Source: a virus. From it: a stretch of DNA of 35,923 nt. The position numbers were made by a program, and so were the translations under genes. The DNA is taken from positions 1 through 35,923 of IMG/VR virus record IMGVR_UViG_3300032516_005718. The stretch is one strand, 5' to 3'. Under the pieces are notes generated by a model, which was not told where the DNA came from, did not search any database, and saw only the letters and a list, made by a program, of their open reading frames with translations. This document shows, in pieces, positions 1 through 35,923 of this stretch (its first letter is position 1; the number at the start of each line of letters is the position of its first letter).

Positions 1-53
1 GTACGACGGAAGGGGCGTGTGGCAATCATCCAGTTACGGCCCATGCGACATGA
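1..53 (+). CDS. C-terminal end of a gene cut by the window edge
   Basis: The frame starting at base 3 is open from the left edge to a TGA at 51-53, giving about 16 residues ending NHPVTAHAT. The stop overlaps the next start as ATGA (50-53), the same arrangement used by several later genes of this strand, which is the main reason to believe it. Too little remains to suggest a function. Confidence 0.35.
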   Translation, partial: TTEGACGNHPVTAHAT

Positions 54-118
54 CAAAAAAAGAGGCTTTCCGAAAGGCCGCCACGATCCGAAAGAGAATG
101 AAAAAGGTTAACAAATGA
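50..118 (+). CDS. very small basic ORF, 22 aa
   Basis: The reading frame MTKKEAFRKAATIRKRMKK... is strongly basic, with lysines and arginines throughout. It begins in an ATGA overlap with the preceding frame and ends in an ATGA overlap (115-118) with the next, so translation could be coupled along the chain. No good ribosome binding site precedes it, and the A-run that encodes its lysines also looks like part of a terminator on the other strand. It could be a tiny nucleic-acid-binding peptide, or no gene at all. The overlap pattern is the only support. Confidence 0.3.
   Translation: MTKKEAFRKAATIRKRMKKVNK
55..80 (-). terminator. possible intrinsic terminator on the minus strand
   Basis: Read on the minus strand, a GGCC-TTT / AAA-GCC hairpin with a three-base loop and one bulged C is followed by CTCTTTTTTT. 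This is a usable Rho-independent terminator for leftward transcription. It lies inside the small plus-strand frame at 50-118. It would stop transcripts running antisense through the plus-strand operon, perhaps read-through from the late operon. Confidence 0.45.
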
Positions 119-195
119 ACGAACAAGAATTGAAGACAGGTTGCACACAGCTCGCACGAAAGAACGGGATGCCTGCGAGCGGGAGGCACGGATGA
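115..195 (+). CDS. very small ORF, 26 aa
   Basis: Encodes MNEQELKTGCTQLARKNG... and ends GRHG. An AAAAAGG ribosome-binding-like stretch lies about seven bases before the ATG at 115. The start overlaps the previous stop, and the stop (193-195) overlaps the next ATG at 192, again as ATGA. It may be a real peptide or a leader whose translation delivers ribosomes to the next gene. No homology is recognised. Confidence 0.35.
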   Translation: MNEQELKTGCTQLARKNGMPASGRHG

Positions 196-515
196 GCCAA
201 ATCGAAGTCATGGAGGCGTATCCACGCTGCCGCAAGGTGACTGGCGACGATGCAACCACATGCGACATGCCGTTGGCGCTGCATGAGATCGCGATGCACA
301 TCGCAACCGGCTACGACATTGGCATCTACGTGGACGGATGGGAGCGTCCATGGCGCTGTTTCTTGGACGGACGGAATTATCTTCGGGCCGAGTGCCCTAC
401 GTCCTGCAAGGTTGTGCCGCTCGTGGTCCAAGTGTCGAGGGATAGCGCTGTCTACACCGGCTGCGACTGCGCGTGCCACGGCGAGGTGGAAGATGTCCTC
501 AGAGATCACAAATAG
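192..515 (+). CDS. small cysteine-containing protein of unknown function, 107 aa
   Basis: The start at 192 is preferred because GGGAGG sits five bases upstream and the ATG overlaps the previous stop. An upstream TTG at 141 in the same frame has no comparable site. The protein is soluble-looking, with aromatic and acidic residues (WERPWRCF in the middle), and has several cysteines, including a YPRC / TTC pair near the N-terminus and CDCACH near the C-terminus. These could bind a metal, but the spacing matches no zinc finger I can name. It overlaps the next gene by 23 bases and is probably an early or accessory phage gene. Confidence 0.6.
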   Translation: MSQIEVMEAYPRCRKVTGDDATTCDMPLALHEIAMHIATGYDIGIYVDGWERPWRCFLDGRNYLRAECPTSCKVVPLVVQVSRDSAVYTGCDCACHGEVEDVLRDHK

Positions 516-702
516 GCCCTGTCCGTGGGACGGGGCAGTTGCGAAGGAAGAGACTCTTCAATACGTGGACGACCAAGCGCAACGTCTGTTTGGGATGTCG
601 AGCGCGGAAGCGTTTCGACAACTCGACGAAGGCAAATTCAGAGGCACACTCAAGAAAGCAAAATTGCTTTTGTTGCGCGGGCTCATCGAAGGGTTGAGGT
701 GA
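493..702 (+). CDS. small helical protein of unknown function, 69 aa
   Basis: Begins MSSEITNRPCPWDGAVAKEE and ends LLLLRGLIEGLR. The ATG at 493 is preceded by GAGG seven bases upstream. A longer open frame beginning near 250 runs in this phase but overlaps the previous gene completely, so the short form is chosen. The second half is rich in Lys, Leu and Arg and is predicted helical (RQLDEGKFRGTLKKAKLLLL). No domain is recognised. It ends three bases before the next start. Confidence 0.6.
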   Translation: MSSEITNRPCPWDGAVAKEETLQYVDDQAQRLFGMSSAEAFRQLDEGKFRGTLKKAKLLLLRGLIEGLR

Positions 703-705
703 AAC

Positions 706-1035
706 ATGAGTGAGTTTATGAATATGATTTTTCGGTTCTATCACTATGATGCCCTCCATCCACCGGGGTTACCGGGGCACGTATCAAACGACACATCAAA
801 AAGTGACGACTTAAAAAATGCGCGCCGCCCGGAAGCCATCGCCGTTGAATTACTTCGTCACGTTTTGACTCTTGAGGTGAACTCTTGCCCACTTGGAGAT
901 GTCACGGCTCTCGAAATTGCCATTCTCTGCGCATCGATGATCGATACATGCCCGCTGTGTGGCGCGACCGCGTGGTGTGACATCGATTGTGAATTATGCG
1001 AGCTTTGCACAACGCTTAAAAACCGAGGTGAATGA
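706..1035 (+). CDS. small protein with C-terminal zinc-ribbon-like cysteines, 109 aa
   Basis: Begins MSEFMNMIFRFYHYDALHPP. A GAGGTGA ribosome binding site, which contains the previous gene's stop, ends four bases before the ATG. The C-terminal third holds CPLC, a single cysteine, then CELCELC, an arrangement able to form a zinc ribbon or knuckle. The middle is a helix (EAIAVELLRHVLTLEV). Such small metal-binding proteins are common among phage early genes and often bind nucleic acid or host enzymes, but nothing here identifies the partner. The stop overlaps the next start as ATGATG. Confidence 0.65.
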   Translation: MSEFMNMIFRFYHYDALHPPGLPGHVSNDTSKSDDLKNARRPEAIAVELLRHVLTLEVNSCPLGDVTALEIAILCASMIDTCPLCGATAWCDIDCELCELCTTLKNRGE

Positions 1036-1436
1036 TGTCGAATAAACTCGAACAAATGATGATGGCGATGGTTGGCGCAATGGGCACCGCGGGCGAGCAC
1101 GCCGGGTTTATGACGCAAGGATTGTGCATCCCGCTCGCGGCGACGCCTAAGCTTCTCGAAATTGTCGAGGCGCTCGGCGAGGATGCCGTTGCCGATTGGC
1201 TCAACGACAACGAAGTGCCCGCGCCGAAGGCGGGAGGATTATGGGTCATTGAATGCGTTCTCGAGAATGAAGAGGCGGACGCCTACGATATCGACATTTG
1301 GAAATGGCGGCAACCAAGTTCATGGGAAATCGAATCGTTGAAAATGCGGACGAAAGAAAGATCGGAAGGAATCAAATCGAATCCTGAAAGAGTCGATGAC
1401 TTTTCACGCTGGGTCTATATCGGGGCGCTCGTATGA
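1032..1436 (+). CDS. hypothetical acidic protein, 134 aa
   Basis: Two ATGs at 1032 and 1035 are possible. The GAGG at 1025 is better spaced for the second, which would remove one methionine. The first half (PLAATPKLLEIVEALGEDAVADWLNDNEV) is helical. The second half has a tryptophan-rich stretch (DIDIWKWRQPSSWEIE) and a basic end. There is no signal peptide or membrane segment, and I do not recognise the family. The stop overlaps the next start as ATGA. Confidence 0.65.
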   Translation: MMSNKLEQMMMAMVGAMGTAGEHAGFMTQGLCIPLAATPKLLEIVEALGEDAVADWLNDNEVPAPKAGGLWVIECVLENEEADAYDIDIWKWRQPSSWEIESLKMRTKERSEGIKSNPERVDDFSRWVYIGALV

Positions 1437-1537
1437 AAACGAAAACAACATGGGGCGATATTGCAATTTTACTGGCAGTCATAACCGTTGTGGCCACCAT
1501 CATCATTGGCGTATGGAAAATCATAGGAGCACTATGA
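1433..1537 (+). CDS. single-pass membrane microprotein, 34 aa
   Basis: Too short for most gene callers. It begins MKTKTTWGDIAILLAVITVV and continues through a hydrophobic segment (about residues 9-29) to end WKIIGAL. A basic N-terminus and one membrane helix suggest a small inner-membrane protein with the N-terminus in the cytoplasm. Both ends overlap neighbours as ATGA (start 1433 over stop 1434-1436; stop 1535-1537 over start 1534), strong evidence for translational coupling. Function is unknown; phage membrane microproteins often modulate host membrane proteins or exclude competing phages. Confidence 0.55.
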   Translation: MKTKTTWGDIAILLAVITVVATIIIGVWKIIGAL

Positions 1538-1785
1538 ACCCGATTTGCAAACAATGCGGCAAGCACGAAGTAGAAGATGAACGGGTATGTTATGCAACGC
1601 CGGTTTGCTATGCGTGTTTACCCCCGCCGTCTCCGCTGCCTGTTTATCGACAAATACCAGTTCTAAAACCAGCGCCGATAAAAACGGATGGGCAAGAAGT
1701 TCACTGCCCTATTTGCGGTGAGCGAACGACACGTAGTTTGGGCCTATGCGGACCATTGCCCCCTCTCGTCAAAACAAAACCATAA
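1534..1785 (+). CDS. small double zinc-ribbon-like protein, 83 aa
   Basis: Begins MNPICKQCGKHEVEDERVC. The ATG at 1534 has AGGAG six bases upstream and overlaps the previous stop, so a longer frame starting near 1396 is rejected. The N-terminus has CKQC followed about 12-20 residues later by C, C and CYAC. The C-terminus has CPICG followed by LGLCG. A proline-rich linker (LPPPSPLPVY) separates them. Two small metal-binding knuckles joined by a linker are likely. Last gene of the plus-strand chain; partner and role unknown. Confidence 0.6.
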   Translation: MNPICKQCGKHEVEDERVCYATPVCYACLPPPSPLPVYRQIPVLKPAPIKTDGQEVHCPICGERTTRSLGLCGPLPPLVKTKP

Positions 1786-1831
1786 CTCCCAGCGCATCGT
1801 CCTTTGCGTCCCTATCGTCCAACTCTCGACC

Positions 1832-1853
1832 ATTTTCCCGGCGGCGGGAGAAT
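1832..1853. other. inverted repeat in the convergent intergenic gap
   Basis: ATTTTCCCG and CGGGAGAAT pair over nine positions (one U-G on the plus-strand RNA) around a GCGG loop. Neither strand has a T-run directly after it, so it is not a classical terminator. It may protect the 3' end of the plus-strand message or form a tandem stop with the next hairpin. Confidence 0.5.
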
Positions 1854-1855
1854 GC

Positions 1856-1886
1856 AAAAAAAGGCCCGCCGGGGGAGGCGAGCCTT
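1856..1886 (-). terminator. intrinsic terminator of the minus-strand late/lysis operon
   Basis: On the minus strand, AAGGCTCGCC pairs with GGCGGGCCTT (ten positions, one U-G) around a six-base loop and runs into TTTTTTT. It lies about 50 bases beyond the stop of the last minus-strand gene (1936), just where the long operon should end. Confidence 0.85.
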
Positions 1887-1935
1887 AGACGATGAGCTCT
1901 TCAGAGGTGGTGATAAGCTCGACATTCAATATATT

Positions 1936-2280
1936 CTATTCAGAGCTTTCGAGCAAGGGTGCGTTGGCCGACTCGGGCACAAGACCGCAACGAAGCCACG
2001 CCTCTCGAGACCACCGAGTCAAACGTTCGAGTTGCTCGACGACAATCAACGCATCGTCGACCGTCAAACAAAGCGCGTAGGGCTCGGCGCAGCCCGGTTG
2101 CGGTTTGCCCGAGATCGAGAAGAGTTTCGTATTGCGGGGCGGCGCCTCGGTCAGGTAGACGCATTCTTTGACGAGATCGTCATCGTCTTTCGATGTCGTC
2201 GGTTGCGTCGCTCGCCAACAACCTGTGGAGCCGATTGCGAATAGAAGCGGGATCGCGACACTGCCCAATGTCTTTTTCAA
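1936..2280 (-). CDS. outer-membrane spanin lipoprotein (Rz1-like), 114 aa
   Basis: The N-terminus is a lipoprotein signal: basic MKKTLG, a hydrophobic stretch, then the lipobox GSTGC at about residues 17-21, so the mature protein would be lipidated at that cysteine and anchored in the outer membrane facing the periplasm. The start codon is TTG (2280), with AGGAG about ten bases upstream. The first 101 bases lie inside the preceding gene in another frame, the classic overlapped spanin arrangement. Further cysteines (ECVY, PGCAEP, ALC, LRCG) may form disulphides. At 114 aa it is long for an Rz1 and only modestly proline-rich, so the call rests on lipobox, overlap and lysis context. Known spanins join both membranes with the inner partner and destroy the outer membrane at the end of lysis. 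Confidence 0.75.
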   Translation of the reverse strand: MKKTLGSVAIPLLFAIGSTGCWRATQPTTSKDDDDLVKECVYLTEAPPRNTKLFSISGKPQPGCAEPYALCLTVDDALIVVEQLERLTRWSREAWLRCGLVPESANAPLLESSE

Positions 2281-2545
2281 GATTGGAAATCTCCTGTCGA
2301 TAGTTGGAAATCACTGCCTCTAAACGCCCCAAGGTTTGCGCATATGCGTTTTTCTCCTCGATGAGTCTCGCGCAAGTCTGTTGCAAGTTCACATCGAGAC
2401 CCGCCGTCTTCTCGACCTGTAACTGCAAATCTTTTGTGAGTTTGGCGTTCTCGGTCTCTGACACACGAAGCACCAAAATCACAATGATGTTTGCGAGCAT
2501 CGAGATAATCAAAATGACCCCAACCGCTATCAACCAGCCAATCAT
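2180..2545 (-). CDS. inner-membrane spanin (Rz-like), 121 aa
   Basis: An N-terminal membrane helix (IGWLIAVGVILIISML and on to residue 26) is followed by a long charged coiled coil to about residue 95 (for example AKLTKDLQLQVEKTAGLDV and RLEAVISNYRQEISNLEKD). That is the design of i-spanins: N-terminus in the inner membrane, coiled coil in the periplasm. The start overlaps the upstream stop as ATGA. The 3' end contains the start of the lipoprotein gene in a different frame. The length is close to that of typical Rz proteins. Together with the lipoprotein it should form the two-component spanin of a phage infecting a cell with an outer membrane. Confidence 0.78.
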   Translation of the reverse strand: MIGWLIAVGVILIISMLANIIVILVLRVSETENAKLTKDLQLQVEKTAGLDVNLQQTCARLIEEKNAYAQTLGRLEAVISNYRQEISNLEKDIGQCRDPASIRNRLHRLLASDATDDIERR

Positions 2546-3141
2546 TTCGCCTTCTCTTTCTCGCCGCCGATTTTTGCCCAGAGGTCATCGCCGAGCAGTT
2601 TCTTGACGACCGTCCAGCCGCCCGCCGCTGTGAGTCCGAGAAGCAACCCATCCCAAATGAGACCCGTCGAAAACTTCCCGCTCGCCGCGAGCCCGGTTGC
2701 TATCACACCAAAAACGCCGGTTAGAATAGCGAGAATCGCGCCGCCTCGAGGAGATTTTAAAAAGTCGCCGACCTTCGGAATAAGCACGCCGTACTTGCGA
2801 GCCGCCCAAACGATTCCGATGACGAGAAGCACCGCAAGCAGTTTCCAATTTCCATTCTTAGCGGCGTCCTTGAAGAGCTTGGCAAACCCGATGAAGTCAT
2901 TCTCGGGGTCGAGAACGGTCGAGGTGACAACGGTTGTCAGTTTGTCGATTGTCGGCGCGGTAGAGAGCGCGAGAGTCGAGGAAGCCGAGAGCGGGGGGAA
3001 TGCTGGCGCGGTCGACGTGACGCTTGTGGTCATCGCAGGTTGGGGAATCACAGGTTGGGGAATTATTGGTTTGACGGGTTCCGCTGCGGTTGCAATAGAA
3101 GCGAAAAATACGAGTGCCAGAATAATAACGATCCGATTCAT
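2542..3141 (-). CDS. membrane protein with signal peptide and proline-rich neck, possible holin-class protein, 199 aa
   Basis: The start is placed at the ATG at 3141, preceded by GAGGGGAAATCAA. The open frame continues 240 bases upstream, but that part overlaps the preceding membrane-protein gene. A cleavable-looking signal (MNRIVIILALVFFASIATAA, residues 1-20) is followed by a PQP-repeat stretch (PIIPQPVIPQP) and a Ser/Thr-rich segment. Then come about three membrane segments (LLAVLLVIGIVWAA; AILAILTGVFGVIATGLAA; LIWDGLLLGLTAAGG) and a lysine-rich C-terminus. It lies in the lysis cassette, directly before the spanins. It could be a holin, an endolysin-release factor or another late membrane protein. 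Function is inferred from position and topology only. Confidence 0.65.
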   Translation of the reverse strand: MNRIVIILALVFFASIATAAEPVKPIIPQPVIPQPAMTTSVTSTAPAFPPLSASSTLALSTAPTIDKLTTVVTSTVLDPENDFIGFAKLFKDAAKNGNWKLLAVLLVIGIVWAARKYGVLIPKVGDFLKSPRGGAILAILTGVFGVIATGLAASGKFSTGLIWDGLLLGLTAAGGWTVVKKLLGDDLWAKIGGEKEKAK

Positions 3142-3161
3142 TTGATTTCCCCTCTTGAGGT

Positions 3162-3431
3162 TTAGCGACCTGTTTTTGAAACGCGATAGATCGAATACCA
3201 AATCATCGAGCCAAGTACAATCGCAACGAAATTGAACCATTCGGTTTGCGCTCGAAGGAATGGAAAAAATCCGCGCAGGCCGAGCGTCGCCCAGCCGAGT
3301 GCCATGAACGCGAGCATCAAAGAAACGAGTTTTCGGTAGGTGAAATAACGACGCACGAAAAAAATTGAGACACTGAGCCAAATCAAAATGACAGCGACAT
3401 CAAGAATCTTTCCGACGCAGTGTGGGGTCAA
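3162..3431 (-). CDS. three-helix membrane protein, holin candidate, 89 aa
   Basis: The TTG at 3431 is chosen because GGGAGG lies six bases upstream; no in-frame ATG would keep the first helix. Three hydrophobic segments are visible: DVAVILIWLSVSIFFV, LVSLMLAFMALGWATL and FNFVAIVLGSMIWYSI, with short basic loops (RRYFTYRK). Size and three-helix topology fit class I holins, which form the inner-membrane lesion that lets the endolysin out. It overlaps the upstream small gene by 32 bases and sits between endolysin and spanins. Sequence alone cannot separate holin from antiholin. Confidence 0.65.
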   Translation of the reverse strand: MTPHCVGKILDVAVILIWLSVSIFFVRRYFTYRKLVSLMLAFMALGWATLGLRGFFPFLRAQTEWFNFVAIVLGSMIWYSIYRVSKTGR

Positions 3432-3582
3432 GTTCTGCCTCCCATGTGAAGTCGTCTATTTTGATTTCACGGCTCTCAATTTTCTCGATTGTTTTATCGA
3501 GATCTTTATTGACCGTCTTGAGAATCGACGGCATCAACTTCGACATTAGTTGAACCCATTCTTTTTTAAATCTCAGGGTCAT
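3400..3582 (-). CDS. small basic/acidic helical protein in the lysis cassette, 60 aa
   Basis: Begins MTLRFKKEWVQLMSKLMPSI. The ATG at 3582 overlaps the end of the upstream gene by 17 bases. An ATG three codons earlier (3591) is also possible, and neither has a strong ribosome binding site. An amphipathic helix in the middle (KTVNKDLDKTIEKIESREIK) is followed by an acidic tail. It has no membrane segment. It may be a partner or regulator of the neighbouring membrane proteins; the family is not recognised. Confidence 0.5.
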   Translation of the reverse strand: MTLRFKKEWVQLMSKLMPSILKTVNKDLDKTIEKIESREIKIDDFTWEAELDPTLRRKDS

Positions 3583-3847
3583 TAACGCCATCCGAAATAT
3601 TTTTATCCTTCGCAGCGGGTAAATCTTTTTTTGAGTTTCGTCGTTGTTGCTCGGAGACTCGCTGCAAAAGTTTGGTAAGTTTCTCGGCCACGGGTATGAC
3701 TTGCAAAGTGATCTCATGCTTTTCGTTTTCCGCCTTACGATAGGCCCTCCACAGAATGACAATTGCTGCCAACGCAAATACAAGAAACGCATATTCTGGA
3801 CGATCCGCCAAGAACTCTTTAAGAATTTTCATTGCGGCAAGGTCCAA
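3566..3847 (-). CDS. single-pass holin-like protein (BhlA/UviB-like layout), 93 aa
   Basis: A TTG start at 3847 is preferred because GAGG lies eight bases upstream; the internal ATG at 3832 has no such site. The layout is a short N-terminal stretch, one membrane helix (YAFLVFALAAIVILW, about residues 18-34), then a highly charged amphipathic tail (RAYRKAENEKHEITL, later LTKLLQRVSEQQRRNSKK). This resembles the BhlA/UviB group of holin-like proteins: a membrane helix followed by a charged coiled coil. It follows the endolysin stop by ten bases. It could instead be a second inner-membrane spanin-type protein. Confidence 0.6.
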   Translation of the reverse strand: MDLAAMKILKEFLADRPEYAFLVFALAAIVILWRAYRKAENEKHEITLQVIPVAEKLTKLLQRVSEQQRRNSKKDLPAAKDKNISDGVNDPEI

Positions 3848-3857
3848 TGTGCGAGCC

Positions 3858-4550
3858 TCAAGTTTGGAAAATTTCGGCTATCAAACTCGGTAAAATCTTC
3901 TCGGACCAAAGTGGTCCCGGATCTTCTTTTCTCTCGGGGTCAAACTTGGAATGTTCCAAAATGCAAACTTCCGGTTTCCATTTGAATCGATTCACGAGCA
4001 CCGCCAAAATGAGTTTTGCTGACTCAATTTGTTTCGCTGTGTAGTTATCAAAATAAACGCCCCCGTGCATGATCGCTCGCTCCATTTGAATCTCGAGTGA
4101 GGGATCCATCAAGCGTTTTTTCTCTGCAACAGTTGGGTTGACGTAGAACGGCCAGCAATAAAATTTCGAGTCAACCTTCAGCAATCGACCTGCATTTTCG
4201 AGCTCGATTCCAATCGTGACGCGATTGATGCTCGCCCAGCGTTGGCTTCCTATCGTACCGGGTCGCCCCACGTGCCACGTGCCGACGTGAAAAGAAGCGC
4301 TCTGATAGATTGTGCCATCCTTGGCGATGAGCGCGTTCCACGAGGCCGCGCGGTCCTTTTGCGGGTTGTAGTTGGCGATGCTGCGCGAGAGATTCTCGGA
4401 AAATTTTGAATTGCCTTTTCCGCCCGTCCAATGCCAGACAACACCAATCGGGTAAATCGTCGCCAGCGAATTCGTGCGAACTGTCGTATAGCGAACAATT
4501 GTCGGGTCGGAGTCGGTTGGAACGAGCCAACCGTGTGTGTCTAAAATCAT
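3858..4550 (-). CDS. endolysin, N-acetylmuramoyl-L-alanine amidase (Amidase_2/AmpD-like), 230 aa
   Basis: A zinc amidase fold can be followed through the protein: VVWHWTGG with the first metal histidine at residue 40, SWNALIAKDGTIYQ in the substrate groove, TIGIELEN in a core strand, and EHSKFDPERKEDPGPLW with His200 and Asp210. The His-x9-Asp spacing equals that of AmpD-type amidases, where H/H/D bind zinc. The enzyme would cleave the bond between N-acetylmuramic acid and L-alanine in peptidoglycan. There is no signal peptide, so a holin would be needed for release; several candidates follow directly. It lacks a separate cell-wall-binding domain, usual for phages of Gram-negative hosts. The start at 4550 has only a weak GAG upstream site. 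Confidence 0.9.
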   Translation of the reverse strand: MILDTHGWLVPTDSDPTIVRYTTVRTNSLATIYPIGVVWHWTGGKGNSKFSENLSRSIANYNPQKDRAASWNALIAKDGTIYQSASFHVGTWHVGRPGTIGSQRWASINRVTIGIELENAGRLLKVDSKFYCWPFYVNPTVAEKKRLMDPSLEIQMERAIMHGGVYFDNYTAKQIESAKLILAVLVNRFKWKPEVCILEHSKFDPERKEDPGPLWSEKILPSLIAEIFQT

Positions 4551-4562
4551 GCGTCAACTCTA

Positions 4563-4961
4563 TCACGGAGCGGAGGTTGCCGCCGCCTCGAGAACCAACG
4601 TCGAGAGAGGAATGACCGCATCGCGTGCGCTCGCATAGGTGAGCCAAACATCATAAACGTAGCGACCCGGCGTCATGTTTTTGGTATCGGCGGGGAGCAA
4701 TGCAAACGTTGCAACGGTTCCGCTTTTCGACGCTGTTTTCTGAATGGGAGGCGGCTGGTCGGCGGGCTTCTTTTTTATCGTCCACAAGAGCGAGGTTGTC
4801 GGGTCGTTGAAGTCGATGAACGTTCCTCCGGGAGTCTGCACCTTCACTTCTAGTGTTACGTTTGCGCCTTGTTGAATCGTGACAGTGTTTCGCGGATTGT
4901 TCGGAACGCCAGCGCGTTTTGGGGTGCCATCCTCGAGGACGCCGACAAGAGAGATTTTCAT
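4563..4961 (-). CDS. beta-sandwich tail/baseplate accessory protein (BppU N-domain-like), 132 aa
   Basis: Begins MKISLVGVLEDGTPKRAG, with GGGGG upstream of the ATG. The pattern is strands with short turns: VTIQQGANVTLEVKV, then SLLWTIKK, then TVATFALLPADTKNM, then GRYVYDVWLTYAS and a final hydrophobic strand. This matches N-terminal domains of baseplate upper proteins and similar phage Ig-like domains (a nonpolymer term, then a ...G.Y.YDV... strand). It probably helps display the tail-tip proteins encoded upstream. It lies between the glycosidase-like protein and the endolysin, after a 100-base gap with an inverted repeat. Confidence 0.55.
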   Translation of the reverse strand: MKISLVGVLEDGTPKRAGVPNNPRNTVTIQQGANVTLEVKVQTPGGTFIDFNDPTTSLLWTIKKKPADQPPPIQKTASKSGTVATFALLPADTKNMTPGRYVYDVWLTYASARDAVIPLSTLVLEAAATSAP

Positions 4962-4980
4962 TTTTGACCCCCGAGAAAAT

Positions 4981-5019
4981 GAGCTCGATCTTCTCGTCGA
5001 CTCCCCTTCGATCGAGCTC
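4981..5019. repeat. perfect 10-bp inverted repeat in an intergenic gap
   Basis: GAGCTCGATC (4981-4990) and GATCGAGCTC (5010-5019) are exact reverse complements separated by 19 bases. Transcribed leftward, the hairpin would sit just ahead of the gene starting at 4961 and is followed by ATTTTC rather than a clean T-run. It could be a weak terminator, an RNA processing site or an operator. Confidence 0.6.
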
Positions 5020-5022
5020 TGA

Positions 5023-5033
5023 TGTTTTACCGC
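5023..5033 (-). promoter_or_regulatory. intergenic motif GCGGTAAAACA, copy 1
   Basis: The 11 bases GCGGTAAAACA (minus strand) occur here, about 60 bases before the ATG at 4961, and again in the gap at 11317-11327. A looser form lies at 30412-30420. It may be a phage promoter element or an RNA processing site. Only the repetition is observed. Confidence 0.3.
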
Positions 5034-5061
5034 ACCGCGACGCGAGTTTAAAGGTGGCCGT

Positions 5062-5973
5062 TTATGTCATCGCTTTCCAACCGTCGTAGCTGTGCACACA
5101 CTGACCGTGAAACACTGCATCGCTCGCCACTTGAAACGCGCTTGAGATCGCGGCGTGCTCGGTTTCCATCGCGGCCTTCGTCATCCCGAAATAGGTGATA
5201 TAGGCCGGCGAAACGTTGGTCGTCTCGGAGCCTGCGAGCAACGCGAAATTTCTGCCTTCGATTTCCGCGTAGTCGTACCACGGTTGGAAGAGACTGATTT
5301 GTCCGGGGCCGTCTTGCTGATTGTCCGCAGCGTGATTGCGATAGGTGCCGACTGCAACGAGGTCGGCGGTATCCATCAAATGCGCGCCGTCTTGCTGCGA
5401 GATTCCATTGTAGGAAATGCTCGCGCGGGTGCCCGTCGAATCCTTCAGATAGAACGCCGCGAAGAGCCCGACCGGGAGAGCCGAGAGCTCTTTGATGCTC
5501 TTCACGAGGTCGCAAAGCCCGGCGCAATTTGCTTCTGCCGGGTAGGCGTTCGGGTCGGTCCAGTACTCGACATCGAGCATGATCCCCTGAAACCGTTGCG
5601 TCACATTCGGCACGATTAGGTTGTAGTCGCAGATTGGTTTGATGATGTTCTTCTTCACCCACGATTGATTGAGTCCCCAATCGGCATTTCCGGCGAGCGC
5701 CCAAACGTTGATTCCTGATTTGCTCGCCGCGTCGATGAGCGTTTTCATTCGCGTCACGTTTGCGGTCGTCCAGTTTCCGCCGCCGAGGTAGCGCCAGATA
5801 TCCAAGAAAATAGTGTTGCAACCATTCGTTCCACAAAAGTTGATGAGCGCCTGAGAATTCGCATCGCTGTAGAGCGGATCTTGTGATGACACTCCTGTCA
5901 CCCAAGCCCAAAGCGCGCGCATGAAATTACTATTCGGGGGAACTGGTTTTGTCGCGAGAGGATTCACTGCCAT
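5062..5973 (-). CDS. TIM-barrel glycoside-hydrolase-like tail protein, possible depolymerase, 303 aa
   Basis: Begins MAVNPLATKPVPPNSNFMRA; AAGGAGAAG lies before the ATG. The body alternates strands and helices as in a TIM barrel: NTIFLDIWRYLG, MKTLIDAASKSGINVWALAG, then FQGIMLDVEYW, with Asp134 and Glu136 at the end of a strand where barrel glycosidases keep catalytic acids. Further strands are LPVGLFAAFYL, ADLVAVGTYR and NFALLAGSET. Barrel hydrolases of unknown substrate carry a similar LD.E.W motif. Placed among tail-tip genes, it could trim capsule, exopolysaccharide or another surface glycan. Substrate, mechanism and even activity are unproven; a carbohydrate-binding barrel without catalysis is possible. 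Confidence 0.6.
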   Translation of the reverse strand: MAVNPLATKPVPPNSNFMRALWAWVTGVSSQDPLYSDANSQALINFCGTNGCNTIFLDIWRYLGGGNWTTANVTRMKTLIDAASKSGINVWALAGNADWGLNQSWVKKNIIKPICDYNLIVPNVTQRFQGIMLDVEYWTDPNAYPAEANCAGLCDLVKSIKELSALPVGLFAAFYLKDSTGTRASISYNGISQQDGAHLMDTADLVAVGTYRNHAADNQQDGPGQISLFQPWYDYAEIEGRNFALLAGSETTNVSPAYITYFGMTKAAMETEHAAISSAFQVASDAVFHGQCVHSYDGWKAMT

Positions 5974-5991
5974 TTGTTCTTCTCCTTGCAG

Positions 5992-6933
5992 TCAGATTTC
6001 GTAAAACGAAAATGAAGCGAAAGATACGCCAGCGGTTGCGGAGTCTGCCCGAACAATCATCTCGAGTCGAGTCAATCCTGTTATTTTGTAGGGCACCGTG
6101 AATGGAATGAAGAGCGAGTCACTCGTGTTTGATAGTCGTTGAAGCGGCCCGATTTGAGGCGCGTAAGCGTTGGCATTCAACGGATTCACCGCCGTCATAT
6201 AGAGACGATAACTGTTGCCGAAACATCCGGCATTGAGAGATGTAATGTAGCAGATCTTCCCCGCGCCAACGTAATGGTGAGCGTACCAAGTCTCGCCATC
6301 GCCAATCGCGATTGTCGAGATTGCAGAACCGCCTTTGTCTATCGCAGAGTAAAGCGTGATCGTTCCGAGATTGGTTCCGTTTGCACCAATAGTTAAACTC
6401 TGAATTCTCTCGATGAAGCGCATGGTCGCGGAAACGGTATTCACGCCAACGGTTCCCGCCAGAGTTAAATCCTCTGTGAATGGACCCGCGCCCGAATCAT
6501 CGTAGTAGGTGATTCTCACGGTGCGTGTACCGCCGCCGCCCGATGAATCGCCGCCCGCGGTCGATGCAATTGATCTGCGCGCCGAGCTCGTCGGCTCGAC
6601 GTACCCGGTCGACCTCAACAGTCTTGGAGTTGTCGCCGACGTATCGGTATAGCCTGACACTGTTTGTGAATTGAGGGAGACGAGCGGGATATTGGGGCTG
6701 ACTCTAAAATTACCTTGAAGGCGAGCATCGTCCATCGAGTTTACAGCGATGCCCGCCGTCTTATAGGTGCTCTCAAAATCAGTGACGTCTGCTGAAAGTG
6801 AAATCGCGCAAGAGACAAAAAATTGATCTGCGGAAACATAGATTCTATAGCCGGAGCCAAATGCCTGATAAAACCAAGGGAGCTTGGCAAAAAGTGTTTT
6901 TATCGTCGTATAGTCAACATTTAAATCTTGCAT
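5992..6933 (-). CDS. tail-tip structural protein of unknown fold, 313 aa
   Basis: Begins MQDLNVDYTTIKTLFAKLPW, with GAGGGG seven bases before the ATG. The first third is mixed; a glycine/serine hinge (AGGDSSGGGGTR, about residues 126-137) leads to a beta-rich half with repeated strands (VRITYYDDSGAGPFTEDL, SLTIGANGTNLGTITLYS). It ends SFASFSFYEI. Such Gly-rich linkers between domains are typical of fibre and adhesin proteins. It lies in a block of similar beta-rich genes, so a surface-exposed baseplate or fibre role is likely. No family is recognised. Confidence 0.6.
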   Translation of the reverse strand: MQDLNVDYTTIKTLFAKLPWFYQAFGSGYRIYVSADQFFVSCAISLSADVTDFESTYKTAGIAVNSMDDARLQGNFRVSPNIPLVSLNSQTVSGYTDTSATTPRLLRSTGYVEPTSSARRSIASTAGGDSSGGGGTRTVRITYYDDSGAGPFTEDLTLAGTVGVNTVSATMRFIERIQSLTIGANGTNLGTITLYSAIDKGGSAISTIAIGDGETWYAHHYVGAGKICYITSLNAGCFGNSYRLYMTAVNPLNANAYAPQIGPLQRLSNTSDSLFIPFTVPYKITGLTRLEMIVRADSATAGVSFASFSFYEI

Positions 6934-6942
6934 AGTTCCCCT

Positions 6943-8139
6943 CTACACAGGTTGTAAAAGTCCATAGATTGTAAAAGTTCTCTCGACGTTTGAGCCACCG
7001 TTTGCGCTGAAATCGATTTGAATAGTTTCTCCCGCTCGAATTATCGCCGTTTCAGATTCAAAACTCTCAGAGTAAAGTTGATTGGCTACATTGAGAGTAT
7101 GACGCCAAAATGCGATTCCGCCATTGAGTTGAATGATTCCTGTGTTTGCAGTGTCGCGTGTTATGGCTGTTACTGCGCGAACACCAAAATCTCCGCTCTG
7201 CAATACGATTGGATATTTTACGCCGACGGCGGCAAGTTTTTTTATCTTTATCGTTCCAGTTCTTCCAGCGACACCAGCTTGATTCGTGTATGTGATTGTG
7301 AAAGTAACATCGTTCACATTTCCAAAAACTGTTGTGACCTCTGCTTCTAGAAATGAACCGAACGCTGGCGCCGTATAGGTGCTACCAGCAGTGAATACTT
7401 GAGTGCTGACATTATATGTTGCAAGATTTAGAAGTCTTCCGATTCTAACGCTGTTCTTATTGTCGGCTGCAATGCCCTCAAATTTCAGTAATTTAAATTT
7501 GTAACTTGCGGGAATTGCATATTTAAGAGCCACCTGCCAATTTCCAGCTAGGTCTGCTTTAAAATCAAAAGTGTCTAGATATAGCAGGTCAACCGGAATA
7601 TTGTTTACGCTATCCATGGTCACATAAAGCTGCCCCTCATTGACACAAACTTTTAGATTTCCTGCTTGTGTTAGTGAGCGAGGAACAGCTTCGACAATCG
7701 GGCAAAGTGCAGTTTGTAATCTCAGATAGGTTGTTGTCGATGAGCCCGTGTTTGTGACGGTGACTTTAAAATAACTCGCGGTCGCCTGAAATGTTCGAGC
7801 GTCGCCCGTGTTCGCGGCAACCGTGTACGAGTCGGCAATATCCCAATTTGAGTTATCGGTACTTTGATAAACGTAAATCGTGCACGGTTGGTCGGCCTTG
7901 AAGTTGACTTGAATTCCAACGATGCCGAGCGTCGATTCTCCCGCGCCCGGGAATGTTGCACTCGCAGCTAGGTTTGCCGTCGAACTATTTCCCGACGATG
8001 CGATCACATTCTGCAAGAGCGAAACAGCGAGATTTCTAACCGCCGACCTAACAATCGTGTCAATCAAGTTTCCGCTGGCGTCATTCAACTGAACGCCATT
8101 CTGATAACCATCGAGTTGCGCGATCGTGAAAGCAGGCAT
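6943..8139 (-). CDS. beta-rich tail/adhesin protein, 398 aa
   Basis: Begins MPAFTIAQLDGYQNGVQLND. The start overlaps the upstream stop as TGATG, with GAGG further upstream. It holds several beta-sandwich-like units: one with CTIYVYQSTDNSNWDIAD and YFKVTVTNTGSSTTTYLRLQ, the pattern of phage Ig-like domains comparing measured values; a second with DLAGNWQVALKY; and a third with VTFTITYTNQAGVAGRTGTI. It ends ERTFTIYGLLQPV. No signal, membrane segment or catalytic motif is seen. It is likely part of the tail-tip surface. Confidence 0.6.
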   Translation of the reverse strand: MPAFTIAQLDGYQNGVQLNDASGNLIDTIVRSAVRNLAVSLLQNVIASSGNSSTANLAASATFPGAGESTLGIVGIQVNFKADQPCTIYVYQSTDNSNWDIADSYTVAANTGDARTFQATASYFKVTVTNTGSSTTTYLRLQTALCPIVEAVPRSLTQAGNLKVCVNEGQLYVTMDSVNNIPVDLLYLDTFDFKADLAGNWQVALKYAIPASYKFKLLKFEGIAADNKNSVRIGRLLNLATYNVSTQVFTAGSTYTAPAFGSFLEAEVTTVFGNVNDVTFTITYTNQAGVAGRTGTIKIKKLAAVGVKYPIVLQSGDFGVRAVTAITRDTANTGIIQLNGGIAFWRHTLNVANQLYSESFESETAIIRAGETIQIDFSANGGSNVERTFTIYGLLQPV

Positions 8140-8810
8140 CAGACATTCCTCACAGTCGTTCCGCTCGTGACAACACCGCCGGTGCGAGCGATTATGTCGG
8201 TCGTTTGCGCAATGATTGTTGTTCCGTCCGCCGCAAAAATCTTTGTGACGAACGAAGTCACGAGACCGCCCACTCGAGTATAGTCAATCGATTTGAGAAG
8301 CAGACTTGTTGCCGTATACGTCCATGTCTCTCTCGAGACTTGACCGCTTGTGCGAGTCGCCGCGAATGTAATTGCTCTATCGGTCGGAGTCGCCACGAGA
8401 GCATGATTCAAGTCGATGCTGCCGAACGCATTCTGAAGAATCGTCGCGGTCGTCGTCGTCAGATTCGTTGGCGAGATTCCAATTTTCGTGGCACCGGGCG
8501 GGTCGTAAAATGTGACGCTTCCGCCCGTCGAACCCGGAATACTCTCGACGACAACAAAAATCGTTGTCGAGACAATCGACGCGACATGATAGGTGCCCTC
8601 TGCCGCATTGCCCGCGATGACAACGATATCCCCCGGCTCGATGGGAGCATCGGGGTCGTCGAGATTGTACGTCGAAACGGTCACGCGTTTCGTTGCGTTA
8701 ACCGTCGAAACAAGAGTATCGGTCGCGATAACGGTTGAGCCACTCGAGAGCAACTCGACCGCATCAACAATGTCCGCATCGAAAATGTCTTCATGACGGA
8801 TTGGCGACAT
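8139..8810 (-). CDS. beta-rich tail protein, 223 aa
   Basis: The ATG at 8810 (MSPIRHEDIFDADIVDAVEL) is chosen; a TTG 13 codons earlier is open but less likely. The gene overlaps the preceding one by 20 bases. After a short helix come strands such as DIVVIAGNAAEGTYHVASI and TTIFVVVESIPG, resembling the module found in the proteins at 9401-11290 and 22511-23614 but more divergent. The C-terminal half has regular strands (ETWTYTATSLLLKSIDYTR, TKIFAADGTTIIAQTTDI). A structural tail role fits both composition and position. Confidence 0.6.
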   Translation of the reverse strand: MSPIRHEDIFDADIVDAVELLSSGSTVIATDTLVSTVNATKRVTVSTYNLDDPDAPIEPGDIVVIAGNAAEGTYHVASIVSTTIFVVVESIPGSTGGSVTFYDPPGATKIGISPTNLTTTTATILQNAFGSIDLNHALVATPTDRAITFAATRTSGQVSRETWTYTATSLLLKSIDYTRVGGLVTSFVTKIFAADGTTIIAQTTDIIARTGGVVTSGTTVRNV

Positions 8811-9177
8811 TCTTCTTTTTTCGACCTCGCTTCTTTGGCCCGGCGACAAGCGGAGCGGGTATTTCTAAACCGTCTCGTTGCGCGGCTTCTACTTTCTCGA
8901 GAGCCGCGCGTTCGGTTTGTTTGATGAACCCGTCAATCGTTCCATAGACAATCGAGGCGATTGCCGAGTACCCGTTTGCTTGTCCTTGCGCCATGACGAT
9001 TTGATTTTTAAAAGCCTCGACCTGCGAGAGACACGATTGCCGTTGTCGCTCGGCGTCGTTCATGATCTGCAAAAGAATTTGCTGCACAAGACCATGGTGC
9101 TTTTCGTCGACGACACCCGTTTTCAGAGCGTCGACCATTCTGTTTCTCAACCTGACAAGCGCTTCACCGTTTTCCAT
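8791..9177 (-). CDS. helical protein with basic C-terminus, tail region, 128 aa
   Basis: The ATG at 9177 follows AGAGGAAAAA, so a longer open frame back to 9327 is rejected. The protein is mostly helical: EALVRLRNRMVDALKTGVV, then QILLQIMNDAERQRQSCLS, then FKNQIVMAQGQANGYSAIAS. It ends with a cluster of lysines and arginines (GPKKRGRKKKN). It could be a small chaperone or connector for fibre assembly, or an unrelated accessory. The basic tail suggests contact with nucleic acid or an acidic partner. No family is recognised. Confidence 0.6.
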   Translation of the reverse strand: MENGEALVRLRNRMVDALKTGVVDEKHHGLVQQILLQIMNDAERQRQSCLSQVEAFKNQIVMAQGQANGYSAIASIVYGTIDGFIKQTERAALEKVEAAQRDGLEIPAPLVAGPKKRGRKKKNVANPS

Positions 9178-9400
9178 TTTTTCCTCTTTTAGATTCTGCC
9201 AGCCAATTGGCGATGAATAAACATGGCTCGCAAAACGTACCTGACAAAGTTTCGGATGACACTTGAAAAAATCGAGTTGGTGTCTCGACGGTGCCGGGAC
9301 CTTCTCGCCGGAAAGTCTCAACGGCATAGTGACCCGTCGAGCACCAGCGAGAAGGTGGTGCGTGAACTTCTGTGAAAGTGCAATCAGGTTTCGGAAGCAT
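9164..9400 (-). CDS. small cysteine-containing protein, 78 aa
   Basis: The ATG at 9400 follows the upstream stop directly (TAAATG), and the frame overlaps the next gene by 14 bases, fitting the tight packing here. It begins MLPKPDCTFTEVHAPPSRWC and has a CEPC pair near residue 58 plus two earlier cysteines, so a metal site is possible. Only a weak GAGA lies upstream of the start. It fills a gap that would otherwise be empty, but could be non-coding. Confidence 0.45.
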   Translation of the reverse strand: MLPKPDCTFTEVHAPPSRWCSTGHYAVETFRREGPGTVETPTRFFQVSSETLSGTFCEPCLFIANWLAESKRGKNGKR

Positions 9401-11290
9401 TTATCTCAGAATCATGTAGTCGATAATGTCCTGCGTGTTGATGTTTTGATATGGGGTGATATGCGTTGTGTCGGTCTCCTCATAGTCATTTCCGGTCGGC
9501 GCTCCCAAAACCTGAAGGGGGCCCGGATGCCGCAAAACACCGCGCCAGAATACCCACATATTTTGCCCGTTGTGCGAGGTGTCGAGAGTGTACGCAATTG
9601 AACCGGGAAGTAGATGATACGTTCCTTTTGGGAATCCGCTTGCCACTCTCTCAACTGTGCGATTGATTGAGAAACCTGCCAACGCATCGGCGATTTTCTG
9701 CAATGAGGCGGTGATAGTTTCACCATCTGTCAATGAGCATTGCGCCTTGCCAGGGTCGGCATAGGTTCGATTTCCAATCTCGGTGTTGAGCACATTGAGA
9801 GCCTCAACAACACTGGGAGTCGCATCGGGTAGATCTGAGAAACAGAAATAATTGGTCAGATTCGTGAGCAACCCGTTCAACGAAGTCGCGCCATCCGCCT
9901 CGCCAATCGTCTGTTGAATGTCAGTCACATCCTGGCGAAGATCTGCATCGGTCTGCAATCCTTGGGTCATCGTCACGCGGAGATCGGTATCCAAGAATTG
10001 ATCAACTCGTCGGCGATAGGCATATGCGAGATCGACCGGCGAAGCTTGCGTTGCCTCCCAGGTATATGCAACCGAGGTTGCGAGGTCGGCTCCGATAGCA
10101 ACTGCTCTGAACTCGACGTCGACAGAATCAGGAGAGAAGCCGAAAGCGCCACCTGCCATATTGCTGAGAGTGAAGCCGGCATTGGCGACGTTCTCAGATT
10201 GGGTCGCGTTGCCTTGTGCGCCCGCATTGTCGTTCGTGAGACCAACCGCTGGGTCGACGCCAGCCAATGCGGTAATAAGCAGCGTTGCACCGTTGATAGC
10301 GGTGACAACTGCCGCCTGCACTTGCGCAGAGGTATCACCGGCTGTGTAGAGAACGGCAACTCGACCGGGGGTGACGATAGTGTCGCTATCAAACTCAAAC
10401 ACGACCGGAGTGTTAACGCCGTCGTTAAGAGTGAAATAGTCGGTATCGAGTAGGTTGGCACCCGCGACAACGTTCATCGTTCCGGTTGCCGCAACGGGCG
10501 TTCCCGCTCTGGTGCGCCCGAAGATGCGCTTGCCCTTATCGCCGCCGGCGAGAACCTCGAGCTCGGAGCCGTCGTCGCTCTTTGTGATCTCGACATAGAC
10601 GGCTTCGTTTGCGCCAACGTCCGCGCCGTCGTTGATTGGAATGCCCGTGCGGTCGTTCGAGCCAGCGTGTTTCATGTTTCCAGCGCTGACGATTTCCTTG
10701 TGCGTTGCGGCTGCGGCAACGACCATTCCACGATAAACCTTATTCACGCACAGTGCTTTTGCGTCTGTCGTTTTTCCTGCAATGTTCGTCAAATTCGCAG
10801 GAACTTGAGTTGCCAAATCTGAGGGTCGCGCGTAGGTCGGGATGGCTGCGCCGTAGGTCGTGCCCTTGATGAGAGCGCGGTCGGTTCGAGCAAAGTTCAA
10901 ATCGTCTTCGATCGAATAACTGTCTCTCTCAACCCAGCTAATATTTCCGCTGTTTGTATCGGGCACTACGCCGCCAGCGTTGGCAATCTTGACGTGGGTT
11001 GCGTCGACGTATTCGACGATCATAAACACGCCGTTATTGCCGGCAGAATTTGCGAGAGTAAACGACATGAATTGACCGACTGAATTTGCCGACATTCCGG
11101 TCAGAGAACCGACGGTCACGACGCCCGCCACTTTGGCGTCGAGCGTTGCGACCAATCCACTATTCGCGGTTGGTTTACCATACCCGGCGAGCTCATCGGC
11201 GAGTGACCGAGAGTCCTCGTGCGCCAGTGTTCCTGCGATATCAATCGCGGGATTCAAAAGGTTCAATCTGTTGCCGTCGCCAATTGCCAT
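9401..11290 (-). CDS. large modular tail/fibre protein, 629 aa
   Basis: Begins MAIGDGNRLNLLNPAIDIAG; AAGGAG lies before the ATG. Modules in order: residues about 54-122 match a domain also found in the gp25-like gene at 22511-23614 (GNNGVFMIVEYV, ISWVER). Residues about 285-380 have the repeat pattern DYFTLNDG / VVFEFDSD / VGLTNDNAGAQGN / NMAGGA known from large bacterial and phage surface proteins. A helical segment follows (DLRQDVTDIQQTIGEADG). The C-terminal 74 residues (YTL...VFWRGVL...NDYEE...DIIDYMIL) resemble the next gene downstream. Probably a trimeric or chained fibre; the receptor is unknown. Confidence 0.7.
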   Translation of the reverse strand: MAIGDGNRLNLLNPAIDIAGTLAHEDSRSLADELAGYGKPTANSGLVATLDAKVAGVVTVGSLTGMSANSVGQFMSFTLANSAGNNGVFMIVEYVDATHVKIANAGGVVPDTNSGNISWVERDSYSIEDDLNFARTDRALIKGTTYGAAIPTYARPSDLATQVPANLTNIAGKTTDAKALCVNKVYRGMVVAAAATHKEIVSAGNMKHAGSNDRTGIPINDGADVGANEAVYVEITKSDDGSELEVLAGGDKGKRIFGRTRAGTPVAATGTMNVVAGANLLDTDYFTLNDGVNTPVVFEFDSDTIVTPGRVAVLYTAGDTSAQVQAAVVTAINGATLLITALAGVDPAVGLTNDNAGAQGNATQSENVANAGFTLSNMAGGAFGFSPDSVDVEFRAVAIGADLATSVAYTWEATQASPVDLAYAYRRRVDQFLDTDLRVTMTQGLQTDADLRQDVTDIQQTIGEADGATSLNGLLTNLTNYFCFSDLPDATPSVVEALNVLNTEIGNRTYADPGKAQCSLTDGETITASLQKIADALAGFSINRTVERVASGFPKGTYHLLPGSIAYTLDTSHNGQNMWVFWRGVLRHPGPLQVLGAPTGNDYEETDTTHITPYQNINTQDIIDYMILR

Positions 11291-11297
11291 AGAGATT

Positions 11298-11310
11298 CTC
11301 CTTCAAGGAG
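11298..11310 (-). promoter_or_regulatory. ribosome binding site facing its own complement
   Basis: On the minus strand CTCCTTGAAGGAG precedes the ATG at 11290. The right half is the ribosome binding site and the left half is its complement (part of CCTCCTT, like the 3' end of 16S rRNA). A short CTCC/GGAG hairpin could reduce initiation. Confidence 0.4.
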
Positions 11311-11316
11311 GGTTTG

Positions 11317-11327
11317 TGTTTTACCGC
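11317..11327 (-). promoter_or_regulatory. intergenic motif GCGGTAAAACA, copy 2
   Basis: The same 11 bases as at 5023-5033, again in one of the few intergenic gaps longer than 80 bases, here about 27 bases upstream of the ATG at 11290. The third, looser occurrence is GTAAAAACACAAA (minus strand) within 30408-30420. A late-promoter or processing role is a guess. Confidence 0.3.
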
Positions 11328-11375
11328 GCGCGCTTCCTCTGCGATTATCCGCCCGATTGCTGTGAGACTACAAAT

Positions 11376-11696
11376 TTAAGGGGCGGCGACCGCATAGTCT
11401 GCCATGAGCTCATCAGTCGCGACGGGAGCGGTGAAGAGGAACCGAACCCCTGTGTAGCCTGTGCCTACGCCGCCCGGCTCATAGACGAGATAGTCACCAT
11501 TCGCGGGCGAGGTGCCTTTCAGCAATCGATGCCCGTTTCGATAAACTGAAATGCGGTCCGCCATAAATTTGTCGGGGAGAGTGTAGAGTCTATTCGAGCC
11601 GTTTTTCACACCGATGAGAGGCTCGTCGATGATGATTCCAAAGCGCAGGCCGGGCGGGATGTAACCGGGTACGCCGCCGCCATCCATTCGAGGCAT
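11376..11696 (-). CDS. small tail-fibre-type beta domain protein, 106 aa
   Basis: Begins MPRMDGGGVPGYIPPGLRFG. It then follows the common phage tail module with LIGVKNGSNRLYTLPDKF, ISVYRNGHRLL, GDYLVYE, a strand VRFLFTAP, and ELMADYAVA at the end. That module (variable-G-x-N, TL, VY.NG, DY, F..P, DY) occurs at fibre and baseplate tips. It appears related to the C-terminal domain of the next gene (9404-9625). AAGGGA lies before the ATG. Likely a free-standing tip or capping domain. Confidence 0.6.
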   Translation of the reverse strand: MPRMDGGGVPGYIPPGLRFGIIIDEPLIGVKNGSNRLYTLPDKFMADRISVYRNGHRLLKGTSPANGDYLVYEPGGVGTGYTGVRFLFTAPVATDELMADYAVAAP

Positions 11697-11700
11697 GCGA

Positions 11701-11904
11701 TTATCCCTTGCGAAATGCGAGGAAAATCAGAGCGGAAATCACTCCCACAAGCGCCATGCTTCCCAGAATCCGCGCGGGCCAAGGGTCCATAAAAACAAGA
11801 ATCGCCGACTGAAGAATGATACTCGAGAACCCAACCTGAACTTCGGCTCGTCGCAATGGCGGCGGGAGCACCAAATTTGTCGGATTCTGAAAACTTATCG
11901 GCAT
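11701..11904 (-). CDS. small membrane protein, 67 aa
   Basis: The start is set at the ATG at 11904 (MPISFQNPTN), which has GAGGTGA five bases upstream; an in-frame start nine codons earlier would overlap the previous stop. Two hydrophobic segments are visible: a weaker one around VGFSSIILQSAILVF, and a clear membrane helix ILGSMALVGVISALIFLAF followed by RKG. A membrane protein in the middle of tail-fibre genes is unexpected. It could be a late membrane or lysis-timing protein, or a hydrophobic tail component. Confidence 0.6.
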   Translation of the reverse strand: MPISFQNPTNLVLPPPLRRAEVQVGFSSIILQSAILVFMDPWPARILGSMALVGVISALIFLAFRKG

Positions 11905-11908
11905 CGCG

Positions 11909-12202
11909 TCACCTCGTTGTCGCCATAACAATGACGATCAAAGGATTCAAATCCGCATCGGGCACCTTGCGCACATAAACGCGTTTTCTCAGGTGACCGC
12001 TCCATGAAATCGTCTTCGATGGTCCGAACGGTTCGAGCCGTCCGTGCACCGCTTCGCCATCGAAGGAAATCTCAATCGCGCTCTTAAGCGAGTCGTTGTA
12101 GATGAGTTGCTCATCGCTCTCGAACGCAATGTTGAAAAGCGAAGCGGCATCCGAAAATGCAGCGATACCGCTCACGTCTTTTCGCCCGTAAAAATCAGAC
12201 AC
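11909..12202 (-). CDS. small structural protein, paralogue of the adjacent gene, 97 aa
   Basis: A GTG start (12202) follows GAGGTGACGC. It begins MSDFYGRKDVSGIAAFSDAA. The core AIEISFDGEAVHGRLEP and the later RKRVYVRKV strand line up with AIDVHVSFDGTQTHVIL and KQVWLKQ of the upstream gene. Both look like one small beta-sandwich domain used twice. Such single-domain proteins often decorate tails or baseplates. No family name is recognised. Confidence 0.6.
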   Translation of the reverse strand: MSDFYGRKDVSGIAAFSDAASLFNIAFESDEQLIYNDSLKSAIEISFDGEAVHGRLEPFGPSKTISWSGHLRKRVYVRKVPDADLNPLIVIVMATTR

Positions 12203-12210
12203 GCGTCACC

Positions 12211-12489
12211 TCAAACGGCAGTGAACGCCGAGACCAACGCCTTGCAAACTCCCGCCGATGCCTGCTTCAACCAAACCTGTTTGTCCTTGCACGGAATCTG
12301 AAGGTTGTTGATGTCGGTCGATTTCAGAATGACGTGCGTTTGCGTTCCGTCGAATGAAACGTGAACATCGATCGCACCACTCGAGACTCGAAACATCAGC
12401 ATGTCGGGCTGAAACGGCACTATCACTTGAGGTGTTGTTGGATATGCCGCGACCGCGTTCAAATCAATTTCGCTTGCGTAAGACGACAT
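12211..12489 (-). CDS. small structural protein, 92 aa
   Basis: Begins MSSYASEIDLNAVAAYPTTP, with AAGGAG before the ATG. It has strands around MLMFRVSSGAIDVHVSFDG, THVILKSTDINNLQIP and DKQVWLKQ, ending in a hydrophobic strand (CKALVSAFTAV). It shares the SFDG core with the following gene. Likely a virion component of the tail region. Confidence 0.6.
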   Translation of the reverse strand: MSSYASEIDLNAVAAYPTTPQVIVPFQPDMLMFRVSSGAIDVHVSFDGTQTHVILKSTDINNLQIPCKDKQVWLKQASAGVCKALVSAFTAV

Positions 12490-12498
12490 TTTTTCTCC

Positions 12499-12789
12499 TT
12501 AAGCGTTCGCGGTGACTTCGGCGGGAGGCTTTGACGTGATCTCGCCCGTCTCAAAGTTGACCTCAAAGTTGACGTACCCGTCATTCGTCAAATTATACTT
12601 GTCGTGAAGAAGCGCGTAGATCTGGCGCTTCTTGTTTGTATTGTCTTCTCGATCGGATTTGACTTGTTTGTATCGCGCTTGTAACTCTCGCTCTTCGGCT
12701 GTGACTCGCCGTTCTTGCTCGTAGATCGCGATAAGCTTCAACAGATCCATCTCATCAAGCTTCTGTGGTTTCGGTGTTTCTTCAGACAT
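12499..12789 (-). CDS. small coiled-coil protein, 96 aa
   Basis: The ATG at 12789 has GAGAGG upstream, so an open frame extending to 13026 inside the large upstream gene is not used. It begins MSEETPKPQKLDEMDLLKLI. The central part is a charged helix (YEQERRVTAEERELQARYK) and the C-terminus has a beta hairpin (YVNFEVNFETGEITSKPP). It might be a fibre-assembly chaperone, since such small acidic/basic coiled-coil proteins often follow fibre genes. That is inference only. Confidence 0.65.
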   Translation of the reverse strand: MSEETPKPQKLDEMDLLKLIAIYEQERRVTAEERELQARYKQVKSDREDNTNKKRQIYALLHDKYNLTNDGYVNFEVNFETGEITSKPPAEVTANA

Positions 12790-12800
12790 GTTTTCCTCTC

Positions 12801-15590
12801 TCATAAAGCGGAATAAAGTTTTGACGCGCGCCATTTGAATGATCGAAATCTTACTATGGGGGCCGTAAGAGCACCATCGAATCGAGTTTTGATTCTTAAG
12901 CTTGGCGTCGGAATCGAAACTGATTCTACTGCGGCGGGCATTGAATAACGAAGGACGCTGGCGTTTAGCGTGTCCATCAAAAATGTAACGCCCGCCGGAT
13001 TGATACAAATTCGATAGGTGTGCCAATTTGAATCGAGTGCATGCGCGAGCACATGTCGCGTGCCGGCGCCATTGACAAATGTCCAGTACGCCCCATCTAA
13101 GGCGATGTCCGCCGAGAAGACTATTTTCTCAGGAGTGGATGGATTGAGAATTTCAAAATCAAATCCCTTGCCGACCGCGGTCATATTCTCGAGCTTGAAA
13201 ACGAATTCGATAAAGCAACCCGCGCTCGTCGGATTCAAAAATACTTGAGAGCAAGATGGACCCCAAAGCAGCATAGTCGTGTCACCAGGGGCGTTATTGT
13301 TCGCCATAATCTTCAGAGTCATATCTGTATCAACTATTAGTACACCTCCAGGTATTCCATAATAACTTCTGAACCAGCGCCATACTGCCTCGCCCGGAAG
13401 AACAACGTCGCTAGGTATTTTATTAAGCGTCCAGTCATCATCCTGCCAAATGAATCCTTCTGACACTTCCCGTAAATCCTGCTCTGGGAAAACGCTCACG
13501 TCGGTGATGGCAATCGTCTCGGCGCCCGCTCCTGTTTTTTCGTAACGCCATGTGAATCTGTGAAATCCTGCCGGCAGTGGATCTGAAACATACATTCCGC
13601 CGCCATCGTTGCTTGTTGTGTCGGGCGTCGCAAAAACGGTTACGCCATCGATGAACAATTTCAATCTTCCAGAGCTTGAAGTCGTGCGGAACGAAAACAC
13701 TAGGCGTGAAGCGGAATTCAAAATGACTTTCAAACCGAGCGAACTGTTTTGACCGGAAGATTGCCCTGTGGGGCGACCGCACGTTGTATGCGAGCCGCTC
13801 GGATAAACGTTGTTCGATTGCGCTTCCCACGCGAGGTCGGTCAAGTAGTCACTCGAAGGCGATTCCCAAAGACCATTTATTGAGGGCGGCCAAGAAGCGA
13901 AACGCTCTCGACGAGGCAGAGCGAATTGTTGTTTCAACGTTGTGTCGGCCGCTTGTAGCGTCTGAAGATTCACAGCGGAGGTGCCGTATAACGGGTTGGC
14001 GACACCCCAAATTTGTTGGGGCGTCATAGCACCACCAACCGAATTGAGTTCACCCGTAAAAGCATTGATTTGCCACTTACTGTTGAGCGTTAACTTACCG
14101 ACCCCCACGCCGCCCGTTCCCTCTGCTTTGATATCAATTATTCCGGTTGATTGATTTGCCGTAAGTCTTAAATCTCGAGAGATACCGTCGGGGCTCCAAA
14201 TGACTAGGTCACCCTCATTCGATGACTTGGAGATTCCGACAACCTTCACATTTTGAGAGCGAACTTCCACATCCGGCCAGCCATCAATAAATGTCACCCA
14301 TCCCGAGTCGTCGACACCAAACGTTCCCTTCGTGTTCCCTGGTGTGGTGAGAGTAATTTCGGTGATCCCTGTGGCGCCAACATCGGTTGTGAATTTGACT
14401 GTGTTTGCTCTTGACTGCCAGTCAAATCGCATTTCGGTTGCAACGCCGAACGCCTCCGAGAGTTTCCAATTCGGCCAGTTAATGTTGACCGACCCGTTGA
14501 TTCCAAGATTGCTTGAGAGTTGTCCGACGCCATCGAAATGACCGAACTCGTCGACCTTGAAATACTTGACGCTCGTCGAGCTCTGAACCTCGAAGATGTT
14601 CACAGACTGTGCAGCATGCGCTTTTACAATGAGAGGGGTGACTGTGCCCGCGCCTGCCAAAAACATCACATCGCCCGTGAATGGAGTCGGGCTTGCCGCA
14701 TCGATTCGTTTCGCGGCCGTGAGCGTGCCGCCCGGTCCAAAAATAACATAGGGCGCACCAATCGGAGTGATATCCGCGCCGCCGACGCCGTCGACCATGA
14801 CGTCATAGTACCCGGCGCCGATGACGTTCATGATACTGCCTACCTGCCTGCGTAGCGTGCCCGGCGCGGTCGAGAGCGCTCCTGTGTCACTGACGAAGAG
14901 CGTATCACCAGCGACGCCCGCAGCGCCTGTGACGAGGGTGTTCGCAAGGCGCCCGACATAGCGAGCTCGACAGAGAGCGTTCAGCGCGGGCGTTCCTCCC
15001 CCAACGACTGCGCCCTCCATGACAAAAATGAGCTCATCGATTTTGCCGAGGGTCGTTGCATCGCAAAGCGTAAAATTCGGGACGGTCTCTTGGCCGGGTA
15101 AACCTGTTTTGATGACCGACCCGCCCGCCGCTCGGACGCACGTTCCCTTCGAGAGCCCCGTTGCGCCGGCGACTCCGACGATGATCGCGGGGTCTGCGAG
15201 CCAGGAATCCATCGCTCTCAAGAGCGCATTCATCGAGGTCGCCCAACCGTCGCTCGTGTCCGCTTGGGTCGTCTCGCCCGCCGCCGGAATGCGTTGTCGG
15301 CTTTTCACTTGCCGAATTCCGACGACGACAGAATCGCTTTGCTCGTCGGGCAACCCGAGATTGATCGTCACTTTGACGAGATAGGTTCCCTCTTTCTTCG
15401 GCGTGAAACTCGGATTTTGAATGATGAGAGAGCTCAACGCGTCGGCGGTTCCGGGCGGTTGATCGAGAATCGCCCACGAATAGGTGCTCTCACCGCCGAT
15501 GTTTTGGTTGTTGAGTTGCACGAGCGTATTGATCGTGACGTCATCGTTCGAGCCGATGATCCCGTTCACAAGAATTTTTGCTTGCGGCAT
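12801..15590 (-). CDS. large modular adhesin-like tail protein with PKD-like and lectin-like domains, 929 aa
   Basis: Begins MPQAKILVNGIIGSNDDVTI; the first ~95 residues look like a PKD/Ig fold (YSWAILDQPPGTADALSS, FTPKKEGTYLVKVTINLG). The middle (residues 130-600) is Gly/Ala/Thr rich with repeated short strands (GVFGVDDSG-like and SPDGISRDLRL segments), fitting a fibre shaft. Around residues 640-750 there is a carbohydrate-binding-like domain (KLFIDGVTVFATPD, GFHRFTWRYEK, AITDVSVFPE). The last ~200 residues look like a LamG/concanavalin A sandwich (FVFKLENM, SNWHTYRICINPAGVTFLMD, IVRFRSFKWRA). This architecture suggests a receptor-binding fibre recognising cell-surface glycans. Longest protein in the window. 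Confidence 0.7.
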   Translation of the reverse strand: MPQAKILVNGIIGSNDDVTINTLVQLNNQNIGGESTYSWAILDQPPGTADALSSLIIQNPSFTPKKEGTYLVKVTINLGLPDEQSDSVVVGIRQVKSRQRIPAAGETTQADTSDGWATSMNALLRAMDSWLADPAIIVGVAGATGLSKGTCVRAAGGSVIKTGLPGQETVPNFTLCDATTLGKIDELIFVMEGAVVGGGTPALNALCRARYVGRLANTLVTGAAGVAGDTLFVSDTGALSTAPGTLRRQVGSIMNVIGAGYYDVMVDGVGGADITPIGAPYVIFGPGGTLTAAKRIDAASPTPFTGDVMFLAGAGTVTPLIVKAHAAQSVNIFEVQSSTSVKYFKVDEFGHFDGVGQLSSNLGINGSVNINWPNWKLSEAFGVATEMRFDWQSRANTVKFTTDVGATGITEITLTTPGNTKGTFGVDDSGWVTFIDGWPDVEVRSQNVKVVGISKSSNEGDLVIWSPDGISRDLRLTANQSTGIIDIKAEGTGGVGVGKLTLNSKWQINAFTGELNSVGGAMTPQQIWGVANPLYGTSAVNLQTLQAADTTLKQQFALPRRERFASWPPSINGLWESPSSDYLTDLAWEAQSNNVYPSGSHTTCGRPTGQSSGQNSSLGLKVILNSASRLVFSFRTTSSSGRLKLFIDGVTVFATPDTTSNDGGGMYVSDPLPAGFHRFTWRYEKTGAGAETIAITDVSVFPEQDLREVSEGFIWQDDDWTLNKIPSDVVLPGEAVWRWFRSYYGIPGGVLIVDTDMTLKIMANNNAPGDTTMLLWGPSCSQVFLNPTSAGCFIEFVFKLENMTAVGKGFDFEILNPSTPEKIVFSADIALDGAYWTFVNGAGTRHVLAHALDSNWHTYRICINPAGVTFLMDTLNASVLRYSMPAAVESVSIPTPSLRIKTRFDGALTAPIVRFRSFKWRASKLYSAL

Positions 15591-15618
15591 AGAGACCCCC
15601 TAAGAGCCAATTCACCTC

Positions 15619-16779
15619 TTATAAATACCGCATCGGGCAACAAATCTCCCAGATCCAAGAGCCCGGCGAACCGGAAACATTGTAGCGGTCGCCTGTGAAC
15701 GTCACGTAAGGCTGACCGACATCGACATCGATGATTCCTGCGAGCGCCGATTTTTCGCCGGTCGTGATTCGAGCGACCGTTGCCTCTGACAGATTGGCAA
15801 GCGACGTTCCAGAATTCGGTTTCACCTGGCCGATGGGGTACGCGTAAATCTGCGCGGCCCCGAGCGTCCATGTCGGCGGGTTGTCGGCGACAGTCGCGGC
15901 CTCGCCGGCGAAAATATAGAACCGCATTTGTCCGCCGGAAGGAGCGAGTGATCGAGCGGCGAGTCGCACGCCGGCGGGAGCAACCGGGTAGTCGTAAAAC
16001 GTCACCGCATCGGGAGCGCCCGGCACCTGCAAAACCTTGAACGCGATCGAAGCCGCGTTGTCGGGCCAGAGTAGACGTCGACGATCCTGAACGTTGTTTT
16101 GATTGATGGCGGGTGAAGCGCCGCTCGAATAGACGATTGCCAATCGAGTGTAACCTGCCGTTGTCGCGGGCGGGAGCGCCGAGCCGATGGTCGCGGCGGT
16201 TCCCTTTTTCAAACTGATTCCTGCTGTGCTTGAGCTCGGCGAGGTGACCGTGCCGTATCGAGTCGAGTCAAGAACGTACGAGAGCGTTTTGAAAACCAAT
16301 TGAGGACTATAAATCTCCGCAACCGGGTCATAAAAATCTCGACTCGCAGAATCCTGCCGGCGAACGTCGAGTTTTACCTCGATGATATCGTAGCGCTCGT
16401 TCCCAGCACCCGGCGCAGGAATTGGAATCGTGAGCGCGGCGGGCATGTAGACCGGATAAAAATTCGCAAGGTCGAGAAGCCCCGCGACCGCATCGATTGG
16501 AGTTGCGCTTCCAAGAGCGCCAAAAATAAAGCCGAGCCCAGGCTGAATGAAAACATTCGCCGAGCCATTTGTAGTTACAAAAAAACTATCTCCGATAAAT
16601 CCTGAACGCGGTGTGAAAGATGAGACGCCCGCCTGATTGGCAAATTGAGAGTGCGGTAAGAAAAACCCACGCATGATTTCTTTAATCATCAGATCTACTT
16701 GTGAAAAATGCTGGTTGAGGTCACTTGAGAGCGGTCGTTCTTTTGGATTCAAAATTGTTCTGTCGAAAGCGTTGTTCAT
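15619..16779 (-). CDS. tail/baseplate structural protein, 386 aa
   Basis: Begins MNNAFDRTILNPKERPLSSD, with GAGAGGG upstream. The N-terminus (ERPLSSDLNQHFSQVDLMIK) looks like the attachment part of baseplate-linked proteins. Then come FIGDSFFVTTNGSANVFIQPG, a pattern seen in phage tail proteins carrying a coordinate-like beta domain, and NERYDIIEVKLDVRR, found in many baseplate-associated proteins with a long beta region. The C-terminal part ends SWIWEICCPMRYL. Probably a fibre-network or baseplate-periphery component that connects wedge and fibres. Confidence 0.6.
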   Translation of the reverse strand: MNNAFDRTILNPKERPLSSDLNQHFSQVDLMIKEIMRGFFLPHSQFANQAGVSSFTPRSGFIGDSFFVTTNGSANVFIQPGLGFIFGALGSATPIDAVAGLLDLANFYPVYMPAALTIPIPAPGAGNERYDIIEVKLDVRRQDSASRDFYDPVAEIYSPQLVFKTLSYVLDSTRYGTVTSPSSSTAGISLKKGTAATIGSALPPATTAGYTRLAIVYSSGASPAINQNNVQDRRRLLWPDNAASIAFKVLQVPGAPDAVTFYDYPVAPAGVRLAARSLAPSGGQMRFYIFAGEAATVADNPPTWTLGAAQIYAYPIGQVKPNSGTSLANLSEATVARITTGEKSALAGIIDVDVGQPYVTFTGDRYNVSGSPGSWIWEICCPMRYL

Positions 16780-16780
16780 T

Positions 16781-18028
16781 TTATTGCCCTCTCAATACGA
16801 TGGCCGCCGAAGACCCGGCCGCTTTTATTTGTTGAAGTGAATCATAAAGACTTTTGTACGCTGCGCGTCTTGGAGCATCATAACCGTCATAGCAGCCGAG
16901 TTGATAACCAGAACTTCCGACGTTGATCGGAATATCATAGGCGCTCAAGCCACGTTTTCCTTTGGTGATGCTGCTATAAAGGTCGTTCGCATTGATCGCG
17001 GTATCGTCAAAAATCATTCCCGAATCTGCTATTGGCTGCATGTTTTCGAGAACGATAATAACGCCGCCGCGATGGTCGACTTCATCGAGCCAGCGATTTC
17101 GGAATGGAATGTTATCGACATCGGGATCGTCATAGACAAAAAGATTGGGATCGAATGACGACCCTGCCGATACCTCGGCGGGCGCATCGTAACAAGTTTG
17201 GTATGCGGTATCCCAAGTCTCAATAAGCGTAAAACTCGAGTGAAAAGGTTCCATCGTTTGCTTCGCCAATCGACTGATGGCGTCAATACTAACAGTGTCA
17301 GGAAGCAAACTCACACGAGATCGATAATTTGGATCGGCGTCATTCTGGTTGCGCGCAATTCCTCGGTCGAGTCCGAGTTGGTCGAGCGCCGCATCTCGCC
17401 CGCCACTCGTGGGAAGAATCTGTCGAACCTCAAAAGTGAGATCGCCCATTTGTGGATCTTCGACAAGATCTTTGATTGTGTCGATATCGCCCTCGAGAGT
17501 AGTGCCATCCGCCGCGAGAGCCTCGCCTAAAACGTTGTACTCGTACCCGACTGCGACCGCCTCGATGTCGACCGTAAACGGTCCGATATCGCTCGCAAGA
17601 AAAGTCACATCGACGAGCGTTTTGAAATCGCGTCCCGTGCGGCTCGTGCTGACAATCGTTCCCGCCTTGATGACAACGTCAATTCCCTCTGCGTTGGGAG
17701 AGCCACGAGCGAAGAGCACCTCTCCGGTCGCCTTCACGCCGCCCTTGGCTGACGTGATGAGCGCGTCCGCTCCCAGTCGCGCGACCGCCTCCGACATCCT
17801 CGATGCAAGTTTCGCGTAGGCTTGAAGTACCTCGTAACCGGGTCCCGGATCTTTCAGAGCGGAAAGCCAATGATCGGGAAAGAGCCGGTCGAACATGTCG
17901 AGGATTTCTTGCTGTGTGAACGACGTGATGGGCGGCGGAAGTTCGGGAACGATTCCCGCCGAGGGAGCAATCAAGGGGCTCGCCGGAATCGTGCCACCAA
18001 CCAGCGTCCAACTGTACGGGGTCGGCAT
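16781..18028 (-). CDS. second baseplate J-like wedge protein, 415 aa
   Basis: The start overlaps the upstream stop (TAATG). After a helical start (QEILDMFDRLFPDHWLSALK) comes a beta domain at residues 98-170 that follows the J-family plan: GEVLFARG, DVVIKAGTIVSTSRTG, FTVDIEAVAVGYEYNVLG. Then GGRDAALDQLGLDRGIARN and DPNYRSRVSLLPDTVSIDAI match the J middle domain (D..YR.R....PD.v...AI). The C-terminus carries a less typical region. A separate canonical J-like gene lies at 21290-22498, so two J-like wedge proteins are present, as in T4-like baseplates built from gp6 and gp53 relatives. Confidence 0.65.
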   Translation of the reverse strand: MPTPYSWTLVGGTIPASPLIAPSAGIVPELPPPITSFTQQEILDMFDRLFPDHWLSALKDPGPGYEVLQAYAKLASRMSEAVARLGADALITSAKGGVKATGEVLFARGSPNAEGIDVVIKAGTIVSTSRTGRDFKTLVDVTFLASDIGPFTVDIEAVAVGYEYNVLGEALAADGTTLEGDIDTIKDLVEDPQMGDLTFEVRQILPTSGGRDAALDQLGLDRGIARNQNDADPNYRSRVSLLPDTVSIDAISRLAKQTMEPFHSSFTLIETWDTAYQTCYDAPAEVSAGSSFDPNLFVYDDPDVDNIPFRNRWLDEVDHRGGVIIVLENMQPIADSGMIFDDTAINANDLYSSITKGKRGLSAYDIPINVGSSGYQLGCYDGYDAPRRAAYKSLYDSLQQIKAAGSSAAIVLRGQ

Positions 18029-19164
18029 TAGAGATTCTCCGTCCCTTCTCGGTCAATCGCAAATGGCTGAATGGTCGGCGACTCGGGCCAGCCACCTGTT
18101 CTCAGAGCGCTGTAGCGAAACCCGTTTGCGATGCTCGCAATAGAATTGTAAGGGCCTCGATAATTCGGACCAAACGCGTACCCGTCGTGAATAATCTCTC
18201 GAATGCCAAGCGCTCTGAAATCGGCAATCAGAATGATGCGTGTGAAGAGTCCCGAATTGTCGGTCACGCTGAACTCAAGTGGCGTCGACGCGGTGATCGA
18301 GGTTCCCGGCGCGGGGCTAAAACTTCCGACAACAGGCGGCGTAGGAGTCGGCGGAGGTGTTGGGCCGCTCGTTCCCCACGGATTGATCACGAATGAATTG
18401 AGCACGCGGAGTTCAGCGTCCGCTCGGATCTGGTTGTTGGTTCGGACAACATTGCTGAATCGAATGTCGTCGAGAGCGCCATGGAATAAATTATCGGGCG
18501 GGTAGGGATCCTGTCCTCTGCCAAACAGACACCAATTCGCGTTGATGCCGCCGTCTGCATTCGTGAGCCCGGTAAAAATGCTCTTCAAGTTTCCGTCGAT
18601 GAAAATCTCAACTTGCGTTCCAGAGTTGCTTTTCCGAATCGCGACATGGTGCCAATTTGCATCGACCGGAACGCCAATTCCGACCGGCGTTTCAATCTCA
18701 ACTGAACTGCCTGTGTAATACCAAACACACCGAATTCGTCGAATGAGCGACGCCTCGACATTGGGGTAAAACGTGTCAGTGTTTTGTGAAATCACACTCA
18801 AAAAATCATTCGGCAAAAGTGAAACATCAAACAGAGTGTTATCGTCATCGGACAGCCAAGAGTGAGCGAGACTGATAATCGATTCGTAAGAGCCAGAACT
18901 TCCTGGTCTGCTGAATGGCTGAACGAAGAACTCAAGCGTCCAGTCGCCTCGAGCGGCCGCGCGTGCGGTCGCGTCTGCATTCGCTGACAGTGTTGCGGTA
19001 TTTCGATTGCTGCGAGCCGCGCCGAATCTTCCATAGATTAGTGAGAGCGGCACCGCCGATGGCGTGAGCGTATAGATTCCCGTCGCGTCGGCATAGGAAA
19101 CCGGCTTGAGCACTTCCTCGTCGAGGCGCCAAAGAGCAATGGTGTTTGCATCTAGTGAATGCAC
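18028..19164 (-). CDS. LamG/concanavalin-like protein with Pro-rich linker, 378 aa
   Basis: A GTG start (19164) follows AGGAGAACTT. Residues about 5-255 form a LamG-like sandwich: TIALWRLDEEV, DWTLEFFVQPFSRPG, DANWHHVAIRKSNSGTQVEI, IFIDGNLKSIF, then the hallmark GALDDIRFSNVVRTNNQ. A proline linker (PTPPPTPTPPVV) leads to a second beta domain (FSPAPGTSITASTPLEFSV, REIIHDGYAFGPNYRG, GGWPESPTIQPFAIDREG). LamG domains usually bind carbohydrates or other surface molecules, so this is a likely receptor-binding or stabilising component at the baseplate rim. Confidence 0.7.
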   Translation of the reverse strand: MHSLDANTIALWRLDEEVLKPVSYADATGIYTLTPSAVPLSLIYGRFGAARSNRNTATLSANADATARAAARGDWTLEFFVQPFSRPGSSGSYESIISLAHSWLSDDDNTLFDVSLLPNDFLSVISQNTDTFYPNVEASLIRRIRCVWYYTGSSVEIETPVGIGVPVDANWHHVAIRKSNSGTQVEIFIDGNLKSIFTGLTNADGGINANWCLFGRGQDPYPPDNLFHGALDDIRFSNVVRTNNQIRADAELRVLNSFVINPWGTSGPTPPPTPTPPVVGSFSPAPGTSITASTPLEFSVTDNSGLFTRIILIADFRALGIREIIHDGYAFGPNYRGPYNSIASIANGFRYSALRTGGWPESPTIQPFAIDREGTENL

Positions 19165-19172
19165 AAGTTCTC

Positions 19173-21281
19173 CTATACCTCTAGCGCAACGGGCCCAATT
19201 TCAAAGTTTCGAGAATCTCGCAATCGATTCTTGAGATACGGTGAGAAGCTAAAAAAGTATTCGCTGTTTCTGAATTCGTATCTCGACGGCCTCAGATTCT
19301 CAGGGTTGCTCAAAAAGTTGGCGGTCCATATTCCAAACAATTCACCAACAGTGTTATACGAGTTTAGCGCAGGGTTGTTCTGAGAAAGTTGCAGCCCCGA
19401 GATCACTCCTACGCTGCGCTTTCCGAATGAACCTGCCTTGTCTTTGCTGATGAGCGGCGACGCATGATATAAATCCGCTTCCCCCGAGAAGTAGAAACCG
19501 TTTTCCCCTCGCAAGGCGCAAAACATCTGGCAGTCATTTCCGACAACCGCGCCCGCGATATCCTGCCCGATAAGCACGCCCGCGCTATAGGAATGGCAGA
19601 CCGTATCGAGAACGATTTGATTCGAGGTCGGCACTTGCGTAATGCGGCAAACCTCGCCGCCGCCCGCTACGTAGGGTTGCCCTTTCGCTTGCGGCACCAC
19701 ACTTGCCGTCGGGTCGTAGATCTCAACGAAGTCGCCGGCGACAAGACTCGTGGTTTCTATCAGCGTGACAGTAACGTTTTTCCCATTCCCGAATCCTGAA
19801 CTAGCAGTGAGTTTTTCTGTCTTCATATACGAATTGTAAAATCCCGCGTAGGCCCAACGCTGAATCGAAGGGCCTGCATCGGGCAACCAATGCGAGACAA
19901 CAGAAATGAAATCCTTATTGCCGACTGCCTCGATATTTATCTCGATGCTCCGAGGCAGATAGAGCGCGCCCGCATAGGTTCTCAACCAAGTGAACGGCGT
20001 AACTCCCAGCGGTAAATCAAACTCGAGTTTTTGCCAGGTGTCGTTCGTCGCGTTCCACGTGGAAATCGCCGGCGACCAAAGATTGTTCTCGATATCGTAC
20101 GAGTGAAGAATCGAGGGAGCGCCATCAACATCGAGAAAGAGCCCAAAAATTGTTCCTCGATTTCCGACTGTCGGGTCGAGCCAGAGTCTTGCCAGCGTAT
20201 TCGACACGGGAAGGTTTGCGATCCCGGTCGGCGATGTGGTCCAAGTATCGGTTACAACGTCGTAGCGACTCCACGTTGCAAACCCAATTCCCTCGAGGAA
20301 CGAAGCATAGATTTCGTCGTGTGCATGTCCGCTTAGAGTTGCGGGCACGTACACCATTTGTGAATAGTTGACAGAGTTACTATCGGGGGGCCAACTCGAG
20401 ACGAAGGGCACAATCGCAAGCGACGTCCAGAGGCCGGTCGAGATCGTGTACTTTGCAAAGGGGCTTCCGTCTGTCCCGCTCGGCGTTTCGCCTTTCGCCA
20501 TGTAAATCGTATCCGCGCCATCCCATGCCCACGGACGATAATCGAATTGAAAATCTCCCCAAGGCGGGTCGGCAAGCGCAGAGGACCAAGAGTTATTTTG
20601 AACGTCGTACGAGTAAAACACAGAGTAAAGAGGATTCCATCTGTCTTTCACCATCACCCACAAATGCTCTGACCCGTCCGGTTTGTTTGTGAGAATCAAA
20701 AGATTGTTTGCGCCGAGGTCGGCAGTAGTCGGAGGTTGACAGATAGCTGTAATGTCACAGGTTGTGAAGTCGTAGAATAAGATGCCCGTCATCTCGCGAC
20801 AAATGAAATACACGCCGCGCCCATTGAAAGCCCACGAGCTCGCGGCGGGTGCGACGAAATCAGAAAAGAGATTCGGTTGTACAGAGTACTGTTCGCTTGC
20901 CGGGAGGAAGAGTCCGAGTTTTTGAAGATAGCGTCGAGTGCCCGCGCATGGACCAACAAAAATTCTTGGGCCGATGCGGCCGGTCTCTCCTTTGCCGGTA
21001 TGCGTTCCGGTGCTCCAACTTCGATAGATTCTGAAGACGATGTTTTCCTGATTGCCGATTGGGTTGCTGCCGGGCGCCTCATCGAAGACGTTCATCGTCA
21101 TGCGCACGTAGATCGTGGGGCGCGCGATGTCTTGGCCGGCGATTGAGTAAACCTTATCTGTCGCGGTGAGTGTGTCGACGAGAGTCCACCCGAGATCGTC
21201 TGTCCCGACTCCCTCGATCCACGCCGCGAGTTGCCCGAACAAATCGGTGGGTGACGTTGCGGTTGTGCGTAGTCTGCCCAT
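19173..21281 (-). CDS. kelch-type beta-propeller tail protein, 702 aa
   Basis: Begins MGRLRTTATSPTDLFGQLAA. Residues about 145-420 carry kelch-like repeats with the Y.....W signature: FYSYDVQNNSWSS, YTISTGLWTSL, SRYDVVTDTWTTS, HSYDIENNLWSP, NATNDTWQKLEF, separated by 45-70 residues, consistent with a six- or seven-bladed propeller. After it come Ig-like strands (VTVTLIETTSLVAGDFVEI) and a C-terminal region ending SPYLKNRLRDSRNFEIGPV. Kelch propellers mediate protein or glycan contacts. Sitting between the J-like and LamG genes, it is probably displayed on the baseplate. Unusual for a phage wedge cluster. Confidence 0.7.
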   Translation of the reverse strand: MGRLRTTATSPTDLFGQLAAWIEGVGTDDLGWTLVDTLTATDKVYSIAGQDIARPTIYVRMTMNVFDEAPGSNPIGNQENIVFRIYRSWSTGTHTGKGETGRIGPRIFVGPCAGTRRYLQKLGLFLPASEQYSVQPNLFSDFVAPAASSWAFNGRGVYFICREMTGILFYDFTTCDITAICQPPTTADLGANNLLILTNKPDGSEHLWVMVKDRWNPLYSVFYSYDVQNNSWSSALADPPWGDFQFDYRPWAWDGADTIYMAKGETPSGTDGSPFAKYTISTGLWTSLAIVPFVSSWPPDSNSVNYSQMVYVPATLSGHAHDEIYASFLEGIGFATWSRYDVVTDTWTTSPTGIANLPVSNTLARLWLDPTVGNRGTIFGLFLDVDGAPSILHSYDIENNLWSPAISTWNATNDTWQKLEFDLPLGVTPFTWLRTYAGALYLPRSIEINIEAVGNKDFISVVSHWLPDAGPSIQRWAYAGFYNSYMKTEKLTASSGFGNGKNVTVTLIETTSLVAGDFVEIYDPTASVVPQAKGQPYVAGGGEVCRITQVPTSNQIVLDTVCHSYSAGVLIGQDIAGAVVGNDCQMFCALRGENGFYFSGEADLYHASPLISKDKAGSFGKRSVGVISGLQLSQNNPALNSYNTVGELFGIWTANFLSNPENLRPSRYEFRNSEYFFSFSPYLKNRLRDSRNFEIGPVALEV

Positions 21282-21289
21282 GCTCTCCC

Positions 21290-22498
21290 CTAGATTGCCG
21301 AGTACGCGTCGGGATTCGTTCCCGTGATAATTGGTTGGTCAGTCTGCGAGCTCACCGCCGAGACGATTCCAAGAGTCGTACGCAATGCTTGAATCGGTTT
21401 GACCGAGATGTTTCCCGCCGGGCTAACTAGTTCACCGCCAGTGTACGAGAGACCTGGAATCAGTCGAAGTCTCGCCAGCAAGTCGGAAGCGACAAAAGGT
21501 TTTCCGGGCGCGAGACCGTTAACGTAGTCCACGACCGCCGAGCGAGCATTCAACGCAACCGTGTTGACATCTGCACCAGCAGTGAACGTGAGCGCCAACT
21601 GAAAGCTTTGCAGAATAATGCTGGCGACGATCACTTGAACAAAGGTTCCCGCCGGGCGCACGTCAGAGAGCGACTCGAAAACAAGAGCGGCGAGCGATTG
21701 ACTTTGAGTTTGATACCGCGCGGGTATCGTGTCGAGCATGGCGAATTGCTCTGTGAACGCATCCGAAACGACGAGTTGAACGAGGCGCGCGGGGCGCCCC
21801 AAACTATCGACGACCTCGAGCGCGGTTGCTCTGCGAACTCCTGACACTCCAAGCGCCGCTTCCTCGAGGGCCGTCAACGTGCCCGCTCTGGCCGTCGTGA
21901 AGAACCGGCGTGCTCTCTCTCGAAGAGAATCGGCAAGCTCGGCGTCATCCGCGCCGGCAGTCGCCAACGGATTCGAGACCACGAGATCGGGCGGCGAGCT
22001 CGAAATGGGAGTGATAATTGATGTGATGGTTCCCGCCTTCGCATTTTGATCTGAGTCCGCCAAAACGCTACGCACCATCATTGTGAGCGGTCCGATTGTT
22101 CCCACTGTGAAAATACGCGATTCGGTTGTGATGTATTGAATGCCGTCCGCCGATTGAAGAAGCAGCCCCGATGGAATTGAGAACGTGGTCGGCGATGCAG
22201 CGGTTGTTCTGAATTGCACCGACCCGATGGCCGCCGCCGCAGGTTTTTTCACGAGTCCATAGCGGTCGAGCACCAATCTATCGAGAGCGGTTCCCGTTGC
22301 CGAATCAAGAAAGAGCGAAGCGGCGAGAGTCGTCAATTGCCCCATCACCTCGTCGGCCGCCGCGCATGCGCCCGCGATAAGGATGTTTGCATCCATCCCC
22401 TCGCGTTCGACGGCGTCTCGAGAGAGTCGCGCTTGTCGAGAGAGAATTTCGTCGCGCGCCACTCTGAAGAGTTCTGAGAAACCAGGAAAATCGGGCAT
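21290..22498 (-). CDS. baseplate wedge protein J-like, 402 aa
   Basis: Begins MPDFPGFSELFRVARDEILS, with GAGGGG before the ATG. It shows the whole J plan: an N-terminal helix; LASSLFLDSATG-like LDRLVLDRYGLVKKPA; the beta domain (GSVQFRT, FSIPSGLLLQSADGIQYITT, SRIFTVGTIGPLTMMVRSV); ADDAELADSLRERARRFFTTARAGTL; and a C-terminal (ADVNTVALNARSAVVDYVNG) that ends in LRLIPGLSYTGGELVSPAG. J/gp6-family proteins form the wedges that lock the contractile baseplate. Length is typical. Confidence 0.85.
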   Translation of the reverse strand: MPDFPGFSELFRVARDEILSRQARLSRDAVEREGMDANILIAGACAAADEVMGQLTTLAASLFLDSATGTALDRLVLDRYGLVKKPAAAAIGSVQFRTTAASPTTFSIPSGLLLQSADGIQYITTESRIFTVGTIGPLTMMVRSVLADSDQNAKAGTITSIITPISSSPPDLVVSNPLATAGADDAELADSLRERARRFFTTARAGTLTALEEAALGVSGVRRATALEVVDSLGRPARLVQLVVSDAFTEQFAMLDTIPARYQTQSQSLAALVFESLSDVRPAGTFVQVIVASIILQSFQLALTFTAGADVNTVALNARSAVVDYVNGLAPGKPFVASDLLARLRLIPGLSYTGGELVSPAGNISVKPIQALRTTLGIVSAVSSQTDQPIITGTNPDAYSAI

Positions 22499-22510
22499 TG
22501 CTATCCCCTC

Positions 22511-23614
22511 TTAAAACGTCATTCCGTCAGAACGAAGCGGCAATGAAACGCTCAACTGCGTGCCGGACGCTCGAAGTTTAGCACGGACTAGCACCGTCAA
22601 AGTATTTGCGTCGAGTGTCAACGATGCCTGCGCGACATCGACTTCCGGCTCTTGTAAAACCTGTCTTTCGATCTCTGCTTTGATTCTCGATAGGCCGCCG
22701 CCAAAAACAGGTTCTTTGTTTCGGAAACCGATTCCGTACTCTGGCAAATGGAAAAAATCGCCGGGATGAGAGAGCAGTCGCCGAAGAATGAGCTTCTTGA
22801 TGAGCGCGTCGCCGCTCATGTCCTGGTAGTCGCCCACGGAATTGATGATCAACGTTCCGCCGAAGCGACTCGGGTCGTCAATTGGAGTCGGCGAGTTGAA
22901 CAAGTCTCGAGAGCCGCCGCGATGCTTGTATGTTTTCTTCTCTTCGGTCGAGACACTCGCGTCAAGCAGCCCGAGGAAATCAGCCTGTCGAGGTGTTTTG
23001 AGAGAGAACCCCGCCGCGTCGAGTAACGTACTCGAGGAAACTCGATGCGTCACGAGCACCGACCCGAACGATTCGAGCGTTGTCAGCCCGTACGTCAACG
23101 GATTGATTGGGCGGACACTGAGCACGTGCAAGAAGGCGGTCGTATCGAGTCGTTGAATCGCCCATGTCGACGGGTTCAGCGCATCGCCCGCAGAGAACAC
23201 GCTGGAGTGACGAGGTTCGCCCGAGAGCACGACTTTGACTTCGTTCGTTGCAAGAGCCAAGGCAGATAGAATCGATGTTCCTATGCCCGCAGCGGCCGCG
23301 CCATAGACACTCTCGTCATTCTGTATGCGCTCGATCCAGCCAATAAACCCATCGTTCGCATCGGGCGAGACCGCGTTGACGTTCGAGATCTTTATCGAGC
23401 TCGCCGAAACGTAGTCGACAATCAAAAACGTCCCGTTATTGCCATCGGTATCGGCGCCATAGAGCGTGATATTGCGACCAATCGAGAGCGGACTCATATT
23501 CGCAAGCCCGGTCAGCGTCGCAACACCCGCCGCAACGGAGGCGATACTCGCGCCCGAGCCCGACCAACCCGCTACGGCACCATACGGATCTTTTCCCCAT
23601 CCTAAAGCGGGCAT
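22511..23614 (-). CDS. gp25/W-like baseplate protein with extra N-terminal module, 367 aa
   Basis: GGAGG precedes the ATG. The last ~110 residues are the wedge domain: LIKKLILRRLLSHPGDFFHL, EYGIGF, then IKAEIERQVLQEPEVDVAQ and TLTVLVRAKLRASG. gp25/W proteins (usually 110-140 aa) join wedge and sheath, and contract first when the baseplate fires. Here 250 extra residues precede it. Residues 28-97 hold a module also found in the 629-aa protein (GNNGTFLIVDYV, SSIKISNV, IGWIER). The rest includes NPLTYGLTTLESFGSVLVTH and a GGSRDLFNSPTPIDD stretch. An uncommonly long W-like protein. Confidence 0.8.
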   Translation of the reverse strand: MPALGWGKDPYGAVAGWSGSGASIASVAAGVATLTGLANMSPLSIGRNITLYGADTDGNNGTFLIVDYVSASSIKISNVNAVSPDANDGFIGWIERIQNDESVYGAAAAGIGTSILSALALATNEVKVVLSGEPRHSSVFSAGDALNPSTWAIQRLDTTAFLHVLSVRPINPLTYGLTTLESFGSVLVTHRVSSSTLLDAAGFSLKTPRQADFLGLLDASVSTEEKKTYKHRGGSRDLFNSPTPIDDPSRFGGTLIINSVGDYQDMSGDALIKKLILRRLLSHPGDFFHLPEYGIGFRNKEPVFGGGLSRIKAEIERQVLQEPEVDVAQASLTLDANTLTVLVRAKLRASGTQLSVSLPLRSDGMTF

Positions 23615-23623
23615 ACTTGCCTC

Positions 23624-24163
23624 CTACTGGTCGATTCTAAAACTGCATGCGATGCTCACTCGATTATTCGTTCCAGCCGATGAGATTCTCACTCCTCCTA
23701 AGTGATCCACAACTAGTGTTCTGGCTCCAACATCCGAGTCGGTTGTGAAAATCAAGTCGTACGTCGGACAACAATTTGCGGGCAGAACAAAAATGTCATC
23801 GTAGTTTGTCCCGTTCTTTACGACTCCGGCAATCTGAACCCGACCCGCCGAGTCTCTCGCATATCTCGCCGGCGAAAGAGTACTTCCCCAATTGACCCAA
23901 GAATTTAAAAGCGTCGGCGTCGCCCAAGCGGGGAGCGGAGACACCATCGATGAAATCTGCCGAATCAATGCGAGCGCGATTCCCTCGACGAAGTCTTTGC
24001 CGAGCGGATTGGCGCCGGCGAGATCATATTCTGTCGGAGCGCAAATCGACCCGACGACTGGAGTCGCACCGACCACCGCGCCGTTCTCAAAGATCTGTAC
24101 CATCTCGAGTTTAGCGGCTTCACTCGCGGCGGCTTGATCGGTTGTGACAGACAGTGCGGGCAT
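23624..24163 (-). CDS. small fibre-type protein at the baseplate tip, 179 aa
   Basis: Begins MPALSVTTDQAAASEAAKLE, with GAGGAAG before the ATG. The C-terminal 90 residues follow the common fibre-tip pattern: SWVNWGSTLSPARYARDSAG, GRVQIAGVVKNGTN, DIFVLPANCCPTYDLIF, and a last strand (RVSIACSFRID). Similar modules (W-x-N-x-G, GRV..GVV..G, IF.LP) cap many phage tail proteins. It lies between spike and W genes, so it may sit at the central baseplate rather than on a side fibre. Confidence 0.65.
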   Translation of the reverse strand: MPALSVTTDQAAASEAAKLEMVQIFENGAVVGATPVVGSICAPTEYDLAGANPLGKDFVEGIALALIRQISSMVSPLPAWATPTLLNSWVNWGSTLSPARYARDSAGRVQIAGVVKNGTNYDDIFVLPANCCPTYDLIFTTDSDVGARTLVVDHLGGVRISSAGTNNRVSIACSFRIDQ

Positions 24164-24169
24164 GCTTCC

Positions 24170-25021
24170 TCATTTCGTCTTTGAGATATTCGATAGATAT
24201 TGAAGGGCCTTCAACTCGAAAGTATTGATTGCCGCTTGCGCAGCGATTCCGGCCGAATTCCCGGTAATGCAAGCGGCGTTTACCGCCGTCACCATTGTTG
24301 TCGTTGCAATGCCGATTGCTTTTCCCGCAGGCGGAATGAGCAGTTTATCAGTCGCGGGTAGCATCGCTGCGTTGTACGCGACCATCGCCGCCTGAATCGC
24401 GGTGAACGCCGCCGCTATCTGAGAAAAACGCAACGCAAGATCGGTGTCGAGAATTGCCTCTTCCGAGCGGTACGTCGACCCCATAACGAGTTGCTCGCTG
24501 GCCGCTTCTTTCCCGAGTCGAACCTTGTCGCAATCGAGAATGATTGTGTCATCTGATTTGAGAGTGATTTTCGATTCGGCGTCGACTTCGATTTTCCCCG
24601 AGCCCGACGTGCGCAGGCGGTAGGGTTTATCGGCCTCGATGTCGAGTACCACCTCATCGGCGTCAACAATCGCATCGGAGGGAGGCGGGTCCGCTTGCGA
24701 CCAAAGACGTGCGACGACCACCGCGCCCTCTGCCGGGTCGCCGTTCGGAATGACCACCACGAGCTCATCGTCTTTGTGAATTTTCCCGTAGGCGCCGAAC
24801 GAATTGCCCGCGTAGCCCGTGCCCACTCGGGCGCAAACCACTTGCCCGCTCGGCGATAGCGTCACGTCGACGAAGACGCCCTCGGGTGCATCAACGGCCG
24901 ATTCTCCGTTCGCGTAGGCGAGCGTGACCCAAACTCTCGGGTCCATACCGGGACGCGCCAACGCTTGCCCCAAGCGCTGTGTATCGAGACCCGTTCCAAC
25001 TCGTGCGCGTCCCTTGGCCAT
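24170..25021 (-). CDS. baseplate spike protein (gpV/gp45-like), 283 aa
   Basis: The start overlaps the upstream stop (TAATG) with GAGGAAG upstream. Residues 25-110 form an OB-fold: WVTLAYANGESAV, VFVDVTLSPSGQVVCARVG, GAYGKIHKDDELVVVIPNGD, VVVARLWSQADPPP. A short beta-helix-like part follows (YRLRTSGSGKIEVDAESKIT, DTIILDCDKVRLG). The C-terminal 90 residues are helical and Ala-rich (AAFTAIQAAMVAYNAAMLP). V-family spikes sit under the hub and pierce the outer membrane. No HxH iron motif of the classic tip is visible, so a separate PAAR-like tip may exist elsewhere. Confidence 0.75.
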   Translation of the reverse strand: MAKGRARVGTGLDTQRLGQALARPGMDPRVWVTLAYANGESAVDAPEGVFVDVTLSPSGQVVCARVGTGYAGNSFGAYGKIHKDDELVVVIPNGDPAEGAVVVARLWSQADPPPSDAIVDADEVVLDIEADKPYRLRTSGSGKIEVDAESKITLKSDDTIILDCDKVRLGKEAASEQLVMGSTYRSEEAILDTDLALRFSQIAAAFTAIQAAMVAYNAAMLPATDKLLIPPAGKAIGIATTTMVTAVNAACITGNSAGIAAQAAINTFELKALQYLSNISKTK

Positions 25022-26673
25022 TACTTCCTCGCCTCCACGTAATTCTGGAAATCAAACCCGATGCTCACCCCGCTCGTCGCATCCCATGCGAACTTTACTT
25101 CCTTCACTCTGAACACAGTTTGAAGTTCTTGGATCGAGTTTCGCGCGGTCGCGACAATCACCCGAGCAAGGTTCGCATCGCCGAGGCGTTTTGTCAGAGC
25201 GTCGACCTCTTCTTTTTCGCTGCGTGCCTGATGAGAGATGAGCTCTGCGATAACGGGCGGTCGAGAGCCGAGCACCGTATTCGCGGCGGTAACAATCTCG
25301 ACGGCATCGCCCGGACGCAACGAAAGCAAATCGGGATCCTGATTGTCGCCGCCGAATGAGGCGAGATCTTTTGTCTCGATCGAGCCGCTTATTTCGGCGC
25401 GTCCAATCTCCTCGTAAAGCGAACGCGCGATGCTCTTGAGGCGGTCTTTGTTTCGGATGCCCGCCACAGGGATTCTGAGAATCTCTTCTTGAGAAGCTTC
25501 GCCCGTTGGAGTGACGCTTGTCGCCTGTGGTTTCTCGGGCCATCGCGCCTCGAGAATGCGTCCCTTGTAGCCGCGTTGTTTCGAGCCGGGGTCATGCGAG
25601 ACAACTAGAATCGTGGGGCGCTTTCCCGTTCCGCACAGCTTGCGCTCCATCTTGAAATTGTCGATGTCGAAACCATAAACCAAACGACGAAGTGCAATCT
25701 CGTTTTTCCCCTCGGCCGTTGTCACCGTTCGGCGCTTGCCGTCTTTGAAGGGCGTCGGATGGCCGGGCGTTCCTGCGTTCAATCTCTCATACAAACTTTG
25801 CGCGCGCCGAATCATGAGTTTCTTGCCCTGAAAATACGGCACCGCATTCACCAAAAAACAGAATTGCGTGATGGCATCCCATAGACTGATTTTATCTGTG
25901 TCGCCCTTCATCGGCATCTTGGGGTCCGCGCCGACGGCGTTTTTCAAGGGCCGAATAAGGTCAGTGTCGTTCACAACTTTGGGTAGACCTTGCGTTCCCC
26001 AATCAGACTCGGGAGCCTCAATCGATAAATTCTGAGGGTTGATTTGAGACTTCAACAGAGGGTGAAATTTCACGATTTGTGTTACTACGCTTTTAATGTC
26101 CTGCCCCAATTTTATCTTGTCGAGCATCTCCGCTGTCAACGAAGTGTCGAGTAGAATTCCTCGATAGTCTCGACCCTCCATGTGCACGAGAGAACCGCTC
26201 GCGGTGTGCTCTGCCGTTATCGTGTCGACGAGACCCGACATGAGCAACGTCGCCTCGTTGACGGTGCCGCCTTGCGTTCTCGTGTCGAGATAACTCTGAC
26301 GCTTCTTTGTCGGCAAAATGTTTTCGGTAATGCCTCGCCCGAATTTTCCCGCCTCGACGGCGCCGAGGTGAACCTCAACATCGATCGCACGCATCACGCG
26401 GGGATCAATTGGGAAATCTTTGTACTCGAGAGTGAGTGAGAATTTGTTCGCTTGCCGATATCCCGGCATCTCGACCGAGCACGTCTTCGGCAAGATGTTC
26501 ATGACCTGCGAGAGATTGTCTTTCGACGCAAGAGCTCGGGGTTTCTCGCCCGCCGCCGTTCCTTTTTCTGCGAGACTTTTGACCGACTCGGGCGCAAGCG
26601 AGACAACCGTCATCGCCTCGTCGAACCGAAGTTTGAGGTTGATGACCACGCTTGGATAAAAAAGACTCGTCAT
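25021..26673 (-). CDS. baseplate hub protein (gpD/gp27-like), 550 aa
   Basis: The ATG at 26673 overlaps the upstream stop as TGATG; an in-frame TTG one codon earlier would also fit. Strands of the hub fold can be followed: CSVEMPGYRQANKFSLTLEY, VMRAIDVEVHLGAVE, TLLMSGLVDTITAEHTAS, LVHMEGRDYRGILLDTSL, and in the middle LWDAITQFCFLVNAVPYFQG, GKKLMIRR, the hallmark of late-control-D/gp27 proteins. The C-terminal half has LRPGDAVEIVTAANTVLG and FRVKEVKFAWDATSGVSIGFDFQNY. It forms the central ring joining tube and spike. Its position between LysM and spike genes agrees. Confidence 0.8.
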   Translation of the reverse strand: MTSLFYPSVVINLKLRFDEAMTVVSLAPESVKSLAEKGTAAGEKPRALASKDNLSQVMNILPKTCSVEMPGYRQANKFSLTLEYKDFPIDPRVMRAIDVEVHLGAVEAGKFGRGITENILPTKKRQSYLDTRTQGGTVNEATLLMSGLVDTITAEHTASGSLVHMEGRDYRGILLDTSLTAEMLDKIKLGQDIKSVVTQIVKFHPLLKSQINPQNLSIEAPESDWGTQGLPKVVNDTDLIRPLKNAVGADPKMPMKGDTDKISLWDAITQFCFLVNAVPYFQGKKLMIRRAQSLYERLNAGTPGHPTPFKDGKRRTVTTAEGKNEIALRRLVYGFDIDNFKMERKLCGTGKRPTILVVSHDPGSKQRGYKGRILEARWPEKPQATSVTPTGEASQEEILRIPVAGIRNKDRLKSIARSLYEEIGRAEISGSIETKDLASFGGDNQDPDLLSLRPGDAVEIVTAANTVLGSRPPVIAELISHQARSEKEEVDALTKRLGDANLARVIVATARNSIQELQTVFRVKEVKFAWDATSGVSIGFDFQNYVEARK

Positions 26674-27800
26674 CAAACACCCGAGTTGATCAATCGAGGA
26701 ACCATGATGAACATTCCTGCCAATAGTTTACTGCTAGTTAAACCGTTGTACTTGAGCAGTCGTCGCCACTCCTCCTGCGTTCCGTAGAACCTTGTGGACA
26801 CATCTCTCAAATCCATATTCGTATGCGCGGTAAAGACAGCGAGAATTTCCTGCTCGTCATCGCGGCGCGTGAGCGTATCGTTCTGTTCTGCCGCTGTCGT
26901 CTTCAAGAGACGCGCAGAGATTTTGACGCCTCGAACATATGACTCGGCAGTCAACGTTTGCCCCTGCGAGAGCGCATCGATTTCGTCCGTGTTGATGAGC
27001 GCTCGTGCCGCTTTCGACGAGACGATATTCTCGATTCTCAGAGCGCCCTCTTTGATGGTTTCCATCGCGGCGAGCGTTCTCTTTACGGCGGTCGCGGGCG
27101 TGAGCACGGCGTCTGTGATGTTGGCGGTTGTGTCGGTTATCGAACCAATTGCGTCTGAGATGATGGCGTCCATTTCGTCGAGCGCCCTTTGGATATCCTC
27201 GACGAGCGAGAACGGCGCCGCCAACGAAGTATGAAGTTGATCATAGAGCGTATTGAACTTTGCGCTCAACGATTTCTGGTCGACCTCGAGGGCGAACGAA
27301 ATGGGAACCTCTCGCTCTCCCTGTGAAATCCATTTGAAGGTTATCTCCCAATTAAGAATCTCTGCGCGATCCCAATTCTGCACGAATTGCTCGACGATGC
27401 CGTGTCGAATCTGTTGATCCCATGTGACCTCGACGACCTGCCCCTCGCGGCGAATACTGTCGACGGTCTTGGCGAGCTCGACGACATTCGCGACGGGTTG
27501 CGTTGCGCCTGCGCCGCCTGTGCCTAGAAGAGCAATCGCGCTCGCCTGAACCGCTCTCCCCTCATCGTCGATGCTTCGCAAGAATCTATCGGCCCATCGA
27601 CCTGTGATGGTCGTGGGAGCCTCTTCGTTGCCGAGCACCTGCATTGACGCGATTGGATTGCCCGGGTACCAGGTTGTTTCGGCGCGCATCGAACCCGAGA
27701 GCGTGAACGGTCGATACGGAAGAGCGCGCTCCTTCAGAATCAAAACTCGCTTGCGACCCGTCTGTTCGGCGATCGTGAATGCGCTTGAGCTCTCTGGCAT
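26673..27800 (-). CDS. LysM-containing baseplate/hub-linking protein, 375 aa
   Basis: GAGGGACGG precedes the ATG. The N-terminal 75 residues (RVLILKERALPYRPFTLSGS, TTWYPGNPIASMQVLG) look like the N-domain of tail proteins that sit next to the hub. The middle is helical (LAKTVDSIRREGQVVEVTWD, DAIISDAIGSITDTTANI). The C-terminal 55 residues are a LysM module (TNMDLRDVSTRFYGTQEEWR, LLKYNGL, LLAGMFIMVP). In contractile systems the LysM protein bolts hub to wedge rather than binding peptidoglycan, although cell-wall contact cannot be excluded. Confidence 0.75.
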   Translation of the reverse strand: MPESSSAFTIAEQTGRKRVLILKERALPYRPFTLSGSMRAETTWYPGNPIASMQVLGNEEAPTTITGRWADRFLRSIDDEGRAVQASAIALLGTGGAGATQPVANVVELAKTVDSIRREGQVVEVTWDQQIRHGIVEQFVQNWDRAEILNWEITFKWISQGEREVPISFALEVDQKSLSAKFNTLYDQLHTSLAAPFSLVEDIQRALDEMDAIISDAIGSITDTTANITDAVLTPATAVKRTLAAMETIKEGALRIENIVSSKAARALINTDEIDALSQGQTLTAESYVRGVKISARLLKTTAAEQNDTLTRRDDEQEILAVFTAHTNMDLRDVSTRFYGTQEEWRRLLKYNGLTSSKLLAGMFIMVPRLINSGV

Positions 27801-27814
27801 GCGTCACCGTCCCT

Positions 27815-29827
27815 CTAGACTCCGAAGACTGGGCTAAAACCACTCTGAAGTTTTCGCTCTCCCATGGCCGCTACGTCTCTCGAGAATGCAATTGCGATTC
27901 GATCGGGGTCGAATCCCTCGGCGAACTTTTGCGTGATGTTGAAGCGCGCGTCGGGGAAGTTGTTGACTGTTCCTGCGCGGTCGTCGGGCGGTGCCTTCTT
28001 ACGTTTGAGCGCTTCATCGCGCGCCGCTTGTAGCAATGCCATCTGTGTTTCGGCTTCGACCTGCGCGACGGAGAGTTTAAAAACCTCGGTCGGTACCGCA
28101 ACAGCCGCGCCGATGAATTGTCCGATGGGCTTTATGTAATCGTAGATTTTCATGAAGAGCCCTCGAATCGCATCATTCAATTTGCTAATCGGTGTGATCA
28201 TTGCGTTTAAGTTAGCTAAACCAATGTCTGTCACGCCTTTTAAATAGCCTTGTATATCTTCAACCATTTTCATAAACCCGCCACCAGAGACTGTGATAGC
28301 GTTCCAAGCATTCACAAATGGTGCTGCTATAGAACCAGCGGCGCTCGAAATAAGCGAAATCATGTTTTCATAAAATCGCTGAAAGACTCGAATATAAAAA
28401 AGTGCTTTCTCTAGCTGTGAAAGCCAATTGTTAATCATGTTCGGAATGATTGTGAGAAAAAAGTTTCCCACCCCACCCGATGGTGCAAACGTCTTGTTGA
28501 ACATCTTTGTAATTGGCAAAAACATCTTCGCAACTTGATCGGACATTGCGCCAAAGTGAACTGAAATACGCTTCCAGATCTCTCTGAATCGTGTCGTGAC
28601 GCCATTGATGTTTTTTGAATAAGCTTTCCACGTCGCCCAAATTGCAAGCGAGACCGCCGCGACTGCCGCTATCACTACCAGTATGGGAGCCGCCGCCGCT
28701 GTGATTGTCGCGATTAAACCAGCACTCGCCGCCGCCCCGCCAGTACTAGCAGCCGTCCCGCCAGCACCTGCCCCCGCAACAAACTTCGGAAACATCGCCG
28801 TGAATGCCGCCGCCGCGCCACCTTCAGCCACCGCTCCTGCGCTTGCCACTGCCGGCGCCGCCGCTTTCATAGCTAACTTTGCGGCAACGAATTTTCCACC
28901 CTTCATCAACAACGGAATCCATCCGGCGATACTCTTGCCCGTCAACTTCGAGATTGAGAAATTGAGTAGCATTATTTTTCCGATGCCTATTAACCCCTCG
29001 TGAAATCGTGTCAAAAACTTTGTGAGCACACCCGCAAAACGTTTGGCAGAGGCGAGCCACTTATCCATATTTTTTTCGCCGTACTCCATCAGCTTCGTGA
29101 TGAGCGGCAAAAGAGCGGCGCCAATCTGAAGTTTGATTCGATTCCACCCTTCCTTCATTCCACGCTGCGCTTTGACGTAGCGGTCCAGCATCTTCATATT
29201 ATCGTCGCCCGCGATGCCGTATTTTTCTTGCTCCTTTTGAGCATCCGTTATCGCGCTCTTGCCTTTTTTCAGAGCCTTCTCGAGCAGCATGGCGTTTTTC
29301 ACGGGCATGCTAAAAGCGTTTGCTAGCTGCACAGCGTGAATCTTTCCGCCTTTTATCCCCTCTGCGATTTGCTCCATCGCCACAACGGGCCCCTTCGACA
29401 TGCTGACGCCCATCTGAGCGAGCATAACACTGGTTGTGTTAGTCGATTTTCCCGTTGCCGCCATAATCATGTCGAGTTTCGATCCCTTTTTAGAGATCGA
29501 CATCAGGATGCGTTCCGACTCGGTCATCGAGACGCCAGCCTTATCAAAAACGTTTATCAGTGCCTCTGATTTTTTGGCCGAAACATCTGCCAATTGACCG
29601 ATGCGTTTCACCGATTTCAAATGTTCGATGGTTTCCGAGAACGCCTCGGTCAAACCGAAGCCCGCCGCCATAGCACCGGCGGCGAGCCCGAAATGTCCGA
29701 GTGCACTTGACGCTTTATCGAAAACACCTGTCACTCGACTGGCCGCCGAGTAAACGGTTTTCAGTGCCTTCGATGCGGTGTCGTGTACCGTGACATTGAG
29801 TAGAACTGTCTGTGCTACATCCGCCAT
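27815..29827 (-). CDS. tail tape measure protein, 670 aa
   Basis: GAGGGGGG precedes the ATG. Long helices dominate, with several hydrophobic, Ala/Gly-rich stretches in the middle (MKAAAPAVASAGAVAEGGAA, LIATITAAAAPILVVIAAVA) and a typical C-terminal half. It starts LLNVTVHDTASKALKTVYSA and contains SMSKGPVVAMEQIAEGIKGG. Its length, helicity, place after the chaperone pair and membrane-like segments are diagnostic. By the usual 0.15 nm per residue the tail would be about 100 nm. The hydrophobic parts may also help DNA cross the host inner membrane. Confidence 0.85.
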   Translation of the reverse strand: MADVAQTVLLNVTVHDTASKALKTVYSAASRVTGVFDKASSALGHFGLAAGAMAAGFGLTEAFSETIEHLKSVKRIGQLADVSAKKSEALINVFDKAGVSMTESERILMSISKKGSKLDMIMAATGKSTNTTSVMLAQMGVSMSKGPVVAMEQIAEGIKGGKIHAVQLANAFSMPVKNAMLLEKALKKGKSAITDAQKEQEKYGIAGDDNMKMLDRYVKAQRGMKEGWNRIKLQIGAALLPLITKLMEYGEKNMDKWLASAKRFAGVLTKFLTRFHEGLIGIGKIMLLNFSISKLTGKSIAGWIPLLMKGGKFVAAKLAMKAAAPAVASAGAVAEGGAAAAFTAMFPKFVAGAGAGGTAASTGGAAASAGLIATITAAAAPILVVIAAVAAVSLAIWATWKAYSKNINGVTTRFREIWKRISVHFGAMSDQVAKMFLPITKMFNKTFAPSGGVGNFFLTIIPNMINNWLSQLEKALFYIRVFQRFYENMISLISSAAGSIAAPFVNAWNAITVSGGGFMKMVEDIQGYLKGVTDIGLANLNAMITPISKLNDAIRGLFMKIYDYIKPIGQFIGAAVAVPTEVFKLSVAQVEAETQMALLQAARDEALKRKKAPPDDRAGTVNNFPDARFNITQKFAEGFDPDRIAIAFSRDVAAMGERKLQSGFSPVFGV

Positions 29828-29829
29828 TG

Positions 29830-30054
29830 TCAGCCCCCCTCAAATGCACTCGCCATCGCGTCTTTCTCTTCTCGCATTATCTCTGCCAGCTTATCGACAA
29901 ATTGATCGAGCTCTCGTTTCGTCATCGACAAAATGTTGGGCACCTGTTGATGCCCATAGCGTGCGGCGAATGCAATCAACTTCCACAAACTCGCCTCGAT
30001 TGGTTCGATCTCCGCTTGCCGATACATCGCGCAAACAAACCCAGCAAACGTCAT
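29830..30054 (-). CDS. tail assembly chaperone, downstream (T-like) frame, 74 aa
   Basis: Begins MTFAGFVCAMYRQAEIEPIE; the ATG overlaps the upstream stop as ATGA. Helical throughout (ASLWKLIAFAARYGHQQVPN, LDQFVDKLAEIMREEKDAMA). In lambda-like and many myovirus tails the second chaperone domain is made as an extension of the first by ribosomal frameshifting. Here the frame is open continuously from a slippery site in the upstream gene, so the true product is probably the fusion; independent translation from this ATG is also possible. It lies directly before the tape measure, as expected. Confidence 0.6.
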   Translation of the reverse strand: MTFAGFVCAMYRQAEIEPIEASLWKLIAFAARYGHQQVPNILSMTKRELDQFVDKLAEIMREEKDAMASAFEGG

Positions 30055-30395
30055 CCAACCTTGATACGTCTGCTGGCCTGGAATTTTTTTATCGTCTCCT
30101 CTTTTGCGTTATTTGTCTCTGTGTACGCGGTAACAATTAGCTGCCGAAGTTGAGGCGAAAACGATTCATAGGCTTTATCGGCAGAGCCATCCGCGAGAGT
30201 AACCTTTTGATCATTGATTTCACAAAGCGCCTGTTTCGAGAGCTCTGAAACTGCCGCCGCGATATCCGACCCTACTCGACGATAAACCATTTTCTCTTCT
30301 TCGATGGTCAACTCACGCACTCCCATCGATTCAATACCATTGACACGCACCTCTTCGGGCACATCATAAACATAGATCTGTCGCGCTTGCTCCAT
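29830..30395 (-). CDS. predicted -1 frameshift fusion of the two tail assembly chaperones, 188 aa
   Basis: Slippage of -1 at A_AAA_AAA (30084-30090) joins residues 1-104 of the upstream chaperone to IPGQQTYQGW and then the whole 74-residue downstream frame, with no stop in between. This is the G/GT arrangement of phage lambda, where the short protein is abundant, the fusion is rare, and both load the tape measure for tube assembly. The ribosome would otherwise stop at the TGA at 30051. The fraction shifted cannot be judged from sequence. Confidence 0.7.
30051..30395 (-). CDS. tail assembly chaperone, upstream (G-like) frame, 114 aa
   Basis: GGGAGAAACGCA precedes the ATG. It begins MEQARQIYVYDVPEEVRVNG and has a helical, acidic body (REL TIEEEKMVYRRVGSD; PQLRQLIVTAYTETNNAKE). 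It lies between tail tube and tape measure, the fixed place of these chaperones. Near the end, codons ATA AAA AAA TTC contain an in-frame slippery heptamer, so a longer fusion is likely made as well. Such proteins coat the tape measure until the tube polymerises; they are absent from the virion. Confidence 0.75.
   Translation of the reverse strand: MEQARQIYVYDVPEEVRVNGIESMGVRELTIEEEKMVYRRVGSDIAAAVSELSKQALCEINDQKVTLADGSADKAYESFSPQLRQLIVTAYTETNNAKEETIKKFQASRRIKVG
30084..30090 (-). other. -1 frameshift slippery site A_AAA_AAA
   Basis: Codons 102-104 of the upstream chaperone are ATA AAA AAA; in this frame the seven As form X_XXY_YYZ. A -1 shift enters an open frame that reaches the downstream chaperone ATG in phase. 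The position, about ten codons before the first gene's stop, is usual for tail chaperone shifts. Confidence 0.75.
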
Positions 30396-30432
30396 TGCGT
30401 TTCTCCCTTTGTGTTTTTACTACGTGTGAATC

Positions 30433-30861
30433 TTAGAATTTGCTGTACCCTTCGCATTCCCACTCGAGATTGATTGTTCCGTAGTCGGCACGACTCGGGA
30501 AGCCGATAGGAATTTCGCCGAAGAAAACGTTTTTGAAAATGTGGCGAATGCGCTCGCCGCTCGGGAAGTTCATCGTCGCTTTGAAGTTGATCATGCTGCC
30601 GGGCTTCTGTCGTTGCGCGCGGTCGACGATCTCTTTGATGAGTTTGAAAATCTCGCCGTTCTCGAAATGAATTTCTGTTTTGCCTCGGCAACCGCGAAAG
30701 ATTTCATCGCGGCGATCCGTCTTCTCGTTCAGGTAGCCTTCCTTGAGAATTTCAGTTTGGATTGCCGCCTCGAATGAGCGAATATTCGTGATGTTCGTCT
30801 TGGGCTCGCCGTTGAGAATGTAGATCAATTCAATTTCCTGCCCCTTGATCCTGTGCTCCAT
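30433..30861 (-). CDS. tail tube protein, 142 aa
   Basis: Begins MEHRIKGQEIELIYILNGEP. Strands IELIYILNGEP, TEIHFENGEIFKLIKEI, MINFKATMNFPSGERIRHIF and TINLEWECEG fit the small tube fold of T4 gp19 and relatives (140-165 aa), which stack as rings inside the sheath. It lies immediately downstream of the sheath, as in most contractile phages. The start has only a weak AAGGG upstream site. Separated from the sheath by 213 bases with two terminator-like hairpins, so it may have its own promoter there. Confidence 0.8.
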   Translation of the reverse strand: MEHRIKGQEIELIYILNGEPKTNITNIRSFEAAIQTEILKEGYLNEKTDRRDEIFRGCRGKTEIHFENGEIFKLIKEIVDRAQRQKPGSMINFKATMNFPSGERIRHIFKNVFFGEIPIGFPSRADYGTINLEWECEGYSKF

Positions 30862-30887
30862 GACTTGACCCTTACCTTAGACGCTTC

Positions 30888-30930
30888 ACCAAAAAGAAAA
30901 GCGCGGAAAGCCTCTCGGCAATCACGCGCC
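30888..30930 (-). terminator. possible intrinsic terminator or attenuator upstream of the tube gene
   Basis: On the minus strand GCGCG and CGCGC pair over five bases around a loop that itself can fold (GCC GAGA GGC), and TTTTCTTTTT follows. It lies only 26 bases before the tube ATG, so full termination here would silence the tail genes; partial termination is more plausible. Confidence 0.5.
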
Positions 30931-31007
30931 CTATCCCTTCAAAATGAAGGTGTGGCCGTCTGAATATTCACAGCCTACTCGTTCAAAACTCAATTGTCCA
31001 ATTCGAT

Positions 31008-31042
31008 AAAAAAGCCCCTCGGAGGGAGAAATTCCGAGGAGC
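31008..31042 (-). terminator. intrinsic terminator after the sheath gene
   Basis: GCTCCTCGGA pairs with TCCGAGGGGC (ten pairs, one U-G) around a nine-base loop and is followed by TTTTTTA. It lies 33 bases beyond the sheath stop, a strong Rho-independent terminator shape. Downstream genes must then be reached by read-through or by a promoter between 30950 and 31005, where no convincing -35/-10 pair could be settled. Confidence 0.75.
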
Positions 31043-31074
31043 CTCACCAATTGCACATCAGAGGAAAAATGGCA

Positions 31075-33063
31075 CTACGTTACGGTTATCGTGACGTCCT
31101 CGCCAATCTCCGCCTGTAGCACGAAGAAATCGCCGGTCGCCAACGTCCGCACCTTCATAATTATCACATGAATCCCCTTCGCCTCAAGATTCGGGGTGTT
31201 GCCGCTGACGTCATCAATCAGGTAGTCGTTAAGTCGTTGCGCAGACGGATTGTCTTCGCTCTTGAGACCGGAGAGATATGCCTCCATCTCGCCGACCGCC
31301 GAGTCTTTGAGCCCTTGCGTGAGCGGTTGCTTTGCGAACTGGTTCAAACGTTCGGCGCAAGAATCTTCGAGCATGTCCGCGAAGCGTCGACGATTGATGT
31401 TCTTCTGCCCCGACGTGAGAGACGAGGTAACGCCGCTCTGGAAAATGAACCCGCCGATGGTGCGGTCGAATCGAATCGCGGCGATGCCCATCTTTCGCAT
31501 CAGAATGTAGTCGGTCATGTTGAGACCGGAAACGCCTCGCTGAAATGACGTTATCGGTCCGAGAATTGCTGGAACCGGGTCCGTCGACTGCGCGGGATTT
31601 CGCTCGGGAGCGAGGTTCGAGAGTAGCGCGGCCATCCACATGTTGAGTTGCGTATCGAGCATTCCGTCAGCGTGATTGAAGCCATCCGCGCCCTTCATGG
31701 TGAAGCCAACTGCCTCGGGGATGAACGTCTGCGCACCCGGCCAATTGTAGATGATGCGCTCGTTCCGAGTCGCTCCGACGCCCGGTGACGCATCAGTCAC
31801 AACTGCACTCACAGTGAGTGTGTTGAGAGGGGGAGAGACTAGCGAGATGCGCCCGTAACCTATCGCGCTTGCGTCGAGTATATGCGCTCTCTGTTTCGTG
31901 CGAATGGTCTCACTCGTTCGAGCAGGCACAACAATGTTCACATCCCGTGAAGGCATTTCGTCGGCGAGCAACGAGTCGAAACACGACGCGTAAAGCGCAT
32001 CAATCGTTGCATCGCTGACAGCATTCGCGGCCTGAATCGTCGAGGTGTACGTGAGAGCGCCGGTCGGGTGCGTTCTCATCTGAAGACCCGAGAGCGGATC
32101 CCAAGTCGTCGCCGTTCCCGCTGTGGGAACGATTGTGGGGTTGATGGTCGTCGCGGCGAGAATCGTCGCATCGAGAGGACGCGCGGGCACCGTGCACGCG
32201 ATAGCATCGTCGCTCTCGCCGACGCCCGTGTCGGCATCGGTCGCGGGATGAATGCGATAGGGTAGCGCCGTGGTCGTCGACCAATCGAAGTTCGTGCCGT
32301 CGAGTTTCTCAACAACCAATGCGGTTGCGAGAGTCGGGTCAGATCTCACTCGATAGGTTGCGGCGTTCACACCTAGTGCGCCTGCTCCACCAATTACACC
32401 GAGCACCAAGAAATCGCCCTTCTTGACGCCGACGCCACCGTTGGCGGTGAGGAATCCGCCGAGCGCCGAAGTGAAGGTTTGGAATTGCGCGGGAGCGCCG
32501 GCCGCTGTCACCGCACCATCAACGTTTTGCGAATAAGCGCCAACGCCTGTGAATGTGCAGCGCTTGCCGACCTTAACTCGATTGACGCCGCTCTTGAATT
32601 CACGCCCGGCCGCAACCGAGCCGGCATAGACAGTGACGATTGGCGTAGGATTCGTGGCGCTCTTGTTCGTCGGAAGATCTCGATAGAGTCTCACAGCGTT
32701 TGCGCTTGCGAGATTCACGGGCACGCAAATGAGTCTCGAGAACTTCTTGTTTCTCAGAGCGATGAATCCAGAACCGCCGCTGATGCCGGTGTCGCCAATC
32801 GACTCATCGAATCCGCCGAGTTTGTCGAGCAGATCTTGAGCCGAGGTGACCTCGACGGGTTGGGGTTTGGTTGTAACAACACCCGTTGTGTCGACAGAAA
32901 CAGCGTAGGTCATGTCAGCAAATTCACCGATGACCGCGACCGTTCCCGTTCCGACACCATTCACGGCGCCGGGTGGCGGCAAGTCGACGATCACAACGCC
33001 TTCAATCAGAGTGATGGTCTCTTGCCCGGGAAAACTTCCATACCTGCGAACAAATCCTGACAT
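31075..33063 (-). CDS. tail sheath protein, 662 aa
   Basis: GAGGAGAG precedes the ATG. After an N-terminal strand (ETITLIEGVVIVDLPPPG) the protein follows the sheath pattern: IGEFADMTYAVSV, SRLICVPVNLASANAVRLYR, a variable middle, then FQRGVSGLNMTDYILMRKMG, AAIRFDRTIGGFIFQSGVTS, NINRRRFADMLEDSCAERLN and a C-terminal strand (FVLQAEIGEDVTITVT) that would link to neighbours. Sheath proteins of 450-700 aa polymerise around the tube and contract at infection. The large middle part (residues 180-350) is an added surface domain, as in T4 gp18. Confidence 0.88.
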   Translation of the reverse strand: MSGFVRRYGSFPGQETITLIEGVVIVDLPPPGAVNGVGTGTVAVIGEFADMTYAVSVDTTGVVTTKPQPVEVTSAQDLLDKLGGFDESIGDTGISGGSGFIALRNKKFSRLICVPVNLASANAVRLYRDLPTNKSATNPTPIVTVYAGSVAAGREFKSGVNRVKVGKRCTFTGVGAYSQNVDGAVTAAGAPAQFQTFTSALGGFLTANGGVGVKKGDFLVLGVIGGAGALGVNAATYRVRSDPTLATALVVEKLDGTNFDWSTTTALPYRIHPATDADTGVGESDDAIACTVPARPLDATILAATTINPTIVPTAGTATTWDPLSGLQMRTHPTGALTYTSTIQAANAVSDATIDALYASCFDSLLADEMPSRDVNIVVPARTSETIRTKQRAHILDASAIGYGRISLVSPPLNTLTVSAVVTDASPGVGATRNERIIYNWPGAQTFIPEAVGFTMKGADGFNHADGMLDTQLNMWMAALLSNLAPERNPAQSTDPVPAILGPITSFQRGVSGLNMTDYILMRKMGIAAIRFDRTIGGFIFQSGVTSSLTSGQKNINRRRFADMLEDSCAERLNQFAKQPLTQGLKDSAVGEMEAYLSGLKSEDNPSAQRLNDYLIDDVSGNTPNLEAKGIHVIIMKVRTLATGDFFVLQAEIGEDVTITVT

Positions 33064-33075
33064 GATTTCTCTCCT

Positions 33076-33771
33076 CTAACAGTCGTCAGCCAATGAAATT
33101 TGAGGGTCGTCTGTAACAGTGAGTTTATGCTGGAACCGAGCATCGGGATAGGCAACAAGTTTCATCAACGGAATGTTGCCTTGTAGAGTGAAAATCAATC
33201 GGCGATATCGTTTCATCGCATCGTCCGAATCGTCGACGTACGAGATCGATTTCAAAGAGTATGAAGAGCGCGCGTTGTAGTAATGCGGCAAGTCCAGTCT
33301 GAACCCATACATCCAGTCACATGGATTGAACGCATCCTCCAACATTTTCGCAAGCCCCATTCTCTCTCTCGGGTCGGTTGCCCAAACATCAACAACCAGA
33401 TTCAAAACCATTTCCGCCAAAACCACAAAGTATCGACCATCGGGCGCGGCGAGTCTGTAGTCTTTGTTTAGACCGGGGGTGAATCGACTTGCATCATATT
33501 CGCCCGCCTCGGTCGAGTAGACAAGCGCGGATGGATACGTCGCGACATCCTCGGGCTCGCTCCAATTCTCGATGACTCGTTTCAATCGCAACTCTCGACC
33601 GCCGGGCATCTGAATTTTTATCTGACTCAGATATTCTGAGAGGCCCCGAGTGAGCGCCGTTCTCGTGTCGGTCTCACAGTTAGCGGTCGGCTCAATGGGT
33701 GCGGTTCGATCGGACACGAGGACCGTGCCGACCTTCGAGGAAACCACCGCGCCTGTAGGAGTCGATGTCAT
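33076..33771 (-). CDS. tail terminator/tail-end neck protein, 231 aa
   Basis: The start overlaps the upstream stop as ATGA. It begins MTSTPTGAVVSSKVGTVLVS and contains PSALVYSTEAGEYDASRFTP, FVVLAEMVLNLVVDVWATDP, RMGLAKMLEDAFNPCDWMYG and LPHYYNARSSYSLKSISYVD, the alternating helix/strand pattern of tail terminators that cap the growing tube and sheath. It lies between the neck genes and the sheath, where terminators are encoded. Somewhat longer than lambda U-like proteins, usual for contractile tails. The family call is by pattern and order only. Confidence 0.65.
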   Translation of the reverse strand: MTSTPTGAVVSSKVGTVLVSDRTAPIEPTANCETDTRTALTRGLSEYLSQIKIQMPGGRELRLKRVIENWSEPEDVATYPSALVYSTEAGEYDASRFTPGLNKDYRLAAPDGRYFVVLAEMVLNLVVDVWATDPRERMGLAKMLEDAFNPCDWMYGFRLDLPHYYNARSSYSLKSISYVDDSDDAMKRYRRLIFTLQGNIPLMKLVAYPDARFQHKLTVTDDPQISLADDC

Positions 33772-34301
33772 TTTCCGGCGAGCCTCTTTAACGTGCGGTC
33801 GATTTGATTTTTGACCTCGGTGTTGATGGCAGTCTCTATCTCAGGCAGACTGTTCCTCAAGACGTAGCGCCCTTTCAAGCCGACTCTTTTGTATTTTCTT
33901 GAGAGACAATAGGCGATCCCCTTCGCCTTTGAATAGTCGACGCCGAGCCTTCGCATCGCCCAAGTCGCTACCGCAATTTGCCCAACCTGAGAGATGCCCT
34001 TGCCGGGTCGTCGACCGTACTCGATGATGGGCGCGTAGGGTGCGTTATTGAAGACCTTGCCGCCCTCTGCTGTGTCGGTATATTTCCACGAGCGTTTGTA
34101 TTGCCCCGTATTCACCGCGCCATAGATGCCCTGCCCCGCCGTTCCATGAGCGCCGCTTGGCGCCTTCATCGTGGCCTTTTGAAGTACGCGCAACGAGCGC
34201 ATGCCGCCCGATTTGATTCCTCGGCGAACGGTCGGCTCGTAGTCTTTGCCGAGCTCCAACATAAACTTGGCCCATTGGCCCATGGTGACGTAGTGAGCCA
34301 T
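33768..34301 (-). CDS. tail completion/neck protein (HK97 gp10-like), 177 aa
   Basis: The ATG directly follows the upstream stop (TAAATG), with GGAG about eleven bases back. The signature is VFNNAPYAPIIEYGRRPG, preceded by TGQYKRSWKYTD, both typical of HK97 gp10-like proteins. The N-terminus is helical (RSLRVLQKATMKAPSG), the C-terminus a long helix (ETAINTEVKNQIDRTLKR). These proteins join the tail to the portal-adaptor-stopper stack of the head. Neighbouring genes are likewise neck components. Confidence 0.7.
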   Translation of the reverse strand: MAHYVTMGQWAKFMLELGKDYEPTVRRGIKSGGMRSLRVLQKATMKAPSGAHGTAGQGIYGAVNTGQYKRSWKYTDTAEGGKVFNNAPYAPIIEYGRRPGKGISQVGQIAVATWAMRRLGVDYSKAKGIAYCLSRKYKRVGLKGRYVLRNSLPEIETAINTEVKNQIDRTLKRLAGK

Positions 34302-34829
34302 TTATTCGGGGTCTCCTACGCGAGCTCTGTCTTCGTGAACTTTCTCGAGGTGAACCATCCATTGGAGTTTGCCGGCCGCATAGTGCGGCGCCGAGCGTGG
34401 ATAGAATCTTCGTCGCGGTCCCGCCTTGCCATCGGGTCGCGGAAACTCAACCTCGTAAAACATCTCTTCGTCGAGCGGTATCTGTGAGCCGTCCGAATCG
34501 CGCCCCATCAAATCGTCTTCGGTAAATCGCCCGCTGATTTCGTCGAGCATCACCGCGCCGGTCTCATCGAGACCGACCGGCTGAACGATCTCGGTCAGAC
34601 TGATGAGGTCATGAATGCGTGGTGTCGGGAGCAACACGAGCTCGGAGATCTCAGAGAGTGTTCCAACGCCTCTCTCGCCGCCGCTCCATTTCGCTCTGAC
34701 GATGCGAACCTTGTAGGGGCGCAAACCGAATTTGCTCAACAGATCTCGGAGTTGATCTGCAAGCGGAATGAATCGACGTGCCAGAGTTTTGTTTAGCTGG
34801 ACGCTGGTTGGGTCGAAGAATTTTGCCAT
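34302..34829 (-). CDS. head closure or neck protein, 175 aa
   Basis: GGGAGGG precedes the ATG. Begins MAKFFDPTSVQLNKTLARRF. A beta-rich middle (YKVRIVRAKWSGGERGVGTL, SEISELVLLPTPRIHDLISL) and a late strand pattern (EEMFYEVEFPRPDG, GKLQWMVHLEKVHED) suggest the small barrel of stopper-like proteins. The order adaptor - this - gp10-like - terminator agrees with a head-tail stopper. No diagnostic motif is visible, so the role is by position. Confidence 0.55.
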   Translation of the reverse strand: MAKFFDPTSVQLNKTLARRFIPLADQLRDLLSKFGLRPYKVRIVRAKWSGGERGVGTLSEISELVLLPTPRIHDLISLTEIVQPVGLDETGAVMLDEISGRFTEDDLMGRDSDGSQIPLDEEMFYEVEFPRPDGKAGPRRRFYPRSAPHYAAGKLQWMVHLEKVHEDRARVGDPE

Positions 34830-34843
34830 TCGCCCTCCCGGCG

Positions 34844-35254
34844 TTATCCATGACGAACGGGTATAGAACTAACACCCGCAGTGAATGAACTCCTGTATCG
34901 AGTTGAGTAAACGTAAACTGGGACGCCCACAAGATCCGCGAGCCGATAACCCCATCGAACATACTCGTGTTCGAGTTGGTCGGGCTCGTTGTCGCGCAAG
35001 TGCAAATCGGAAAGTTGAATCGCCGCGAGACGATCTTGAGACTCGATCAACTTCGTCTCGAGATCGTCCATCACTTTCAAAATGCGTCGTACTCTGTCGA
35101 CCGCTTCTTCGATGATCAAATTCATCGCCGACTCAACCAAAAATGCGGTTTGCATCGGGCGAGGAATGCCGAATTGAATAGACGCCGCCGCCTGAATTTC
35201 AGGATAGCCAAGATGAAAACGACAGCGTTCTTTTTCAGCGGCATCGAGAGGCAT
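34844..35254 (-). CDS. head-tail connector/adaptor-like protein, 136 aa
   Basis: GAGG lies four bases before the ATG. Begins MPLDAAEKERCRFHLGYPEI. Helix-rich: PMQTAFLVESAMNLIIEEAV, DRVRRILKVMDDLETKLIES, then an acidic stretch and a late EYVRWGYRLADLVGVPVYVY. Adaptor proteins that bind under the portal are small and helical and start this kind of gene order. No family motif is recognised, so the call is by order and composition. Confidence 0.5.
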   Translation of the reverse strand: MPLDAAEKERCRFHLGYPEIQAAASIQFGIPRPMQTAFLVESAMNLIIEEAVDRVRRILKVMDDLETKLIESQDRLAAIQLSDLHLRDNEPDQLEHEYVRWGYRLADLVGVPVYVYSTRYRSSFTAGVSSIPVRHG

Positions 35255-35268
35255 AGGTCCTCAATTGA

Positions 35269-35592
35269 TCAAGCCTGTTTTTCTAGTTTCACACCTGCGG
35301 CAAGAAGTTTTTCGATTGCTCCCGGCCCATAACTCGAATCGTCGACGAGCGTGTCCTTCGGCAAAAAAGTGATATGGCCGTTGAAGGAAACGATCTTCGC
35401 CTCGAGCACCAAATATCTTCCCGTCAATGGGGCGGGCTGCACTAGCGGTGGCTCGACAGTGGGCTCGACTTTCGGAGGTGAATCCTCTTTGAGCAGTCTG
35501 GCAATTTCAGCCGGGCTTTGCGTTTTTACAACGGGAGGCGCATAAATTTTATTTTCCAATTTTGTCTCCTCGACCATTCGAACCTTGGCCAT
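35269..35592 (-). CDS. hypothetical virion-region protein, 107 aa
   Basis: GGAGG lies seven bases before the ATG at 35592. It begins MAKVRMVEETKLENKIYAPP, has a proline/glutamate-rich middle (KVEPTVEPPLVQPAPLTG), then a beta-rich end (RYLVLEAKIVSFNGHITFLP) and a short helix (GAIEKLLAAGVKLEKQ). Position just upstream of the connectors suggests a head- or neck-associated accessory. The flexible middle may tether two small domains. Not recognised. Confidence 0.6.
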   Translation of the reverse strand: MAKVRMVEETKLENKIYAPPVVKTQSPAEIARLLKEDSPPKVEPTVEPPLVQPAPLTGRYLVLEAKIVSFNGHITFLPKDTLVDDSSYGPGAIEKLLAAGVKLEKQA

Positions 35593-35629
35593 TTTGTGCC
35601 TCCGTCAAGAGTTAAAAAAGATGACAGGA

Positions 35630-35709
35630 GATACGATTCGCGATTTTTCATATCCGATCTTTGGTCCCCGATCGTGGGGGAAGAATCTGAAAAACAATCG
35701 AATCGTATC
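35630..35709 (-). repeat. 80-base imperfect inverted repeat upstream of the first complete late gene
   Basis: GATACGATTCG (35630-35640) pairs exactly with CGAATCGTATC (35699-35709). Inside, TTTTTCA pairs with TGAAAAA, then GAT-CTT with AAG-ATC around a bulge, then CCCC with GGGG. About 28 base pairs could form one long hairpin. On the minus-strand RNA it ends roughly 37 bases before the ATG at 35592, with a run of six Ts about ten bases beyond it. It could be an RNA control or processing element, or a protein-binding site. Confidence 0.65.
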
Positions 35710-35820
35710 CCAGGAATTATGCCGAGAGGAATCACGCTCCGAGGAGTGAGAATCTTCTATGGCGCCCCATGAGCACTGACGAGAAGTGACCGACTTCGCG
35801 TGCAAGTTCATCTGTCGATT

Positions 35821-35887
35821 GTTGCTCTTGCGGTTCCATGGCACGAAGCCAGGGTTTGCGAGAGCAACGGATGGGGCACGAAGCCCC
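35821..35887. repeat. two adjacent hairpins with the same ACGAA loop
   Basis: GTTGCTCTTGC (35821-35831) pairs with GCGAGAGCAAC (35858-35868), eleven positions with one G-U. Inside it TGGC-ACGAA-GCCA forms a smaller stem. Five bases further, GGGGC-ACGAA-GCCCC (35873-35887) forms a second stem. GGCACGAAGCC is repeated exactly at 35840-35850 and 35875-35885. Confidence 0.55.
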
Positions 35888-35923
35888 GAGTTCTCGATCT
35901 TTGCGTGAGCGTCTTGGTAGATG

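Follow-up and report, generated by a model that had tools for sequence, protein, structure and literature searches.

A conserved structured RNA behind the major capsid gene in a clade of uncultivated phages

From a single operon, phages produce capsid subunits by the hundreds but only a few connector proteins, and how they do so is an old question. The locus described here ties this question of dosage to an RNA structure. It lies at the right end of a 35,923-nt stretch of viral DNA (the window; IMG/VR record IMGVR_UViG_3300032516_005718, positions 1 to 35,923), where a first-pass annotation, made from the letters alone, had noticed a long hairpin ahead of a late head-tail operon and had listed an antitermination-type RNA, an RNase III processing site, an attenuator and a protein-binding site as its possible roles. 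We asked what this hairpin is part of, which phages carry it, and what it may do.

RESULTS

The locus and its hairpin

The record is a 35.9-kb viral contig of a contractile-tailed phage, as judged from matches to a neck protein, a sheath, a tape measure and baseplate proteins. Since the operon runs leftwards from the window's right end, the transcribed strand is the minus strand. Near-identical contigs (L006, L007, L004, and L008) reach past the window end and reveal that the gene upstream of the hairpin, just outside the window, encodes a 470-aa major capsid protein (phrog_1357), with a weak scaffold-protein match in front of it. In L006, the capsid gene and the next gene are 509 nt apart (5492-6000), and the last 331 nt of this gap are inside the window (Table 1). 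Elsewhere in the window, at 12801-21281 on the minus strand, large baseplate and tail genes (929 and 702 aa) have weak family matches or none, and the sheath has no relative in 50,697 phage records.

Table 1. Features of the locus, in window coordinates
Feature	Position	Strand	Description	Support
Next gene	35269-35592	-	107 aa, without family match; first complete gene of the operon; start about 35 nt after the arm	
U-tract	35614-35619	-	UUUUUU, directly behind the RNA	
Structured RNA, in-window part	35605-35923	-	Equals L006 5670-5988	Fold z -3.9, 0/100 shuffles
Terminal arm	35628-35711	-	Outer stem, 35699-35711 with 35628-35640	Folding, stems of relatives, compensating pair
Inner stem	35644-35694	-	UUUUUCA (35688-35694) with UGAAAAA (35644-35650), 7-8 pairs	Folding, relatives
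Apical H-type pseudoknot	35655-35681	-	S1, UCCCC (35677-35681) with GGGGA (35665-35669); S2, CGATC (35670-35674) with GATCG (35655-35659); loop 3, CCAAA	Permutation test, blind finder
Proposed closing helix	35812-35816 with 35623-35627	-	5' strand GACAG with 3' strand CUGUC	Analogues in relatives, permutations
Motif hairpin	35821-35868	-	Variable outer stem, G-C, C-G, symmetric internal loop AAAC/AACC, CC/GG, bulged U, variable apical stem	Covariation, covariance model

The inverted repeat was recovered at exactly 35630-35709, with 7 to 8 inner pairs and an outer stem whose core has 11 pairs (GATACGATTCG/CGAATCGTATC), or 13 when extended with a G.U pair. The pairing exceeds chance, as the annotation had supposed: folded as RNA of the minus strand, the operon's coding strand, the hairpin reaches -28.7 kcal/mol (z -3.5), and none of 200 shuffled sequences folded as well, versus 5 of 200 for the plus-strand RNA (-27.5 kcal/mol, z -2.5).

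Compensatory changes, by which the annotation had proposed to judge the hairpin, are abundant among the relatives. Only two bases of the 88-nt arm distinguish the window from L004; they are partners in the outer stem and turn a T-A pair into an A-T pair. Over larger distances, the arm has 6 to 18 outer pairs, and the stem sequences differ by lineage yet stay complementary (GGGATACGATTCG/CGAATCGTATCTC in the window, TGGGGGATGTTCC/GGAACATCCCCCG in L005, TGGGGCGAGGTACG/CGTACCTCGCCCCG in L015). When the two sides of the terminal-arm stems were matched, own pairings scored at least 20 in 23/30 cases and cross pairings in 86/870. These stems also contain 18 G.U pairs versus 2 A.C mismatches (binomial P = 0.0004), as expected for an RNA of the capsid strand; the asymmetry is absent from the outer stem of the motif hairpin described below (5 versus 9).

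A larger structured RNA with a conserved motif hairpin

We then folded the entire gap between the two genes. Its z score was -5.4 in L006 and -5.7 in the distant relative L005 (0/100 shuffles as good in each), and the separate minimum free energy folds of the two gaps yielded the same pair of hairpins, a motif hairpin followed by the long terminal arm. In an alignment of 33 distinct motif hairpins (A4), the covariation score was 0.504, versus 0.123 after shuffling (0/500 as good); 88.5% of the cells pair, versus 66.9% in column shuffles and 36 to 39% in slid controls, and 95 cells are changed on both sides where 33.5 were expected. The covariance model of this hairpin (R1) matches the window at 35820-35869 (E = 2.4e-11). 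A helix that would close the structure has analogues in relatives (GGCGGC/GCCGCC, GTGGC/GCCAC, GATGG/CCATC, and GGCAGC/GCTGCC), with modest support (37/5000 permutations as good).

These results show that the hairpin forms the 3' arm of a structured RNA, conserved and strand-specific, which occupies the space from the major capsid gene to the following head gene. The annotation's placing of a functional RNA structure ahead of the operon gene is supported, but the hairpin that it described is the terminal arm of something larger, which it could not see because the 5' part (about 180 nt) lies beyond the window end and the rest shows only against relatives.

An open frame of 105 codons (35605-35922, minus strand) crosses the whole in-window RNA and extends to 144-145 codons in L006 and L004. 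It appears fortuitous, judging from the relatives, because their motif segments (28 to 33 nt) give all three remainders modulo 3 and so share no common frame.

The tip of the arm as an H-type pseudoknot

Four helical segments, of 11, 7, about 6, and 4 pairs, had been drawn in the hairpin. The outer two are confirmed; of the inner part, the CCCC/GGGG helix is real, but the relatives show its loop base-paired with the stretch that follows (CGATC/GATCG). A C-run/G-run helix is present at the arm tip in 31 lineages, and the last bases of the loop that it encloses pair with the sequence behind the helix: CGATC/GATCG in the window, CGGTC/GACCG in L005, CGGCA/TGCCG in L014, CACCGT/ACGGTG in L015, and CTGACCG/CGGTCAG in L066. 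In 23/31 lineages, five or more Watson-Crick pairs form with the lineage's own tail, versus 3.3 lineages on average and 10 at most over 2000 permutations of the tails; the anchors were mostly chosen by the outer C/G helix, those of L030, L064, and L105 with the pseudoknot already known. A blind pseudoknot finder discriminated single loci from shuffles only moderately, which made the permutation test necessary. Pairing of a loop with the sequence 3' of its stem, kept by compensatory change, defines an H-type pseudoknot, and the tip is better read as such than as nested helices. Nested folding misses it because it cannot draw this type of pairing. By eye, the same topology with other stem sequences is seen in L025, L037, L039, L060, L065, L071, and L082. 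In L088 (409-640 after the capsid stop), a second, motif-like hairpin (CTGCTCGTAAACCTTGGGCTTTTAGCCTGGTTTGAACC) occupies the expected place of the pseudoknot and is possibly a diverged or replaced tip.

Distribution among phages

We scanned 2.9 million viral contigs with two queries, the capsid protein, which gave 127 relatives (80 kept), and the motif sequence, and obtained 112 loci with a placeable capsid end. Every motif match whose apical stem is paired sits 3' of a capsid gene of this family and on the capsid strand; the few other matches to the pattern have neither the pairing nor the capsid gene. On a capsid-protein tree of 75 phage lineages and two isolates, the RNA was scored as present in 52 lineages, absent from 17, and in an undetermined class in 6, from gap length and structures and partly by eye. 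Its distribution needs 7 changes on this tree, versus 17 with shuffled labels. By these comparisons, the RNA is carried by dozens of uncultivated phages of one clade, and the simplest reading is that of an ancestral element that would have been lost several times. Of 25 records searched with the motif-hairpin model, ten were matched, each with a single copy, and none of the ten RNA-less records gave a match. With a single copy per genome, one place, and a distribution that follows the capsid tree with losses, we rejected a recent mobile element as the main reading.

Among isolates, the relatives are Streptomyces phage Kromp and Komagataeibacter phages phiKX1/2, whose capsid proteins are 29 to 32% identical; Kromp and phiKX1 have almost no gap behind the capsid gene and thus no room for the RNA, and blastn found no similar DNA in isolate phages. 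One scan of 85,000 bacterial and archaeal species genomes returned a sole relative (L134 5001-7351), on a 12.8-kb contig of an Armatimonadetes fen MAG, which may reflect either an Armatimonadetes host or a misbinned phage. By eye, the gap in L134 ends in a pseudoknot-like variant.

Searches with cmscan of the window end, the L006 and L005 gaps, L059, L061, and L102 against Rfam 15, which includes GOLLD, ROOL, and OLE, gave no family match, only subthreshold chance matches such as sR41 (15 bits, gathering score 54). We found no description of such an RNA in the part of the literature that was covered.

Plain terminators in lineages without the RNA

An intrinsic (rho-independent) terminator consists of a G+C-rich hairpin with a run of U at once behind it. 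The arm departs from this definition in that its U-tract is displaced, beginning 8 nt beyond the extended stem, or 10 nt beyond the core of 11 pairs. No promoter and no canonical terminator was found on the hairpin, and a terminator scan of the window returned no site on the minus strand. Among 22 relatives, 16 have three or more consecutive T behind the arm; the run is missing in some lineages (L021 and L069). From the arm to the next start codon, the distance is 17 to 35 nt in most relatives.

Terminator-like sites within 120 nt of the capsid stop were present in 10/17 RNA-less and 4/51 RNA-bearing lineages (Fisher P = 4e-5, relatedness not corrected), a contrast that leans partly on two RNA-less clades. 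RNA-less lineages such as L022, L026, L027, L035, L038, L052, L056, L068, and L070 have gaps of 77 to 149 nt, in most of which a simple intrinsic terminator follows the capsid gene. Farther downstream, in the 3.3 kb behind the junction, we counted 2 terminator-like sites (intrinsic terminators only) in 147 kb of RNA-bearing lineages, and such sites are rare in both groups alike.

DISCUSSION

A proposed boundary of the capsid message

We propose, with a probability of roughly 45%, that the RNA is a cis-acting boundary element of the capsid message, involved in partial 3'-end formation or processing and in mRNA protection. Of the roles listed at first, those of attenuator and processing site fit best, together with this one of a boundary. 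The RNA would be transcribed together with the capsid gene and fold while emerging; RNA polymerase would partly stop, or the transcript would be cut, at the U-tract, and the folded RNA, still attached, would provide the capsid message with a stable 3' end, so that far more capsid than connector protein would be made. Where the RNA was lost, a plain intrinsic terminator would often fill the same place. We infer this role from the terminator contrast, the T-run behind the arm, the arm-to-start spacing, and the scarcity of downstream terminators; the long retention of the RNA, with repeated loss, adds to it. Several observations weigh against such a boundary: the U-tract, at least 8 nt behind the stem, does not make a canonical terminator and some lineages have no U-run; the closing helix that would bring the structure up to the U-tract is only modestly supported; two RNA-less clades supply part of the terminator contrast; and 200 to 500 nt with conserved unpaired motifs far exceed the needs of a terminator or a 3' cap.

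That last point keeps the main rival close behind. The sequences might instead encode a free-standing large noncoding RNA, cut or terminated from the late transcript, accumulating to the level of the capsid message and acting in trans, through RNA assembly, as a ribonucleoprotein, as a host-factor sponge or possibly as a ribozyme; the operon would merely supply strong late expression. We take this possibility seriously without favoring it. Its proximity is due to the size of the RNA and the conserved internal loop, and its complexity, the unpaired AAAC/AACC motif, the conserved 3' and variable 5' parts, the end at a U-tract, and the nonessential character implied by repeated loss all suit it. 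GOLLD and ROOL are phage RNAs of this style (PMC12286853). Such independence sits poorly with an RNA that was never found away from the junction of the capsid gene and the next gene, that ends at a tightly kept distance from the following start codon, whose presence trades off with a plain terminator, and which matches no Rfam family. It is less likely than not, in our judgment, that we are dealing with large phage RNAs of a new class, each a functional machine by itself (whether an RNA assembly, a ribozyme that processes itself, or a host-factor-capturing ribonucleoprotein), brought to capsid level by riding on the capsid transcript, and with an element that was ancestral in a wide clade of uncultivated phages. 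If the RNA does act freely, it would join the few large phage RNAs of unknown role, such as GOLLD and ROOL.

The tight spacing of 17 to 35 nt would also suit a leader of the next gene, in which the arm, or a protein or ribosome bound to it, controls initiation at a start codon some 25 nt farther on. HNH genes insert between the capsid gene and the RNA, and no gene was seen inserted between the RNA and the next gene, as such a leader would have it. We nevertheless consider this improbable: the Shine-Dalgarno sequence is outside the arm, most of the conserved sequence (the motif hairpin) lies about 100 nt upstream of the arm start in the window phage, and the next gene stays in place when the RNA is lost.

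Processive antitermination of the put/EAR type, in which RNA polymerase would be modified to read through the remaining late genes, was among the first suggestions and is very unlikely. The location inside a long operon speaks for it, as does the precedent of put RNA of HK022, a nascent phage RNA that acts on polymerase (PMC9378689), but with 2 terminator-like sites in 147 kb (3.3 kb per RNA-bearing lineage) there is little to override over that span, and no Rfam family matches.

The tendency of a 324-nt segment to fold well in either direction hardly lends credence to a chance palindrome or a DNA-level element (a protein site, an origin, or a mobile-element end), since covariation and permutation tests exclude a chance hairpin, the pseudoknot, the G.U/A.C asymmetry, and the fixed strand disfavor a DNA palindrome, and the symmetric sequence constraint that a DNA role requires is not seen.

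Relation to known RNAs

We rate the capsid-side RNA as a candidate new family, GOLLD/ROOL-like in style and kept apart from both because it matches neither model. GOLLD is a large, elaborately folded RNA of phages and prophages, with pseudoknots and a 3' region more conserved than the 5' region, and ROOL is an ornate phage-encoded RNA with many stems and pseudoknots and without a known protein partner (PMC12286853). The capsid-side RNA resembles GOLLD in these respects but lies in the head operon instead of near tRNAs and is usually about half as long; it is ornate like ROOL, with stems and pseudoknots, but has other motifs and another genomic place. Compared with the intrinsic terminator frequently found behind the major capsid gene of RNA-less relatives, it has the same position and a U-tract behind the structure, but it is 200 to 500 nt long, pseudoknotted, and endowed with conserved loop motifs, and its U-tract is not flush with the stem. 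Like HK022 put and EAR, it would be structured as it is transcribed, within a phage operon or a long operon, but it is larger, differently built, and followed by almost no intrinsic terminators to override in the 3.3 kb scanned.

With an anatomy that is precise and testable, and always at one site of the head operon, the RNA adds a structured family in a clade nearly all uncultivated. Its repeated loss, often with a plain terminator instead, amounts to a natural experiment, and its function is directly testable.

The junction also receives other genes. HNH-type endonuclease genes are inserted between the capsid gene and the RNA in L014 (3375-4526, by family match) and L100 (by sequence features). 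HNH-like genes are found behind the capsid gene in L087, which belongs to the undetermined class, and behind the next gene in L021 and L030.
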